This document shows, in pieces, positions 1-64,000 of a DNA stretch of 64,000 bases. The DNA comes from Bacteroidales bacterium. GTDB lineage: Bacteria > Bacteroidota > Bacteroidia > Bacteroidales > Tenuifilaceae. Every line of letters begins with the position of its first letter. The first letter of the stretch is position 1. Under the pieces are notes generated by a model. The model made no database searches and had not been told where the DNA came from. It saw only the letters and a program-made list of their open reading frames with translations. Both the position numbers and the translations under genes were made by a program. The stretch spans positions 248,001-312,000 of the forward strand of contig JABFRB010000001.1 of NCBI GenBank assembly GCA_013141385.1, read 5' to 3'.

Positions 1-2
1 TT

Positions 3-326
3 TGGCAATATATATTTTTAGAAAATATTGCTATTCCAAATCTATATTTCTCTCATGAACGTGAGGTTTTTAATCGTGATGGTATCCTTTATGCAAAAAC
101 CCCTTTTATGAAAATAAGAGATACAGAGAAGGTGGAAAAACGAATCATTCGCTTTAGAACGATTGGCGATGCTACCTGCACAGGTGCTTTGGAGTCTATT
201 GCCAATTCATTAGAAGATATTATTCGTGAGGTTGCCGCTACACGAGTTACAGAGCGCGGAGGAAGAGCTGATGATAAACGCTCAGAAGCTGCAATGGAAG
301 ATAGGAAAATTGAAGGGTATTTTTGA
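3..326 (+). CDS. cysD: Sulfate adenylyltransferase subunit 2 (CysD), C-terminal part
   Basis: Only the last 107 codons are in the window; the frame is open from base 3 and the start lies upstream. CysD is the ATP-sulfurylase catalytic subunit, which with the GTPase CysN makes adenosine 5'-phosphosulfate from sulfate and ATP in the cytoplasm. The visible tail has the family's conserved features: a segment reading PNLYFSHER, then TIGDATCTGALES, then the ending with RGGRADDK, AAMEDRK and EGYF. cysN follows 82 bases downstream on the same strand, which fixes the identity and implies one operon. Very sure of the family; the N-terminal PP-loop domain cannot be seen. Confidence 0.93.
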   Translation, partial: WQYIFLENIAIPNLYFSHEREVFNRDGILYAKTPFMKIRDTEKVEKRIIRFRTIGDATCTGALESIANSLEDIIREVAATRVTERGGRADDKRSEAAMEDRKIEGYF

Positions 327-408
327 GACTTAACTACTACCCTACAAGTTTTTTATTTTAACTATTTAGTTACTTACATTTAAATTACTTAATTACTGAT
401 TATTTAAA

Positions 409-1689
409 ATGGATAAAGACGCATCAACTTCAGCAGCTTATCTCGATATGGAACTCCTTAGGTTTACTACCGCAGGAAGTGTAGATGATGGTAAGAGCAC
501 ACTAATTGGAAGGTTATTATATGACTCAAAAGCAATTTTTCAGGATCAATTAGATGCTATTGAATTAGCAAGTGTTAAAAAAGGGGAAGAGTATATCAAT
601 CTTGCATTACTTACCGATGGGTTGAGGGCTGAACGTGAGCAAGGAATTACAATTGATGTTGCTTATAGATATTTTAATACCCCTAAGCGAAAATTCATTA
701 TTGCAGATACGCCTGGACATATTCAGTATACTCGCAATATGGTAACGGGAGCATCAACGGCTAATGTGGCTGTAATTCTTGTTGATGCTCGTCATGGTGT
801 AATTGAGCAAACAATACGCCATGCATATATAGCGTCACTTCTAAGGATTCCACACGTTATAGTTTGCGTAAATAAAATGGATTTAGTTGATTATAAGGAA
901 GATGTGTTTGATGGTATTCAAAAACGATTTATGGACTTTTCTACCAATCTAGACATTCAAGATGTACGATTTATTCCTATTAGCGCTTTAAATGGAGATA
1001 ACGTAGTTGATCGATCTGAAAAAATGAACTGGTATGAAGGTCCAACATTGATGTATCAGCTCGAAAATGTTTATATATCAAATGATTACAATTTACTTGA
1101 TGCCCGATTCCCTGTTCAATATGTTATCCGACCTCAATCAACAGAATATCATGATTATAGGGGTTATGCTGGCAGAGTAGCCAGTGGAACGCTTAAGGTT
1201 GGAGATAAGGTCAAAGTCCTTCCGTCAGGCTTTACATCTACCATTAAAAGAATTGATTTCGGAAAGGAGACATTTGAAATGGTAACCGCACCACAATCTG
1301 CAATTATATGTCTTGAAGATGATTTAGATATTAGCAGGGGATGTATGATGGTTTCAGCAGAAAATGGTATTCGTCAGAGTCAGGATGTTGATTTGATGGT
1401 TTGCTGGTTGGGCGAAAAACCTATGGTTCCGGGTGGAAAATACATCGTAAAACACACTACGAGCGATTTAAGGTGTATGATAAAGGAGGTTAAGTACAAA
1501 GTAGATATCAATACTCTTGAAAAGGATTTCGAGAATAGAAACATTGAACTAAACGATATTGGGTGTATTTCTATACGTACTACAAAACCTCTCTTTTTTG
1601 ATTCATACAGACAGAACAGATTTACTGGTAGTTTAGTAATAATAGATGAGAGTACAAATGTTACCGTTGGAGCAGGGATGATTATTTGA
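409..1689 (+). CDS. cysN: Sulfate adenylyltransferase subunit 1 (CysN GTPase)
   Basis: This is the regulatory GTPase subunit of ATP sulfurylase, whose GTP hydrolysis drives sulfate adenylylation by CysD. The 426-residue protein begins with an EF-Tu-like G domain: P-loop GSVDDGKS at residues 23-30, the DTPGH motif near residue 100 and NKMD near residue 157. Beta-barrel translation-factor domains follow from about residue 230. The length suits the short CysN found in Bacteroidota and there is no fused CysC (APS kinase) domain. The ATG start leaves a short N-terminal tail before the G domain. It is preceded by cysD, and the pair forms the sulfate-activation operon. No terminator is obvious after it. 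Confidence 0.95.
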   Translation: MDKDASTSAAYLDMELLRFTTAGSVDDGKSTLIGRLLYDSKAIFQDQLDAIELASVKKGEEYINLALLTDGLRAEREQGITIDVAYRYFNTPKRKFIIADTPGHIQYTRNMVTGASTANVAVILVDARHGVIEQTIRHAYIASLLRIPHVIVCVNKMDLVDYKEDVFDGIQKRFMDFSTNLDIQDVRFIPISALNGDNVVDRSEKMNWYEGPTLMYQLENVYISNDYNLLDARFPVQYVIRPQSTEYHDYRGYAGRVASGTLKVGDKVKVLPSGFTSTIKRIDFGKETFEMVTAPQSAIICLEDDLDISRGCMMVSAENGIRQSQDVDLMVCWLGEKPMVPGGKYIVKHTTSDLRCMIKEVKYKVDINTLEKDFENRNIELNDIGCISIRTTKPLFFDSYRQNRFTGSLVIIDESTNVTVGAGMII

Positions 1690-1744
1690 AAGTAGAAGGG
1701 GTTTAAGATTTCAACTCTAAATTTTGAAAGAGTAGTAATTGATA

Positions 1745-2185
1745 TTAAATATTTAGCCTTTTTCTTGCAAATTCAATGATTTCTGAATGATCAAAAGCGA
1801 GTGGCGGAAGTTTTTCGAGGCTAAACCACTCAGCTTTCTCTGCATCATCGCCGCCATTTACGCAAGAATTTTTGGGTGTTGTGAATCCATAATAAGCAAT
1901 ACAAATATTACGATCTCTTGGATCTCTCTTAATACTATCGAAGGCGGCAAGTTGGGTTAATTCAATTCCTTGTAAACCAGTTTCTTCAAAGAGCTCTCTT
2001 TTTGCAGCATCGCACAAAAGTTCATCCATTTCGATAAAGCCTCCAGGTAAGGCAAAAAAATCTTTATAGGGCTGGTTTTTGCGTTGTATAAGAAGAATCT
2101 GCGGGAATTGTTGTGATGAATCTATTAAAAAAACTAATGCATCAACAGTAACCAGCACTCTCGGATACTTGTATGTATAGTCCAT
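1745..2185 (-). CDS. Nudix hydrolase
   Basis: A 146-residue single-domain Nudix hydrolase, a family that cleaves nucleoside diphosphates linked to another moiety. The Nudix box runs from about residue 47 to 70 (GGFIEMDE, then RELFEETGL), with the metal-binding REXXEE core intact. The N-terminal part (YPRVLVTVDALVF) resembles the ADP-ribose pyrophosphatase/NrtR-like branch, but there is no C-terminal DNA-binding domain, so an enzyme rather than a regulator is likely. The exact substrate cannot be read from the sequence. It is convergent with cysN, and its start lies 3 bases after the stop of a 46-codon membrane-protein gene, so the two are probably co-transcribed. Confidence 0.88.
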   Translation of the reverse strand: MDYTYKYPRVLVTVDALVFLIDSSQQFPQILLIQRKNQPYKDFFALPGGFIEMDELLCDAAKRELFEETGLQGIELTQLAAFDSIKRDPRDRNICIAYYGFTTPKNSCVNGGDDAEKAEWFSLEKLPPLAFDHSEIIEFARKRLNI

Positions 2186-2188
2186 AAC

Positions 2189-2329
2189 CTACAAGTTTTC
2201 ATTTTCAAGATCATTGCCATTTTCTTGATCTTGTTTTTCTCTGGTTTTCCGGCGTTCTCTTAAAGTGTATGCCACCCAAAAAACAATAAGTATGCAAATG
2301 AAAACTACTAGAACCTGATGTTTAATCAT
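2189..2329 (-). CDS. Small single-pass membrane protein (46 aa)
   Basis: Short reading frame of 46 codons starting with ATG at 2329 and ending TAG. It begins MIKHQVLVVFICILIVFWVA, a clear single transmembrane helix at about residues 5-21, followed by a basic stretch (LRERRKTREK) and an acidic, Asn-rich tail. This positive-inside pattern suggests an N-out anchor with a short cytosolic tail. It ends 3 bases before the Nudix gene on the same strand, which supports translation as part of a two-gene unit. I do not recognise a family; it somewhat resembles small accessory membrane subunits, but this is only shape. Real-gene call rests on the helix, tight spacing and lack of any competing gene. Confidence 0.5.
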   Translation of the reverse strand: MIKHQVLVVFICILIVFWVAYTLRERRKTREKQDQENGNDLENENL

Positions 2330-2387
2330 AATGGCTTTGTTTATAATTATCTTATAAATGTAACAATACCTATGTAGAAATCAAATG

Positions 2388-3158
2388 CTAAAGAATTCTT
2401 TTAATAACCCTTAATTTATGAGAGTATTTCTGGTTGTCCATGTTATAAATACCTTGATGATCAAGGCTATCAATCTTAACAAAGCCTGAACAATGAATGA
2501 TTTTTCCATTGCCAATAATAATTCCAACGTGCGTAATAATCTCCTCTTCATTATCAAAAAACGCTAGATCGCCGGGTTGTACCAAAGTTATAAAATCAAC
2601 TGTTTCGCCAATTTTCACTTGCTGCCCAGCATCGCGGGGAATATTGTATCCTAGAATTTTATAAATTACTTGGATCAGCCCCGAACAATCTATCCCGAAC
2701 GGGGAACGACCTCCCCATAGGTATGGTGAATTAATAAACTGTTTTGCCAATCTTACGGCTTCTTCGTTGATGTTTTCTTTTTTATCGCTAAATGGATTTT
2801 CTATGCATTGATATGAGTTGGTTCCACACATAAAAAGGCCATTTTCGAAATTATTCAACGATGAACCTTGGCAAAGTCTAATTGGGTACTGACCCCCAAC
2901 TTTTTTGGCTGAAAAGAGGGTGTTTGCAATTATTGGACTATCATGCTTTGTAATTAAGTCATCGGGGATATGAGTTGAGAGCTTTGAATCGATCCATCCT
3001 TCATAAGCATCATGGTTGCTGATAATCCTTGACCAACTATTGTATAATTCGATAATTGTAAAGGTTTCACCAAATAGGAGTTGGTTTACCATTTCACTAC
3101 TCTCAGAGGGTTCACGCCTAACTGCAACTAAACTTTGATTAGCTATCCCTTTACTCAT
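2388..3158 (-). CDS. NlpC/P60 (C40) cell-wall peptidase with SH3 domain, cytoplasmic
   Basis: A 256-residue peptidase of the NlpC/P60 family, which cuts gamma-D-glutamyl-diamino-acid bonds in murein peptides. Catalytic Cys is at about residue 158 in FGIDCSGL, the His at about 210 in THVGIIIG and the third polar residue near 222 (IIHCSG). The first 60 residues look like a bacterial SH3 domain (MVNQLLFGE, then SWSRI, then GWIDS). There is no signal peptide, so like YkfC it probably trims recycled muropeptides in the cytoplasm. It stands alone on the minus strand, divergent from the HD-domain gene that starts at 3370. Confidence 0.9.
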   Translation of the reverse strand: MSKGIANQSLVAVRREPSESSEMVNQLLFGETFTIIELYNSWSRIISNHDAYEGWIDSKLSTHIPDDLITKHDSPIIANTLFSAKKVGGQYPIRLCQGSSLNNFENGLFMCGTNSYQCIENPFSDKKENINEEAVRLAKQFINSPYLWGGRSPFGIDCSGLIQVIYKILGYNIPRDAGQQVKIGETVDFITLVQPGDLAFFDNEEEIITHVGIIIGNGKIIHCSGFVKIDSLDHQGIYNMDNQKYSHKLRVIKRIL

Positions 3159-3369
3159 TTTGCGATAATTATTTAAAACTAAATTAGTGTAAAGTTACAA
3201 ACTACGTGAGTCTTTTCCGAATTTGTTAATATAATCAGCTTCATCTTTCATAAAAAGGGAAAATTATGGGAAACAATAATAGTTTTAAATTGGTTATCAA
3301 ACATATTGTAATAAAAGTTGTTATTTTTGCTATGAGTGTTAATGGTATCATCGATTACACCATAAGTTA

Positions 3370-5499
3370 ATGAGAAAGATAATTCGTTTCTTCCAGATTT
3401 ATTACCGAGGGATTTTCAGATCCTTTTATTTTCTAGTTGCAATTATTCTAATCGTTTTTTTCTTACCCCGAGAAGGAAAATTTAAATATGAGTTTCAGAA
3501 GGGAAAGCCTTGGATACATGAAGATTTAGTTTCTCCATTTGATTTTCCGATTTATAAAACGGAGGCAGAACTTTTTGAAGAAAGAAATTCGATACTTAAG
3601 GATTTTAAACCTTTCTTCACTAACGATTCAACTGCAAAAAACACTGCTATTATTCAATTTAAAAATGATTTTAATAGAGAGTGGAATGTTTTTCAATCAA
3701 AGCGAAGCATTTCAGTACATAAGAGGGATCTAGCTTATGAATTGAAACTATCAGAGAATAAAACAAAATTAGAATATAAAATAATTGAATATATAAAGTT
3801 TATTTACGATAAAGGAATTATAGATCCTTCCGATTTGCTTACTGTCTCATCTCAACCATCGCTTAGTATTACCTTGTTAATTAATAGTAAAGCGGTGGAA
3901 ACTGAAATTGGCGAAGTTTTCACTTTACCCAAGGCAATAGATTACTTGCAGCAAAAGGTTTTAAAATGTGAAGAAAAGGACACTCCTGAAATGAATCAGT
4001 TTTTAAGTAAGGTTAATTTAACAAAAATACTATCTCCAAATCTACTCTACGATGAACGTACTACTGGAAAGGTGAAACGAGAAATATTAAGTAACATCTC
4101 GCTTACAAAGGGTATGGTGCAGGCAGGAGAGAGGGTTATTTCACACGAGGAGGTTATAAAAGGCGATCGTTATCAGGTTTTGGAATCATTAAGGAAAGAA
4201 TACGAAAGAAGGCTGGGTCAAGACAATGGGTTTATGATAATCCTTGGACAGTTTTTAATTGTTACTATTCTTGTATTTATGTTATACCTGTTTTTATTGA
4301 ACTTTAGAACAGAGATTTTATCAGATGATTCGAAAATCCTTTTCATTCTTATTTTAATTTCATTCATGATTATCCTTTCATCTTTTGTTCTAAAAAGTAG
4401 TACTATTAGCCTATATGTTGTTCCTTTTACTATTGTTCCAATTTTTATTCGAGCTTTTTATGATGCAAGACTGGCTCTGTTTATTCATTTAGTTACAATT
4501 TTTTTAGTAGGTTTTTTTGCCCCAAATGGCTATGAATTTGTTTTGATAAACTTTATAGCTGGTGTTGTGGCTATTGCAAGTCTCACGAATTTATACAGGA
4601 GTGGTAACTTATTCTATACGGTTTTCCTTGTATTATTATCATATTTAGCAATTTACTTGAGTTTGGTGATTGTGCAAGAGGGAACCCTGCGAGCAATAAA
4701 CTGGTTTACCCTTGCTTGGTTTGTTGTTAATGCACTTTTGCTTTTAGCTCTTTATCAGTTAGTATATTTAATTGAAAAGATATTTGACTTCCTATCGGAT
4801 GCAACTCTTATTGAACTCTCGGATACAAATCAGGATTTATTGAGAAAACTTGCTGAGTTAGCACCTGGAACATTTCAGCATTCATTACAAGTTGCCAATC
4901 TCGCCGAAGCAGCAGCTTATAAAATTGGTGCAAACCCTTTGTTGGTTCGAGCTGGGGCATTGTATCACGATATTGGTAAGATGAATAACCCTTTCTATTT
5001 TATTGAAAATCAACCTACTGATTTTAACCCGCATCAAAACATTGATTACGAAGAGAGTGCAACAATTATTATTAAGCATGTAACGGAAGGTTTGCAGATT
5101 GCAAGGAAGAATAAACTTCCCCAACAGTTAATAGATTTTATCCGTATGCACCATGGAACAAATAAGGTAAAATACTTTTACAGATTGTATAAAGATAAAT
5201 ATACTGAAACCATAGAGGATGATCTTAAGTTTATTTACCCTGGACCACGCCCAAATAGTAAGGAGACAGTAGTGCTTATGATGGCTGATTCTGTAGAAGC
5301 CGCTTCTAGGAGTTTTAAAAAGATTACCTTTCAGGCTATTGACGATTTGGTTGAGGGAATAATTGATAATCTTCAGGCGGAAGAGCAGTTTAATGATGCA
5401 AATATTACTTTTAAGGATATTACAACCATAAAATCAGTTTTTAAGAAGAAACTTCTGAATATCTACCATGCAAGGGTAGAATATCCTGAAGAGAAATAA
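3370..5499 (+). CDS. 7TM receptor with HD phosphohydrolase domain (PgpH-like c-di-AMP phosphodiesterase family)
   Basis: A 709-residue membrane protein. After one N-terminal helix (about residues 15-30) comes an extracytoplasmic 7TMR-HDED domain (about 35-280), then about seven membrane helices (about 285-465), then a cytoplasmic HD domain. The HD metal ligands are visible: FQHSLQVANLAE near residue 500, YHDIGK near 533, a second His in MHHGTNK and the aspartate in MMADSVEAASR. Characterised family members such as PgpH hydrolyse cyclic di-AMP, so this one probably sets c-di-AMP levels and hence potassium and turgor control. The activity is inferred from the family. A strong symmetric terminator begins 2 bases after the stop. 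Confidence 0.9.
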   Translation: MRKIIRFFQIYYRGIFRSFYFLVAIILIVFFLPREGKFKYEFQKGKPWIHEDLVSPFDFPIYKTEAELFEERNSILKDFKPFFTNDSTAKNTAIIQFKNDFNREWNVFQSKRSISVHKRDLAYELKLSENKTKLEYKIIEYIKFIYDKGIIDPSDLLTVSSQPSLSITLLINSKAVETEIGEVFTLPKAIDYLQQKVLKCEEKDTPEMNQFLSKVNLTKILSPNLLYDERTTGKVKREILSNISLTKGMVQAGERVISHEEVIKGDRYQVLESLRKEYERRLGQDNGFMIILGQFLIVTILVFMLYLFLLNFRTEILSDDSKILFILILISFMIILSSFVLKSSTISLYVVPFTIVPIFIRAFYDARLALFIHLVTIFLVGFFAPNGYEFVLINFIAGVVAIASLTNLYRSGNLFYTVFLVLLSYLAIYLSLVIVQEGTLRAINWFTLAWFVVNALLLLALYQLVYLIEKIFDFLSDATLIELSDTNQDLLRKLAELAPGTFQHSLQVANLAEAAAYKIGANPLLVRAGALYHDIGKMNNPFYFIENQPTDFNPHQNIDYEESATIIIKHVTEGLQIARKNKLPQQLIDFIRMHHGTNKVKYFYRLYKDKYTETIEDDLKFIYPGPRPNSKETVVLMMADSVEAASRSFKKITFQAIDDLVEGIIDNLQAEEQFNDANITFKDITTIKSVFKKKLLNIYHARVEYPEEK

Positions 5500-5500
5500 A

Positions 5501-5542
5501 CCGCATAAAAAAACCTCAAGTTACTGGGGTTTTTTTATGCGG
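5501..5542. terminator. Bidirectional intrinsic terminator
   Basis: Near-perfect inverted repeat: CCGCAT plus seven A plus CCTC at 5501-5517, an 8-base loop, then GGGG plus seven T plus ATGCGG at 5526-5542. The A/T runs sit so that either strand yields a GC stem with a U run. It separates the convergent HD-domain gene and LolA-like gene. Confidence 0.85.
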
Positions 5543-5561
5543 GGAGTAGTTGTAAAGTTTA

Positions 5562-6209
5562 TTATCTCATATCAATTATCTCAATACCCTTATGCTTTTT
5601 AGGTTCGAAAGTAAATCTTTCATCTCTAACTATTACATTAGATCTGAACACTTTAACCAAAATTATATAGTTGTTTCCATCTTTACCCTGATATTTAATT
5701 TGAACGGGTTCAAGGGTTTTTTTATCAAACGTAAGATTTAACTTTGAATATGGAGTTTTTAGGTCTATAGGGTATAGTTCTATTTCATAGATATTTCTAC
5801 CCCTTACAACCTGTTCTCCTATAAATTTTGATTTGAAATTTTTCTCATAATCCTTGAAGAGCTTGGTAGGATCATCGAAAAAACCACCCTCGATTACTGT
5901 GGGTTTTGAGATTGTTACTTCGTTGGCTTCCTTATTATACTGCCACTTAGTTACACCATCGTAGTATGATTGCATGCCCATTAACTCCAAGTTATACTTC
6001 TTACCTTTAACTACAATTTCTCCTTCATGAGTGTCGGTTATTTTTTCTTGAAGATTTTCAAGGGTAAACGAGAATTTAGCGGTTAAAGATGTGAGATTTT
6101 GCATTTTAACGCTAAAAGCATTTACTATATCTTTACCGAGCGGTGCATTTTGGCCACTAACACTAAATGAGAGGCAAACTACTAGCAGAAAAAAAACTGT
6201 CTTCTTCAT
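5562..6209 (-). CDS. LolA-like outer-membrane lipoprotein carrier
   Basis: A 215-residue secreted protein with a typical signal peptide (MKKTVFFLLVVCLSFSVSGQ). The rest fits the LolA/LolB fold used in Bacteroidota: a start with repeated LTSLTAKFSFT-like strand, GKKYNLEL, WQYNKEANEVTIS (the tryptophan-tyrosine strand seen in LolA homologues), and a C-terminal part with DERFTFEPKKHKGIEIIDMR. LolA ferries lipoproteins across the periplasm. The gene follows ftsK on the same strand with 11 bases between them, an arrangement also known elsewhere (ftsK-lolA), which strengthens the call. It ends at the shared terminator with the HD-domain gene. Confidence 0.85.
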   Translation of the reverse strand: MKKTVFFLLVVCLSFSVSGQNAPLGKDIVNAFSVKMQNLTSLTAKFSFTLENLQEKITDTHEGEIVVKGKKYNLELMGMQSYYDGVTKWQYNKEANEVTISKPTVIEGGFFDDPTKLFKDYEKNFKSKFIGEQVVRGRNIYEIELYPIDLKTPYSKLNLTFDKKTLEPVQIKYQGKDGNNYIILVKVFRSNVIVRDERFTFEPKKHKGIEIIDMR

Positions 6210-6220
6210 TTTAATAAATA

Positions 6221-8722
6221 TTATTGTTGATTATGTAAGTTAGTTATGATTTGCTCTAATGAGGTCTCATCAGTAATAAGAACCTGACGTGCTTTACTTC
6301 CTTCAAATGGGCCTACAACTCCTGCTGCTTCAAGCTGATCAATTATCCTGCCAGCACGATTGTAACCAATCGAAAATTTTCTTTGTATTAATGATGTTGA
6401 CCCCTGTTGGTATTGCACAACAAGTTTAGCCGCTTCATCGAAGAGATCGTCACGTTTTTTTAGATCAACTACAAATTGTTCCTCGCTTGATTCTGGTGAA
6501 TATTCTGGAAGTAAAAATGCGGTAGCATAGCCCCGCTGATTACTTATAAAGTCAGTTAGACGTTCAATTTCGGGAACATCAATGAAAGCACACTGTACCC
6601 TAATCATATCACTACCAGTTGAAACTAGCATATCGCCACGACCAATTAGCTGGTTAGCACCCGGATGATCAAGTATTGTTCGTGAGTCAATCATAGATGA
6701 AACACGGAATGCAATCCTAGCAGGAAAGTTTGCTTTAATAACACCAGTGATAATATTTATTGATGGACGCTGAGTTGCTATGATTAAGTGAATACCAATA
6801 GCACGAGCTAGCTGAGCCAAACGGGCTAGAGGCGTTTCTACTTCTCTTCCAGCAGTCATTATTAAATCTGCAAACTCATCGATTACAACCACAATATAGG
6901 GTAAAAACTTATGTCCTTTGTTTGGGTTTAACCTCCGAGCAGTGAACTTATCGTTGTATTCTTTGATGTTTCGGACCTGTGCTTGTTTAAGTAAGTCGTA
7001 TCGCTGATCCATTTCAATACATAAAGAGTTAAGGGTATATATTACCTTCTGTGTATCAGTAATAATTGCCTCCTCTGAATCGGGTAGTTTTGCTAGAAAA
7101 TGACGCTCAAGCCGGCTGTATAATGTTAATTCAACCTTTTTTGGATCGATAAGGACAAATTTAAGTTGCGATGGATGCTTTTTATAGAGCAATGATGTGA
7201 TAATTGCATTAAGACCAACCGATTTTCCTTGGCCTGTTGCTCCAGCAATCAGAAGATGGGGTAATTTGGTTAAATCGAGTATAAAAGTTTCGTTCGATAT
7301 ATTCTTACCCAGTGCAATAAGAAGTTCAAATTTGCTTTCCTGAAATTTTGCTGATTTAAGAATTGAATACATTGATACAATTTCAGGTTTCTGGTTTGGA
7401 ACCTCAATGCCAATTGTTCCCCTGCCGGGAATAGGTGCAATTATTCTAATACCCAAGGCAGCAAGGCTAAGAGCGATGTCATCTTCAAGGTTTTTTATTT
7501 TACTGATTCGAATACCAGGAGCAGGAACTATTTCGTATAGAGTAACGGTTGGACCAATTGTTGCCTTAATCTTATCAATCTGAATTTTATAGTTTGCAAG
7601 GGTCTCAACTATTTTATTTTTATTTTCAATTAACTCTTCATTCGATACTGGCGAGGTTTGGTTTTTATACTCCTCAAGTAGTTCGATAGGAGGGCGTTGA
7701 TAGGTTGATAGTTCTAATGTTGGATCGTAAAGTTCTTGATTATCAATAGCAGAACTATTTGCAACAGCTTCCTGAATAGATTCAATTGTTAATTCAACAT
7801 CTCCATCGCCCTCTGGGGCAATTACTGCTTGAATTTGATGTACAGGTTTTACACCTTCTTCAACCTCATTTACAAGTTCCAATTCCTCAGTTTCATCACC
7901 ATCAAAATCATCAATTTCATCAATCATTAAGCTTTCAGTAGCTTGCAAATCTAAGTTTTCAGTAGGAGAGGGGATAATATCTTCTATGTTATCATCATTA
8001 TCTAGTTTTTCAATAATCTGACCATTTTCGTTTACTACTATGGTTTTCTTTATTGTAGTAGTATTTGCTTCAACTTCAACCACTTCAACTTTTTTAGGTT
8101 TCAGGAGCAAAATAATCTCCCCGATAAGCCTGTTAAACCAATGGATTGAATCTGGTTGTACGTATATTGTGTAAGTAATGCAAAATAAAAGGAGCAGAAA
8201 AGCAGTACCCACTTTCCCAATAAGTGCAGAAATCCAATCGGAAACAAAAAGTCCATGAGCACCTCCCAATCCACTTCCCAGAAACCCTCCTGTAGTTCTT
8301 GCAATGAAACCAAGAACTAGAGATAAAAGTACTGTTCCAATTAATAGTTTAAAAGTGGTTTTCCGAAATGGTAAGGGTCTTACTTTAAGTAATCTAAGCC
8401 CAAGAAGGCCAACTATGAAAGGTACGCTAAACGAAGAAATGCCGAACCAATGGTTCATGAATTGAACTGAGAACGAAGCACCAATTTTTCCTGTCCAATT
8501 TTCAACCCTAGTTTCTGAACCAGAGAAAATATTTTGCCACTCAAAACTTTGATCTGTTTGCCAAGTAAATAGGTAAGAAATAAATGCGATGGTTAGATAT
8601 ATTGCCAAAAACAACATGAATACCCCAACAGTGAACCTTACCCGTTCGTCTTTAAAAAATGATTTTGTTGGTATTTCTGGTTCAGTTTTCTTATCCTTTG
8701 GATTCTCTTCTTGTTTGGCCAT
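6221..8722 (-). CDS. ftsK: DNA translocase FtsK/SpoIIIE
   Basis: An 833-residue septal DNA translocase that moves chromosome ends through the division site. The N-terminal 200 residues hold four or five membrane helices; residues about 210-340 form an acidic linker (many E, D and I); the motor follows, with an alpha domain (about 380-450), Walker A GATGQGKS near residues 490-497, Walker B VVIDEFADL near 615 and the conserved ATQRPS. The last 65 residues (LIQRKFSIGYNRAGRIIDQLE) are the winged-helix gamma domain that reads KOPS-type sites. Full length for the family. The lolA-like gene is 11 bases downstream. Confidence 0.97.
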   Translation of the reverse strand: MAKQEENPKDKKTEPEIPTKSFFKDERVRFTVGVFMLFLAIYLTIAFISYLFTWQTDQSFEWQNIFSGSETRVENWTGKIGASFSVQFMNHWFGISSFSVPFIVGLLGLRLLKVRPLPFRKTTFKLLIGTVLLSLVLGFIARTTGGFLGSGLGGAHGLFVSDWISALIGKVGTAFLLLLFCITYTIYVQPDSIHWFNRLIGEIILLLKPKKVEVVEVEANTTTIKKTIVVNENGQIIEKLDNDDNIEDIIPSPTENLDLQATESLMIDEIDDFDGDETEELELVNEVEEGVKPVHQIQAVIAPEGDGDVELTIESIQEAVANSSAIDNQELYDPTLELSTYQRPPIELLEEYKNQTSPVSNEELIENKNKIVETLANYKIQIDKIKATIGPTVTLYEIVPAPGIRISKIKNLEDDIALSLAALGIRIIAPIPGRGTIGIEVPNQKPEIVSMYSILKSAKFQESKFELLIALGKNISNETFILDLTKLPHLLIAGATGQGKSVGLNAIITSLLYKKHPSQLKFVLIDPKKVELTLYSRLERHFLAKLPDSEEAIITDTQKVIYTLNSLCIEMDQRYDLLKQAQVRNIKEYNDKFTARRLNPNKGHKFLPYIVVVIDEFADLIMTAGREVETPLARLAQLARAIGIHLIIATQRPSINIITGVIKANFPARIAFRVSSMIDSRTILDHPGANQLIGRGDMLVSTGSDMIRVQCAFIDVPEIERLTDFISNQRGYATAFLLPEYSPESSEEQFVVDLKKRDDLFDEAAKLVVQYQQGSTSLIQRKFSIGYNRAGRIIDQLEAAGVVGPFEGSKARQVLITDETSLEQIITNLHNQQ

Positions 8723-8819
8723 TGTTAAACATTATGCAAATAAGTAGTAGGGCTATTAAACCGAATGCAAAGTAAGAGAATTATTCTGATTTTGTAACAG
8801 GTATCAATCAAAGAGTTTT

Positions 8820-9509
8820 TTATTGAAGCAATGAAAGAAAGTCCTCAATTGTTTTTTTTGATACTCTAACATAATCCGATGGTTTTGAGAAATTATCCAT
8901 AGAAATATGTTCTCTTTTAATGGTTGTTGCCGTAATACTCATTGTATGTTTATAGAGTTTTACTTTGAACTTAAGCATTACCCCGTTTATTGATTCAAAG
9001 GGAGTATTAGCATTAGGATTAACTATTTTTATATCATTTGTATAAATTATTTCAAAGGAATAATTCGATGAATCATTAAAACTAGCAATGGCTTTTTTAC
9101 ATTTATACCCTTGGTAAGTAATGGTATCATTTGTTTCCTTTACAGTAATATTTGGCATTCCAGAGTATGTGCTAGAAATATTTCCACTAGTTAATGGTTC
9201 CTCGAAAAACAATTTTTTGTTTAAAAATTTTACCAGGATTATACTATTTTTATCATCGATATTGTTGATGTATGTTAAGGTGACTGCTCCAGAAAGCCCT
9301 TCAACCTTGTTAGATGTATTATTATCACGAAATTTTACAATGATTTTATTGGGTAGTAGGCTTGAATTGAAACCAGGTTGTGACTCATCTTCTGTTTGAA
9401 TAGAATATTCTATTGTTCCTTCGTTAAAATCTTTTGATTTGAAATCTAAACAACCTGAAAAGGTTAATAGAAAAAATAGTAGTAGGTAATAACAGGTTTG
9501 TTGCCTCAT
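8820..9509 (-). CDS. Putative lipoprotein of unknown function
   Basis: A 229-residue protein when started at the ATG at 9509; this start gives a proper lipoprotein signal (MRQQTCYYLLLFFLLTFSGC), whereas the 21 codons upstream would place extra charged residues ahead of it. Predicted lipidated Cys is residue 20. The mature part is rich in beta-strand pattern, with EGTIEYSIQTEDE early and TNDTITYQGYKCKKAIASF in the middle, reminiscent of the GLPGLI/DUF4412-type periplasmic proteins, which share an 'I-x-Y ... Y-x-C-x-K-A' layout. That relation is tentative. It lies upstream of ftsK on the same strand, 97 bases away. Confidence 0.7.
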   Translation of the reverse strand: MRQQTCYYLLLFFLLTFSGCLDFKSKDFNEGTIEYSIQTEDESQPGFNSSLLPNKIIVKFRDNNTSNKVEGLSGAVTLTYINNIDDKNSIILVKFLNKKLFFEEPLTSGNISSTYSGMPNITVKETNDTITYQGYKCKKAIASFNDSSNYSFEIIYTNDIKIVNPNANTPFESINGVMLKFKVKLYKHTMSITATTIKREHISMDNFSKPSDYVRVSKKTIEDFLSLLQ

Positions 9510-10140
9510 TTTTTGGCTTTTTTCTTTTGCTAAAATTACGTATTTGTTTTTAATAAAGTGAGTTAAACACACTATAATTGTTAAAGGTATTCAGTTAACA
9601 ATCTAGTATCCATCTGTTTTTAACGGACTTATAATATTGATTAACTTGAATATTTCAATTATTAATTCGTGAAACGTAACTATTCAGCAATCGAAAAGAA
9701 CAAAAACCACGGAGATTTCTATGATATAAACAAATGTTCTTTGAAAAATTATTTGTTAGGCTAATTGATATTCTTGTTGAAATGGTGTACCCCGTTTTAT
9801 TGCAGTGCAGAGACACAGAGCGCAAAGAACAATGAAAATTTAAGTTTATATCGATCATTTTCGGGCAAGACAGTTGATCAAAAAAAGTATATTTCTTTAT
9901 ATACGTTACAAAAGAACTTATAAAGGTTATTATTTTGTCGATAATGGAACAAGCTTCTGTGAACTTCGTGTCTCCGTAGTGAGTAGTTACCGTGAAACAA
10001 ATTCGTAGTCATTAAATATGTTATTAAACATCAATTATAAGGGTAATTGAAAATACTTACTGTTTGAAGTTACTATGTAGCAATTGAAAAAATTTTATAG
10101 TTTTGCATTTTCAATATTTGATATAAATAATAATTTGACA
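9510..10140. other. Long intergenic stretch with degenerate repeat-like text
   Basis: No convincing gene. An open frame of about 67 codons on the minus strand (9655-9858) has no start context or family features. Two short segments, CAGAGACACAGAGCGCAAAG near 9810 and CTTCGTGTCTCCGTAGTGAG near 9967, are of the simple 'cacagag/cttcgtgtctccgt' kind that recurs in this window near 41.35-41.45 kb, and read as decayed repeat copies. The segment must also contain the promoter for the arcC unit. Confidence 0.5.
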
Positions 10141-11100
10141 ATGAATAAATTAGCAGTTGTAGCATTGGGTGGTAACGCATTGCTACGTGGAAATCAAGTT
10201 GGAACTATCGAAGAGCAAGAAAAAAACACCACCGATACTATTGAAAACTTGATTTATCTTATAAAAGAAGGTTACGATTTAGTAATCAGCCATGGAAATG
10301 GTCCACAAGTCGGAAATATTCTAATGCGTAACGATGCTGGTGAAGAAATGTATGGTATTCCTCAGATGCCTTTGGATATTTGTGTTGCAGATTCACAGGG
10401 CGGTATAGGGTATATGATTGAGCGAATGTTAAGAAATGTGTTACGTAAGCATGGAATCGATAAAGAGGTATGCTGTTTAGTTACCCCTGTAATTGTCGAT
10501 AAGGATGATCCTGCATTCAAAAATCCAACTAAAAGAGTTGGGAAGATATATAATAAGGAACAAGCAGATTCACTTGCTGCATCTAAAGGTTGGGTTTTTA
10601 AAGAGGAGATAAAGGATACAGGTAGCGGTTGGCGTAGAGTTGTTCCATCACCTAAGCCTACTGGTATTCTGAATGAAAAAGTGATTAACCAACTTGTTCG
10701 TCAGGGTATAATCGTTATTGCTTCTGGGGGCGGTGGAGTTCCTGTTTATATTGATGAAGTAGGTGATATTCGCCCATCCGAGGCAGTTATTGATAAGGAC
10801 TCAGCTTCATCATTACTTGCTAATCGAATTAAGGCTGATGAGTTTTATATTTTAACCGATGTTCCTTTTGTATACATTAACTATAAGAAACCGGGTGAGA
10901 AAAAATTAGAGTTTCTTAATAAAGCCGATACTGAAAAATACCTAAAAGAGGGAATGTTTGGTGAAGGGAATATGGCTCCAAAAATAAAAGCTTGCCTACA
11001 ATTTGTTGATAATGGCGGAAAGATGAGTGTTATCACCGAAGCAACAAAACTTGAGGATAAATCCTATGGAACAAAAATTACAGTTGAATACGAAAATTAG
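10141..11100 (+). CDS. arcC: Carbamate kinase
   Basis: Catalyses carbamoyl phosphate + ADP to carbamate + ATP, the ATP-yielding last step of arginine, citrulline or agmatine fermentation. The 319-residue protein starts at the ATG at 10141 ([15 protein letters not shown]), because the upstream in-frame extension is not conserved-looking. Amino-acid-kinase motifs: VALGGNALL at 6-14, SHGNGPQVG near 53-61, ASGGGGVPV near 205 and the [11 protein letters not shown] stretch near 220. ornithine carbamoyltransferase starts 26 bases downstream, so the two enzymes can convert citrulline to ornithine plus ATP. An arginine deiminase gene is not in the window. Confidence 0.95.
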
Positions 11101-11126
11101 TAAAATCAAATAATAAATTAAACACT

Positions 11127-12125
11127 ATGGCTTTCAATTTAAGGAATCGTAGTTTCTTGAAACTCTTGGATTTCTCTCCAAAGGAGATTCATTTTTTACT
11201 TGATCTATCCGCAGATCTTAAAGCTGCAAAATATGCTGGAACAGAGCAGCAACAGCTTAAAGGTAAGAATATCGTTCTGCTTTTTGAAAAGGATTCTACC
11301 AGAACCCGTTGTGCTTTTGAAGTAGCTGCCCTAGATCAGGGAGCACACGTAACATACCTTGGCCCCTCAGGTTCACAGATGGGTAAAAAAGAATCGATGA
11401 AGGATACCGCTCGTGTACTTGGTAGAATGTACGATGGAATTGAATATCGTGGATATTCTCAGGAGATTGTTGAGACTCTTGCAAAGTATGCAGGTGTTCC
11501 TGTTTGGAATGGTCTAACAACAGAATTCCATCCAACTCAGATCCTTGCCGACTTCTTAACTATGCGAGAACATGCAGAAAAACCTTTGAACAAAGTTGCT
11601 TTCTGTTACTTAGGCGATGCTCGCAACAACATGGGTAATTCCCTAATGGTTGGTGCCACAAAAATGGGTATGGATTTTAGAGCGGCAGCTCCTAAAGCTT
11701 GCTGGCCTTCAGAGGAATTAGTTGCTAAATGTCGTGAAATTGCAAAGGAAACAGGTGCGAAAATTACATTAACTGAAAATGTTGCAGAAGGTGTTAAAGG
11801 TTGTGATTTCCTTTATACAGATGTATGGGTATCAATGGGTGAGCCAGATTCAGTTTGGGAAGAAAGAATTAAACTTCTAAAACCTTATCAGGTAAATAAG
11901 AAAGCCATGGAGTTTACTGGAAATCCAAATTGTAAATTTATGCATTGCCTACCAGCTTTCCATAATCGTGAGACTGTTGTTGGTGAGGAGATGTTTAAAA
12001 AGTTTGGTTTGGATGCTATGGAGGTAACCGAAGAGGTATTTGAATCAAATGCATCAATAGTATTTGATGAGGCTGAAAATCGTATGCACACAATTAAAGC
12101 TGTTATGGTAGCAACTCTTGGATAA
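11127..12125 (+). CDS. argF: Ornithine carbamoyltransferase, probably catabolic
   Basis: A 332-residue enzyme that interconverts ornithine + carbamoyl phosphate and citrulline + phosphate. Motifs: carbamoyl-phosphate loop STRTRCAFE near 57-65, FHPTQ near 134, DVWVSMGE (the ornithine-specific SMG loop) near 233 and HCLPAFH near 273 with the catalytic Cys. This is the classical OTC; many Bacteroidota use the diverged acetyl/succinyl-ornithine enzyme for biosynthesis, which together with the adjacent carbamate kinase suggests a catabolic (ArcB-like) role here. That direction is inference. A strong terminator follows 20 bases after the stop. Confidence 0.94.
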
Positions 12126-12145
12126 TAAAAAATAAACAAACTTTT

Positions 12146-12178
12146 AAAAAAAGGCAGCAAAAAGCTGCCTTTTTTTTT
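12146..12178 (+). terminator. Intrinsic terminator of arcC-OTC unit
   Basis: Stem GGCAGC (12153-12158), loop of five A, GCTGCC (12164-12169), flanked by seven A on the left and nine T on the right. A canonical rho-independent terminator; the flanking A run would let it act weakly in the other direction too. Confidence 0.88.
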
Positions 12179-12234
12179 GTGATTAACAAAAAACGCCGTA
12201 ATTTTCATTTAATGTAATTTTAATCTTTCGTACT

Positions 12235-12498
12235 ATGACAATATATGTTGGTAACATTGCTTATACTATGACTATTGAAGAGTTAAAGGATCTCTTTATT
12301 GTTTATGGTAATGTAACAGGCGTTAAAATTATTTCGGATAAACAAACGGGTAAGTCAAAGGGTTACGGTTTTGTGGAAATGGAGCGCGATGATGAAGCTG
12401 AAAATGCTATTCGTGCGTTAAATGACTCACAGGTTAAAGGCCGAAATATTAAGGTCAACAATGCACATCGTAAAGCCACAACAACACCTCAGGAGTAG
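12235..12498 (+). CDS. RRM-type RNA-binding protein
   Basis: An 87-residue protein that is one RNA-recognition motif with a short basic tail. RNP2 is IYVGNI at residues 3-8 and RNP1 is KGYGFVEM at about 41-48; the last strand is GRNIKVNNAH. Such small glycine-poor RRM proteins are abundant in Bacteroidota and cyanobacteria and some are cold-inducible; they bind RNA and may influence mRNA stability. The specific target is unknown. The gene is isolated, following the terminator of the arcC-OTC unit by about 55 bases, and is followed 168 bases later by a very long hairpin that could end its transcript. Confidence 0.93.
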   Translation: MTIYVGNIAYTMTIEELKDLFIVYGNVTGVKIISDKQTGKSKGYGFVEMERDDEAENAIRALNDSQVKGRNIKVNNAHRKATTTPQE

Positions 12499-12925
12499 CT
12501 TATAATTTAATGTCTGCTTCTAAATTTGTAATGTTATTAGGAGAAATTAATAATAAAAAGCCATAGCTTTAAGGTTGTGGTATTTATTGTTTACGTGGTT
12601 GTTTATTTAAATAAAAATATATGGTAATAATGCCAAAATTAGTTGGTGATTTTGTTTTTATCTCATAAAAATTTCTTTAGAAATCCTCTCTCACAAATGG
12701 GTGGAGAGGTTTATAAAGAAATTTTTTTCATCATCTATTGAAACACCCTCTAATAGAGTATCAGTAAACTCAATAAGAACAAGAGGTGTATGAGTTTTTA
12801 ACAACTATTTTTGGCATATATACCAAATATATTCTACCGTAAATTTTATCTGCTTAGTTAGAATTCGGCGATATTCTACAAATTGATTATTTTTTATGAT
12901 TTTTAAACATTCCAGTTTTTAATTT
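12499..12925. other. Intergenic stretch with one strong hairpin
   Basis: 427 bases without a supportable gene. The only structured part is the long inverted repeat at 12667-12726, annotated separately. The rest is AT-rich without recognised motifs and must include the promoter of the acylphosphatase gene. Confidence 0.5.
12667..12726. repeat. 60-base imperfect hairpin with U tail
   Basis: Left arm AAAAATTTCTTTA (12667-12679), then GAAAT, then CCTCTC (12685-12690). Right arm GAGAGG (12704-12709), TTTA, then TAAAGAAATTTTT (12714-12726). With one bulged T and one G/A mismatch the outer and inner arms join into about 21-22 paired bases, and CAC/GTG in the loop can extend it. It is followed by more T. 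It may be a terminator for the RRM transcript, a small structured RNA, or a decayed mobile element. Confidence 0.6.
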
Positions 12926-13198
12926 ATGAAGCTAAAGGCTAAAACGATTCTCCTATATGGTAAAGTTCAGCAAGTGGGTTTTAGGTACTATGTTTATAGA
13001 CTTGCATGCGAATTAGGAGTAAACGGATATGTTAAGAATATGCCTGATGGTTCTGTGTTTATTGAAGCTGAATGCGAAGAACATACAATGGATATTTTCA
13101 TCGAACATTGTAAGAAGGGTTCTCCTTATTCGAATGTTAGTAGTTGTGAAATCACCCAAAATGAGATAAAAAACTACACTAATTTTAGAATCTGCTAA
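12926..13198 (+). CDS. acyP: Acylphosphatase
   Basis: A 90-residue enzyme that hydrolyses carboxyl-phosphate bonds such as acetyl phosphate or carbamoyl phosphate. The active-site loop GKVQQVGFRYY lies at about residues 12-22, with the phosphate-binding Arg at 19, and the catalytic Asn is in the NGYVKNMPDGSV segment at about 37-44. The family's usual VQGVGFR has Gln in place of the first Gly, which leaves the P-loop Arg intact. Length is exactly that of the family. It stands alone and converges, 4 bases apart, with the AlkA-like gene. Confidence 0.93.
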   Translation: MKLKAKTILLYGKVQQVGFRYYVYRLACELGVNGYVKNMPDGSVFIEAECEEHTMDIFIEHCKKGSPYSNVSSCEITQNEIKNYTNFRIC

Positions 13199-13202
13199 CC
13201 CA

Positions 13203-13814
13203 TTAATTCTTTTCTCGGATTTTTAAATCATAGTTTGCCCATAAATACCTTGACGCCAGAGATCTATTGGGTTTCCATTTATTGGAAATTGAAATCATTT
13301 TTTCAATCAGTTGCTTTCCTTCTTTTTTTATACCGTAAACTTCTATCATACTCTTTTTTATAACCAAATCATCGTAAGGAAAAACATCGGTTCGAAGTAA
13401 TGAGAATATCAATATCATTTCAACTGACCATTTCCCAACCCCTTTAATCTTTGTAAGTAGTTCAATTATCTCATTATCGTTCAACGAATCCATGCGATTA
13501 ATACTTATATCGTTAGCAATTGCAAAGTTTGCAAGATTTTTAACGTAGTTGGTTTTTGCATTCGAAAGTCCAACTTTTCTAAGCATTTCATCATCAATTT
13601 CTCTTAGAATTTCTGATTTTGGATAGCTGTTCTCAAATAGTTGAAGAAATCGATTGTAGATAACTTTGGCAACTTTTCCCGAAAGTTGTTGCGATATAAT
13701 AACCTCAAGCAAATCTAAGTATACATCATTTGTTTTGGTAAGTGATGGTAATTCTATTTTACTACAAATCTTATCGAGAATTGGGTCGTTGAATAAGATT
13801 TTTTTAATTGCCAT
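13203..13814 (-). CDS. DNA-3-methyladenine glycosylase (AlkA-like, HhH-GPD)
   Basis: A 203-residue base-excision repair glycosylase. It contains the helix-hairpin-helix (LTKIKGVGKWSVEMI at about residues 114-128) followed by the catalytic Asp region (LLRTDVFPYDDLVIKK), which matches the HhH-GPD pattern of AlkA. It lacks the N-terminal TATA-like domain of E. coli AlkA, as do many short bacterial homologues. It would remove alkylated purines from DNA. It sits 40 bases after the last lanthipeptide gene on the same strand and may be read through from it, but no functional link is expected. Confidence 0.88.
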   Translation of the reverse strand: MAIKKILFNDPILDKICSKIELPSLTKTNDVYLDLLEVIISQQLSGKVAKVIYNRFLQLFENSYPKSEILREIDDEMLRKVGLSNAKTNYVKNLANFAIANDISINRMDSLNDNEIIELLTKIKGVGKWSVEMILIFSLLRTDVFPYDDLVIKKSMIEVYGIKKEGKQLIEKMISISNKWKPNRSLASRYLWANYDLKIREKN

Positions 13815-13854
13815 TGGTTTACAAAAAAGGAATTGATTTTGATAATGAATATTT

Positions 13855-14760
13855 TTAATTTAAAAAAGACTTTTTATCCATACTAGATTTCAATTTGCCA
13901 ACTTCTGATTTATAATGTTTATATAACAAATAGTAAATTGCCAATTCATGCTCCCTATGTTTTGTCCTGAACAAGCGATTCAGGTTCATGTGTATATAAC
14001 TAAAAATTATAGAATTAATTTCTTCTTGTATTAATTTAGTTTTTATAGATTTTACTACTTCAGTTGATGCACTTGATCTCTTTTTGATAAGTTCTACGAT
14101 TGGACTCAGTTCGGGTTCATTGTTAATAGAAGAACTTAAGAAAAAAATAATTTTTTCTCGATACATCCTATATTTAGTGTCCAGTTGATATTTTAAAGGC
14201 TTATTTAAATTAAATTCGTTAGCATAGCTAGTTTGCAAAGCATTAAGCAACTCTATTTTATCTTTTAAGTTATAGCCAAAATCATTTAATAAACAATCTA
14301 TAGAGTGTAAGCCAAAGAGCCATCTATATTCCTCACCTTCTTCTCCATCTAATAAATCTAAAAACTTAATAATGCAATTACTGTCTAGGTAAAATAGATT
14401 TTCAGAATCTTCCATTGTTTTTTCACCGTACCTTTCAATTTCTCTTTTGTAGGTGTCAATCTGTATTTTAGAAATAATTCTTTTGTCAACTAATGGGCTT
14501 ACTTCTTTATTAAAATTTGATATTACTACTATTAGCCTTTGAATATTTTGGACATGAAGTCTAATACGTAAATGCAAATCAGGATCATTGTATCGTATAA
14601 AAAACCATTTGTCTATAGTCTTCTCATTAAGAAGTTTGTTTATAAGTGGTAATAAAATACTTGTTAGTATGTAATCAGTGGATTTAGGTCCGCTATATAT
14701 TTTATAGTATAACCATTCATCACCGATAATGAAGTTTCGTTTAAGATTTATATTAGCCAT
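13855..14760 (-). CDS. lanB: Lanthipeptide dehydratase, elimination domain (SpaB_C / thiopeptide-type protein)
   Basis: A 301-residue stand-alone version of the LanB C-terminal domain, which removes glutamate from glutamylated Ser/Thr to give dehydroalanine or dehydrobutyrine. Family marks are at the start: DEWLYYKIYSG (residues 13-23), then the WFFIRYNDPDLHLRIRLHV stretch (about 53-71), the sequence in which LanB proteins bind the substrate. The C-terminal end (about 250-290) has the helix NRLFRTKHREHELAIYYLLYKHY. The start ATG overlaps the stop of the upstream glutamylation gene as TAATG, so the two are translationally coupled and must form one split LanB. Split LanB pairs are known in thiopeptide and some Bacteroidota systems. 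Confidence 0.88.
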   Translation of the reverse strand: MANINLKRNFIIGDEWLYYKIYSGPKSTDYILTSILLPLINKLLNEKTIDKWFFIRYNDPDLHLRIRLHVQNIQRLIVVISNFNKEVSPLVDKRIISKIQIDTYKREIERYGEKTMEDSENLFYLDSNCIIKFLDLLDGEEGEEYRWLFGLHSIDCLLNDFGYNLKDKIELLNALQTSYANEFNLNKPLKYQLDTKYRMYREKIIFFLSSSINNEPELSPIVELIKKRSSASTEVVKSIKTKLIQEEINSIIFSYIHMNLNRLFRTKHREHELAIYYLLYKHYKSEVGKLKSSMDKKSFLN

Positions 14761-16985
14761 TAATGCATACTTTTAAAGAAATGGAAAATAAATTGATTAC
14801 TATGATATCCGTTTGGGCCATTTATTATCGAATTTTCGCTACTAAAAAGGAATTCTTCTAATCTGAATATTTTCTGTTTTTTTATTAGTGAAAAAAGAAT
14901 TTTTATACAGATTAAGTTGTTGAGATTTAATAGTAATTCATTATCACCTTGGATGAGCTTTACATAGGATGGTATTCCTTTTTGTTTTCGCCAATCAGTT
15001 ATTACCTTGATTAGTTCATCATCTTTTAGTGTAACATATTTTTTCATTTCATCTTTATCGATATTCCAGTATGCGAGTGAAAGAATTATATTCCTATATG
15101 TCACTCTTGGGAATAGACCTACATTACTGTCTAAAAATCCCCAATCAAAATGAATTACGCTTCTTAAATTTTGAAATTGTAAATCACAAAGGAATTCATA
15201 AATTGGTAAAGAATTAAATCTGAAATTATGAGCTGTTGTTAATCTAGGAATGATTACTTTATTTAGTTTTTTTGATCTAAGTTGAATATATCTCCCATTG
15301 GGAATAGAGATATGTAGGTCTTTAATGTCAAGTTGGAAATCTTTATTTAATGTGCTTTTAGTTAAATATGGGATTTCATATTCTCTTAAAATTGGTCGTA
15401 ATAATATATTGCCTGTGCGTGATTCTGGAAGGTGCACAATTTCAGCAACAATTTCTTCTTTATAAAAGATTCTCTCGAACTCGGTAATTTCTTTAGTAAT
15501 ACTACTAATTACTTGATCTCCATGACAGAATCTACCAATTATGTTTGCCGCACTCGAATCTCCTGCTCTATCCATTTTGATATAGAAATCGTTTGTTTTA
15601 TCTTTTTTGTAAATTTCAACCATAGAAGAGAAAGTAACTGGTAAATCATTCCAATTTGTTTTTAACTCTTTCAAGTCTTCATCTGTAATTTTAATCTCAG
15701 TTTCTTTGCTGGCGATGGCTTCAACATATTTATTAAATAGCAAATCTTGAAAAGCGGTTGTGCTTATAAATGACTTTGAGTTTTGTTCGGGAATGCTAAG
15801 ATCTTCAATTAGAGGGTTTATATCACTATTCAAATTCGTTTTATTTCCGTAGCCAATGCCAATCTCGGGGTCAAGGGCTTCATATAATGGAATCTCTTCT
15901 TCTTCGTATTTACGATAAAAATTGTTCTTGAATTCTTCTAAGTAACTATTGCTCTTTTTCTCTGTAATTTTATTTAGAATTTCTATTCCTTTATATAGTC
16001 CGTCTTTAATATTTTTGTCTAAGAAATTGGTTTCGGTTTCCAAGAATAGATCTGTTTGGAATAAGAAATTTTCATCGAATTTTGCATTTAGTTTACGAAC
16101 AGCATCTTCAATTTCTTCATAGATATACATATTGGAGCCTAGTTCACCATCGTCTAAAACTCTTAAAAGGTTTTCAATTGATTTAAATGATTGGTATGAT
16201 TCGATTTTTGGTATTATTTTTTTTAGTACATCAAGTAACTGTTCGGTGAATTCTTTTCCCGAAATTGAAGGATTTAGTTGACTAAGCAGTATTTGAGAAT
16301 CAATTAGTTCGTTTATGAAACCTTTTGCCTCATCAGTGCTAATTTTTTCATCGATAAGTATTTCGACTAGGTTATTGATATATTCTCCATTTTCTGAGTT
16401 CTTAAGGATTTTTTGTAAATAGGGCGAGTTGTCAACTCCAATTGTAAAATAATTTCTGTTCCCATTAATGTACTTATATTCGATATATCTTATTTGATTG
16501 TTAGAAACGTAAATGCTTGAATTTGGATAAAACAGGATGTTTTCTCTTATTTCGGGTATTTTCTCAAGAGTTAGTGACAACGAGCACAGATAGTTCATGT
16601 CAAGCCTAGTATGTCTTTTGAATTTTTCTGGTTTGATTAAGTTAATCTTTGTTTCATTATTAAATGTACCCACAGAACATCCAGCAAATAAACCAAATGG
16701 AGTACAGCGCGATGACATTCGAGATAAGTATTTTACTAATGAAATGCCAAGAGTTTCTATCTCTTTTATATCCTTAATCTTTTTATTTTCCCATAAAACT
16801 AACCTTTGGTAGAAACTTGGAGAGGCAAGGAAAATAGCCTCTTTTATAATAGGATTTTTAAAGTACTCGATTAAGTTGGCTTCGCTGATATTATTACCTA
16901 ATATTCCCTTAATAAAGTTTATTGGAAGCAAAGGTGTTCTTAAAATATAGGAGTCAGAGATATGATATGGATGCATTTTATTCAT
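14760..16985 (-). CDS. lanB: Lanthipeptide dehydratase, glutamylation domain (LanB N-terminal)
   Basis: A 741-residue protein of the lantibiotic dehydratase N-terminal family, which transfers glutamate from Glu-tRNA to Ser and Thr of the precursor. The opening YILRTPLLPINF (about residues 13-24), SRMSSRCTPFGLFAGCSVG (about 90-108) and RHTRLDMNYLCSL (about 124-136) are the family's N-terminal signatures. About residues 460-620 hold the lyase-adjacent half (MDRAGDSSAANIIGRFCHGD and YIQLRSKKLNKVIIPRLTTAHN). No elimination domain is fused; it is encoded by the next gene, with TAATG overlap. Cytoplasmic; works with the downstream gene product and the two LanC proteins on the 69-residue precursor. 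Confidence 0.92.
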   Translation of the reverse strand: MNKMHPYHISDSYILRTPLLPINFIKGILGNNISEANLIEYFKNPIIKEAIFLASPSFYQRLVLWENKKIKDIKEIETLGISLVKYLSRMSSRCTPFGLFAGCSVGTFNNETKINLIKPEKFKRHTRLDMNYLCSLSLTLEKIPEIRENILFYPNSSIYVSNNQIRYIEYKYINGNRNYFTIGVDNSPYLQKILKNSENGEYINNLVEILIDEKISTDEAKGFINELIDSQILLSQLNPSISGKEFTEQLLDVLKKIIPKIESYQSFKSIENLLRVLDDGELGSNMYIYEEIEDAVRKLNAKFDENFLFQTDLFLETETNFLDKNIKDGLYKGIEILNKITEKKSNSYLEEFKNNFYRKYEEEEIPLYEALDPEIGIGYGNKTNLNSDINPLIEDLSIPEQNSKSFISTTAFQDLLFNKYVEAIASKETEIKITDEDLKELKTNWNDLPVTFSSMVEIYKKDKTNDFYIKMDRAGDSSAANIIGRFCHGDQVISSITKEITEFERIFYKEEIVAEIVHLPESRTGNILLRPILREYEIPYLTKSTLNKDFQLDIKDLHISIPNGRYIQLRSKKLNKVIIPRLTTAHNFRFNSLPIYEFLCDLQFQNLRSVIHFDWGFLDSNVGLFPRVTYRNIILSLAYWNIDKDEMKKYVTLKDDELIKVITDWRKQKGIPSYVKLIQGDNELLLNLNNLICIKILFSLIKKQKIFRLEEFLFSSENSIINGPNGYHSNQFIFHFFKSMH

Positions 16986-17020
16986 AAAACCCGATTTTCA
17001 ATTGTTTTATAATTGCCAAC

Positions 17021-18235
17021 TCAACTTAATAGGAAACAGTTATCCCAAGAGGGTTCATTTTCAGATATCGCAGACATTAATGACAAACCAATACCAGCAG
17101 CCCCTTCAAGTAAACCATAGTTTTTTATCCATTTATTGTCACTGTCATAGGATTTATAGCCTGCGCATCCATTATTAAAAGTAGCAAATTGTAAAGTTTT
17201 TTCATACCAGAATTGAGCCGCTTTTTTGAATTCAATAATGTTGGTTTCTTGGTATAGTCGATTGAATATATGAGCATTTCCAACTGTTCCATGGCAGAAA
17301 CCTGCATCAACAGTTAAGGTTTCTTCAAAAGATTTTTTGGTAGAACAATTCATTAAAACTTTTAATCCAAGTTTGGACATTTCGTTATTAGAATAATTTA
17401 ATCCTCCTTTGAACAAGCCAAAACCTAAGCCAAGATCTCCGTAACACCAAGCCAATCTATTTCTTGATGAATAAGTACCATCTGGTAAATCAATATATTG
17501 AGGAAAATAATAGTTAAACTTTTCAAAATCTAACGGGTGATTTTTTATAAAAAGGAATGATCTATTCAATAATTCTTTTGAAATATTTGATTCAATGTTG
17601 TACTTCGTCAGGTTTGATAATATTAGGATAATACCAGGAATGCCGTGAGCCAAGCCCATGCTATATATCTTATTTACGCTTTTATCATGATTTACTTTAT
17701 ATGCATGCCATGCAATACTTCCATCGTCAAGATTAATTCCTTGTGATTCAAATTGCTCTAACAATGGTAAGGAGAATTCTCTTAAAAGAACTTGGTTGAA
17801 TTTGAAAAAACACCATACTATACCCATTATACCATGTAAGAAATCCCAGTTTTTTGTATTAATCTCGTAGTTAATTCTCTGAACTAAAGATTCTTCTATA
17901 ATATTCCAATTTTCGAAAATTTCCTTCGTGATAAATTCTTCTTTTTCTAATTCTTTTAGAAGCCAATAAAAGCCGCATATTCCATTTGAAAGTGAATAAC
18001 CTGAGATGCTAGAATTAATTGCTTTAAAGGATTTTTCGAGATATTTATAACCAATCTCAATAAATTTGTCATTGTTGAAGAGCCTTCCATAATTAAAACA
18101 AAATAGTGAAATTCCAAGTTTCCCGGTGAAAAGAAAATCGTTTTCAATTTTTATTCTTTTTTCAAACAAAAACGCTATTTCATGAATTTTAGAAACGTAT
18201 TGTTTGTCGTCTTCAATTATTTTCTTCCAAGTCAT
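17021..18235 (-). CDS. lanC: Lanthionine synthetase C-like cyclase, copy 1 (LanC)
   Basis: A 404-residue zinc enzyme of the LanC family, which adds Cys thiols to dehydrated residues to form lanthionine rings. All ligands are present: His197 in GLAHGIPG, Cys264 in WCYGDLG, Cys314-His315 in FCHGTVG. The repeating alpha-toroid pattern (GISLFCFNYG early, GICGFYWLL, GIMGIVW, GAAGIGLSL at the end) covers the whole chain. The C-terminus NEPSWDNCFLLS mirrors that of the neighbouring paralogue. The stop of that paralogue is 6 bases upstream, so both are in one transcript. The LanB gene starts 35 bases downstream. Confidence 0.92.
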   Translation of the reverse strand: MTWKKIIEDDKQYVSKIHEIAFLFEKRIKIENDFLFTGKLGISLFCFNYGRLFNNDKFIEIGYKYLEKSFKAINSSISGYSLSNGICGFYWLLKELEKEEFITKEIFENWNIIEESLVQRINYEINTKNWDFLHGIMGIVWCFFKFNQVLLREFSLPLLEQFESQGINLDDGSIAWHAYKVNHDKSVNKIYSMGLAHGIPGIILILSNLTKYNIESNISKELLNRSFLFIKNHPLDFEKFNYYFPQYIDLPDGTYSSRNRLAWCYGDLGLGFGLFKGGLNYSNNEMSKLGLKVLMNCSTKKSFEETLTVDAGFCHGTVGNAHIFNRLYQETNIIEFKKAAQFWYEKTLQFATFNNGCAGYKSYDSDNKWIKNYGLLEGAAGIGLSLMSAISENEPSWDNCFLLS

Positions 18236-18241
18236 AATTTT

Positions 18242-19486
18242 CTAACTTAATAGTATAGAACTATCCCATACTGGTTCATCTTTTGATATGCTAGATATTA
18301 GTACCAAACCAATTCCTGATATTCCAAATTGCAAGCCATATAAAAAATTGTTATCCTCGTTAAAAAAACCTCCTATTTTATTATTTGGATTATACATATC
18401 AATCAATTTATCATGCCAATATAATGCTTGGTTAAGAAATTGGGTTTCTCCTGTTAAATGATATAGTCTGTTGTAAATATGTGTTATCCCTGCTGCACCA
18501 TGGCAAAAATAGGGTGAATTAATCTTAGTAACTATTTTAATGTCTTTGGAACATCTAAGCGCAATGTCAATTCCAATACTAATAAACTCTCTGTTTTGCA
18601 ACTTATTTCCAGCAAATACTAAAGAAAAGGCTATCCCTAAATCGCCGTAACACCAACCAATTTTAGGGTTTGAGTGGTGGTCGTGTTTATTTGTAACAGA
18701 TGGAAATAATTGATCTTCATTTTCATTTTTTTGCTTTAGTATCCATTTCACAGATTTTGTTAATACTTTCTTAATTTCTGTTTTTAAAATACCTAACTCG
18801 TAAATTTTGCTAAGAATAATTATTGTACCTAACATACCATGTGCTAAGCCTAAGTTTACTTCTTCCCCAAAAAGAATTTCTGGCATTGAGAGCGTTTGGT
18901 TCTGAATAGCATTATAATGTTTTCTATTATCTACCCATCTGATTCCATTTTCATCATCGATTGAGATTTTTCTAAAATTTTTCACCAAATTGTATAAATC
19001 TTGATAGTTGTTATCGTATTTCCCCTTTTCAATTAAATACTCACCATACCCATTAAGTCCATCGAATAGATCGATATTTCTTTTGGCGGCTTCTAAGTTT
19101 ATTGATGGTAGAATTAGTTTATCAATATTTCTGAGAGAATCTTCAAATTCCTTATCATATTTTACAACTCTGGAATTAGCCATAAAATAGTAAAACCAAG
19201 CAATACCTGATAATCCTTTCATATAGGATGAATCGATTTGAGCCGTTGATAGTTTGTTATTTAGGGCGTTAAAATAAAAATCAAGGTTACTTTTCTTCGA
19301 AAGCATAAAATCATGCCATAATAGGAAAAGGGTATTACCTACTGAACCTGTGCTCAAAGATAAATCTGTACTTGCAGGTTCAATGCTTTCGATACATTTC
19401 CTGATGTTGTTGAGTATTATGTTTGTTTCTTCGTTTCTTTCTGTAATGGGTTTCCAATTCTTTTTATCCTGTCGAAGTGATCTCAT
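18242..19486 (-). CDS. lanC: Lanthionine synthetase C-like cyclase, copy 2 (LanC)
   Basis: A 414-residue paralogue of the adjacent LanC. Zinc and catalytic residues are intact: His216 in GLAHGMLG, Cys279 in WCYGDLG, Cys328-His329 in FCHGAAG. Toroid repeats are visible throughout (GSVGNTLFLLW, GLSGIAWFY, GLNGYGEYL, GISGIGLVL). The end (DEPVWDSSILLS) aligns with the last residues of copy 1, supporting an old tandem duplication; the two have clearly diverged in between. Both copies keep every active-site residue, so neither looks decayed. It follows the OmpA-domain gene by 12 bases on the same strand. Confidence 0.92.
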   Translation of the reverse strand: MRSLRQDKKNWKPITERNEETNIILNNIRKCIESIEPASTDLSLSTGSVGNTLFLLWHDFMLSKKSNLDFYFNALNNKLSTAQIDSSYMKGLSGIAWFYYFMANSRVVKYDKEFEDSLRNIDKLILPSINLEAAKRNIDLFDGLNGYGEYLIEKGKYDNNYQDLYNLVKNFRKISIDDENGIRWVDNRKHYNAIQNQTLSMPEILFGEEVNLGLAHGMLGTIIILSKIYELGILKTEIKKVLTKSVKWILKQKNENEDQLFPSVTNKHDHHSNPKIGWCYGDLGIAFSLVFAGNKLQNREFISIGIDIALRCSKDIKIVTKINSPYFCHGAAGITHIYNRLYHLTGETQFLNQALYWHDKLIDMYNPNNKIGGFFNEDNNFLYGLQFGISGIGLVLISSISKDEPVWDSSILLS

Positions 19487-19498
19487 TTAAAAAAAGTG

Positions 19499-20518
19499 TT
19501 AGTTTTTCTTTACAATTTTAATTTCAACCCTTCGGTTGTTTTGCTTATTCTTCTCGGAAGTGTTTTCGTTTAATGGTTGAGTACTACCAAACCCCGCGTA
19601 CGATAATCTTTCCTTATTTATTCCTCTGTTTAGCAAAAAGTTGTAAACTGATTTAGCCCGTTCTTTAGAAAGTTCGTAGTTATATTTCTCTAAGCCTACA
19701 TTATCAGTATGCCCATTAATTGATATTACAATGCTACTGTTCTTTTGCAGGTATTTGATTAGTTCCTCTAATGTTTTGTAGCTTTCGGGTAGTAACGTAC
19801 TCTGGTTGAACTCGAAGTTTACATTTTTTAGGATAAATACATCGCCCTGTTTGTATTTAAATGTATCGATACTGGTTATATTTTGAAGTATGGTGTGCTC
19901 ATCAACCAAGGGGTAGACAGAGATATCATCTATAAAGTAGTCGCAAAGGCAGAATGGTTTTTTAAATAGATTAATGTAGGTTAATGTAAAATACTTTTCA
20001 CCACCATTGGCGGTATATATGCCCTCGACCTTTACCCATTTTGTTGTATCCATGAGCTCCTTATACTCATATATGCCAACCTGATTGTTGAAGTTTTCAT
20101 ATCTATATATCGAATCCATGCAGGAATATTTTGTTAATAGCCCAAATACAGGAGTTAGTGCGCATTGACTACACCAAGCCAGTTTCAAATAGAACTCAAC
20201 CCTATATTGGCTATCCTTGCTTAGTGTTTGGGTAAGTTTGGTCTGAATTGTCTCATGTTCGCCAACAACAATTCCAGCAAATCCATTTCCTGTTCTTGGA
20301 GTTCTCAGCCCTGGCATGGCCATATTGAAATAAAATGGGTTTGAACGTGAATTATATAGATCGGCACGGTTAAGTGTGTACCATCCGGTTGCCAGACTAA
20401 TTTGAGCGTAATTGTCAGGATATCTCTCAACGGTTTCAAAGTCACCGTTAAAAACTAAATTTTGGCTGAAAATAATTTTAGAGAGAAGAATTAAAAAAGT
20501 AAAAAGAGGAAACTTCAT
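19499..20518 (-). CDS. OmpA-family outer-membrane protein inside the lanthipeptide operon
   Basis: A 339-residue secreted protein with signal peptide MKFPLFTFLILLSKIIFSQ. Residues about 20-210 form a jelly-roll or carbohydrate-binding-like domain (LVFNGDFETVE, GFAGIVVGEHE, then DYFIDDISVYPL), common in Bacteroidota surface proteins. Residues about 225-335 are an OmpA peptidoglycan-binding domain: NVNFEFNQSTLLPES, NGHTDNVG, LSKERAKSVYNFLL and NNRRVEIKIVKK. It should sit in the outer membrane or periplasm anchored to murein. It lies between the precursor and the LanC genes with 12 bases to lanC, so it is transcribed with them. A role in self-protection or display of the peptide is only inference. 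Confidence 0.88.
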   Translation of the reverse strand: MKFPLFTFLILLSKIIFSQNLVFNGDFETVERYPDNYAQISLATGWYTLNRADLYNSRSNPFYFNMAMPGLRTPRTGNGFAGIVVGEHETIQTKLTQTLSKDSQYRVEFYLKLAWCSQCALTPVFGLLTKYSCMDSIYRYENFNNQVGIYEYKELMDTTKWVKVEGIYTANGGEKYFTLTYINLFKKPFCLCDYFIDDISVYPLVDEHTILQNITSIDTFKYKQGDVFILKNVNFEFNQSTLLPESYKTLEELIKYLQKNSSIVISINGHTDNVGLEKYNYELSKERAKSVYNFLLNRGINKERLSYAGFGSTQPLNENTSEKNKQNNRRVEIKIVKKN

Positions 20519-20548
20519 TTTTCAAAGATTAGATTTGATTCAAATTTA

Positions 20549-20579
20549 AGGTTTGGAGGAATTCTTCTCCTCCAAACCT
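20549..20579 (-). promoter_or_regulatory. Hairpin between precursor gene and rest of lanthipeptide operon (attenuator-like)
   Basis: Perfect 12-base inverted repeat: AGGTTTGGAGGA at 20549-20560 and TCCTCCAAACCT at 20568-20579, 7-base loop. It lies 64 bases after the precursor stop and 30 bases before the OmpA-domain gene start. There is no U run, so it is more likely a partial terminator, processing site or 3'-end stabiliser than a full terminator. A weaker TACAAT/ATTGTA repeat lies next to it near 20599-20615. Confidence 0.7.
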
Positions 20580-20642
20580 ATTACAATTTCAAGGGATAGT
20601 ACAATTTACTATTGTATTATGTCTTTTGTTAATTTCAAAATG

Positions 20643-20852
20643 TTAGTGACAAACTGCACAGCCTGAAAGAGCTCCAGTTTTAACGGCTCCACTTTGACAT
20701 GTGTGTTGAGGATAGCAACAGGATACTTGTTGTGTTGTGCAATTTTCAAGCCCTGTTTCACCACCTATAATTTTGGAAGCCTGATTCTTACTTAAATTCG
20801 AAATAGTCTCCTTGCTTAAACTTAGATTCTTAAATGAATTTTTCTTTTTCAT
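20643..20852 (-). CDS. lanA: Class I lanthipeptide precursor with GG leader
   Basis: A 69-residue precursor. Residues 1-31 are a leader of the Bacteroidota GG type: basic start, then KNLSLSKETISNLSKNQ (the LanB/LanC recognition-like segment) and a double-glycine end SKIIGG at 26-31. The core from residue 32 has six Cys (38, 45, 46, 52, 65, 68) and eight Ser/Thr (33, 39, 40, 44, 51, 54, 59, 63) in 38 residues, ending CAVCH. A core with this Cys/Ser/Thr load fits dehydration and thioether cyclisation by the LanB pair and LanC proteins encoded downstream. The ring pattern cannot be predicted safely. It follows the FtsX-like permease gene by 76 bases. Confidence 0.88.
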   Translation of the reverse strand: MKKKNSFKNLSLSKETISNLSKNQASKIIGGETGLENCTTQQVSCCYPQHTCQSGAVKTGALSGCAVCH

Positions 20853-20928
20853 AATAATTGAGTTTTAAATTATCAGTAACTTGAAAAGGTGTACTGATTT
20901 AACCTTATTTTTTAACGTTTTATATAGT

Positions 20929-23304
20929 CTATTCGTATTTCAATACATCAACTGGATTTTCGTTAGCACTTTTAATAACATTTACAATTATTGTTAATAA
21001 TACAATTAGTAGTGATATGCTTGCTATAGTAGCGATTAAGCCAAGAGTTATAGGGCTTTTATAGATGAAGTTTTCCTGCCATTTTGAGTTAATATATACT
21101 ATTATTGGCCAGCTAATGGTATTCGCAATAAGAGTTAGGATTCCATAATGATTTATGAATATCATTGCAATCTGAGTCGTTTTTGCCCCGTTAATTTTCC
21201 TAACCCCAATTTCTTTCCTTTTTTGCTGGACTGAGTACAGTGATTGGGCAAACAGCCCAATAACAGCCAAGAATATTGCTATTATGCTAAAGAAGATAAT
21301 AATCCTCTTTAATTGATCTTCTTTGTAGTAGACTATATTTTGACCTTCTTTGATATCCTTTAGGAAGAAGTTTTGATTTGGTCTGATTTCATCCCAAGTT
21401 TTTTGAACATGTTTTTTTACATCATTAAAGCTACCCTCCTTGATATTCAAAATCATATCGGTTGTATATTTTGCTTTCCCAAGAACTAAAACCATTGGTT
21501 CAATATTATCCAGCGTTGATGTTTGGTGGAAATCCGTGATAACCCCAATAACATTGCATCCTTCAATCTTTTCGTCTAAGGGATTATTAAGGCCAAGCAT
21601 TTTTGCAGTTTTCTCGTTTATTACACAATTTGATGAGTCGGTTGGTAGTTTTTCATCAAAGAAACGACCTTTTATAACTTGTATTTTCAGAAGTCTAGTA
21701 AAATTTGGATCTGTAATAATGCATTTAACTTTTATTTTTTCATTGGGACGATTTTTAGGCGGAATCATATACTCCATAGCAGTGGACAAAGGAGGTAAAC
21801 CCCAACCTGATGTTATCTCATAAATATTGGGAGATTCAAGAAGTTTTGATTTGAAATTTATGAGTAATGATTGTGTGAAATTACTTGTTGGGCAGCTAAA
21901 GATTACCTTATTTGTGCGATTATACCCAGGATCTTTGGTTTTCAGTAGATTAATTTGTCTGCTTATGCTTAAAGAGCAGCCTATAAGAATTGTAAAAACC
22001 AATATTTGAAATGTCAGTATTCCGTTTTGAATAAAACTTTTTTTTCCGAGATTTATATTATTACTAATTAAGGCATTTACTGCTTTACCCCTTGATAGTT
22101 TGTAACTTATATTGAGTCCCGAAATTAAGCCGATTAACAGAGTGATAATTAAAAAATAGAATAGTTGCTCAGTGTTGTTTAAATTAATTTTAAGTTCGAC
22201 AAAAAATAGTTGGTTAACTTTCTCTATTCCAAATTTTGCCAACAGATAAGCTAAAGGGAGACAACAAAGACAGAGTAAGAGAGATTCTGAAATAAACTGC
22301 CTCCGAATGATTGATGATGAGCCGCCTAGTACTTTTTTTATGCCAATCTCTTTTAATCTTACCTCTGTTTTGGATACTGAAAGCATAATATAGTTGAACA
22401 TTGCAACTAAAATTATTATCAGTGCTAAGGCTGAATAAAGAAGAACGAATTTCTTATTCCCTCTTGATGGTTCAAAATTTAGATGTTCTGAATTAAAGTG
22501 TATATCACAAATATTTTGTAAAGAATAGTGGTATTGTTCTTTAGGGAAATCCTTCTTTTGCTCAAACTCATTCCATTTAGCTATAAAAGGTATAACATTA
22601 TTAGGGCTTTTAAATAGAATAAAGGTTGTACAAAAGTTAAAATCCCAACTGGTTTTAATGCTATTTATCCATGGAGCATCAGAGTATACTTTTGATAGCA
22701 GGTTAACATTGGCTAGGTAGCTAAAACTGTAAGATGAATTTTCAGGCAGATCATCAATAACTGTAATAACTTCAAGTTGAAACACTCTCGATTCAATTTG
22801 AACTTCTACCATTTTTCCAATAGGATTTTGCTTTGGGAATAGTATTTCCGATTTACTCCGAGTAAGGACAATTGAAGTCGGAGAGTCTAAGCAACCTTTT
22901 ACACTACCATAGATTTGTTTTGTACTAAAAAGGTCAAAATAGTTACTAGTGCTTAGGTAGAGTTCGTTTTCAGGGTTAAAACTCTCTCCTATTTTTATTT
23001 TAACATTTTGTAATTCACATATTTGAGTTATGGATTCTACTTCGGGATAATTATTTGTAAGCAAATCACTTAAAATCATTGATGATTTTGAGGTAGACTG
23101 CTTATAGGTTTTATCTTCACATAGCACTCTGTAAATTCTTTCTCTCTTTTGTTGAAATTTATCATAGCTGGTTTCTTTTACAACATAGCTTATTATTATA
23201 AAAGAGCTTGCTAGGCTAATAGTTAACCCTAATAAGTTAATAATGAGAATGATTTTATTTTTAAGCAAACTTCGAAGGGTAGTAATAATATAATGTTTTA
23301 GCAT
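20929..23304 (-). CDS. FtsX/MacB-type ABC transporter permease
   Basis: A 791-residue permease with two MacB_PCD plus FtsX units. Helix 1 (about 21-43) is followed by a periplasmic domain, three helices (about 285-400), a further helix near 430, a second periplasmic domain and three helices near 675-785. The ends of the FtsX units read KEIGIKKVLGGSSS and KEIGVRKINGAKTT. Bacteroidota commonly encode such permeases without a neighbouring ATPase, and there is none here. It is first in the run of minus-strand genes that leads into the precursor peptide, so export, immunity or envelope-stress response is possible, but coincidence cannot be excluded. Confidence 0.85.
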   Translation of the reverse strand: MLKHYIITTLRSLLKNKIILIINLLGLTISLASSFIIISYVVKETSYDKFQQKRERIYRVLCEDKTYKQSTSKSSMILSDLLTNNYPEVESITQICELQNVKIKIGESFNPENELYLSTSNYFDLFSTKQIYGSVKGCLDSPTSIVLTRSKSEILFPKQNPIGKMVEVQIESRVFQLEVITVIDDLPENSSYSFSYLANVNLLSKVYSDAPWINSIKTSWDFNFCTTFILFKSPNNVIPFIAKWNEFEQKKDFPKEQYHYSLQNICDIHFNSEHLNFEPSRGNKKFVLLYSALALIIILVAMFNYIMLSVSKTEVRLKEIGIKKVLGGSSSIIRRQFISESLLLCLCCLPLAYLLAKFGIEKVNQLFFVELKINLNNTEQLFYFLIITLLIGLISGLNISYKLSRGKAVNALISNNINLGKKSFIQNGILTFQILVFTILIGCSLSISRQINLLKTKDPGYNRTNKVIFSCPTSNFTQSLLINFKSKLLESPNIYEITSGWGLPPLSTAMEYMIPPKNRPNEKIKVKCIITDPNFTRLLKIQVIKGRFFDEKLPTDSSNCVINEKTAKMLGLNNPLDEKIEGCNVIGVITDFHQTSTLDNIEPMVLVLGKAKYTTDMILNIKEGSFNDVKKHVQKTWDEIRPNQNFFLKDIKEGQNIVYYKEDQLKRIIIFFSIIAIFLAVIGLFAQSLYSVQQKRKEIGVRKINGAKTTQIAMIFINHYGILTLIANTISWPIIVYINSKWQENFIYKSPITLGLIATIASISLLIVLLTIIVNVIKSANENPVDVLKYE

Positions 23305-23536
23305 AAAATTTTATGTATAATTTATCATTTATAATTTGATGAACTTGAATATAAAAATATAAAAATATATTAGGATTATGATAAATGCTTGGTTTTTTCT
23401 ATAAAAACAAATATTTTTAGTAAATATTGTTATTTGTTGTTACTTTAGAGTTACTTTAAAAAAGAGCTTCATCTTAATGTGGTTTTTAGACCGAACATAT
23501 TGATCAAATTTTAAGTTTTGGAAAAGATTTTTAATT

Positions 23537-25339
23537 ATGGATTTAAAAGATTTTTATAGCCGAAGAGTTGGTTCTTTCAAGAATAAAAGTAAAGAGTGTA
23601 ATCGTTATGCTAATTTACTATCCTTTTCTCGGCTTATAATATTCATCATAATCCCTTTTTCGTTTATTGGGCTATACAATATATCGATTCTTCTATCGAT
23701 TTTGGCTTTAGTGGCTCTACTTTTTGTTTTTGGTTGGACAATAAAGCGACATTATTTCTTCCAAAAGGAGGCGCAAGTTTATGAGTATTTATCTAAGTTA
23801 AATCAGGATGAGATTAGAGCCGTTGAAGGCGATTTGAAGGGATTTTATGATGGTATTGAGTTTAAACCCAAAAATCATTTCTATGCATCCGATTTGGATG
23901 TTTTTGGGGAAGCATCGCTATATTCATTGGTTAATAGAGCAACAACTTGGCCTGGGCGAAAAAAAGTTTCAGAATGGTTGTTGGGGCAAGCAGATGTTGA
24001 GGCTATTACTAAACGACAAAATGCCATTAAGGAATTGCGAGATTTAGTTGATTTTAGACAAAAACTACAATCGTTTTGCGTAAAAGTTCCCGAGTTAGGA
24101 ACTAATCCCAATAGTTTACTTCAGTGGATTAGAGAAACAGGTTTAATAGATAATCCGTTGAAGTTGATCATTGTTATTTCCTTTCTTTCTCTTTTATCGG
24201 TTGCTGGTATCGTAATGCTGATTCTTGGTAAAGGCTTTGGACTTTTAGTATTATCAATCATTGGTAATATTTTAATTGGCTTTCGGTATAAAAAAAATAT
24301 TGATGATACGCATGAAAAGTTATCTAAAGCAGGAACATACCTAAAAATGTACTCTGAAATTATAGGCTTTGTTAATATTCAGAAATTCAAGTCCATACTT
24401 TTATCTGATTACATTCAATGCTTTAGTAAAGGTGAAAGTTCTGCCAAATCCTCAATAAAACAGCTAGCCAAAATACTAGATCGATTCGATTTAAGGTTTA
24501 ATATAATGATTGGAGTACCGTTAAATCTCCTGTTTTCTTGGGATATCTGGCTGCTATTAAGCCTTGAGAAATGGAAACATAAGCATAAAGATGATATTAA
24601 AAGTTGGTTTGATGCTTTAGGTGAATTCGAAGCAATTTCGAGTTTTGCTAATTTGTCTTTTAATAATAAGGGTTGGACTTTTCCCGTAATTAATCCAAAA
24701 GATTTTGTTTTTAAAGCGAAGGATTTGGGTCATCCCTTAATTCCAATAAGTAAAAGGGTATATAATGATTTAAATTTCTCTGGTTTTGGAAATATGTTAC
24801 TGGTAACAGGTTCGAACATGTCGGGAAAAAGCACATTCCTAAGGACTGTAGGAATTAATATGATTCTGGCTGGGGCTGGCTCACCTGTTTGCTCATCAAA
24901 CTGTGAGATTATGATAAGAACACCGTTTACCAGTATGCGTATAGCGGACTCTCTTGAGGAAAATATATCAACATTTTATGCTGAGCTGAAACGTATCTCG
25001 GAGATTATTGAAGCGGTTGATAGGAACGAACCCGTTATTTTACTCCTTGATGAGGTGCTTAGAGGAACTAACTCAAATGATAGGCATAAAGGTGCATTGG
25101 CATTGCTTAAGCAGCTGGTTAGTACTGGAGCTGTTGGTATTATGGCAACTCACGATTTAGAACTTGCAGATCAAGAGTTAATATCAAAAGGATATATCAA
25201 ACCATACTTTTTTGATGTGCAGGTGGATGGAAGCGAACTCTTTTTTGATTACAAATTACACGAAGGGAAATGTACCACTCTTAACGCTTCTATACTAATG
25301 AAAAAAATGGGAATTCGATTTGATTATTTGGATACTTAA
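23537..25339 (+). CDS. Membrane-anchored MutS-family ATPase
   Basis: A 600-residue protein with the MutS core and ATPase but no mismatch-recognition domain I. Two membrane helices lie at about residues 28-72 and a second pair at about 205-252. The ATPase has Walker A TGSNMSGKSTF at about residue 427, the N-terminal serine loop ADSLEENISTFYAEL, Walker B LLLDEVLRGTNS and the His switch MATHDLEL. This form is widespread in Bacteroidota and usually labelled MutS; a membrane anchor argues against a standard mismatch-repair role, and its real function is unknown. It diverges from the FtsX-like gene and its end overlaps no other gene. Confidence 0.88.
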   Translation: MDLKDFYSRRVGSFKNKSKECNRYANLLSFSRLIIFIIIPFSFIGLYNISILLSILALVALLFVFGWTIKRHYFFQKEAQVYEYLSKLNQDEIRAVEGDLKGFYDGIEFKPKNHFYASDLDVFGEASLYSLVNRATTWPGRKKVSEWLLGQADVEAITKRQNAIKELRDLVDFRQKLQSFCVKVPELGTNPNSLLQWIRETGLIDNPLKLIIVISFLSLLSVAGIVMLILGKGFGLLVLSIIGNILIGFRYKKNIDDTHEKLSKAGTYLKMYSEIIGFVNIQKFKSILLSDYIQCFSKGESSAKSSIKQLAKILDRFDLRFNIMIGVPLNLLFSWDIWLLLSLEKWKHKHKDDIKSWFDALGEFEAISSFANLSFNNKGWTFPVINPKDFVFKAKDLGHPLIPISKRVYNDLNFSGFGNMLLVTGSNMSGKSTFLRTVGINMILAGAGSPVCSSNCEIMIRTPFTSMRIADSLEENISTFYAELKRISEIIEAVDRNEPVILLLDEVLRGTNSNDRHKGALALLKQLVSTGAVGIMATHDLELADQELISKGYIKPYFFDVQVDGSELFFDYKLHEGKCTTLNASILMKKMGIRFDYLDT

Positions 25340-25349
25340 AAATTATTTA

Positions 25350-25584
25350 AAGTCAGTTCGATATAAAGAGTTATTTAATTACACATTAATCAATATTATA
25401 CATATGAAATTTAATTGGAATGATGAAACCGAGCTTGCGAGTTCGACGAAGTCAAAAATGGAATATTGGAAGAAAAAAGTTAGAAGAAGTTCCATAATTT
25501 CATTATTCCAGCCTTCCATCACAATACTGATTTATATATCTCTGCAAATAAATACATTAACGTTTCTTAAATCGAACTGACATT
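25350..25584. repeat. MITE-like palindromic element, 235-bp copy
   Basis: Ends AAGTCAGTTCGATATAAAG and, in reverse, AATGTCAGTTCGATTTAAG, which match the terminal inverted repeats of the elements at 35335-35510 and 38997-39145 (consensus AACGTSAGTTCGATKTAAG). The centre differs: it holds GAGCTTGCGAGTTCG, also present in the 35.3-kb copy, and an inner GGAATATTGG/CCAGCCTTCC region. It occupies the gap between two genes and explains a spurious open frame here. Confidence 0.65.
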
Positions 25585-25605
25585 ATTTACCCAAGTGAAT
25601 GAATA

Positions 25606-27813
25606 TTATACTTTTAAACCCAATATACAAATATCATCAATTTGCTCTCCCTCACCTTTGTATGCATTGAGTGTATTGAGAATAATTTCTTTTTGTACGC
25701 TCATGGGTTTATTGCAATTTTCTACTAATAATTTTGAGAATTGTTTTTGTCCAAATTTTCTTTTTTCGGAATTCATTTGATCAATAAATCCATCAGTTGC
25801 AAGGTATAGACAAGAGTTGTTACTTAGATTTATTTCATGATTAGTATAATATCGTTTCGACTCTCGCTGAAAACCACCAACCGATTTTCTGTCCCCTGAT
25901 ATTCTTTCAAGTTTCCCATCCTGAATAATAATCAGGGCTCTATTTGCTCCTGCAAAGGTTACTCTACTTGTACTACGATTAATCTTTATTAAACATACAT
26001 CCATGCTTGCATGAGACTTACTATGAGATTCTTCTTGCTGCAACACCTTTCGGATCTTTTGATGCAGGTATTCAAGAATTAGAGAAGGATCATGTGTGTG
26101 CCATTCGTTTACGATCTGATTAAGAATTGTATTGCCAATTAGCGACATAAATGATCCAGGAACACCATGACCTGTGCAGTCTATTACCGCTGCAAAAACT
26201 AAATTCTGAACCGAACTAATCCAGAAAAAATCTCCGGAAACAATATCCTTAGGAAGGAATATTACAAATTGATCCTTGAATAGTTCATTTAGTTGTTCTT
26301 CCTTTGGAAGAATGGCTTGTTGAATTGTTTGAGCATATTCAATGCTACTAATAATTCTTTCATTCTTTGCAGCAATAATTTTTTTAGAATTTTCAAGAAT
26401 CACATTCTTTTTCTCAATTTCATCTCGTTGTGTAAGAATTTCATCCTGCTGTAATAATAGCTCTTCGTTCTTCTCTAGTATTTCATTTTGCTGCTTAGCA
26501 AGAATAATATTCGCTTTTTTCTTATTCCGAAGCGCGGAGTAAATAAATACAATTAGGATAGTTAAAAGCGCTAGGATTAAAATAAGGAAATTTCGAAATA
26601 CCTTTTGTCTTTTTGATTTTTCTAAAAAGATATCATCCTTTTTGACTTGTAACACCTTAAAAATTTCTTGCTTCCTCTCAAATTGGTAAAGTAATTCAGC
26701 CTGAACGGATTGTTTTGTATTCTCCTCATTGAAAAGGCTATCGCGAATAGAAATGAATTCTTTATAGTACTTTAAAGCGAGTTTTGAATTATTTATCTTT
26801 TCGTAAACTTCGCTAAGTTTATAAAGTGCGTTGGAGTATGAATCAATTGACCCGGTCTCTTTTGCGAGATTTAAAGCTTTTGTAAAATGAAAAATTGATT
26901 GTTCAGGGTTTTTATCAATTAAAAAGTGCTTACCTAAATTTAGGTGACATTCAGTTTGTTGTGATTTGCTCCCAAGTTTAACAAATGTTGTAAGGGCTTC
27001 AAATAAAAAAGATTTTGCTAATTGAAGATTATTTTGTTCGGTATAAATTGACCCAATTTCACTATAGTTTACCCCGATTGCATCTAGGTTGTTTAGTTTT
27101 TTCGAAATTACTAACGATTTCAAGTAAAAATCAATAGCTTTGCCATACTCTTTCTTTTTTTGATAAGCACCTCCAATATTTAAATATGAGATTCCAATTT
27201 CTTCTTCATCATTAAGTTCTTGACCAATTTTCAACGAATTAAAGTAATATTCCAACGCTTTGTCAAAATCTTTCTGGTGTAGGTAAACAATTCCAATATT
27301 ATTAAGAGTTACAGATATTCCTTGTTTATTATTAATGGATTGGTAGAGTTTAAGAGATTCAAAATAGTATTCAAGAGCGATTGGGTACTTTCCTTGAAGC
27401 CGATATACAGTTCCCATACTATTTTTTATACCTGCAATTCCTTTACGATCATTTAATTTTTTATAATATTCCAGAGAGGTAGAAAGTGCTTCCAGAGCTT
27501 TAATATAATTGTCATTAGATATATAAATATCACCTTTCGTTTTATAAAGACGTGCTAGTTGTTCTGGAAAGCCTAATTTTTCGCATAAAGGGATGGTTTT
27601 ATCAATAAGTAGCGAGGCTTGGTTGAAATTTTCGTAATCATAGATGCTATCAATTTTACAGATAAGCCTTTCAGCCTGAATTGAGTCTTCTTTATATCTT
27701 GTTGATTGGTCTTTAGGATAATCTTCCTCTTGAGAAATACAACTCAAGTGAAAAACAATCAAAGCTAGTACACTTATGGTTTTATAATGCAAGATTCTAT
27801 TCATAGAAATCAA
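25606..27813 (-). CDS. TPR-domain SpoIIE-family protein phosphatase
   Basis: A 735-residue signalling protein. A signal or lipoprotein-like segment (to about residue 28, LIVFHLSC) is followed by about seven tetratricopeptide repeats (about 40-365, e.g. ALEYYFESLKLYQSI and ALEYYFNSLKIGQEL), one membrane helix (about 402-424), a long coiled coil (about 425-485) and a SpoIIE/PP2C phosphatase domain to the end. Phosphatase metal residues appear in DIVSGDFFW, DCTGHGVPGSFMS and ATDGFIDQMN. The layout is that of periplasmic-sensing Bacteroidota phosphatases, where TPRs sense and the cytoplasmic domain dephosphorylates an anti-sigma-type partner. Partner not in the window. Confidence 0.92.
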   Translation of the reverse strand: MISMNRILHYKTISVLALIVFHLSCISQEEDYPKDQSTRYKEDSIQAERLICKIDSIYDYENFNQASLLIDKTIPLCEKLGFPEQLARLYKTKGDIYISNDNYIKALEALSTSLEYYKKLNDRKGIAGIKNSMGTVYRLQGKYPIALEYYFESLKLYQSINNKQGISVTLNNIGIVYLHQKDFDKALEYYFNSLKIGQELNDEEEIGISYLNIGGAYQKKKEYGKAIDFYLKSLVISKKLNNLDAIGVNYSEIGSIYTEQNNLQLAKSFLFEALTTFVKLGSKSQQTECHLNLGKHFLIDKNPEQSIFHFTKALNLAKETGSIDSYSNALYKLSEVYEKINNSKLALKYYKEFISIRDSLFNEENTKQSVQAELLYQFERKQEIFKVLQVKKDDIFLEKSKRQKVFRNFLILILALLTILIVFIYSALRNKKKANIILAKQQNEILEKNEELLLQQDEILTQRDEIEKKNVILENSKKIIAAKNERIISSIEYAQTIQQAILPKEEQLNELFKDQFVIFLPKDIVSGDFFWISSVQNLVFAAVIDCTGHGVPGSFMSLIGNTILNQIVNEWHTHDPSLILEYLHQKIRKVLQQEESHSKSHASMDVCLIKINRSTSRVTFAGANRALIIIQDGKLERISGDRKSVGGFQRESKRYYTNHEINLSNNSCLYLATDGFIDQMNSEKRKFGQKQFSKLLVENCNKPMSVQKEIILNTLNAYKGEGEQIDDICILGLKV

Positions 27814-27872
27814 TTCTTATAAACAAATTTAACATTATTAAGATAACATATTGTATTTTTTTGATTAAAAAC

Positions 27873-27899
27873 AAAAAACCGGGCTAAACCCGGTTTTTG
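27873..27899 (-). terminator. Intrinsic terminator after thx
   Basis: Stem ACCGGG/CCCGGT (27878-27883 and 27889-27894) with loop CTAAA, flanked by A and T runs of five or more on both sides. It lies 20 bases after the thx stop on that strand and would also work on the other strand. Confidence 0.85.
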
Positions 27900-27919
27900 T
27901 AAATTAAGTTACTATAGCA

Positions 27920-28045
27920 TTACTTTGCTTTAGCCTTTGGTTTCTCAGTTTTTTCAGTTTTGACAGGTGCATTTTTTGGCCTTGTATTACCGTACGAACC
28001 CATAAATAATTTACCTCGACGGGTTTTTTTATCTCCTTTTCCCAT
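27920..28045 (-). CDS. Small ribosomal subunit protein Thx
   Basis: A 41-codon gene. The protein starts MGKGDKKTRRGKLFMGSYGN and continues TRPKNAPVKTEKTEKPKAKAK; this is the Thx family of very small, extremely basic 30S proteins described in Thermus and widespread in Bacteroidota, where the GKGDKKTKRGKI-type opening and GSYG-x-x-RP are hallmarks. Thx inserts into the head of the 30S subunit and is thought to stabilise it. It stands alone between a SpoIIE-type gene and a divergent gene, with its own terminator just downstream. Too short for many gene finders. Confidence 0.93.
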   Translation of the reverse strand: MGKGDKKTRRGKLFMGSYGNTRPKNAPVKTEKTEKPKAKAK

Positions 28046-28221
28046 GACTATTTATTATTATGTTGATAGTTAACTAATACTTACAATTGGTTTGCAAATA
28101 TAGAAAAAAGGAATTCAGTAAAAAAATTACTTAATAATAATGTTGTGTTTTAGTTAATCTTTAAATTGACGTTGTTATAAATACCAAATATTATAATAAA
28201 AACCTTATAAAATATTGTATT

Positions 28222-28779
28222 ATGGAAATTAAAGGATCTGCAGTTAAGGCAACCCCCGATTTTGTAAAGGAGAAATTTGGCACTCGATATAATGAGTGGA
28301 TGAAATCTCTCCCCGAGGGTTCTAGGATAATAATTGAACAACCAATACTTGCTACAACATGGTATCCATTGTCCGATGCTGTGCTTATTCCAACGCAAAA
28401 AGTAGCCGATCTGTTTTTTTCGGGAAACAGTATAAAAGCTGCTAATGAAATAGGGAGGCATAGTGCCGATGTGGCATTAAAAGGGATTTATAGTGTATTT
28501 GCAAGAATAGGTTCGCCCCAATTTATGTTAAATCGTGCATCAAATATTTTTGCTGCATATTACAGACCATCTGATATTAAGGTTGTTGAAAGTACTGAGA
28601 AAAAGGTTGTGATTCTTCTTAGTAAATTCCATCCAAATGATAAGCTGGAAATGAATAGAATTGCAGGATGGATTGAAAAAACACTCGAAATTACCAAAAA
28701 ACCACCTTTAAGGGTTGATTTGGAGAATCGTATTGAGGGAACTAATCTTTCAGCAAAAATTTCAGTAATTTGGAACTAG
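28222..28779 (+). CDS. Conserved hypothetical protein, 185 aa
   Basis: I do not firmly recognise this soluble 185-residue protein. It begins MEIKGSAVKATPDFVKEKFG, includes WMKSLPEGSR and WYPLSDAVLIPTQKVADLFF, then EIGRHSADVALKGIYSVFAR near residues 75-95, and ends with a short strand-rich part (PPLRVDLENRIEGTNLSAKISVIW). The layout (N-terminal helical region, a conserved 'W-Y-P' and 'G-x-x-x-A-x-x-x-x-G-x-Y' middle, C-terminal strands) recalls the heme-NO-binding/DUF2378-like sensor fold, but I can see no ligand that proves it. No signal peptide or membrane segment; likely cytoplasmic. No co-directional neighbour is close. Confidence 0.6.
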   Translation: MEIKGSAVKATPDFVKEKFGTRYNEWMKSLPEGSRIIIEQPILATTWYPLSDAVLIPTQKVADLFFSGNSIKAANEIGRHSADVALKGIYSVFARIGSPQFMLNRASNIFAAYYRPSDIKVVESTEKKVVILLSKFHPNDKLEMNRIAGWIEKTLEITKKPPLRVDLENRIEGTNLSAKISVIWN

Positions 28780-28903
28780 TTGGACAGAGTTTAGTTTGAA
28801 TATTTACCACCTGAAAAAAGGGGGTAAAACAGCATTTCGTATGCAAATTAATTCCCTTTCATCCCATTCCTCAAGAACAGCCCCATTTTCAAAACTCAGT
28901 TAG

Positions 28904-28922
28904 CCCTCCTTCCTAAGGAGGG
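28904..28922. repeat. Short hairpin in a repeated-type motif
   Basis: CCCTCCTT, loop CCT, AAGGAGGG. It sits in the text GTTAGCCCTCC...GGGTTGGGTGG, a kind of short palindrome seen in many intergenic regions. No U run on either side. The surrounding gap 28780-29198 has no gene that I can support. Confidence 0.5.
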
Positions 28923-29066
28923 TTGGGTGGTTTTATGAAACTTTAGGATTAATTCTTATTACAAAGAAAATATATCGCATTTTGCGATAGTTATAAACAC
29001 CCCAAAGAACCAGAACCACAACAAAACTCTAGTAACCTTCCTTTCAGAATAACTTTTTGACAACTT

Positions 29067-29106
29067 ATCCCGATGATACTACACCTCATCGGGATTTTCT
29101 TTTTTA
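29067..29106 (+). terminator. Intrinsic terminator without an obvious upstream gene
   Basis: Perfect 10-base stem ATCCCGATGA (29067-29076) and TCATCGGGAT (29086-29095), 9-base loop, then TTTCTTTTTT. It is 288 bases after the nearest plus-strand stop, so either that transcript has a long 3' end or an unannotated small RNA ends here. Confidence 0.75.
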
Positions 29107-29198
29107 CACCTTTTTAATAGATAATCTTTGCAGAGTATTCAAGTGAAATCTGATAATTCAAACAGTTAAAAGGAAATCAATTTAAATAGAAAAGGGAT

Positions 29199-31337
29199 AT
29201 GAAGAAGTTTAGCGTAATAGTATTCATCTTGCTTTCCAGTTTGTATTCAATATCGCAAACTGTGATTAAGGGAAAGATAACCGACACTGAGGGACAACCT
29301 TTACCGGGTGCAAATTTGATACTGAAAGGAACCTACGATGGTATTGGTACCGATGCAAATGGAAATTATAGTTTCAAAACCAACGAAAAGGGAAAGCAGA
29401 TATTAATTGCAAGTTTTGTTGGATATTCAATTGTTGAAAAGGAGATTGAGCTAAATGGTGGCGAACTGGTTGTTGACATTACCCTTAAAGATAAATCAAA
29501 CCAAATAGCCGATGTTGTAATATCTGCCGGTACATTTGAGGCAGCGGACAAAAAGAAAAGTGTCACCTTACAACCATTGGATATTGTTACCACGCCCAGT
29601 GCCGCTGGCGATATCTACGGTGCATTAACGGCACTTCCAGGCGCATCGTTGGTAGGGGAGGATGGTCGATTATTTGTTCGGGGTGGCGATGGTTACGAAT
29701 CCAAAACCTTTATTGATGGGTTGCTGGTAAAAAAACCATACTCATCCAATACCCCCGATTTACCCTCTCGTGGACGCTTCTCACCATTCCTATTTAGCGG
29801 TACAATGTTTAGCACGGGGGGTTATTCTGCTGAATATGGGCAAGCATTATCTTCCGCATTAATTCTTAGTACCAACGCATTCCCTCAAAAAACTCAAACT
29901 GAACTTTCTTTTCTAACTGTTGGTTTAGGCGCAACTCAAACATATAAAGGGAACAATGCATCGATATCAATAGGTGCTGAATATTATAATCTGAAGCCTT
30001 ATTTTAGTATTATAAATCAGGAGGTGGATTGGAATAGATATCCGGAATCACTCGGATTAACCCTAACTTCAAGGGTAAGAACTAAAGGCGATGGGGTGAT
30101 TAAGATATTCTCAACATTCAGCACATCGAATAGCGGGTTAAAATATCCCGAAATGACAAGTCCGGGATCGATACAGAATATCAACTTATCAAATCGGAAC
30201 AGCTATACAAATGTTAACTATACACGGAGCATCAGTAAATGGTCGATGAAGAGTGGGGTTGCATTCACCTATGATGAAAATCTACTAGGAATGGGCGCAT
30301 TTGATGTGAATGATTATAACACAAACGTTCAAGCCCGGGTCTCGATGAAACGAAAGTTTAGCGATAGATTCACTTTAAATTTGGGTGGTGAAGAAACTGC
30401 GAACCTTTTTAACGAGAAGTATCACGAATTCTCTACCGATTTCCTTTTTAAAGGCAATCTAAAGGATTTTAACTCAGCACTATTCACGGAGGCAGAGGTT
30501 AAACCCCTATCGAAACTTGCCGTTAGGGTAGGGCTTAGGGGCGAGAATTCATCGGTTATTAACGATAAAAAGTTGGCAGTAAGAACATCTGCTGCATGGC
30601 TTATTAGCAAAGATATTCAGCTTTCAGTAGCTTATGGAACCTTTTACCAAACCCCAGAGGAGTCGATTTTGAAATTCGATCCTAAGATAGGGTATGAAAA
30701 GGCCGAGCATTATATCGCCAATATTCAGTACGAAAAGAACGATAGAATTTTTAGAATTGAGGGATACCTTAAACAATACAAAGGTCTTGTTATCTATGAT
30801 GCTGCGCAATACTTCAATCCGCTTACCTACAGCAACTCTGGCGATGGCTTTTCCAAGGGTATTGATATTTTCTACCGCGATAGGAAAAGTTTTAGAAATC
30901 TCGATTACTGGATTTCCTATTCCTATATCGATTCAAAGCGAAAATATAGGGATTATCCCGAAAAGGTAACACCCCCTTATGCTGCAAATCACAACTTTAC
31001 AATAGTTGCAAAACAGTGGGTGCAGAAGATAACCACTCAGTTTGGGGCAACATTCTCCCTGTCGAGCGGAAGACCTTATAACGATCCAAACAGTACACAA
31101 TTTATGGATAAAAAAACAGCAAACTACTGCGATTTAAGCTTAAACGTTAGCCATCTCACATCAATCTTTGGAAAGGGTACAATTCTGTATGCTTCGGTTA
31201 ATAATGTGCTTGGGCGAGATAATATTTATGGCTATCGGTACTACTCAATACCAAATTCAACGGGTGTTTATGAATCAATTCCTGTTAGATCCGAATCGAA
31301 GAGATTTATACTATTTGGGGTTTTTGTGACGATTTAA
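29199..31337 (+). CDS. TonB-dependent outer-membrane receptor with carboxypeptidase-like N-terminal domain
   Basis: A 712-residue outer-membrane transporter. Signal peptide (to about residue 19, SISQ), then a CarboxypepD_reg-like beta-sandwich (about 22-105: VIKGKITDTEGQPLPGANL), then a TonB plug (about 115-225, with VRGGDGYESKTFIDGL and the GGYSAEYGQALSS segment), then the barrel. It is shorter than SusC proteins and lacks a SusD partner; the substrate is unknown. It resembles the small TonB receptors of Bacteroidota that take up metals or siderophores. The TPR gene 135 bases downstream may be co-transcribed. Confidence 0.92.
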   Translation: MKKFSVIVFILLSSLYSISQTVIKGKITDTEGQPLPGANLILKGTYDGIGTDANGNYSFKTNEKGKQILIASFVGYSIVEKEIELNGGELVVDITLKDKSNQIADVVISAGTFEAADKKKSVTLQPLDIVTTPSAAGDIYGALTALPGASLVGEDGRLFVRGGDGYESKTFIDGLLVKKPYSSNTPDLPSRGRFSPFLFSGTMFSTGGYSAEYGQALSSALILSTNAFPQKTQTELSFLTVGLGATQTYKGNNASISIGAEYYNLKPYFSIINQEVDWNRYPESLGLTLTSRVRTKGDGVIKIFSTFSTSNSGLKYPEMTSPGSIQNINLSNRNSYTNVNYTRSISKWSMKSGVAFTYDENLLGMGAFDVNDYNTNVQARVSMKRKFSDRFTLNLGGEETANLFNEKYHEFSTDFLFKGNLKDFNSALFTEAEVKPLSKLAVRVGLRGENSSVINDKKLAVRTSAAWLISKDIQLSVAYGTFYQTPEESILKFDPKIGYEKAEHYIANIQYEKNDRIFRIEGYLKQYKGLVIYDAAQYFNPLTYSNSGDGFSKGIDIFYRDRKSFRNLDYWISYSYIDSKRKYRDYPEKVTPPYAANHNFTIVAKQWVQKITTQFGATFSLSSGRPYNDPNSTQFMDKKTANYCDLSLNVSHLTSIFGKGTILYASVNNVLGRDNIYGYRYYSIPNSTGVYESIPVRSESKRFILFGVFVTI

Positions 31338-31472
31338 AGTTGGAAGTCGGAAGAAGGAAGATGGAAGCCGGAAGTCAGACTGATAGGTCAATATAACACA
31401 GCAATACAGCAACACAGCACAACAGTATCACAGCAACACAATCAAATAATAGATAACTAAAACAAAAATAAA

Positions 31473-32114
31473 ATGAAAAGAACATTTTTAACAACAATCG
31501 TAATTGCTTTAGCAATGGTAGTAAATGCTCAAACACCTTTCGAGACAGCAATGAAAGAGAGTTTAGTCCTACTCGATAGTGCAAAAACTACCGAGGAAAT
31601 GCAAGTCGTAGTAGGCAAATTTGAACGTATTGCAATGACCGAAACAACTCAATGGGAGCCTTTGTACTATGCAGCCTTTACTCAGATTAATTTAAGTTTT
31701 AGAGAAAAAGATGGTGATAAAAAGGATGCAATTCTTGATGTTGCTGAAAAAAATATCGAGAAAGCGTTAGAAATTAATGGTGATAAATCGGAGCTATATG
31801 CACTTCAAGGATTTTTGTACCAAGGTAGAATTCAGGTTAGCCCAATGCGTGGAATGACCTATTCTCAGAAAGCAGCCAATATTCTTGAGAAAGCAATTGA
31901 GGCTAATCCCGAAAATCCAAGAGCACTGTTTTTAATGGCTCAAAATATTTATTACACACCTAAAATGTTTGGTGGAGGAGCCAAAAACGCTTTACCTAAA
32001 TTCCTTGATGCTAAATTAAAGTTTGAAAAAGAGGCTGGTAAGGAAGGAATTATGCCAAAATGGGGTGCCAAATCAAACAATAGAATGATTGAGGCATGTA
32101 ATAAGGAGAACTAA
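31473..32114 (+). CDS. Secreted tetratricopeptide-like protein
   Basis: A 213-residue periplasmic protein with signal peptide MKRTFLTTIVIALAMVVNAQ. Helical repeats follow: QVVVGKFERIAMTETTQWEPLYYAAFTQ, then AEKNIEKALEINGDKSELYALQGFLYQ, AANILEKAIEANPENPRALFLMAQN, all TPR-like in spacing. It ends with a distinctive MFGGGAKNALPKFLDA and a charged tail. Its function is unknown; it follows the TonB-dependent receptor on the same strand and could be an accessory protein for it. The 135-base spacer between the two is low-complexity (AAGTCGGAAGA- and ACAGCAAC-type repeats). Confidence 0.8.
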   Translation: MKRTFLTTIVIALAMVVNAQTPFETAMKESLVLLDSAKTTEEMQVVVGKFERIAMTETTQWEPLYYAAFTQINLSFREKDGDKKDAILDVAEKNIEKALEINGDKSELYALQGFLYQGRIQVSPMRGMTYSQKAANILEKAIEANPENPRALFLMAQNIYYTPKMFGGGAKNALPKFLDAKLKFEKEAGKEGIMPKWGAKSNNRMIEACNKEN

Positions 32115-32116
32115 TT

Positions 32117-32233
32117 AACGTGAGCTCAGTGCGGAAATGACATGTTGATTATAAGTATAATATTAGATTGTTGCTTTGTCATGCTGAACGGAGTGAGGCA
32201 TCTAAGTTCCTTCGCTTCGCTCAGGATGACAAG
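32117..32233 (+). repeat. MITE-like element, truncated copy
   Basis: Starts AACGTGAGCTCAGTGCGG three bases after the upstream stop codon and contains the family core TCATGCTGAACGGAGTGAGG and CCTTCGCTTCGCTCAGGATG. The right terminal repeat is missing or too diverged. A frame of 79 codons through this area is a by-product. The rest of the gap to 32487 shows no gene. Confidence 0.65.
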
Positions 32234-32487
32234 GGAGGTTCTTTGCTTCGATTATAACCGGCTTTGTGAACCGAAGATAGTGAACTCAGCAAATAATGAA
32301 AGAACGGAAGGTATTAGAAACCAACCGCTTACTCCTTATTATTCCAACATTCCAATAATCCATCAACACACAAATTGTTAATCGTTTTGGTAATATGACC
32401 GCTTACACCGAACTCGCATTGATATTTATTCTAACTTTAAGCACCTTATTTGTTAGCAAATAGGGTGCTTACTTAAAACATTTAGTA

Positions 32488-33549
32488 ATGAAACTTGATA
32501 GCAAAAAATTAAAAAAACTTTTAATTAATGAGATAAGAGATGCTTTAATACTAGTTGCTATTAGTACAAGTATAACTTATCTGGTTGCTGGTAATCAAAT
32601 ATTCTCAAGTTTCTCGGGCTATTCAAAATCAATATTTTATGGTTTTATACTTGGTTTGACAATTTGGAAGGGAAATCAATTTTTAGGTTTAATCCTTGAT
32701 AAAAAATTCCCTTGGGAAAAAAATCCGAGTACAACCTTTTTTTATCGAATTTCCGCCTCTATCATATTTACCGCAATTGATATATTAATTGTCAACTATT
32801 TAGTATACACGTTTGTGTATAAAATAAATATTTTTGACGATTTAAGACGAATGTTTTTATATGCAGTTATTACATTTGGAATTTCAATGCTAATAACTAC
32901 AATTATCTATCTAAAACATTTCTTTATTAATTGGCGTGAATCCGTTTTACAGAAGGAAAAGTTTAAGCAGGATGCTATTACAATGCAGTACGAAACTCTT
33001 AAAAGCTATGTTAACCCACATTTCCTATTCAATAGCCTTAGCGTATTAAGCTCATTGGTTGAAAAGGATACAGCAAAATCGCAGGAATTTATAAAGCAGC
33101 TCTCGGATATTTACCGGTACGTTTTAGAGCAGAAGGATAAAGAGTTGGTGCCATTGGAAACTGAGCTAACCTTTATTGTTTCTTATATCAATCTACATCG
33201 GGTTAGGCATGGTGAGAATTTAAAGGTTGATTTAAGGGTTGATAACAATGACGGTTATGTTATTCCTTTATCATTACAAATATTGCTTGAAAATGCCTTT
33301 AAACACAATATTATCTCCGAGGAGGAGCCTCTTGATGTTACCATTTCGAGAGAAACTGATTATATTGTTGTACAGAATAAATTGCAAACTCGGAAAACAA
33401 TTAATGAGAATGAGGGCATTGGTTTAGAAACCATCTCCAAGCGTTATGAGTTTTTTACAAAAAGACCCTTAATAATAAATGCTGATAATGGTTTCTTTAC
33501 AGTAAAAATACCTGTTCTAGATCTAAGTGTTTTAGATGGTTATAAATAA
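32488..33549 (+). CDS. LytS/YehU-type sensor histidine kinase
   Basis: A 353-residue membrane histidine kinase. Four membrane helices (about residues 15-35, 42-60, 85-110, 125-145) are followed by a short coiled coil and the His_kinase family domain: YVNPHFLFNSLSVLSSLV (phospho-accepting His at about residue 176), then the ATPase half with LQILLENAFKHN and NEGIGLETISKRY. It lacks any sensory domain outside the membrane, as is common for this Bacteroidota group. It should phosphorylate the LytTR regulator encoded at 34400, with one membrane-protein gene between. Confidence 0.92.
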   Translation: MKLDSKKLKKLLINEIRDALILVAISTSITYLVAGNQIFSSFSGYSKSIFYGFILGLTIWKGNQFLGLILDKKFPWEKNPSTTFFYRISASIIFTAIDILIVNYLVYTFVYKINIFDDLRRMFLYAVITFGISMLITTIIYLKHFFINWRESVLQKEKFKQDAITMQYETLKSYVNPHFLFNSLSVLSSLVEKDTAKSQEFIKQLSDIYRYVLEQKDKELVPLETELTFIVSYINLHRVRHGENLKVDLRVDNNDGYVIPLSLQILLENAFKHNIISEEEPLDVTISRETDYIVVQNKLQTRKTINENEGIGLETISKRYEFFTKRPLIINADNGFFTVKIPVLDLSVLDGYK

Positions 33550-33683
33550 TCAACCTAAATATGATACTGAATTTCATATAACTTCTTTAAATCAAAAATC
33601 GTTGATCCTTGTTCTGAAATCTAATTTTTTCAATAATTAACAACTTAGGTAAATTATAAATTCCTTTTTAGCAAAAACCCTAT

Positions 33684-34241
33684 ATGAAGTATCTAATCTT
33701 TTTATCATACATTTTCTTTATCTCCGAGTTCCTGCTGATGCTCGTAAAACGCTCAAAAAAAAGCACCTCGAAGCATCAAAAAGATAAAGGTTCATTGGTT
33801 CTTCTATGGGTAACAATTTCCATTTGCTTTACATTCGGATTTATATTTGCAGACTATAGCCGATGGAATTTATCTCATCTGATTATGGCTGTTATTGGGT
33901 TACTAATCATTATTGTTGGATTAATAATTCGTTGGGTAGCAATTCTCCAGCTAAAAAAAGCCTTTACTGTTGATGTTGCAATTGGAACGGAGCAAAAACT
34001 TAAAACCGATGGGATGTATAAAACCATTCGGCATCCCAGCTATTTAGGAATGTTGATGATTATGATTGGATTTGCCATTTCCATGAATAGCATTATGTCA
34101 ATTTTGGTTATTGTTATTCCAATGATTATCGTTTTATTGTTTAGAATTTCAGTTGAGGAAACCCTTTTGCTTGAGGCATTTGGTAATCAGTACATCGAAT
34201 TCAGAAGTAAAACCAAAAAGCTGATTCCTTGGCTGTACTAA
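33684..34241 (+). CDS. Isoprenylcysteine carboxyl methyltransferase-like membrane protein
   Basis: A 185-residue integral membrane protein with about five helices. The C-terminal half has the ICMT/PEMT signature: TDGMYKTIRHPSYLGMLMIMIGF (about residues 112-134), followed by RISVEETLLLEAFGNQYIEFRSKTKKLIPW (about 152-182), containing the conserved EE-x-x-L and Y-x-x-F/Y. Bacterial members methylate lipids or small substrates using SAM, but the substrate here is unknown. It lies between the kinase and response-regulator genes of a two-component system. Its stop codon abuts a 47-base tandem array. Confidence 0.85.
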   Translation: MKYLIFLSYIFFISEFLLMLVKRSKKSTSKHQKDKGSLVLLWVTISICFTFGFIFADYSRWNLSHLIMAVIGLLIIIVGLIIRWVAILQLKKAFTVDVAIGTEQKLKTDGMYKTIRHPSYLGMLMIMIGFAISMNSIMSILVIVIPMIIVLLFRISVEETLLLEAFGNQYIEFRSKTKKLIPWLY

Positions 34242-34392
34242 CTCTAGGCACTCGAAGTACTTTAGGCACTCTAGGCACTTTTTTAATACTCTAGGCACTC
34301 GAAGTACTCTAGGCACTCTAGGCACTTTTTTAATACTCTAGGCACTCGAAGTACTTTAGGCACTCTAGGCACTTTTTAAATACTCTAGGCAC
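34242..34392 (+). repeat. 47-bp tandem repeat, three units plus a partial fourth
   Basis: Three units of exactly 47 bases (34242-34382) plus a first-10-base remnant to 34392. Each unit opens CTCTAGGCACTCGAAGTACT, then has TTAGGCACTCTAGGCAC and a T-rich end. Within a unit AGGCACT occurs three times and CTCGAAGTACT is nearly palindromic. The copies differ at only a few bases. It begins immediately after the methyltransferase-like gene stop and ends 7 bases before the LytTR gene start, so it occupies the whole 5' region of that gene. Confidence 0.9.
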
Positions 34393-34399
34393 ATTATCT

Positions 34400-35155
34400 A
34401 TGAACTATCTAATTATTGAGGACGAGCGTTTATCCGCTGAAAGGCTAGAAGGAATGATAAAAAGATTATTCCCCGATTTTGTATTGGTGAAAACCCTCGA
34501 TTCTGTTAAATCTGCCGTTAAATGGTTGGCTAATAATGAGCATCCCGCTTTAGGTTTCTTTGATATTCAATTAGCCGATGGGCTAAGCTTCGAGATATTT
34601 GAACAGATTCAACCGCAATTCCCCGTGATATTCACAACTGCATTCAACGAGTACGCCATTCGGGCGTTTAAGGTTAATAGCATCGATTATCTTCTAAAAC
34701 CGATTGATGAAACTGAATTAAAAGCATCCATTCTAAAATTCAAGCAAGGGATTAGTAAACCTATTGGTATAGAGAACCAGGCCATTGCCAAAACTCTTCA
34801 GATGCTATCGAATAGCTACAAATCCAGGTTTTTGGTTAAGGTTGGAGAGCATCTACGAATGATTGCTGTTGATGAAATAGCCATATTTATTAGCATGGAG
34901 AAGTCAACATTCCTCAGAACTTACAATGGGAGGGATTATGGTATCGATTTTACCCTTGAGCAAATTGAGGGCTTGATTGACCCAAAGAAGTTTTTCCGTG
35001 TAAACCGCAAGTTTATTGTTGATATTAAATCTATCCAAGATATTATAGCCTACTCCAATAGCCGATTAAAGCTAAAACTTGCCGTTACCACCGATGAAGA
35101 GGTTATTGTTAGCCGCGAGCGGGTAGGGGAGTTTAAGGAGTGGTTGGAGAAATAG
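34400..35155 (+). CDS. LytTR-family response regulator
   Basis: A 251-residue response regulator. Receiver domain (about 1-120): acidic pair EDE at residues 7-9, phospho-acceptor Asp near residue 55 (FFDIQLADG), Thr/Ser near 80 (FTTAFNEYA), Lys near 100 (LLKPIDE). LytTR DNA-binding domain (about 150-250) with HLRMIAVDEIAIF, RTYNGRDY, FFRVNRKFIVDIKSI and the closing YSNSRLKLKL. Paired with the LytS-type kinase at 32488; the sequence between holds the methyltransferase-like gene. Its promoter region is a 47-bp repeat array, which could be an autoregulatory binding array, an inference only. Confidence 0.93.
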   Translation: MNYLIIEDERLSAERLEGMIKRLFPDFVLVKTLDSVKSAVKWLANNEHPALGFFDIQLADGLSFEIFEQIQPQFPVIFTTAFNEYAIRAFKVNSIDYLLKPIDETELKASILKFKQGISKPIGIENQAIAKTLQMLSNSYKSRFLVKVGEHLRMIAVDEIAIFISMEKSTFLRTYNGRDYGIDFTLEQIEGLIDPKKFFRVNRKFIVDIKSIQDIIAYSNSRLKLKLAVTTDEEVIVSRERVGEFKEWLEK

Positions 35156-35334
35156 CTGCATAAGCCACCCATAATTCAATACCATGCAGCCTATGAAAAC
35201 TTATTGTAAAGTGTCATCCTGAGCGAAGCGAAGGAACTCATAATCTAAAACCAGATAGCCGCCTTCGATGCTGCCTAAAAACAACGCACTCCCCCCTTGA
35301 CCTACCCCTGTAGCTTTCCCTCCATTCTAGGTGT

Positions 35335-35510
35335 AACATGAGTTTGATGTAAGTATGATATACTGATTCTCAGTTCACCATTAGATTGTTGCTTTGTCAT
35401 GCTGAACGGAGTGAAGCATCTGTATTTTAAATAGCTAGATCCTTCGCTTCGCTCAGAACCGAGCTTGCGAGTTCGGCGGAGCCAATGACACCTTACATCA
35501 AACTCACGTT
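35335..35510. repeat. MITE-like palindromic element, 176-bp copy
   Basis: Left end AACATGAGTTTGATGTAAG, right end reverse AACGTGAGTTTGATGTAAG: 18 of 19 positions match. The interior has TCATGCTGAACGGAGTGAAG and, further on, CCTTCGCTTCGCTCAG, followed by an insertion GAGCTTGCGAGTTCGGCGG not present in the 39-kb copy. No coding capacity. Confidence 0.8.
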
Positions 35511-35667
35511 TTAGGTATAGCTAAAACCTCCACGAGTAATCCTTTAAACGTCCAGCTCCTTAACTGAACCGCCCCGATTCACACCCCGCCCTTTACTTCC
35601 ATAGCATGTAACTTGCACATTTTTAGGAGAATCCAACCGATACTAGGAAGAATCCAACAAAAACAAC

Positions 35668-35940
35668 GATGATCTTTACCAAAACAACGATGTTTTATAC
35701 CAAAGCAAGGATGATCTTTACCAATGCAACGATGTATTGTACCAAAACATGGATGATCTTTACCGATACAACGATGTTTTGTACCAAAACATGTATGATC
35801 TTTACCGATACAACGATGTTTTGTTCCAATACAAGGATGATCTTTACCAATGCAACGATGTATTGTACCAAAACATGGATGATCTTTACCGATACAACGA
35901 TGTTTTGTTCCAATACAAGGATGATCTTTACCAAACAAGG
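35668..35940. repeat. 21-bp tandem array, 13 units (alternating A and B forms)
   Basis: Exactly 13 units of 21 bases. Odd units are of form GATGATCTTTACCRAWRCAAC (A) and even units of form GATGTWTTRTWCCAAWRCAWG (B), so there is a 42-bp higher-order period; the run starts and ends with A. Because 21 is divisible by 3 and the units lack stops in several frames, three or more frames stay open. The minus-strand frame (35579-35938, TTG start) would encode 13 seven-residue repeats G-x-x-H-x-C-x with every His and Cys kept. I annotate it as a DNA repeat, with coding unproven. Confidence 0.9.
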
Positions 35941-36171
35941 ATAATCCATACTAAAGTAGGGATATTCTGGGCGTATTCAGCGATTTGTGTCCCCAATCTG
36001 CTCGTGACAAGTACCGATACCCAACAGATTTAGGAAATACCTAAGCATAAGAGCAACGAAATAGTTGATATTTATACCAAAGTACCAACACGAAGCATAC
36101 AAAAAATAAATTACGTTTAATGAATTATGTTATATTTGTATAAGGATGACAAAAACCAGACCTATAAACGA

Positions 36172-36698
36172 GTTGTGTGCAAGTTTATTAGAATAACGTA
36201 AATTTATCGAGATTGCTATAGTTTGTTTTTAAGAAAGAGTTTTAAAAAGATAATTAACTTTACTAAAATTAACTAATACTTGATAATATGGAAAAGATTG
36301 AAACATTGAAAAGCCAGTTAAAAGTTATAAAAAGAAAACTTATTGAACTGAGACTAGAAGAGAGTTTTAAAAAAATTGATAATGAATCTAAAATCAATGA
36401 ACTTGAAAAAGAAGGAAATGAAATTATTCAAGAAATTTCATCCATAAGAAACAAAAAGAATCAATATTTTGTGTCTTTTAATTATGAGAATATTATTACA
36501 AATTACAATGTAAACGTTTTTAATATAATTCATTGCTCAGATATTGATTGTAAGATTAATACAAGGACTAAATTCCTGAATAACGAAAATGAATATATTA
36601 AATTAAGAAATGAAATAATAGAGAAATACATAAGCGATTATATGTACAGAATAAATAATCTAGAAATAATACGAATATAATAAAAACCTGCACACAAC
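36172..36698 (+). mobile_element. Cassette-like unit 1 (coiled-coil gene)
   Basis: Left end GTTGTGTGCA at 36172-36181 is the exact reverse complement of TGCACACAAC at 36689-36698. The unit carries one plus-strand gene (36288-36680) whose stop lies 8 bases before the right repeat. This matches an integron-type cassette, in which the right-hand site pairs with the cassette's own left end. No integrase is in the window, so the label is an inference. Confidence 0.5.
36288..36680 (+). CDS. Hypothetical coiled-coil protein in a cassette-like unit
   Basis: A 130-residue protein, strongly charged. Residues about 1-65 are an uninterrupted helical coiled coil (MEKIETLKSQLKVIKRKLIE, followed by KINELEKEGNEIIQEIS). 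The C-terminal half has beta-like stretches (QYFVSFNYENIITNYNVNVF) and a few Cys (CSDIDCK). No signal peptide and no recognised family. Base use is more A-rich than neighbouring housekeeping genes, as is typical of accessory genes. It sits alone between GTTGTGTGCA and TGCACACAAC ends, with no promoter visible. Function unknown. Confidence 0.6.
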   Translation: MEKIETLKSQLKVIKRKLIELRLEESFKKIDNESKINELEKEGNEIIQEISSIRNKKNQYFVSFNYENIITNYNVNVFNIIHCSDIDCKINTRTKFLNNENEYIKLRNEIIEKYISDYMYRINNLEIIRI

Positions 36699-36838
36699 AT
36701 GTGGTTAAAAATATTGGAGCTGATGACGCATCAGCAAGGTTTTCGCTCACCACAAAGTTCATTAACGGTGGATACGGAAGCAGCCGTTAACTCTCCAACA
36801 TTTCCAACCACAGTAACGTTAGCGACAAGTTACCGCCA
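36689..36838 (+). other. attC-like site A
   Basis: 150 bases with nested symmetry. TGCACACAAC (36689-36698) is followed by TGTGGTT (36700-36706) and TTGGAG (36714-36719), which pair exactly with CTCCAA (36793-36798) and AACCACA (36806-36812). Between them are CTGATG/CATCAG and TTAACGG (36762-36768)/CCGTTAA (36784-36790) hairpins. It ends with AACGTTAGCG and the next unit's GTTACCGCCA (36829-36838). This two-part R''-L''...L'-R' layout is what attC sites have; the classical GTTRRRY consensus is only partly met. Confidence 0.55.
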
Positions 36839-38216
36839 ATATTAAACGACAGAAAAATGCGATAATATGACAACTTTATTTGATAGACTAGTTGAGTTAG
36901 AAAATTTAAAAACAGGCAAAGACTCTGGTGTTGCCCAAAAGCGTGGACTAGATTTTGAAAGACTAGTTCGTGACTTATTTTTAAAGCAAAATATATTATC
37001 CGTTATAAAACAAACTGGCTACCATACTTCTGATAATCGTTCCGAGCAGATAGATGGCGTGATTAATTTTAATGGTAAAATATTTCTTTTAGAGGTGAAA
37101 TGGGATGAGAAATTAGCAGCTTCCTCATTGTATGAATTTATTGGAAAAATTGAAAATAAGTTTTATGGAACACTAGGAATATTCATTTCTTATCATGAAT
37201 TAAGTGATAATTTTATCAATGCGTTAAGAAAAGGCAGAAAACAAAATGTTATTGTTCTACATGGGGACGACATAAAAATGATTCTAGAAAAAGAGGTTAA
37301 TCTTAAAAACTTTTTCAAATATGCACTTGAAAAGTTATCGTTTGATAATTTATCGCATATATCTGTAAAAGAATTTTGCGAATTCGAGAAGTTACAAGAT
37401 AATAAAAATCTTGAAATTCAATATGATAGCCAAAAGGTTAAGGATTTTATTCAAAACAACATAACATCTAAATCAACTCATGATTCAATTGATTTAGAAA
37501 TTGAACTTGATAAATTGTCAGAGAGTGAAAAGGCGAAGGTTTACACAATTCTTTTAAAACAAGCTAAAAATCTTCTTCAGTTTAGATTTCCAAAGCCTAC
37601 AACTTATATAAACACGAGTAACTTTTTTTCAATATACAAACCAGATTTTGCAAAACCAGATTTATCCGAATTACCGAATAAATTTTTTGGTGAGCTGATA
37701 TTTGAAGACGCTAAAACTTATTTATTACGATTTCTTGATGAATTTCTTGATGAATTTCCGAAAATTGACAAGGATGCGAAGAAGAAATACTTCGATAATA
37801 TTGTCGAGTTGTATAATAGGTCTGATTGGGAAATTGAAAATGCTTTAACTGAAATATTGAAACTGTATAGCGAGATTTATCCCCCCAAAATATTAAAACA
37901 AGTTTACAAGCTATATATTGAATACTATTATTCTTCTTCAAGAGAAGATAGATTTGCACAAAAATCGTATGCAATATCCTTGATTAAGAACAAAAAAATA
38001 GATGAAGCAACAATCATTGAATGGATAAACGAAAAAGTATATCAAGATTTAAAATTGTATCAAGATTTTAAGGAATTCAATTTTAAATATTTTGCACAGA
38101 CATATGCAAATATTGGACAATCTATAGGTTATGACATTAATTCGTGGATAGAGAAAATGAAAGAAATATATAAAAATCAGAAAAAGAAACTAGAAGAATG
38201 AAATACTGGCGGTAAC
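36829..38216 (+). mobile_element. Cassette-like unit 2 (PDDEXK nuclease gene)
   Basis: Left end GTTACCGCCA at 36829-36838 is the exact reverse complement of TGGCGGTAAC at 38207-38216. The single gene inside (36867-38201) ends 5 bases before the right repeat. This repeats the architecture of unit 1 with a different end sequence, as expected if each unit carries its own matched pair. Confidence 0.5.
36867..38201 (+). CDS. PDDEXK restriction-endonuclease-like protein (Mrr-type)
   Basis: A 444-residue protein. N-terminal residues about 20-155 form a PDDEXK nuclease of the Mrr_cat type: FERLVRDLF near residue 30 (the upstream Glu), EQIDGVI with the metal Asp near 66, and LEVKW near 76-80 with the E-x-K pair. 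The rest (about 160-444) is a charged helical region rich in Lys and Glu without a recognised domain, ending MKEIYKNQKKKLEE. Mrr-type enzymes cut modified foreign DNA, so a defence role is plausible, though no methyltransferase is nearby. It is the only gene in a cassette-like unit, consistent with mobile defence cargo. Confidence 0.75.
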   Translation: MTTLFDRLVELENLKTGKDSGVAQKRGLDFERLVRDLFLKQNILSVIKQTGYHTSDNRSEQIDGVINFNGKIFLLEVKWDEKLAASSLYEFIGKIENKFYGTLGIFISYHELSDNFINALRKGRKQNVIVLHGDDIKMILEKEVNLKNFFKYALEKLSFDNLSHISVKEFCEFEKLQDNKNLEIQYDSQKVKDFIQNNITSKSTHDSIDLEIELDKLSESEKAKVYTILLKQAKNLLQFRFPKPTTYINTSNFFSIYKPDFAKPDLSELPNKFFGELIFEDAKTYLLRFLDEFLDEFPKIDKDAKKKYFDNIVELYNRSDWEIENALTEILKLYSEIYPPKILKQVYKLYIEYYYSSSREDRFAQKSYAISLIKNKKIDEATIIEWINEKVYQDLKLYQDFKEFNFKYFAQTYANIGQSIGYDINSWIEKMKEIYKNQKKKLEE

Positions 38217-38342
38217 AAAGTGTAGCGGGCAATAAAGGTTTCCGTGGTATTCGAGCATTCTGCCCCGCATAAACTTTGGTGTAGCTTGACTGTGACGAAG
38301 CCTGCAATCCCTTACTGCCGCTACACTCAAACGTTAAAGAGA
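38207..38342 (+). other. attC-like site B
   Basis: 136 bases of the same plan as site A. TGGCGGTAAC (38207-38216), two bases, AGTGTAGCGG (38219-38228); then CCGCTACACT (38318-38327) as its exact 10-base complement, two bases, AACGTTA (38330-38336). The 90 bases between are GC-rich compared with the surroundings. The following GTTAAAGAGA (38333-38342) would be the left end of the next unit. Confidence 0.55.
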
Positions 38343-38476
38343 TTGAATAACAACATGATTCCCGTTACGATAAGTGAAAAAATAATAGATTGATAAAGTG
38401 GAGACCAGAAGCCACTTTAAAAAACGAGGTGAAACCGAAAAACCTTACAAGTAGGAAAACTAAATCAAAGAAAATT

Positions 38477-38998
38477 ATGAATTGGTATCTAAAAGTTTTA
38501 AGACAATATGCTGACTTTAGCGGAAGAGCAAGAAGAGAAGAGTATTGGATGTTTACATTATTCAATATGATTTTCATTATTGTTGCAATGATTTTGGACA
38601 ACATTTTAGGTTTAACAGTAGAAGAAGAGCCGTATGGAGTTTTTTATTTTCTTTATGCATTAGCGGTATTGATTCCTGGATTAGCTGTTACAGTTAGGCG
38701 GCTTCATGATGTTGGGAAAAGCGGTTGGATGATTTTAGTTGCTTTAATTCCAATAATTGGCGCAATTTGGTTATTAGCGCTTATGGTTATTGATAGTGAT
38801 CCTGGGGATAATGAATATGGACAGAACCCAAAAGGAGTGACATCTGAGCAAAAGGATGAACAATTTATTCAAGAGTTAATTGAGAAAAGTGGAGGAGAAG
38901 CGGAACCAATTATTATTATTGATAAATGTCCTGCTTGCGGAAAAAAGGTATCTGACAATGATAAAACTTGTCCTGATTGTGGACTCTCCTTAATTTAA
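38477..38998 (+). CDS. DUF805 membrane protein with C-terminal zinc ribbon
   Basis: A 173-residue protein starting at the ATG at 38477 (MNWYLKVLRQYADFSGRARR), because the preceding in-frame codons are basic and not family-like. The DUF805 domain includes FSGRARREEYW at about 15-25, the following membrane helices (about 28-45, 60-80 and 95-115), TVRRLHDVGKSGW near 80 and DSDPGDNEYGQNP near 117-129. The C-terminal end (about 152-170) is a zinc ribbon with CPACGKK and CPDCGLS. DUF805 proteins are of unknown function. The gene follows attC-like site B and may be the cargo of a third cassette whose right end was replaced by the MITE-like element that starts at its stop codon. Confidence 0.88.
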   Translation: MNWYLKVLRQYADFSGRARREEYWMFTLFNMIFIIVAMILDNILGLTVEEEPYGVFYFLYALAVLIPGLAVTVRRLHDVGKSGWMILVALIPIIGAIWLLALMVIDSDPGDNEYGQNPKGVTSEQKDEQFIQELIEKSGGEAEPIIIIDKCPACGKKVSDNDKTCPDCGLSLI

Positions 38999-39145
38999 CG
39001 TGAGTTCGATTTAAGTACAACATATTGATTGTCAGTACAAAAATAGATTATTGCTTTGTCATGCTGAACGGAGTGAAGCATCTAGTCTTTAGGTAATTAG
39101 ATCCTTCGCTTCGCTCAGGATGACACCTTACATCGAACTGACGTT
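38997..39145. repeat. MITE-like palindromic element, 149-bp copy
   Basis: The cleanest copy. Left end AACGTGAGTTCGATTTAAG, right end reverse AACGTCAGTTCGATGTAAG: 17 of 19 positions identical. Core TCATGCTGAACGGAGTGAAG near 39059 and CCTTCGCTTCGCTCAGGATG near 39103. Both sides are flanked by ATTT. It overlaps the last two bases of the DUF805 stop codon. Confidence 0.85.
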
Positions 39146-39168
39146 ATTTAATAATCTCCTTACTGGTT

Positions 39169-41268
39169 TCAATTATTTCCAACTATATCCAATTGCTTCT
39201 GGAGCAACCTCTTCTTTATAATAAATTCACGGCTGTACATCATATTAACAAAGAGAACCATTGCCTCATTAAAAACATCAAGCTCCACGTTGTTAAAGCT
39301 ACTACCATCATAATATTCTCTATCCTTGGATAAATAATGGTCAATTTTCTCCATTTGCGTATCATCCAAATAATTCTGCTCTTTAGCCTCGGGCAGCACT
39401 TCTTGGATTTGCTGAACAATTCTCCTCTCAATTACCTTTACATCGGCAATTATCCGTACAATTTTGCTCGATGAGTTTTTTTGATAGATTGGCGCAATAG
39501 TTTGGCTAAGCTCCGTGTAATTTTTAAGGCATATCTCGGATTCGGGGTAAATTCTGAAATAGGTTTTATACAAATTAGTTATAGTGGCTTTATCGGCATC
39601 GTTGGATTTTGAGCAAACGAATTTAAATATCTCCCTATCAATTTTATCTAAGGATTCTTGCAACGCTGCTTTTTCGCTTTCTAAATCTTTAAGCAGATTT
39701 GGAACATCGCTCTTTGAGCATTTCTTCCCATCAAAATCAAACGATTTAATCTTGTACTCCTTAGCGGAGATAGTTTTGAGCAGTTCAATATCCGAACTAA
39801 TTGCATCAATCTTTTTAGGAATTGAGCAATTCTCTGTACTATAAATTTGGTTGAAATCGGTAAATATCGATTTTCCATCTGCCCCTAAATCTTCGGCGTT
39901 AAATTGGGTTATCCTACGATTATCATAAAAACCCTTGAATTCCTTATTGTATGTGTGTTTCTTGTACTCTTCGTAGTACATCTCCTTGAATTTCTCTAGG
40001 TTCAATGTAATTACTTCACCATCATTAAATTTTACAACGGAGAAAAGCTTCTCGGTCATTAGCTTTTGTGCCTTCTCAGGATTGCTAAAAAGTGCCCAAG
40101 CCGATTCCTTCACAGTTTCAGTTTTTTCAATACCCAATGTTTGTAGATAGCGCTCCCTTTCAACAGTGCTAGGGTGCGATGACCATTGATCCTTAACCAC
40201 TATTCTGCTTTGCTGGAAGTTTGATGAGCCATTATCGTTCAGTACAGGTAATCCACATTCCAACCCCAAATCATTATTTATCGCAAAATGCGATATTATT
40301 TCACTTTGATGAGTGTAAATATTATCGGGTTTTAGGTTTTGACCAATCCATCTTTCGTACTGGTTCAAGAGCGTATTGTAGCATGAACCAGATATTTCGA
40401 GCCTTTTTAGTGCGGTGATTAAATGCTCAGGGCCACAAACCATAGCCGAAACAGCATCGGCATTATGCTCCATTTGCCTGGATAGGCTTAGGTTGGTTTT
40501 GTTTACCACGATGTACACTTTTTGTAATACCCATTGTATGCTTTGCACAATTTTAACGGTAAGGCTGGCAAAGAACTGGAAGTAACCGCTTATGGATGCC
40601 CAGCTATCAATCGTTTCTGCGTAACCTTTATTGTCATACAGCATGTTATAAATCAGCCTATTCACATAAAAAACATACGATCCAAGTTTCATACTGTGCT
40701 GCGAGAAGTGCCCAAATTCATGAGCAATAACAGCTTTGAATTCGCTTAGATTTACCGAGTTTACAAAACCCAAACCGATTAGCAGATTCTTTTTAACAGG
40801 GAAGAACATGCTCAGGAAGCTGGAATCGTAGAAAACACTGGCGTTTACATCCTGCGAAATGTATATTTTCTTTGGCAACGGGGATTTTGTTTCATTTGCC
40901 AACCGTTCGATGAATGAGAAGATTTCGGGGAAATCTTTCCTGTTTATCTCAATAAAGCCACTTTTATCAACCCTTTTAATTGCAAATATAAATTTGATTA
41001 GGAAGTAGATAACCATAAGCCCTAAGCCAATCATCCCAAGCCCAATCATAAGGGTTAAAAACATGGGCTTAAGGATTATCAGCATAACCCCTAGCCACGA
41101 AACTATTGCTGCCAAACCAACGGATAATAGTATCAACACAATGTAAACCGCAATAAATAGGAATATTGATAGTACAACCTTAAAAGCCTCTAACCTGAAC
41201 TCCTTTGAGGGCTTAAGCGATTCTTCGTTAAATGTTTTTGGTGATGGGGGATAAGTGAAGTTTTTCAT
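39169..41268 (-). CDS. M48 family membrane zinc metallopeptidase
   Basis: A 699-residue protein when started at the ATG at 41268 (MKNFTYPPSPKTF); upstream in-frame codons add an unlikely hydrophobic stretch. Two membrane-helix pairs lie at about 30-75 and 80-110. The M48 peptidase motif is VIAHEFGHFSQH at about residue 195, with the third zinc ligand near 260-270 in QMEHNADAVSA. A long C-terminal part (about 340-699) has no recognised domain; it includes a coiled region and may hold a substrate-binding role. Similar large M48 proteins occur in Bacteroidota and probably act in membrane protein quality control. Isolated gene. Confidence 0.88.
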   Translation of the reverse strand: MKNFTYPPSPKTFNEESLKPSKEFRLEAFKVVLSIFLFIAVYIVLILLSVGLAAIVSWLGVMLIILKPMFLTLMIGLGMIGLGLMVIYFLIKFIFAIKRVDKSGFIEINRKDFPEIFSFIERLANETKSPLPKKIYISQDVNASVFYDSSFLSMFFPVKKNLLIGLGFVNSVNLSEFKAVIAHEFGHFSQHSMKLGSYVFYVNRLIYNMLYDNKGYAETIDSWASISGYFQFFASLTVKIVQSIQWVLQKVYIVVNKTNLSLSRQMEHNADAVSAMVCGPEHLITALKRLEISGSCYNTLLNQYERWIGQNLKPDNIYTHQSEIISHFAINNDLGLECGLPVLNDNGSSNFQQSRIVVKDQWSSHPSTVERERYLQTLGIEKTETVKESAWALFSNPEKAQKLMTEKLFSVVKFNDGEVITLNLEKFKEMYYEEYKKHTYNKEFKGFYDNRRITQFNAEDLGADGKSIFTDFNQIYSTENCSIPKKIDAISSDIELLKTISAKEYKIKSFDFDGKKCSKSDVPNLLKDLESEKAALQESLDKIDREIFKFVCSKSNDADKATITNLYKTYFRIYPESEICLKNYTELSQTIAPIYQKNSSSKIVRIIADVKVIERRIVQQIQEVLPEAKEQNYLDDTQMEKIDHYLSKDREYYDGSSFNNVELDVFNEAMVLFVNMMYSREFIIKKRLLQKQLDIVGNN

Positions 41269-41844
41269 GGAATGATTTTTTATCTTTTGGACATTGTATT
41301 GAACTATTTTGTAATAAAATAAGGGTTTTTCCAAAGCCAAATTTAACCACTAAGAACTCAAAGGTTACACAAAGGACACGAAGCAAAAACATTGCAAATA
41401 AATGCTTTGTGAACCTTTGTGATATACTTTGTGCCCCTTTGTGTTTAAGCTCTTTCCGATTTATTGGATAGCCCCCTCGAACATTTAGGGTTTAGTAACT
41501 AAAACATCATTTTAAAAATAGTAAAAGAAATGCATTTGGCTAATAATGCAATGATTTATTTTTTATGCTGATTTGAGGGTTTTGTAAGATACTCAATATC
41601 ACTAATGATATTTCCAACTCTGAATCTCTATGATATTCCCTGTAGCTCTACGGCAAATGATCTTTACCATATGCAGGAGTGTTATTAACCTAACCTTAGA
41701 CGATACATAGTAGGATTTGTGTAAAGAGCGATTTTGCTTAAGTTTAATGAACTGTTGTATATGAGACTAATATACGATGGTGTGAGAGGTGATATGATAG
41801 GATGAAAGAATATTGGGTGCATACTTGATTACCTGCTGCTGTTT
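41269..41844. other. Intergenic stretch with simple repeat-like text
   Basis: No gene supported. Around 41345-41455 lie short stretches such as GTTACACAAAGGACACGAAG and CTTTGTGCCCCTTTGTGT that are partly inverted copies of one another and related to text near 9.8-10.0 kb. A 30-base AT-rich segment near 41540 and the run TAGTAGGATTTGTG carry no recognisable signal. Confidence 0.5.
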
Positions 41845-42555
41845 TCATATGTCAAACGTTACTGCTAATGGTTTATGGTCACTATATTTTGTCCACTTTT
41901 CGTAAGTGCCAACTTCCACATTTTTTAATTTGTCAATGAGGTTTGATGAAGCAAAGCAATAGTCAATGTGATAAGGTCGGTCAATTTTTCTTTGCATAAA
42001 AAGTGTTTTATCTTTTTCCTTTCCTTGAGTTTGATTATGAAAATGATGATAAGTACTTATAATATTTTTGTTTTTTAAAAAGTCAACAAGGTTAGAGTGA
42101 TTTGAAACCCGTCTTGGTTTGTCCCAAATTGTATTGCTATTAAAGTCTCCAATAAGAATTATATTTTCTCCGTCTAACAAGTTGCTGTAAAAATGAACTG
42201 CTTTCCAAACTTGTTCGGTATAGTTATCGTGGTTTTCTGGTTTCTGCGACCATATTGCAAAAATTATCAAGTTAATTTTGCTATTATAAACAGATAATGG
42301 CAAAACATATTTAAAGTCGGGATTATGTATGTCAAGCAGTTCAATTTTGAAGTCGCTATATGAAAAAATTCCAATCCCTTTATGTGGATTGTCTCCATAC
42401 CATAAAATATCTGTCGGTTGTTTTATGTAAAGTCCAAAAGAAAGTTTCTCTTGATTTTCGCATTCAGGCACAACTAGAATGTCTGGATGTTCTGTCAGAA
42501 TAAACTCTGCTTTTTTGCGAAAAGCCATATTACAATTCCATGTTATTATTTTCAT
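41845..42555 (-). CDS. Endonuclease/exonuclease/phosphatase (EEP) family protein
   Basis: A 236-residue EEP enzyme, no signal peptide. Catalytic motifs: WNCNMAF near residue 6, PECENQ (metal Glu) near 32, GDFNSNT near 139 and YSDHKPL with the terminal Asp-His near 224. The YHFHNQTQG and HIDYCF segments fit the family's last strands. It may cut nucleic acid or dephosphorylate a small substrate. The PDDEXK-like gene ends 8 bases upstream on the same strand, so the two form an operon of two nuclease-fold proteins, which suggests a joint role in DNA defence or turnover. Confidence 0.85.
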   Translation of the reverse strand: MKIITWNCNMAFRKKAEFILTEHPDILVVPECENQEKLSFGLYIKQPTDILWYGDNPHKGIGIFSYSDFKIELLDIHNPDFKYVLPLSVYNSKINLIIFAIWSQKPENHDNYTEQVWKAVHFYSNLLDGENIILIGDFNSNTIWDKPRRVSNHSNLVDFLKNKNIISTYHHFHNQTQGKEKDKTLFMQRKIDRPYHIDYCFASSNLIDKLKNVEVGTYEKWTKYSDHKPLAVTFDI

Positions 42556-42563
42556 TGTTTACA

Positions 42564-43049
42564 CTAATACCATTCGCCATTCCAAGATTTGTATTCATCA
42601 ATTTTTATGTCGATATAGTTTTTAAGGCGTTTCAATGTTGTTTGCGAAATGTTGTCCAAAAATTCAGAATTTGATTTTAAGTTAATGAGTTCTTTCAGTT
42701 GATGGTTAATATTAAAATTGAGAATTCTCGCCTCTTTGTCATTTGCAATTTTGTCAAACTTCAAGTATGTATCAATTGTCGGATTCCATTGAGGTTCTGT
42801 TCCTTGAAAGATATAGTAATTAAAACTTTGTCTTGAAAGATATGATAATTTTGAAACCGCTCTATATGTCATAAACCCTTTTACTTCAATATATAGGTCA
42901 AGGTCTGTTAAGTAAATGTCGCATTTTGGTGATGTCATTGAACGACTTGTCTGCCAAGGATAATTGTCAATAGGAACAGGTTTCTGTATCTCGAAATTTA
43001 TTCCATTTCTTAATAGTTCGTCTTGAATTTTCTGTTCTAATTTACTCAT
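42564..43049 (-). CDS. PDDEXK-fold nuclease-like protein
   Basis: A 161-residue protein. The N-terminal helix KLEQKIQDELLRNG is followed by SPKCDIYLTDLDLYIEVKGFM (about residues 39-59), in which the Asp and the E-x-K pair match the PDDEXK metal site. The following helix (AVSKLSYLSRQ) also fits, and the fourth strand is SFNYYIFQG. There are no extra domains. It resembles VSR/DUF559-type small nucleases but not closely enough to name one. It is co-transcribed with the EEP gene (8 bases). An 84-bp repeat copy lies in front of its start. Confidence 0.65.
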   Translation of the reverse strand: MSKLEQKIQDELLRNGINFEIQKPVPIDNYPWQTSRSMTSPKCDIYLTDLDLYIEVKGFMTYRAVSKLSYLSRQSFNYYIFQGTEPQWNPTIDTYLKFDKIANDKEARILNFNINHQLKELINLKSNSEFLDNISQTTLKRLKNYIDIKIDEYKSWNGEWY

Positions 43050-43098
43050 TCGCTATCGATTTTTCTACAGTTGCAGGTAACTCATATATGACCAAAAA

Positions 43099-43182
43099 TA
43101 ATCCTATACAACCAATTTAGGTGTATATATGTACCTTTTGCTGTTTTTTATAAAAATATCATTATTTCACAAATCATCAAAG
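43099..43182. repeat. 84-bp direct repeat, copy 1
   Basis: Opens TAATCCTATACAACCAATTT and ends with a stretch like TTTATAAAAATAHCATTWTT. The second copy is at 44937-45020, same length and orientation, with scattered differences. Its left border overlaps the minus-strand string TATTTTTG (43093-43100), a fit to the Bacteroidota -7 consensus TAnnTTTG, 44 bases upstream of the PDDEXK gene start. Confidence 0.7.
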
Positions 43183-43310
43183 AATAATTTATTCATAGAA
43201 TAATAGAACTGGAACAGAGCGGAAGTCGGCGAAGTCAAAACAAGAGGTTAGTTTTTTACTTCTTTCTTCCATTTTGGCTTCGCCTAACTTCGTTTCCATT
43301 ATTCCAGTAT

Positions 43311-43418
43311 TGATTATGTCGAACTAGTTCTGCTGAGCTCACTTCGTTCAGCACAGCAAAGCAATAATCTGTTTTCGTGCCGATAATCAATATGTTATAT
43401 TTAGTTCGAATTCACGTT
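43311..43418 (-). repeat. MITE-like element, degenerate reverse copy
   Basis: Right end reads, in reverse, AACGTGAATTCGAACTAAA, and inward come ATTGATTATCGGCACG and TTGCTTTGCTGTGCTGAAC, which match the left half of the 39-kb element (ATTGATTGTCAGTACA, TTGCTTTGTCATGCTGAAC). The other end is diverged, so the left border is approximate. The rest of the gap 43050-43453 holds the 84-bp repeat and no gene. Confidence 0.6.
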
Positions 43419-43453
43419 ATAATCATTTCAAACCCATATACGTTTATTACCCT

Positions 43454-44767
43454 TTAATCGCTTAATGAGTCTTTATCCATTAGATTTACAACTTTATTTT
43501 TTAAATTATACAACTTTATGATGGTTTGGGAAGCTGATTTGCCGTTTTGTTTTGTAATTACTACAAAATTTCTTGTAGTGGCAACTGCATTAGTATCAAC
43601 CCATGTTCCTGAATTGGCGTAGATACATTTTTTATTATTACTATTTTGATATGCATCAATTTTAGCAATGTGTGTATGGCCAAATACAACAATTCTTTTA
43701 TTTGATTTAGGGTTATCAAAGTACTGTATATTTGCCTGCTTGTCGGTTTCGAAAGCTGAATCTACAGAATCGATTGCCTCAGCAGTATTAATAAGTTTAG
43801 CTACATTGTTGCTGATTTGTCTTTTTTCCCATTTATCTTGAATCCCATTGTAAAGATCCAAATATATTGTCCCCTTAGGAGTTGGTTGATAAGGAACAAG
43901 ATTACTAAATGAATAATTACCCTTGAATCCATTTACGTTTGTAATAATTATTGAATCATTAAATTTTTGACGTATAGGGAATAAGCCCGCAGTAGTATTC
44001 CATACATTCCAATACCGATACAATAAATCTTGGCTTTCACCCCCCGAAGTATTTTGGGAAACAGTTGGTAAGGTATCGCCTGGTGTTGGGTGACCCTGTT
44101 GCACGCTGAGTGCAGCTATTCTTGTAAAAAAGTACCCGGGAGGCAGGATGTTTTCTGGAGCAATGGTTTGGTTGGAGAATGGGTCGGGTGCACAGAAAAA
44201 ATTGTAGCGGTGGCCATGTTCAATAGCTATTTCAGGATAGCTATTGGGGGAATAAGTACCTAAGCCCAGAACGCTGTCACGTGCCTGATTTATTCCAGGA
44301 AGAACACTTTCAACACATGCTTTTGTGATTGTTAAATCGTGGTTTCCGGGTACATAGGTAACTAAGAAATTTTTATCTTGAATTATACTGTTAATGGCAT
44401 TAAATACGCCTATGTTGGTTGTTGCAATACGCTTTACAAAATCAGCCTGAGTCCCTCCATGATAAGTATCTATATCAGCTGGCACAAACCATTCATCGAA
44501 CAGGTCTCCGGCGATAACAAGTTCTTTAACGTTTTGGGATTTTTTTATCCGTTTAAGCAATTCTTCCAGAGCCGTACGGTTCTTCACACACTCAGCATAC
44601 GCAGTGTCTGCGCCGAGATGTATATCGCTTATAATAACAATCATATTCCTCTCAGTTCCACCATTGCTAAATGGAGCATCTGATTTACTTGAGTTTCTGC
44701 ACGATGTAAATACACCTAAGAACGACATCAACAAAAACACACTTAATGTTCTCCTAATAATTTTCAT
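43454..44767 (-). CDS. Lipoprotein metallophosphoesterase
   Basis: A 437-residue calcineurin-like phosphoesterase. It has a lipoprotein signal (SFLGVFTSC, lipidated Cys near residue 23). Two-metal motifs: DIHLGAD near 48, GDLFDEW near 87, PGNHDLT near 140, EHGHRY near 188 and GHTHIAK near 362. The insert between about 195 and 355 is long and rich in aromatic and proline residues. Members related to LpxH/UDP-2,3-diacylglucosamine hydrolase or to nucleotidases share these motifs; a secreted enzyme cannot be LpxH. Likely envelope-located phosphoesterase of unknown substrate. Confidence 0.85.
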   Translation of the reverse strand: MKIIRRTLSVFLLMSFLGVFTSCRNSSKSDAPFSNGGTERNMIVIISDIHLGADTAYAECVKNRTALEELLKRIKKSQNVKELVIAGDLFDEWFVPADIDTYHGGTQADFVKRIATTNIGVFNAINSIIQDKNFLVTYVPGNHDLTITKACVESVLPGINQARDSVLGLGTYSPNSYPEIAIEHGHRYNFFCAPDPFSNQTIAPENILPPGYFFTRIAALSVQQGHPTPGDTLPTVSQNTSGGESQDLLYRYWNVWNTTAGLFPIRQKFNDSIIITNVNGFKGNYSFSNLVPYQPTPKGTIYLDLYNGIQDKWEKRQISNNVAKLINTAEAIDSVDSAFETDKQANIQYFDNPKSNKRIVVFGHTHIAKIDAYQNSNNKKCIYANSGTWVDTNAVATTRNFVVITKQNGKSASQTIIKLYNLKNKVVNLMDKDSLSD

Positions 44768-44936
44768 GATACACTCATTTTTTATTTTTCCTACTCGTAT
44801 GGCTTTTCGGAATTCGCCCCATTTATTTAATTTACTTCTGGTTTTCTATTTTTTATATTTATCACTTTGGTTGATCGACCCTTTTTTTCATGTCCTGTTA
44901 TTATGTTGGGTGACTCATTTATTTGTGTATCAGAAG

Positions 44937-45020
44937 TAATCCTATACAACCAATTTAGGTATGTATATACACCTTTGGGTAGTTTTTATAAAAATAACAT
45001 TTTTTCGCAAACAATCAAAG
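44937..45020. repeat. 84-bp direct repeat, copy 2
   Basis: Same length and orientation as 43099-43182; opens TAATCCTATACAACCAATTT. It lies upstream of the metallophosphoesterase gene (start 44767), just as copy 1 lies upstream of the PDDEXK gene. In the rest of the gap 44768-45187 no gene is supported. Confidence 0.7.
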
Positions 45021-45187
45021 GGGTATTTTTTTTATGGAATGCTGGAATAATGGAATGTTTACGTTTGTCTTATAATACTAGTTGGGGTTGATGGATGAGT
45101 TAATGGTTTTAGGCACTGAATAGAGGTTATTTATATATTTTGGAGTCTGTTAATCAATAAGATTAAGAGCTAGGGTTATAATATTTT

Positions 45188-45865
45188 TTAATATCTGAAA
45201 TTAACGCAATTATTTACATCTTTTTCACAAAGAATTGTGTCAAGTATTTCCTTTTTCTTTCCATTTCTGAGCAATTCCCAGCATATTATAGTTTTTTTAT
45301 TCATTAAAGTTTTTGTTTCGATAACTGATTTAACTTTTCCTCCAATCCACCTAAATCCATTTTCGGGAGCAACGCCAAGGTTCGTTAATTTATAAGGGTA
45401 CATGGTTGTTCCATCAATGTCATTTGTTTTCCATGAAACGTAAAGGGTATCATAAAGTGGTGTTTTGCTACATCGCTCAATTTTAATTGTAAAATCTATT
45501 AGTTTGGTAAGATAGAAGGATAAATATTTGGAATTTTTTTCAAGTTCAGGGAGAATTATCTCTTCAGATGAAATAGCATAATCGGAATCGCCTACAAAAA
45601 TAAATTTGTACAAATAAGCTCCTTTGTTCTTTTTCATTTTATATGAGAAATGTCCAGAACTGTCGGTACAAAATCGACCAACATCGGAGGGGATGTATTT
45701 ATTATCGCTTAAAATCAAACTTTTAATAATAACCTCCCTTTGGGGAATTCCCTTTTCCGTGTATTCGTCTAAAATCTTTCCTCTGATATCCAGAGTTCCT
45801 TCGGTTCTAGTACATCCAATTAAAAAAAAACAGGCAAAGGTTGCAATGTGTAGTAATACTTTCAT
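45188..45865 (-). CDS. Putative lipoprotein with carboxypeptidase-like beta domain
   Basis: A 225-residue protein with lipoprotein signal (MKVLLHIATFACFFLIGCTR, Cys at residue 18). Residues about 25-115 read as a CarboxypepD_reg-like Ig fold: LDIRGKILDEYTEKGIPQ, DSSGHFSYKMKKNKGAYLYKF. The rest (about 130-225) has a few Cys (ERCSKTPLYD, IICWELL, CEKDVNNC) and no recognised domain. Function unknown. No co-directional partner; the nearest gene on the same strand is the metallophosphoesterase 420 bases downstream. Confidence 0.72.
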   Translation of the reverse strand: MKVLLHIATFACFFLIGCTRTEGTLDIRGKILDEYTEKGIPQREVIIKSLILSDNKYIPSDVGRFCTDSSGHFSYKMKKNKGAYLYKFIFVGDSDYAISSEEIILPELEKNSKYLSFYLTKLIDFTIKIERCSKTPLYDTLYVSWKTNDIDGTTMYPYKLTNLGVAPENGFRWIGGKVKSVIETKTLMNKKTIICWELLRNGKKKEILDTILCEKDVNNCVNFRY

Positions 45866-46559
45866 CTTTAAAAGGAGAATAAGTATTTGTTTTGTAAGTA
45901 AAGTAGATAAAAGAATACAATTTACAAAAGTTAATTAGAATTGCAAGTTCTTCTACTCTGTTGGTCTTAATTGCATTAGACCTAAAGTATTGGCAACGTA
46001 TTTTCTTTAGTTTACCAATATTCCATCCAGAAATTGTGTTTTTTTCATACAAGTATGTTTTTTACTTTTATTGTGCTTATACTTCATTGTTAACTCTGAA
46101 ATATTAAAATAACATCATTTAATGTCCTACGAATATGAACATAAATAAATTTTAAATAAATTTTAAATTGTCATAAAAATGGCATATATTCACTTGTCAA
46201 ATTTATATGCTTTGTTAAATAGATTTATTATTTGAAATACTGAATGTTATAAAAAAATTTGCATCATTTATTTGTTGTGTGCTGCTATTGGAAAAAGGGA
46301 TTAATGATATTATGTGTAGAACATTTGGTTTTCGTGAATGATTTTTTATCAATTTTTTGGTGTTGGTGATTTATTTTTTTAATGTGTAGTTGCGATTCTC
46401 TTATTGTATTAGTTTTAAGAGTTATTTTGATAAAAACATGCTTTCTGTTGAGAGATTTTCTTAGGTAATAGTTGCCGGTTTTTTAGCATGTTTACTTCCA
46501 CGAATGCAAATAAATCTTTAGGATAGTGTTTTTGTTTTTTTAAAGCAATTACTAAATAA
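45866..46559. other. AT-rich intergenic stretch of 0.7 kb
   Basis: No gene supported; an 81-codon minus-strand frame here has no features of a protein. The segment is very A/T-rich with the repeated text TAAATTTTAAATAAATTTTA near 46150. It separates divergent genes and must hold promoters for both, including that of the four-gene block starting at 46560. Confidence 0.5.
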
Positions 46560-47543
46560 ATGGTTAGTACAACCAACATGACTTTAGTTAGGGCTGCAGT
46601 TGAAAGATTAATCCATTGTGGGGATGATTTTCAGGAAATGAAATTGACTGTAGAAAGTTTGTATGAGCTTTTTAAATCGATTACTGGGATCGATTTTACT
46701 AAATGGAATGATGCTGATATTCATCTGCCATCAGGGAAGGCTATTTCGGCTGAGGGTGCTGCGCATTGTCTTCTTGAATTTAGGCGTACTGCAATTTTTC
46801 TGCGCGGAATAAAGCAAGCAATAGATTATAAATTAGATTGCAATAAGGGGCAGGTTAAAATACTTTATGCAGGATGCGGCCCTTACGCTACGCTTATTAC
46901 ACCTTTACTTCCTTATTATTCTGCTGATAAAATTGGTATAACACTTCTAGATATTAATAAAGTATCCCTAAATTCATCGGAAACACTTATAAAAACGCTT
47001 GGTTTGGGTGATTATATAGATCAATTTATATTGGCTGATGCTTCAACCTATACGATTGATCGATCCTATGATATTGTAATCTCTGAAACAATGCAAGCGG
47101 GGTTAAAGAATGAGCCACAGGTGGCAATAACCCAAAATTTGATTCCACAATGTAAGGCTGATACTATCTTTATTCCAGAGCAAATTACAATAGATGCCTA
47201 TTTGCGGAAAAGGGGTATTTGGGATGGGGATCAGCTATTAGAAGAAGGTGGAGAGACAAATCATTTATGTGAACTTTTTGCTGTAAATAAAACAAATTTA
47301 GATAGCAGTAATTATCGAAAGGTTGTGACCCTGCCACCAACTTTTAATAAACCTTATGACCTTTTGCTTTATACCACAATTAAAGTATTCGGCAATGAGG
47401 TTTTAGGGTTAAACGATTGTAGTTTAAATATGCCTTTAAGGTATTTTGAATTGCGAGATAATTGCCCCAAATTAATTGAGTTTTGGTATAACCAAAGTAA
47501 CAAACCCAAAATTGAATCTAAAATTTTAGATTATATAACTTAA
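46560..47543 (+). CDS. Class I SAM-dependent methyltransferase-like protein
   Basis: A 327-residue cytoplasmic protein. SAM-binding motif I is VKILYAGCGPYATLI near residues 99-113, followed by the acidic motif II strand ITLLDIN near 137. Motif post-I/IV reads YDIVISETMQAGLKNEPQVAITQNL near 175-200, where SE-x-M resembles the double-E loop region of arginine methyltransferases. The N-terminal helical domain (about 1-90) is unassigned. It is the first of four co-directional genes, 25 bases before the tail-collar gene, so it may modify a product of that operon. Exact activity is not readable. Confidence 0.72.
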   Translation: MVSTTNMTLVRAAVERLIHCGDDFQEMKLTVESLYELFKSITGIDFTKWNDADIHLPSGKAISAEGAAHCLLEFRRTAIFLRGIKQAIDYKLDCNKGQVKILYAGCGPYATLITPLLPYYSADKIGITLLDINKVSLNSSETLIKTLGLGDYIDQFILADASTYTIDRSYDIVISETMQAGLKNEPQVAITQNLIPQCKADTIFIPEQITIDAYLRKRGIWDGDQLLEEGGETNHLCELFAVNKTNLDSSNYRKVVTLPPTFNKPYDLLLYTTIKVFGNEVLGLNDCSLNMPLRYFELRDNCPKLIEFWYNQSNKPKIESKILDYIT

Positions 47544-47568
47544 TTATTAACTAAAAAAAAATTAGACT

Positions 47569-48138
47569 ATGGATCCTTACATGGCACAAATTCTTGCATT
47601 TGCATTTGGTTGGGCGCCAATGGGCTTTCAGATTTGTGATGGCTCAATCCTGCAAATTTCACAAAATTCCGCTTTGTATTCCTTACTAGGAACATATTTT
47701 GGTGGAAATGGAACTCAAACATTTGGTATCCCCGATTTAAAGGGTAGAACAATTCTTGGGCAGGGCAATGGTACAGGTTTAACTCCTAGACCATTTGCAA
47801 GTATGGGTGGTGTTGAGCAGGTTACTTTATCGCAAAATGAGATGCCAATTCACAGCCATACTGCGGTATTCACTGGCACTTCAGTTACAGTGAAAGCAAG
47901 CAGTGCAATTGGTACCTCAGGAACACCAAGTACCAGATCAAATACCCTAGGAGGATCTGCAACTGGTTTATATAATAGTGCTGCACCTGATATTGCACTT
48001 AACATAGGAGGTGGTGCTGTTGCAGGTACTGTTGCAGTTGCAAATGCTGGACAAAGTATTGGTCACAACAATATGCAACCTTTTACAGTTCTTAATTACT
48101 GTATAGCTACTCAAGGAATTTATCCTACACGTCCATAA
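47569..48138 (+). CDS. Phage tail-collar domain protein (microcystin-dependent-protein type)
   Basis: A 189-residue protein of the MdpB/tail-collar family. It starts MDPYMAQILAFAFGWAPMGF, then CDGSILQISQNSALYSLLGTYFGGNG (about residues 25-51, the collar signature with GW-P and L-x-S-x-x-GT-x-F-G) and FGIPDLKGRT and the GMEQVTLSQNEMPIHSHT-like repeat (about 85-103, here GVEQVTL). The C-terminal end is the conserved HNNMQPFTVLNYCIATQGIYP. Such proteins occur in phage tails and also in unlinked operons in many bacteria, where their role is unknown. There is no other phage gene nearby. It lies 25 bases after the methyltransferase-like gene. Confidence 0.9.
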   Translation: MDPYMAQILAFAFGWAPMGFQICDGSILQISQNSALYSLLGTYFGGNGTQTFGIPDLKGRTILGQGNGTGLTPRPFASMGGVEQVTLSQNEMPIHSHTAVFTGTSVTVKASSAIGTSGTPSTRSNTLGGSATGLYNSAAPDIALNIGGGAVAGTVAVANAGQSIGHNNMQPFTVLNYCIATQGIYPTRP

Positions 48139-48145
48139 TATTGTT

Positions 48146-48181
48146 GGGTCGCTGGTTAATAAAACTACCAGCGACCTTTCT
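48146..48181 (+). terminator. Hairpin between tail-collar and binding-protein genes
   Basis: Perfect 10-base stem GGTCGCTGGT (48147-48156) and ACCAGCGACC (48167-48176), 10-base loop, then TTTCT. The weak U run and the 16-base gap to the next ATG suggest a partial terminator or attenuator that would give more tail-collar protein than of the downstream gene products. Confidence 0.7.
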
Positions 48182-48197
48182 ATAAACCTAGTTGGTA

Positions 48198-49358
48198 ATG
48201 AATCAAACAATAAAAATAGGTTTTCTTTTTCCTTACTCATCTGTTTCTCCCCATATGTCGCAGGATATAATTGATGGTTTTTTTACATCAATACCAGAAA
48301 TTTATAGGAAGAATTTCCAGTTTTATCCTGAATATATAGATAAAGGGAGCCATGAATTGGTTAAGGTTGCGGTAAATAAATTAATTATGTTTCATAATGT
48401 TGATATTATCTCAGGCATTGTTAGTTATAAGCTGATGCCAGAGATCAATTCGATATTAGAGAGGCAAAAAAAGTTGGCTTTTTTCTTTGATCTAGGGGAG
48501 TATTTACCTCCATTGGCTCCAATATCAGAAAATATCTTTTTTAATAGCCTTCAATTTTGGCAGGTAGAATATGCTTTGGGTCTCTGGGCTCAGAAACAGT
48601 TTTCGGGGAAAGGGGCAATTCTAATGTCGATATATGAAGCGGGTTACCAAATGCATAGCGCATTTTGGCAGGGTGCTTTATCGGCAGGCGCTGAGGAGAT
48701 TGATATGCATATTCTGCCATTTAACCCACAGCTACCTAATATTGAGGATATACTATCTCCATTTTTCGAAAAAATTAAGCAAAGTAAGGTTGATTACTTC
48801 CATGCTCTGTTTTGTGGTTCAGAAGCTTTTGAGTTTTATAAATGTTACTGCCAATCCGATATTTACAACAAAATACCATTAGTGGTAACACCTTACATGG
48901 CTTCTGATGAAACACTGGATAATGTACCAAAAAGTAATATAACGCTATACTCTGCATCTACATGGAACTATAATTCGATGGATGAAAAAAATCAGCGATT
49001 CAAAAGTGCTTATCAGCTCAGAACTGGCAAAAAAGCAAGCGAATTTGCTGTGATGGGTTATGAAATGGGGCAGCTATTTCTACCCATGCTACCTATTTTT
49101 CAAAAAAAAGATTTGAAAGAGATAATTAAATATATAAAAGATGCCAGTGTCAATGGACCAAGAGGTTTACGTAATTTTCATCACGATTCAACATTGGCAC
49201 CCCCTATTATAAATATTGAGAAAATTACTACTCTGAACGACAAATTATCCAGAATTGTGTTGGAGCAAGGAATTGCATTGAAACATAACGATTCAGTGTT
49301 CTATGATATTCACACACAATGCGTTTCTGGATGGAAAAACCCTTATTTGTGTGTGTAA
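48198..49358 (+). CDS. Periplasmic-binding-protein-fold protein, no signal peptide
   Basis: A 386-residue protein from the ATG at 48198 (MNQTIKIGFLFPYSSVSPHM); an upstream TTG in frame adds only two codons. The fold looks like the leucine/branched-chain amino-acid-binding type I: N-terminal strand IKIGFLFPYSS, VDIISGIVSYKL, alternating strands and helices, FHALFCGSEAFEFY, IPLVVTPYMASDE and the closing VNGPRGLRNFHHD. No signal peptide or lipobox is visible, so it is likely cytosolic or exported in another way. It lies between the tail-collar gene and the T9SS cadherin gene and may be a sensor or ligand binder for that unit. Confidence 0.75.
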   Translation: MNQTIKIGFLFPYSSVSPHMSQDIIDGFFTSIPEIYRKNFQFYPEYIDKGSHELVKVAVNKLIMFHNVDIISGIVSYKLMPEINSILERQKKLAFFFDLGEYLPPLAPISENIFFNSLQFWQVEYALGLWAQKQFSGKGAILMSIYEAGYQMHSAFWQGALSAGAEEIDMHILPFNPQLPNIEDILSPFFEKIKQSKVDYFHALFCGSEAFEFYKCYCQSDIYNKIPLVVTPYMASDETLDNVPKSNITLYSASTWNYNSMDEKNQRFKSAYQLRTGKKASEFAVMGYEMGQLFLPMLPIFQKKDLKEIIKYIKDASVNGPRGLRNFHHDSTLAPPIINIEKITTLNDKLSRIVLEQGIALKHNDSVFYDIHTQCVSGWKNPYLCV

Positions 49359-49377
49359 ACTTTAAATCTATGATGTT

Positions 49378-52300
49378 ATGAGAAAAATTTACTCTTATGT
49401 AGTAAAAATAGCATTAACACTAATAATTTTGTTTTTAACAAGTGGTGTTTATGCTCAATATCCAACATTACCTTATCACCCTACTGTAACAAATCCTGGC
49501 CTATATCCTGTGCCAACTACTCCATTTACTTATGGTGATTGGGTTACTAATGTGACTTTTGCTGGAATTAATAATACTACGGCAAATGTTTCATGGCGAA
49601 ATAATTATTCTGGTTCAACTCACGCTAGCGTTGTTTTAGGCCAGACTTATACCCTTTCTGTTACAGTAAATAATGTTGGTGCAGATTTTTCCTTCCAGTA
49701 TATTGCCGCATATATCGATTGGGATAGAAATGGTGATTGTGGTGGAAAAAGACCAGGAGATGGAGGCACAGGGGAGATATCAAGCGAATGTTATGTGTTG
49801 GGTTTACCAGGTCATGCTAGTGCTACAGTAACTTTAAATATTACTGTTCCAAATGATGCTGCAATTGGCACCACATGGTTAAGAGTGACTTTGGATGCTG
49901 ATGGTGGTAATGGTGATTATCTGTCTTACTTTGCATATGGTGAAATGGAAGAATATGCTGTTGATGTTTCAGCAGGTGTTAATAATGCACCTACTGATGT
50001 ATCTCTTTCTGCAAGTGCTGTAAATGAAAATGTTTCTGCCAACTCAGCTGTTGGTACTCTTAGTACTACCGATCCTGATGTTGGCAATACCTTTACCTAC
50101 TCATTGGTTGCTGGCACAGGTGGCACAGATAATGCCTCATTCAATATTAGCGGTAGCAGTTTGCGTATTACCAATAGTCCTGATTATGAGACTAAGAGCA
50201 GCTATTCAGTGCGAGTACGCACAACAGACCAAGGTGCATTATACTATGAGAAAGCCTATACAATTACTATTAACGATTTAAACGAAGCTCCAACCGATAT
50301 ATCTCTTTCTGCAAGTTCAATCAATGAGAATGTTGCCGGAAATTCTGCGATTGGTAATTTGAATACTACAGATCAGGATGCAGGTAATTCATTCACGTAT
50401 ACGTTGGTTGCTGGAACAGGCAGTACTGACAATGCATCGTTCAACATTAGTGGTAGCAGTTTGCGTATCACAAGCAGTCCTGATTTCGAGACAAAAAGCA
50501 GCTACTCTGTAAGGGTTCGTACCACAGATCAAGGGAGTTTAACTTACGAGAAGGCCTTTACTATCACTATTAGCAATGTTAATGAAACCCCAACAGATAT
50601 TTCTTTATCTGCAAGTTCTATCAATGAGAATGTAGTTGCTAATTCAGCAATAGGTACTCTAAGTTCTACTGATCCAGATGCTGGCACATTTACTTATACA
50701 CTTGTAGTTGGAACAGGAGATACTGATAACGCTTCATTTAACATTAGCGGTAGCAGTTTGCGTATCACTAACAGCCCCAATTTTGAGACAAAGAGTAGCT
50801 ATTCGGTGCGTGTTAGAACAACCGATCAAGGTAGTTTAACATTTGAGAAGGCTTTTACTATTACTATTAATGATTTAAATGAAACACCTACGGATATTGC
50901 TTTATCTGCAAGTTCAATCAACGAGAATGTAGTTGCCAATTCGACTGTTGGTACGCTTAGTACAACTGATTCTGATGCAGTTAACACCTTTACATATACA
51001 CTTGTAGCAGGAACTGGCAGTACGGATAACGCTTCGTTTAATATTAGCGCTAATAGTTTGCGTATCACAGGTAGCCCTGATTTTGAGACAAAGAGCAGCT
51101 ATTCTGTGCGTGTTCGTACTACAGACCAAGGTACTTTGTTCTATGAGAAGGCCTTTACCATTACTATTAATGACTTGAATGAAGCACCTACTGATATTTC
51201 CTTATCAGCAAGTTCAATCAATGAGAATGTGGTAGCAAACTCAACAGTGGGCACACTTAGTTCTACAGATCAAGATGCGGTCAACACTTTCACCTATACA
51301 CTTGTGGCGGGAACAGGCAGTACTGATAATGCCTCGTTTAACATCAGTGGAAGTGGTTTACGTATTACAAATAGCCCTGATTTTGAGACAAAGAGCAGTT
51401 ACTCTGTACGGGTTCGTACTACCGATCAAGGTACTTTGTTCTACGAGAAAGCATTTACAATTACTATCAATAATGTAAACGAAACACCAACTGACTTAGC
51501 GTTATCTGTTGCATCAATCAACGAGAATGTGGTAGCAAACTCTACAGTGGGTACTTTGAGCACAACCGACCCGGATGCTGGCAACACCTTTACCTATACT
51601 CTAGTTGCGGGTACTGGAAGTACTGACAATGCTTCGTTTAATATTAGCGGGAGTAGTCTACGCATCAATAGCAGTCCCGATTTTGAGACTAAAAACAGCT
51701 ATTCCGTAAGGGTTCGCTCAACTGATCAGGGAAGTTTATGGTTTGAAAAGGTTTTCATTGTTACTATCAATGACCTGAATGAAGCTCCTAGTGACATTAC
51801 CCTATCTGCTAGTTCAATCAATGAAAATGTTGTAGCTAACTCAACTATTGGCACATTGAGTTCAACGGATCAGGATGCAGGTAATACTTTCACCTATACA
51901 CTTGTAGCAGGAACTGGTAGTACCGATAACGCTTCGTTTAACATTAGTGGTAGTAGCTTGCGTATCACTAATAGCCCTGACTTTGAGACTAAGAGCAGCT
52001 ACTCCGTAAGGGTTCGCACTACCGATCAGGGAAGTTTGACCTATGAGAAAGCCTTTACAATCACCATTAATAATGTTAACGAAACTCCAACTGATATAGC
52101 GTTATCTGCTACATCAATCAACGAGAATGTAGTAGCAAATTCAACTATTGGTACTTTGAGCACAACGGATATAGATGCAGGTGACACTTTCACCTACACA
52201 CTTGAAGCAGGAACTGGAGATACTGATAACGCCTCATTTAACATTAGCGGTAGCAGCTTGCGTATCACCAATAGTCCAGATTTCGAAACTAAAAACAGTT

Positions 52301-54795
52301 ACTCAGTACGTATTCGAACAACAGATCAGGGTAGTTTGAATTTTGAGAAGACTTTTACTATCACTATTAACAACGTGAATGAAATACCAACTGATATTAC
52401 CCTATCTGCAAATACAATCGATGAAAATGTAGTGGGCAATTCAACAGTTGGTGGCTTAACTTCAACAGACGTTGATGCTGGTAATACATTTACTTATACC
52501 TTGGTGGCTGGAGTAGGCGATACTGATAATGCTTCGTTTAATATTAGTGGTGGTAATTTACGTATTACCAATAGCCCCGACTTTGAGACGAAGAACAGTT
52601 ACTCAGTACGTGTTCGTACTACCGATCAGGGAAGTTTGACATACGAGAAGGCCTTCACAATCACTATTAATGATCTGAATGAAGCACCAACTAATATCTC
52701 CTTATCTGCAAATTCAATAGATGAGAACGTTGCTGCTAACTCAACGATAGGCACTTTAAGTACAACAGATCAAGATGCAGGCAATACTTTCACCTATACA
52801 TTGGTTGCAGGGGCAGGGAGTTCGGATAATTCTTCATTTAGTATTAGCGGCAATGAATTGCATATAATATCAAGTCCTGATTACGAAACTAAGAGTAGTT
52901 ATCTTGTACGTTTTCGCTCAACAGATCAAGGCAGTTTATATTTTGAGAAGTCATATGCCATTTCAATTCATAATGTAAATGAATCACCTGTTGTTACTGC
53001 TTCGCAAAGTTTCAGTATAAATGAAAATTCAATTGTTGGGACAGTTGTAGGAACAGTTTCTGCTACTGATCCTGATGCTGGTACTACATTTAGCAATTGG
53101 ACAATCACATCTAACGTAAATCCGAATACTAATGGTACTGATGCATTTGCTATAAATTCAACCACAGGTCAAATTACAGTTTTTGATGCTGGAGATTTAG
53201 ATAGAGAAGCAAACTCTTCATTTACAATAAAAGTGACTGTTAGTGATGGTACTAATACAAGTGCCGAAGAGAGCGTTACTATAAATTTAAACGATGTGAA
53301 CGATGTAGTTCCTGTAATAACAGCATCGCAAGTATTGTATGTTACCGAACAATCACCAAATGGTACAACTGTTGGAACAGTAGTAGCAACTGATGGTGAT
53401 GTAACAGCAACGACTTTCCAGAGTTGGACAATTACCGCTGGAAATGGTGGTGGGTATTTTACGATAAATTCATCAACTGGAGTTATTACAGTGGTTGATA
53501 ATACAGGACTAAATTCAAATATCAATCAAAGTTTCACATTGACTCTAACAGTATCCGATGGTGTAAATACTAGCCAGTCTCAAACAGTTTCGATTACTGT
53601 TAGTGCAGTTAATGATGAAAACCCTGTTGTTACTCCAAATCAATCATTTGTTATTAATGAGAATTCTGCAAATAGTACTGTAGTTGGTACTGTTTTAGCA
53701 ACTGATCCAGATTATGGAACCAATTTCCAAAATTGGACTATTACTTCAGGTAATACTGATAATACATTCGCAATTAACTCATCTAGTGGTCAGATAACAG
53801 TTAATAATTCAACAGCTTTAGATTATGAAACTGTTACATCATTCTCATTAACCGTTCAAGTTTCTGATGGATTACATACTGCAAGTGGTGTAGTCACAGT
53901 AAATCTGAATAATTTGAATGATAATGCTCCTACAATTAATGGAGGAACTTTCGCACTTGATGAAAATAGTTCTAATGGGACATCAGTATGTACTATTTCT
54001 GCAAATGATCCAGATGGAATCTTGAATGTATTGACTTTCTCATTAGTAAGCACAAAAGCCTCTAGTCCATTTGCAGTTGATTTAAATACTGGTGTTGTAT
54101 CAGTTAATAATTCTACATTGCTGGATTATGAAACCATTCAATCTTATTCGGTAACTATTAGAGTTTCTGACGGAACTCATTCTGCTGACGGAGTGTTTAC
54201 AATCAATTTAAACAACTTAAATGACAACTCACCTGTTGTTACAGATGCAACGTTTGCAATAGATGAAAACAGTGCAAATAGTACAGCAGTTGGAACTGTT
54301 GCTGCAACTGATGCGGATGGAGTATTAAATAGCCTAACCTATTCCATTACATCTGGAAATACTAATAATGCATTTGCTATTAATTCAGCAACTGGTGCAA
54401 TAACTGTAAATAACACTCTGGCACTGGATTTTGAAACAACTCCTATATTCAATCTTGTTGTAAGTGTATCGGATGTTACTCATTCCAGTGATGGTAATAT
54501 TACAATTAACCTGAATGATTTAGTGGAAACAGGTATTGATGATAATAAAGAATTTAGCTACAAGATTTATCCTAACCCTGCGGTTGATAAGGTAAATATT
54601 TACTTAAACAACCCATCATCTGAATCTTATACAATTGAGATTGTAAGGATTGATGGTGTTAGATTCTATCAAAGTAGTGAAAAGAACCTATCAGGAATAA
54701 AAACTATTGATCTAACAGGAATCACAAGTGGTATATACTTTATAAGAGTATATAACCAGAAGTTTATGTGTACTGATAAACTCATAGTAGAATAG
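49378..54795 (+). CDS. Giant T9SS-exported cadherin-repeat adhesin-like protein
   Basis: An 1805-residue surface protein. Signal peptide to about residue 26 (SGVYAQ); a GEVED-like beta domain (about 55-200, with YIDWDRNGDCGG, GEMEEYAVDV); then fifteen cadherin-like domains of about 100 residues. Ten (about residues 203-1201) are nearly identical, with TDISLSASSINENVVANS, then DNASFNISGSSLRITNSPDF and YSVRVRTTDQG; five (about 1202-1735) are diverged. The end (about 1730-1805) is a type A T9SS sorting domain: YKIYPNPAVDKVNIYL and IDLTGITSGIYFIRVYNQ. It should be secreted and attached to the cell surface, probably for adhesion. Fourth gene of its block, 19 bases downstream of the binding-protein gene. 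Confidence 0.92.
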   Translation: MRKIYSYVVKIALTLIILFLTSGVYAQYPTLPYHPTVTNPGLYPVPTTPFTYGDWVTNVTFAGINNTTANVSWRNNYSGSTHASVVLGQTYTLSVTVNNVGADFSFQYIAAYIDWDRNGDCGGKRPGDGGTGEISSECYVLGLPGHASATVTLNITVPNDAAIGTTWLRVTLDADGGNGDYLSYFAYGEMEEYAVDVSAGVNNAPTDVSLSASAVNENVSANSAVGTLSTTDPDVGNTFTYSLVAGTGGTDNASFNISGSSLRITNSPDYETKSSYSVRVRTTDQGALYYEKAYTITINDLNEAPTDISLSASSINENVAGNSAIGNLNTTDQDAGNSFTYTLVAGTGSTDNASFNISGSSLRITSSPDFETKSSYSVRVRTTDQGSLTYEKAFTITISNVNETPTDISLSASSINENVVANSAIGTLSSTDPDAGTFTYTLVVGTGDTDNASFNISGSSLRITNSPNFETKSSYSVRVRTTDQGSLTFEKAFTITINDLNETPTDIALSASSINENVVANSTVGTLSTTDSDAVNTFTYTLVAGTGSTDNASFNISANSLRITGSPDFETKSSYSVRVRTTDQGTLFYEKAFTITINDLNEAPTDISLSASSINENVVANSTVGTLSSTDQDAVNTFTYTLVAGTGSTDNASFNISGSGLRITNSPDFETKSSYSVRVRTTDQGTLFYEKAFTITINNVNETPTDLALSVASINENVVANSTVGTLSTTDPDAGNTFTYTLVAGTGSTDNASFNISGSSLRINSSPDFETKNSYSVRVRSTDQGSLWFEKVFIVTINDLNEAPSDITLSASSINENVVANSTIGTLSSTDQDAGNTFTYTLVAGTGSTDNASFNISGSSLRITNSPDFETKSSYSVRVRTTDQGSLTYEKAFTITINNVNETPTDIALSATSINENVVANSTIGTLSTTDIDAGDTFTYTLEAGTGDTDNASFNISGSSLRITNSPDFETKNSYSVRIRTTDQGSLNFEKTFTITINNVNEIPTDITLSANTIDENVVGNSTVGGLTSTDVDAGNTFTYTLVAGVGDTDNASFNISGGNLRITNSPDFETKNSYSVRVRTTDQGSLTYEKAFTITINDLNEAPTNISLSANSIDENVAANSTIGTLSTTDQDAGNTFTYTLVAGAGSSDNSSFSISGNELHIISSPDYETKSSYLVRFRSTDQGSLYFEKSYAISIHNVNESPVVTASQSFSINENSIVGTVVGTVSATDPDAGTTFSNWTITSNVNPNTNGTDAFAINSTTGQITVFDAGDLDREANSSFTIKVTVSDGTNTSAEESVTINLNDVNDVVPVITASQVLYVTEQSPNGTTVGTVVATDGDVTATTFQSWTITAGNGGGYFTINSSTGVITVVDNTGLNSNINQSFTLTLTVSDGVNTSQSQTVSITVSAVNDENPVVTPNQSFVINENSANSTVVGTVLATDPDYGTNFQNWTITSGNTDNTFAINSSSGQITVNNSTALDYETVTSFSLTVQVSDGLHTASGVVTVNLNNLNDNAPTINGGTFALDENSSNGTSVCTISANDPDGILNVLTFSLVSTKASSPFAVDLNTGVVSVNNSTLLDYETIQSYSVTIRVSDGTHSADGVFTINLNNLNDNSPVVTDATFAIDENSANSTAVGTVAATDADGVLNSLTYSITSGNTNNAFAINSATGAITVNNTLALDFETTPIFNLVVSVSDVTHSSDGNITINLNDLVETGIDDNKEFSYKIYPNPAVDKVNIYLNNPSSESYTIEIVRIDGVRFYQSSEKNLSGIKTIDLTGITSGIYFIRVYNQKFMCTDKLIVE
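49984..52980 (+). repeat. Ten tandem 300-bp repeats within the cadherin gene
   Basis: Ten units of 100 codons (unit 3 has 99) coding for the near-identical cadherin domains. Protein identity between units is far higher than with the five later domains, while synonymous positions vary, so the array combines selection for the protein with recent amplification or gene conversion. Confidence 0.9.
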
Positions 54796-54848
54796 TATAG
54801 CTGCAATTAGTTGATAGATATCTATTGACTAATTGAATGATTGATTAA

Positions 54849-54905
54849 ACAGAGCTAAGGTTAACCCTCTATAACTGGAGGCACTACCTTGGCTCTGTTT
54901 TATTT
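54849..54905 (+). terminator. Intrinsic terminator of the 46.6-54.8 kb block
   Basis: 13-base stem ACAGAGCTAAGGT (54849-54861) with ACCTTGGCTCTGT (54886-54898), one G-U pair; an inner CCTC/GAGG helix in the loop; then TTTTATTTTATT. It lies 54 bases after the cadherin gene stop. Confidence 0.85.
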
Positions 54906-55053
54906 TATTCCCTCATAATGCTTTTGCTCACCTCAAACCAAGGAGTCTTAAACCTTTTCACAAAGAGAGAGTCCCATTTATCAGATTAAAAAAGAAATAG
55001 TAATTTCTATTAATATTTAAAAATGACTATTTTCGTCCAAATACATTTAAAAA

Positions 55054-56778
55054 ATGGCATCAAATCTTTTTAGAAGGAAGACTATTGATTCAATATTAAG
55101 GGATGCAGATACAGAATCTAAAGAGCATAAACTAAATAGAAATCTTAATGTTAGAGATTTAACGGCATTTGGAATAGCTGCTATAATTGGTGCGGGTATT
55201 TTTAGTACAATTGGTACTGCTGCTTCAACTGGAGGACCCGCGGTTTCCCTACTCTTTGTCTTTACTGCAATTGCTTGTGGATTTTCTGCAATGTGTTACG
55301 CACAGTTTGCATCATCGGTTCCAATAAGTGGGAGTGCGTATACCTATTCTTACGTCAGTTTTGGCGAACTCATAGCATGGATAATAGGGTGGGACTTAAT
55401 AATGGAATATGCAGTTGGAAATATCGCAGTTGCCATTTCATGGTCCGATTATTTTACGGGGTTTATGGGAAGTATAAACATCCATATTCCCGAATACTTA
55501 ACAGTTGATTATTTAAGCGCTCTGCGAGGCTACCATAGTGCTTGTATTGAAATTGCCAAAGGGATTGATATCAACTCGCTTACAATGCCACTAAAAGAAG
55601 CTTATTTTGCTTGGGTTAATGCACCAATGATAGGTGATTTAAGGTTGATTGCAGATATTCCTGCTTTTTCAATAGTTGTCTTTATTACAGTACTAGTATA
55701 CATTGGTATTCATGAAGCTAAAGTTGCTAGTAACACAATGGTTTTGCTCAAGGTAAGCATACTACTCGTTGTAATTGGTGTAGGGGCTTTTTATATTAAT
55801 CCCCAGAATTGGAATCCGTTTGCTCCAAATGGATTGGCTGGTGTAATGAAGGGTGTTTCAGGCGTATTCTTTGCGTATATTGGATTTGATGCTATATCTA
55901 CTACAGCAGAGGAGTGTAAAAATCCTAGAAGGGATTTGCCTAGAGCAATGATCTATTCATTGGTTATCACAACTGTTTTGTACATTCTAATAAGTTTGGT
56001 TCTCACAGGAATGGTTCATTACAGTGAGTTAGCAGTAGGAGATCCATTGGCATATGTTTTCCAAAAATTACATCTCACAAAACTTTCTGGAGTAATAGCA
56101 ATTAGTGCAATAATAGCTATGGCTAGTGTTCTATTGGTTTTTCAGGTTGGACAACCAAGAATTTGGATGAGTATGAGCCGTGATGGTCTTTTACCGAAAA
56201 TCTTTTCCAAGATTCATAAGCGTTTTAAGACACCAGCCTTCTCAACAATTATCACTGGAATAATGGTTGCAATTCCATCGCTTTTCCTTAACCTCACGGA
56301 GGTTACGAACCTTACAAGTATAGGTACTCTTTTTGCTTTTGCACTTGTCTCAGCAGGAGTACTTTTAATGGATAAACAAAACAATAAACCAACATCAGAG
56401 AAAACATATAAAGTACCCTATTTGAATAGCATGTATTTTCTGCCAATTATATGGATTTTGGTTTTTATGGGTATATTCTACTTTAATTCAGATGGTGTTT
56501 ATAGTTTCTTTAAGTTCGGAGGTTCAGCAAACAGCCCTTTTAATGAGAAGATTCCTTTATTTGTTTTTATGGTAATATCAATATTTATTACCCTTCTTGG
56601 AATTATTAAAAAATTATCACTTATTCCAATTCTAGGTTTGCTTACAAATCTTTACCTAATGACAGAGTTGGGAATATCTAACTGGTTACGATTTGGCATT
56701 TGGTTATTATTAGGATTAATTATCTACTATTCGTATGGCTATAAGAATAGTAAATTAGCTCATAGTACCACAAGTTAA
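55054..56778 (+). CDS. APC-superfamily amino acid permease
   Basis: A 574-residue inner-membrane transporter with twelve to fourteen membrane helices. The family pattern is clear: cytosolic N-terminus with NLNVRDLTAFGIAAIIGAGIF (about residues 30-50, helix 1 with the G-A-G unwound substrate site), GPAVSLLFVFTAIACGFSAMCYAQFAS near 65-92, FFAYIGFDAISTTAEEC near 271, and QPRIWMSMSRDGLLPKIF near 368. This places it close to the cationic amino-acid transporter (CAT/YfnA-like) branch. Substrate not fixed. The gene is alone, with no regulator next to it. Confidence 0.9.
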   Translation: MASNLFRRKTIDSILRDADTESKEHKLNRNLNVRDLTAFGIAAIIGAGIFSTIGTAASTGGPAVSLLFVFTAIACGFSAMCYAQFASSVPISGSAYTYSYVSFGELIAWIIGWDLIMEYAVGNIAVAISWSDYFTGFMGSINIHIPEYLTVDYLSALRGYHSACIEIAKGIDINSLTMPLKEAYFAWVNAPMIGDLRLIADIPAFSIVVFITVLVYIGIHEAKVASNTMVLLKVSILLVVIGVGAFYINPQNWNPFAPNGLAGVMKGVSGVFFAYIGFDAISTTAEECKNPRRDLPRAMIYSLVITTVLYILISLVLTGMVHYSELAVGDPLAYVFQKLHLTKLSGVIAISAIIAMASVLLVFQVGQPRIWMSMSRDGLLPKIFSKIHKRFKTPAFSTIITGIMVAIPSLFLNLTEVTNLTSIGTLFAFALVSAGVLLMDKQNNKPTSEKTYKVPYLNSMYFLPIIWILVFMGIFYFNSDGVYSFFKFGGSANSPFNEKIPLFVFMVISIFITLLGIIKKLSLIPILGLLTNLYLMTELGISNWLRFGIWLLLGLIIYYSYGYKNSKLAHSTTS

Positions 56779-57189
56779 AGAGGTTAATATTTTTGGGTGT
56801 CTGATATAGAATATTGGTTGTAGTTTATAATTGTGTTGCAATCTGTATTAGTTTTTTTTGCTTAGTGTCATTTTTTTAGCCACAAAGGCACTTAAACACC
56901 AAGTCAAACTCGCTATTTTTAACTATAACCAGAATGTTGCCTAAGAACTTAATTGTCAGAATAATAGGTTCGAGTGACTTTGAATTGGAATAGAATTCTT
57001 CAAACAGTTATCATTTTTATAGAGTTCTCTATAACCAAAAATCAATTTGTAAGTTTGAACTTTTAATCCACCTTTTTGTTTATCGTCAAATACAATTATT
57101 GATTTACCTCGGGTAATAGGTTAATTGGATTGCATTTCTTCTTTCAATTTTATACTAAGTACTTCATATTCATTATTTTTTCACTCAAA
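56779..57189. other. Intergenic stretch before the desaturase gene
   Basis: 411 bases without a supportable gene. The piece GCCACAAAGGCACTTAAAC near 56880 is similar in kind to the repeat-like text near 41.4 kb. The in-frame extension upstream of the desaturase start (57130-57189) is hydrophobic and not family-like, so I count it as non-coding. AT-rich, with the promoter region of the desaturase. Confidence 0.5.
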
Positions 57190-58191
57190 ATGACAACATC
57201 TAACTCCAATATTGTTGATACTAATTCCAATTGGATTAAAGTTGTTATGAAATACAATTTTCCTAGCATTTTTAAGAGTTGGTGGCAGGTTGTTAATTCA
57301 GTTGTTCCATATTTTTTACTTTGGTTTTTAATGGTGTATAGTTTAGATATATCGTATTGGATTACTCTCCTTTTATCTGTTTTTGCAGCTGGTTTCTTGG
57401 TTAGAATATTTATCATCTTTCATGATTGTGGGCATGGTTCGTTTTTTAAATCAGATAGATTAAACAGATTTGTTGGAATTCCTTTAGGACTACTTTCGTT
57501 TACCCCTTATCACAGATGGCATCACGACCATAAGGAGCATCATGCAACGGTTGGCAACCTAGATAAACGGGGTGTGGGAGATGTCCAAACATTAACCGTT
57601 GAGGAGTATAAGAAGTTGACGAGATGGAAAAAATTTGGATACCGTATATATCGCAATCCAATATTTCTGATTGGCGTGGCACCAATACTTTTGTTTTTAA
57701 TTCAATATCGTTTACCCAAAGCATATATGGGGAGGAAGGAGCATCTTTACCTTCATCTTTCTAATCTAGCTATGGCTTTAATGGTTTTCCTTGTAATATG
57801 GGCTATTGGTTGGAAAGCGTATTTACTTATTCAAATACCAGTTACATATATCTCATCGGTTCATGGGGTTTGGCTGTTCTATGTACAACATCAGTATGAT
57901 TCGGTAAAATGGGAGCGTGCGGATAAGTGGGATTACAAAACAATTGCCCTAGAGGGAAGTTCGTACTTCAAACTACCTTTTTTACTTCAATGGTTTACGG
58001 GAAATATTGGGTTTCATCATATCCATCATTTAAGCCCTAAAATACCAAATTATAAGTTGCCTAAATGTCATAAGGAAAATCCAATTTTTCATGACCAAAA
58101 ACCTATTACATTCTTTTCGAGCCTTAAGTCGCTTAGACTTAAACTATGGGATGAGAAAAACCAAAGATTGGTTGGATTTAGTGAGATTTAA
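57190..58191 (+). CDS. Membrane fatty acid desaturase
   Basis: A 333-residue membrane di-iron desaturase from the ATG at 57190 (MTTSNSNIVDTNSNW). Three histidine boxes bind the two irons: HDCGHGS at about residues 78-84, HRWHHDHKEHH at about 108-118 and HHIHH at about 277-281. Membrane helices surround the boxes (about 35-75, 160-175, 190-230). The layout matches DesA-type acyl-lipid desaturases, which place a double bond into membrane fatty acids and help keep fluid membranes in the cold. The double-bond position cannot be told. No operon partner. Confidence 0.92.
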   Translation: MTTSNSNIVDTNSNWIKVVMKYNFPSIFKSWWQVVNSVVPYFLLWFLMVYSLDISYWITLLLSVFAAGFLVRIFIIFHDCGHGSFFKSDRLNRFVGIPLGLLSFTPYHRWHHDHKEHHATVGNLDKRGVGDVQTLTVEEYKKLTRWKKFGYRIYRNPIFLIGVAPILLFLIQYRLPKAYMGRKEHLYLHLSNLAMALMVFLVIWAIGWKAYLLIQIPVTYISSVHGVWLFYVQHQYDSVKWERADKWDYKTIALEGSSYFKLPFLLQWFTGNIGFHHIHHLSPKIPNYKLPKCHKENPIFHDQKPITFFSSLKSLRLKLWDEKNQRLVGFSEI

Positions 58192-58205
58192 TCAATACTG
58201 TACCA

Positions 58206-58354
58206 ATGTCTTTTGTTAAGGAAAATAGATCCGTTTTTGTCATCCTGAGCGATAGCGAAGGAACTGTTTTCATTGTTAAATAGAGATGGTTGCTTTCAGC
58301 GAATCCTTCGGATTTTACTTCGTTCAGCATACAGAAACTTTAACTAAACGACAT
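58206..58354. repeat. MITE-like element, variant with different ends
   Basis: 149 bases. Ends ATGTCTTTTGTTAAGG and, in reverse, ATGTCGTTTAGTTAAAG, so it is flanked by imperfect terminal repeats unlike the AACGTSAGTTCG type. The interior, in reverse order to the 39-kb copy, has GTCATCCTGAGCGATAGCGA and TTTACTTCGTTCAGCATA, the same core. It fills the gap between two convergent genes. Confidence 0.65.
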
Positions 58355-58368
58355 AGAATACTATATTA

Positions 58369-59157
58369 TCAGTTATTATTAGTTTGTCCATTCTTTTTGA
58401 GAATGTAGATGTAATAAACCAAATCACCCGAAAGAATTTGATTGTAAGTTGGCGAATCAACTACCCCTGCAAAGTTTAATGCCGTTTTATGAAAAATCTT
58501 AGGAGTTAACCTTTTTACTAAATCTTTTCTCCGTTCAGTATCATTTTTCAGGGCTGAAATCACATTTGGATTTATGAGTTGCTCCTCAATTAGGGTTAGG
58601 TTCATTGAATCTAGCGATTCCTTTAAGGTAGGCATTTCATGGGGGTATCTAAAATCAGTATACAAAAAATAGCCATCGTGCTTTAATACACGGGTAACCT
58701 CCGAAAGGAATTTGTTCATGTCCAAATATCTGTGTGATGACTCAACATTTAGTAGTACATCATAAGAATTACTTTCAAGGGGAATGTTTTGAGCATCACC
58801 CTGTTTGAATTTTAAACCAATGCTATTGTGATGGCTATTTGCAAAATCTACTGCACGATTTTCAAGATCAATACCAAGTGCATTTGAAGGGGAAAACGTT
58901 TTGGCGATGTAGGCTAAACCGCCCCCTCTACCGCAACCCACTTCAACTATATTTTTATCTTTTAAATCTACTGTACTTGCTAATCGATGGTACAATTGGA
59001 TCGAATAACGATTTGGTTCATCGTCTTTATCTAAGGTTACTTTTAACGATGGATCATCGTATCCGTAATTCATAAATGTTACCTCAGCATTAGAATCTAT
59101 CTTGCTAATATACCAATACCATACACGAAACATTAACGATCTTAAACCTTGTACCAT
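58369..59157 (-). CDS. SAM-dependent methyltransferase (class I)
   Basis: A 262-residue methyltransferase with an amphipathic N-terminal helix (LRSLMFRVWYWYISK). Motif I is NIVEVGCGRGGGLAYIA near residues 75-91, motif II acidic strand ALGIDLEN near 100, motif post-I FKQGDAQNIPLESNSYDVLLNVESSHRY near 121-148. The C-terminal part has VLKHDGYFLYTDFRYPHEM. The VESSHRY region and lack of extra domains fit the group that methylates lipids or quinone-like and phenol substrates. No partner gene. A perfect palindrome lies 45 bases in front of its start. Confidence 0.85.
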   Translation of the reverse strand: MVQGLRSLMFRVWYWYISKIDSNAEVTFMNYGYDDPSLKVTLDKDDEPNRYSIQLYHRLASTVDLKDKNIVEVGCGRGGGLAYIAKTFSPSNALGIDLENRAVDFANSHHNSIGLKFKQGDAQNIPLESNSYDVLLNVESSHRYLDMNKFLSEVTRVLKHDGYFLYTDFRYPHEMPTLKESLDSMNLTLIEEQLINPNVISALKNDTERRKDLVKRLTPKIFHKTALNFAGVVDSPTYNQILSGDLVYYIYILKKNGQTNNN

Positions 59158-59201
59158 TTGATTGATTTGTTTGAAATATTAACTTTCATTATCTTAGGTA
59201 T

Positions 59202-59223
59202 ACAAATGAGAAATCTCATTTGT
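59202..59223. promoter_or_regulatory. Perfect 22-bp palindrome, operator-like
   Basis: ACAAATGAGA, spacer AA, TCTCATTTGT: ten-base arms with no mismatch. It lies 45 bases upstream of the methyltransferase start on the minus strand, a position suited to a repressor or activator dimer. There is no U run. No regulator gene is adjacent. Confidence 0.55.
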
Positions 59224-59342
59224 AATACTTTTGCGAAGATAGTATTTGCTAAGTGATAAGCAAATTAATATCAATTTTGTGTTCCTTGATACCTGATTTT
59301 ATGGGGAAATAAAATATTATAAATCAGTTTGTTTGCTACTCA

Positions 59343-60602
59343 TTATCTCTTTAAACAGTATAAAATCCCGTTAGTGCTTGTAAAAATAATGACCTCATTT
59401 GAAATATATGGTGTAGAGAATATACCTCCTAGCTCATATTCTACCTCAAGAAACTGCCCATTTGATTTGATAATTGAGTAAATATCATCCCTGTAGGAGT
59501 CATCGGGTTTGAAATATTTGATACGATTTTTCTGATAGGAGAAAGTTTCAAAACTCCACATTTTTTCCCCAGTACTTAAACTGATACCGTGAAGTTTACC
59601 TATGGTTGTACCCAAATACATCATGCTTTTGCTGTATGCATTATTCCCAAAAACAAGAAACTCCATATTTTTTTTCCAATACTCTTTCCCTGTTTCGGGA
59701 TTTGCAGCAATCAAAACACGCTCATCAGCAGAACCAATGTACAGTATTGAATCATGGACATTATTACAAAGACCCCAACCTCGGGTAAATGCTTTGTTCC
59801 AATGACAATATCCCTTTTCCTGATCAAGTGCATAGATATTATAATCTCTAGCACCAATAAAAACTAGATGGTTAAAAGTCGAAGGAGATCCTTGAACTTC
59901 ACCAATTGGAAAGTATTGATGACCTACTGTCTTGAACTTCCAGACCAATTCACCTGACGAAAGGTTTAAAGCATACACATACCCATCGAATGAACCAAAG
60001 AATATCTTGTTATTATCAATTGTTGGAGTGGTATGGACAACATTTCCTGTCTGATATTGCCAGACTAAAATACCTGTTTCTGCGTTAATGGCATATAAAT
60101 TTCCATCCCCAGAGCCGAAGTAGAGAATCCCATTTGCCAAAGCAGGAGAGGAGTGAAAATAATCGGCAAAATCATATTTTTTTTCTCCCTTTGTTTTAAA
60201 CGTCCATACTTTCTCCCCAGTCGTTTTACTTAAAGCGTATAAAATTCCATCTCCACCATTTAAATATAGGAAATCATTGTTAATGCAGATATTTGAGCGG
60301 ATTTCACCATTTGTTCTAAATTTCCAATTTTCTCTACCTGTTTTGATATTTAGAGCGTATAGGGTACTATCGAGACCACCAAAGTAAACCGTAGTATCGC
60401 TTACAATGGGGGAGGAAAATATTGGGGAATTAATATTAAAAACCCAATCGATTTTAGGCTGCTCTTTAATATCATCTACGAGATAAGAGGGAGTAATTGA
60501 ATTATTTTGGGCAAAAGAATTAGTGAATAAGATGCTAAATGATATAAACACCAGTGTTCCTAATGTATTTGAATAGGTTTGCTTTTGAATGGACTGTAAC
60601 AT
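59343..60602 (-). CDS. Secreted PQQ-type beta-propeller repeat protein
   Basis: A 419-residue exported protein with signal peptide ending near residue 32 (FTNSFAQ). The rest is about seven or eight PQQ-enzyme-type blades, each with LYALN-x-x-TG and W-x-F/Y at the blade end: YALNIKTGRENWKF near 92, YALSKTTGEKVWTF near 133, YAINAETGILVWQY near 179, YALNLSSGELVWKF near 221. It lacks the catalytic residues that a PQQ dehydrogenase needs outside the propeller, so it is more likely a scaffold or BamB-like protein than an enzyme. Alone on its strand. Confidence 0.88.
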   Translation of the reverse strand: MLQSIQKQTYSNTLGTLVFISFSILFTNSFAQNNSITPSYLVDDIKEQPKIDWVFNINSPIFSSPIVSDTTVYFGGLDSTLYALNIKTGRENWKFRTNGEIRSNICINNDFLYLNGGDGILYALSKTTGEKVWTFKTKGEKKYDFADYFHSSPALANGILYFGSGDGNLYAINAETGILVWQYQTGNVVHTTPTIDNNKIFFGSFDGYVYALNLSSGELVWKFKTVGHQYFPIGEVQGSPSTFNHLVFIGARDYNIYALDQEKGYCHWNKAFTRGWGLCNNVHDSILYIGSADERVLIAANPETGKEYWKKNMEFLVFGNNAYSKSMMYLGTTIGKLHGISLSTGEKMWSFETFSYQKNRIKYFKPDDSYRDDIYSIIKSNGQFLEVEYELGGIFSTPYISNEVIIFTSTNGILYCLKR

Positions 60603-60824
60603 ATTCTATAAGATTTTTATTTGGGGCAATTTAAGTAGAAAGTTTCAAAGAAAAACTTTACTAATATATTTAATTCAAAGAAGTTATGATCTAATCAAAT
60701 ATTTCCAGTTCTTATATTCACTAAAACAAATTATTTCTTCTAAAGTTTTAAAATGAACACAAATATTAGGGATATCCTCAAAATTATGTAATTTGCTCTC
60801 CTAATGAATTGATATTTTTTTGTT

Positions 60825-61187
60825 ATGAAAATTAGATTGTACTTAATCCCAATACTTTTGATTATTTTTTTTTCCTTTACTCAATGTAAGAATAACAATG
60901 AGGAAGATTTATACGGTGATGATTGTGATACTTTGAATATGACTTACTCAAGGGTTAAATTTATTTTTCAAAATAATTGCTACTCTTGCCATTCGGCAAA
61001 CCTTTACTATAGGGATATTAAAACAGATACTTACGAGGATTTAAAGGCGGCTATAAATACAGGAAGACCTTGGGGTGCTATAAATCGTTTTGATGGTTAT
61101 TTACCAATGCCAAACGGTCAACCAAAACTCGATGATTGCTTGATAAAAAAAATTGGAGCTTGGATTCATGCCGGTATGCCCGAATAA
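60825..61187 (+). CDS. Small lipoprotein with one CxxCH heme-type motif
   Basis: A 120-residue protein with a lipoprotein signal (LIPILLIIFFSFTQC, Cys at about residue 21). It contains one CYSCHSA motif at about residues 55-61, preceded by VKFIFQNNC and followed by LPMPNGQPKLDDCLIKKIGAWIHAGMPE, in which MP-N/G resembles the methionine ligand region of a small c-type cytochrome domain. Bacteroidota encode many such 'cytochrome c-like' lipoproteins. Heme binding is plausible but not proven. Two genes follow closely on the same strand (DUF5777 barrel, 16 bases; YceI). Confidence 0.78.
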   Translation: MKIRLYLIPILLIIFFSFTQCKNNNEEDLYGDDCDTLNMTYSRVKFIFQNNCYSCHSANLYYRDIKTDTYEDLKAAINTGRPWGAINRFDGYLPMPNGQPKLDDCLIKKIGAWIHAGMPE

Positions 61188-61203
61188 TTTAATAATCAGT
61201 GCT

Positions 61204-62094
61204 ATGAACAAAAATATTTTTTTCATATTTCTATTCTTGTCTATTGGATATACTGTAAATGCACAAAGTTTGCTGGATTCTCTTGATAGTATTGTAAATC
61301 AGCCCAAGCAAATTGAGTACACCGAAGCAACATTTAAGGCAACCCGATTTGTGAATGGCCATGCCGTTGAATTAATAGGAAGGAGAGAATTAGCGGTGAT
61401 TGTTGCGCACAGATTTGCACCTATTTCCGAGGGTGCCTACAATTATTTTGGGCTAATGCATAATATTTTCAGGCTGGGTTTTGATTACGGTTTGTCGAAT
61501 AGAATTGACATTGGGCTGGGTGCTGGTACTTACCAAAGAACTTTTGATGGTTTCCTTAAAATTAAACTATTGAGGCAATCAAAAGGGAGTAAGAGAATGC
61601 CAGTAACAGTTGTATTTACTACTACAACATTTATATCGGCTGAAAAGTGGGTGGATCCAAATAGGGATAACCTTTTTAGTTCAAGGCTTTGCTATTCCCA
61701 TCAGTTACAAATTGCCCGCAAATTTAATGATAAAATTTCGCTTCAGTTGACTCCGGGAGTTGTTCATCGCAACCTAGTAAAAGATGATGCCGATCAAAAT
61801 AACGTTTATTCGATTGCAATGGGAGGAAGGCTAAAGCTTACTAAACGATTAGCTTTTAATGCGGAGTATTACTATTTGTTGCCCGGTAAAACGGTCGATG
61901 ATTTCGTGAATTCTCTCTCTCTTGGTTTCGATATTGAAACCGGTGGTCATGTTTTTCAACTTTTATTCACAAATTCAATTTCTCCACAGGAAAATGTATT
62001 TATTCCAGAAACTACCCATAAATGGAGGGATGGAGATGTCCATTTCGGATTTAATATTATTAGAGTATTCGGATTAGCACACACAAAAAAATAA
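61204..62094 (+). CDS. DUF5777 family outer-membrane beta-barrel protein
   Basis: A 296-residue protein from the ATG at 61204; an earlier in-frame start would overlap the preceding gene. Signal peptide MNKNIFFIFLFLSIGYTVNAQ. The family sequence is strong: YTEATFKATRFVNGHAVELI near residues 39-58, LAVIVAHRFAPISEGAYNYFGL, GAGTYQRTFDGFLKIKLLRQ near 118-137, DRDNLFSSRLCYSHQLQIARKF near 164-185 and NAEYYYLLPG near 231. DUF5777 proteins are beta-barrels of unknown function. It follows a small heme-motif lipoprotein and precedes a YceI gene, so an envelope redox or lipid role is possible. Confidence 0.9.
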   Translation: MNKNIFFIFLFLSIGYTVNAQSLLDSLDSIVNQPKQIEYTEATFKATRFVNGHAVELIGRRELAVIVAHRFAPISEGAYNYFGLMHNIFRLGFDYGLSNRIDIGLGAGTYQRTFDGFLKIKLLRQSKGSKRMPVTVVFTTTTFISAEKWVDPNRDNLFSSRLCYSHQLQIARKFNDKISLQLTPGVVHRNLVKDDADQNNVYSIAMGGRLKLTKRLAFNAEYYYLLPGKTVDDFVNSLSLGFDIETGGHVFQLLFTNSISPQENVFIPETTHKWRDGDVHFGFNIIRVFGLAHTKK

Positions 62095-62206
62095 ACAACT
62101 CATTTCTAAAAACCTGCTTTCTTTAATGGTTTATTTGAAATTTCTATTAGTTTGAATGATTAAACATTTCGAACGTTTTTGAGTTAATACATTAAATAAT
62201 CTCAAT

Positions 62207-62758
62207 ATGATTAAAAATATCATCCCCCTATTATTTCTTTTATTCCCTCTACTTGGCAATTCTCAGGGAGTTCTGTTCTATACAAATTCTGGTAAGGTGA
62301 ATTTCACATCCGACGCACCTTTGGAGGTAATAAAAGCATCGTCTAATTCAGTAGCAGGAGCGGTGAAATCATCTGATAGATCTTTTGCTTTTAGTGTGCT
62401 TGTAAAAAGTTTTGAAGGATTCAATAGCAGTTTACAGCGTACGCATTTTAACGAGAACTACCTTGAATCAGATAAGTATCCAAAAATTACATTCGAGGGT
62501 AAAATAATTGAGGATATTAATCTAGGAAAAGATGGTACATATAATATACGAGGGAAAGGTAAATTCTCCGTACATGGCGTAACTCAAGAGAGGATAATAC
62601 CTTGTAAAATTATTGTTAGTAACGGTAAACTTTCTATATCAGCAAATTTTACAGTATTTCTGGATGATCATAATATCAAAATCCCTGCAATTGTAAATCA
62701 GAAAATTGCCGAAGAAATTCTGGTCTCTATCAATATCGAGATGATAATTAAGAAATGA
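62207..62758 (+). CDS. YceI-family periplasmic protein
   Basis: A 183-residue secreted protein with signal peptide MIKNIIPLLFLLFPLLGNSQ. The YceI fold, a lipocalin-like barrel that binds isoprenoid-type lipids, is marked by VNFTSDAPLEVIKASS near residue 30, FAFSVLVKSFEGFNS near 65, the KYPKITFEGKI strand near 97-107 and GKFSVHGVTQERIIPCKI near 122-139. It is 112 bases after the DUF5777 gene. Its TGA stop overlaps the following start as ATGA, so the next gene, a sensor-type propeller, is translated with it. Confidence 0.9.
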   Translation: MIKNIIPLLFLLFPLLGNSQGVLFYTNSGKVNFTSDAPLEVIKASSNSVAGAVKSSDRSFAFSVLVKSFEGFNSSLQRTHFNENYLESDKYPKITFEGKIIEDINLGKDGTYNIRGKGKFSVHGVTQERIIPCKIIVSNGKLSISANFTVFLDDHNIKIPAIVNQKIAEEILVSINIEMIIKK

Positions 62759-64000
62759 GAATATTTAATATGATAAAAAGATGCTTATTTCTGACTTGTT
62801 TCTTTGGTCTATGGATTAATAGTACCATGGCTCAAAGTCCACATTTCGAATTATATAAGGTGATGAAGAACAAGAAGGATGTAAATGTAAATACTATCTT
62901 TCAGGATAAATCAGGCTTTATATGGGTTGGAACAAATCAGGGATTAGTAAAATACAATGGCATAGAATTCACCCCTTTTACAACGGAAAATAGCCTATTA
63001 AGCAATGAAATTACTGCAATTACTCAGGATTCAGCGGGTATTATGTGGATTGGTCATCAGAATGGTAGTATAAGTATATATGATGGAGAGAATTTTGCTC
63101 CCTTTAAACCAGAAGAGGGGATAAGTTCTGTTGAAATATCAAGTTTTTTAATATCAAAATCCAATACTGTTTGGTTTACAACATATGGCGAAGGAGTCTA
63201 TTATTGGGGTGGTAAAAATCGTAAACGTGTATACAATATCAATACCGATGATGGTTTGTTAGATAACTATACCTATTCCATTGTTCAAGGAGAAAATTCA
63301 AATATTTACATATCTACCGATAAAGGAATTTGTGTTTACGACACCACAAAACAAGCCATTGTGGATAGTATTACCATGTCCGATGGCTTACCCGATAATA
63401 TTGTAAAACATCTTTGTTTCACGCCTGATAAAAAACTCTGGATTGCGATGGAGGATGGAGGCCTATGCAGTTATGATATTGAAACAAAAAAATTCAATTT
63501 AGTCAGCAATTGGATATTTGGTAGCATCAATGATTTTGTGATAGTTAACCCCTCTGAGTTTTGGATAAGCACAAAACGAAATGGAATTGTAAAACTTAAT
63601 ATTGATGCAAACGGTGTTGCTTGGTACAAAGAATATGGTAAATCCCAAGGTTTATCAGTGCAAACCAAAACTGTATTCCTCGATCGTGAGCATAACATTT
63701 GGATTAGCTCAAAGGAGGGCTTAACCCTTCGTAAGAACAACTGCATTGAATTCCTCGATGAACATGATAACTTCAATATAAAGAACATCTACAACCTTGC
63801 ATTCGACAAGAAAGGGTGCATTTGGGTTGCCTCTCAGGAGGGTCTTTTTAAGGTTATTATCTCCGAAATGGGGAAGATATCGGTTCAAAAGGTGTTGGAT
63901 AACCCTACTAGTTTCTTACTATTCATATCTGTTTATTGTGATTCGGAAGGATTTATTTGGGCTGGAACCTATGGCTATGGCGTTTATCGAATTAATCCAG
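62755..64000 (+). CDS. Two-component regulator propeller protein (sensor), 3' end outside window
   Basis: The start ATG overlaps the YceI stop (ATGA); an in-frame ATG at 62770 gives the signal peptide a tidier start. Open to the window end, at least 415 codons. After a signal peptide (ending near NSTMAQ) comes a string of two-component regulator propeller blades, each with the pattern I-x-Q-D-x-x-G-x-I/x-W-I/V-G-T: DKSGFIWVGTNQGLVKYNG, DSAGIMWIGHQNGSISIYDG, and later KLWIAMEDGGLCSYD and HNIWISSKEGL. In Bacteroidota such repeats head one-polypeptide hybrid sensors or LuxR-type regulators; which kind is not visible. Coupled to YceI, possibly responding to its ligand. Confidence 0.85.
   Translation, partial: MRIFNMIKRCLFLTCFFGLWINSTMAQSPHFELYKVMKNKKDVNVNTIFQDKSGFIWVGTNQGLVKYNGIEFTPFTTENSLLSNEITAITQDSAGIMWIGHQNGSISIYDGENFAPFKPEEGISSVEISSFLISKSNTVWFTTYGEGVYYWGGKNRKRVYNINTDDGLLDNYTYSIVQGENSNIYISTDKGICVYDTTKQAIVDSITMSDGLPDNIVKHLCFTPDKKLWIAMEDGGLCSYDIETKKFNLVSNWIFGSINDFVIVNPSEFWISTKRNGIVKLNIDANGVAWYKEYGKSQGLSVQTKTVFLDREHNIWISSKEGLTLRKNNCIEFLDEHDNFNIKNIYNLAFDKKGCIWVASQEGLFKVIISEMGKISVQKVLDNPTSFLLFISVYCDSEGFIWAGTYGYGVYRINP

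Follow-up and report, generated by a model that had tools for sequence, protein, structure and literature searches.

Does a locus that encodes one lanthipeptide precursor and one LanB pair make use of both of its two LanC proteins, the first of which is strongly divergent? The locus lies on the minus strand at positions 13855-20852 of the window (the whole 64-kb stretch of DNA analysed here) and consists of six complete, co-directional genes (Table 1), whose coordinates, strand, Pfam assignments and gap lengths confirm the layout given by a first-pass annotation of this DNA. In particular, LanA is separated from the OmpA gene by 124 bp, OmpA from LanC1 by 12 bp, LanC1 from LanC2 by 6 bp and LanC2 from LanB by 35 bp, and the LanB and SpaB_C genes overlap by one base within the sequence TAATG; each of the enzyme genes is named by Pfam far above the cut-off. 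One gene beyond the run described in that annotation, a gene for an FtsX/MacB-type permease, in which a domain search found no ATPase domain, is situated 76 bp upstream of LanA on the same strand. Since sigma-70-like promoter sites between positions 13000 and 23600 occur at chance level (58 found versus 56.2 expected), the operon is deduced from gene spacing. A Bacteroidota promoter motif has two matches, at 20604 and 19383; these were scored without a chance control and are not used as evidence.

Table 1. Features of the locus and what identifies them (window coordinates).
Feature	Coordinates	Strand	Basis
SpaB_C (glutamate elimination) protein	13855..14760	-	PF14028 Lant_dehydr_C, 7e-72
LanB N-terminal (glutamylation) protein	14760..16985	-	PF04738 Lant_dehydr_N, 1.1e-135; profile matches NisB
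LanC2, class I cyclase	17021..18235	-	Pfam LANC_like, 4.3e-45
LanC1, divergent cyclase	18242..19486	-	Pfam LANC_like, 1.2e-44
OmpA-domain protein	19499..20518	-	Pfam OmpA, 4.7e-24
LanA-OmpA gap with strong hairpin	20519..20642	-	Fold and alignment with second species
LanA precursor, 69 aa	20643..20852	-	NF038153 leader, core residues, orthologue
FtsX/MacB-type ABC permease, candidate exporter or neighbour	20929..23304	-	Profile matches; synteny in second species

A single orthologous cluster was found, in the Bacteroidales MAG Cfx3-06 (G002; L046/L029), where the genes stand in the same order, FtsX-LanA-OmpA-LanC1-LanC2-LanB-SpaB_C, and encode proteins that are 89-96% identical to those of the window. 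Across all seven genes of this one species pair dN/dS ranges from 0.11 to 0.31, the highest value being that of LanC1 (0.31), which suggests that all seven, LanC1 among them, are under purifying selection. The LanA orthologue is identical at 66 of 69 residues, with two core residues and one leader residue changed. Because the two species resemble each other more closely in the LanC-LanB block (nucleotide identity mostly 0.93-0.99, with one 500-base stretch at 0.87) than in the region from FtsX to OmpA (0.85-0.94), there is a hint that the enzyme block was exchanged, or has been held more tightly than its FtsX and OmpA neighbours. No empty site was found in the genus, and the MutS-like gene that flanks the cluster is closely matched only in the second species.

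Whether the OmpA and FtsX genes belong to the lanthipeptide system or are passengers of the locus we regard as evenly balanced. Among the loci of relatives that we compared (the best 80 of 557 confirmed LanB relatives), the operon's OmpA gene stands beside LanB only in the orthologous cluster L046 (1/80), and relatives of FtsX lie near LanB in three (L046, L068 and L076; 3/80). Relatives of the OmpA-domain protein that cover much or all of its N-terminal part are encoded by four genomes (G003, G013, G030 and G032) that lack any match to LanC. These observations, like the lower similarity of FtsX and OmpA between the two species, would be expected of passengers. However, both genes are co-directional with the cluster, closely spaced and in place in both species, and FtsX genes are also found near cluster L032 of the same genus. 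The N-terminal part of the OmpA-domain protein is weakly like CBM_4_9, below the cut-off, and its structural model (pLDDT 61) is too poor for a fold search; the C-terminal domain is found in 26 of the 27 genomes of relatives searched, the source genome included. At locus L078, a 652-aa OmpA-domain protein is encoded on the opposite strand, at a distance of more than 6 kb.

The leader of LanA matches the class I lanthipeptide leader model NF038153 of NCBIfam (37.3 bits; cut-off 22) and, in addition, NF038158 (30.7 bits; cut-off 27). It contains the sequence LSLSKETISNL, an instance of the LxLxKx5L motif, and ends in IIGG, leaving a 38-aa core with six Cys and eight Ser/Thr residues. We looked for a hidden second precursor and rejected it: a six-frame scan of the 64-kb window for ORFs of 25-130 aa, each counted from its first start codon, with a GG or GA site and at least two later Cys residues found none other than LanA, and the L1a and L1b leader models, which define the scope of the genome search, found no further precursor in the source genome (5.5 Mb in 53 contigs; 98.96% complete), the one L1a match and the one L1b match both falling on LanA. 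Because this genome holds one LanA, one LanB N-terminal protein and one SpaB_C protein alongside two LanC proteins, the enzymes all being encoded in the cluster, the proposal of the first-pass annotation that one precursor is served by one LanB pair and two cyclases is supported at the level of the genome, for the L1a and L1b leader types.

The same annotation had not recognized the core and had suggested that the product may be new, which is borne out within the set compared, namely up to 132 GG-leader ORFs (some perhaps not real precursors) from relatives' loci, with cores of at least 8 aa. The orthologue, with a score of 212, has the sole close core in this set; the best after it are the cores of L119 (score 49; 0/200 shuffles scored as high) and L060 (47; 3/200), the other core of L060 scoring 35 (31/200), and L062, with a score of 36, likewise had 0/200. 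The sequences examined thus support the view that the LanA core is new. The core of L060, a tandem-LanC locus, bears a weak likeness to that of LanA in the SGC-x-C look of its C-terminus.

Taken as a whole, the pathway is very probably that of a class I lanthipeptide, and this earlier assignment is supported by Pfam, by the leader models and by profile matches to NisC, MadC and NisB. The domains for glutamylation and elimination (PF04738 and PF14028), which mark a class I LanB, are present on two proteins, and both LanC proteins have the Cys, Cys and His zinc ligands of stand-alone LanC enzymes. From this gene set we infer the chemical steps, how the two LanC proteins divide the work, and the exporter as follows. 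The leader would recruit the modifying enzymes; the LanB N-terminal protein would glutamylate Ser and Thr residues of the core using Glu-tRNA; the SpaB_C protein would eliminate glutamate to give Dha and Dhb; and the zinc-dependent LanC2 would add Cys residues to form thioether rings, with LanC1 most likely acting on the same precursor and forming part of the rings. Finally, a C39-type protein whose gene lies elsewhere would cleave the leader after GG. Six C39-peptidase matches are present in the genome, all on other contigs; three of these belong to proteins 718-733 aa long, and the window's contig has no C39 match. A motif screen likewise found no C39 exporter in the stretches around five further clusters from this genus (L029-L033), the screen of L029, whose stretch ends 46 bases after SpaB_C, covering its upstream side.

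The two LanC proteins are dissimilar, sharing 115 of 386 residues. At each of eight sites examined, LanC2 has the residue most often found there. LanC1 retains the three zinc ligands, the catalytic His, the Asp and the Tyr in both species, but it has Lys at the position of the canonical active-site Arg (Arg280 of NisC; 294 of MadC), a residue proposed to be essential in the MadC structure paper (PMC9889658), and Phe in place of the LLEG Glu. Hence the statement in the first-pass annotation that both LanC proteins are intact stands as far as the reading frames and the zinc site are concerned, but LanC1 lacks the conserved Arg and the commoner Glu. We gauged these substitutions in a LanC-family alignment of 103 rows; a first alignment had excluded LanC proteins shorter than 330 aa as well as duplicates of loci already included, and the 103-row alignment adds further LanC proteins of at least 300 aa. 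Arg occupies the site in 94/103 rows, and Lys in 2/103, namely LanC1 and its orthologue. The remaining 7/103 rows have Tyr, Leu, Pro or a gap; except for L163 (Pro), they also lack zinc ligands; in rows without zinc ligands the residue assigned to the site depends on the alignment (Asp in the first, Tyr in the 103-row alignment). The LLEG Glu is less constant than the Arg, being Glu in 78/103 rows, and in other tandem copies it is replaced by Gln (L060 and L155) or Asp (L121). The tandem pairs of L060, L071, L080, L121 and G298 (L171) have Arg at the NisC-280 position in both copies, and in some of these five pairs the LLEG Glu or the Tyr differs.

LanC1 is also distant from other LanC proteins as a whole. 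Across 393 genomes and the best matches listed, no LanC other than its orthologue is more than 34% identical to it over at least 100 residues, and the match with that value spans only half of its length; its stem branch is very long (2.27 to 2.77 changes per site in two trees). We are unsure of its exact position in these trees, in one of which LanC1 and L032_9924, both on long branches, join; a common origin of LanC1 and LanC2 is not rejected (p-AU 0.415), an old local duplication being neither shown nor rejected. The idea that all tandem LanC pairs go back to one origin was set aside because the trees as drawn, read without a formal test, place the pairs apart from one another. An AlphaFold2 model of LanC1 (pLDDT 83.1) has the LanC fold, with MadC first and NisC fourth among its PDB matches.

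LanC1 could be a degenerating or non-catalytic partner, such as a scaffold of the synthetase complex, with LanC2 making all of the rings. The substitution of Lys at an otherwise conserved site, the Phe, the very long stem branch and the highest dN/dS of the cluster make this a possible, if less probable, account; against it, the zinc ligands, the catalytic His, the Asp and the Tyr are kept in both species, dN/dS is well below 1, the frame is intact in both species, and the LLEG Glu is itself a variable residue. We favour the reading in which LanC1 is a second working cyclase that acts on LanA, which is probable, though by no means certain. Alternatively LanC1, in which the zinc site is intact but Lys replaces the acid/base Arg and Phe the LLEG Glu, might be a functionally new kind of LanC that does a different job on LanA, involving another set of rings, another stereochemistry or another nucleophile. 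We think this unlikely; if true, two dissimilar cyclases would build one peptide in order.

The first-pass annotation had also treated the split LanB as noteworthy, a view that the comparison does not support: among the best 80 of 557 LanB relatives a separate SpaB_C ORF is the rule (79/80; fused in 1/80), a few of these ORFs being truncated at a contig end or present in two pieces, and we accordingly rejected the split as a novelty. At every column in which at least 95% of 81 rows agree, the SpaB_C protein of the window carries the consensus residue. Its match to TIGR03891, named 'thiopeptide-type', and the use of a split LanB by thiopeptides, described in PMC7268733, would fit a thiopeptide-type RiPP, but this is highly improbable given two LanC proteins, a genome (98.96% complete) without a YcaO match, a single SpaB_C protein that leaves none for a cycloaddition role, and a leader of the class I lanthipeptide type.

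In line with the class I lanthipeptide cluster that we favour, the LanC-LanB-SpaB_C order is seen repeatedly in Bacteroidota, and GG precursors often lie upstream of it. We counted LanC genes upstream of LanB in the 65 of the 80 loci (best 80 of 557) in which at least 3.2 kb of sequence precedes the start of LanB, and found two in 5 (the orthologue L046, L060, L071, L080 and L121), one in 49 and none in 11. Outside this count, G298 (L171) has two adjacent LanC genes on a contig that ends before any LanB, and G154 (L172) combines four LanC genes with three GG precursors and has a LanB that, at 1067 aa, is large enough for a fusion. Moreover, a 2010 survey (PMC3091789) had recorded two LanC genes in a class I cluster of Frankia and, in another cluster, two LanC genes but no precursor. 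Given these recurring loci and the Frankia record, a pair of cyclases is uncommon but not new. In L060, L071, L080, L121, G298 (L171) and, by the description in that survey, Frankia EAN1pec, the two LanC genes are adjacent or nearly so, and in all but G298 they lie beside one LanB; the five tandem-LanC loci keep Arg in both copies, whereas LanC1 has Lys, Frankia being compared by description.

According to Walker and colleagues (PMC7268733), LxLxKx5L...GG leaders occur in Bacteroidetes, and LanB is split in several class I clusters. The window cluster has the same leader motif and GG end, and it shares its split LanB and LanC-LanB-SpaB_C order with the Bacteroidota relatives examined; unlike those class I clusters, it has two LanC genes, the first strongly divergent, an OmpA gene inside the run and no C39 exporter beside it. 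The pinensin cluster, which that paper names as a case of split LanB and whose precursor family there is I 17, has in common with it the phylum and the split LanB. The overall design is ordinary for the phylum, but the core is new and the second LanC is unusually altered. Pinensins were the only Bacteroidota class I lanthipeptides isolated by 2020, according to the same paper, and two more were later made in E. coli (PMC9993889). A search of the accessible open-licence literature for clusters with two LanC genes, for OmpA in lanthipeptide systems and for class I clusters of Bacteroidota brought up no description of this cluster. With it, the Bacteroidota class I lanthipeptides gain a new core sequence, and a class I system is placed in Bacteroidales, in which no LanB was reported by a survey of 1,136 genomes (PMC10352776). 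Its two cyclases and one precursor also make it a clean case in which to ask whether LanC proteins share ring formation and what role the conserved Arg plays.

The hairpin in the gap between LanA and OmpA is absent among the T-run terminator-like sites scanned. Its stem, of about 12-13 bp, is kept in the second species, where two changes in the 3' arm leave G-U pairs, and it is possibly an RNA 3' end or an attenuator.

Between the window and L029, the orthologous cluster of a second species, Bacteroidales MAG Cfx3-06, identity along the LanC-LanB block (window 13855-19400) was mostly 0.93-0.99, whereas it was lower, at 0.85-0.94, across FtsX-OmpA and the flanks. Likewise, dS ranged from 0.06 to 0.26 in the LanC-LanB block and reached 0.39-0.40 for FtsX and OmpA; the precursor gene LanA gave 0.16, a value that derives from few sites. 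It is possible, judging from these sequence comparisons, that the LanC-LanB block has been exchanged between species.

Among the matches listed (the best 80 of 557 relatives), LanB occurs in Bacteroidales-titled records at L046 (in Cfx3-06), L060, L066, L076, L082, L084, L092, L095, L098, L099, L111, L114, L119 and L121. These loci contrast with PMC10352776, which reports LanB in none of 1,136 Bacteroidales genomes.

Further precursor and cyclase arrangements in relatives are given in the table. At L172, one dehydratase may perhaps serve several cyclases. In L053, L055 and L057 a second LanC-like protein, which lacks zinc ligands, lies near position 3100, with the LanC-LanB pair about 5.6 kb downstream of it.

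Precursor arrays and a multi-LanC locus in relatives
Locus	Coordinates	Content	Setting
L119	6722-9666	Eleven GG-leader precursor-like ORFs	Adjoins one LanC and one split LanB
L039	9522-11094	Six GG-leader precursor-like ORFs	Adjoins one LanC and one split LanB
L172 (G154:C186)		Three LanA-LanC units, fourth LanC, one LanB (1067 aa)	All on single contig

Elsewhere, the window encodes the phage tail collar domain (PF07484) as a stand-alone protein (47569-48138), flanked by an unassigned 327-aa protein and a periplasmic-binding-like protein. It also encodes a cadherin-repeat protein of 1805 aa (49378-54795) whose C-terminus carries a Por secretion sorting domain.
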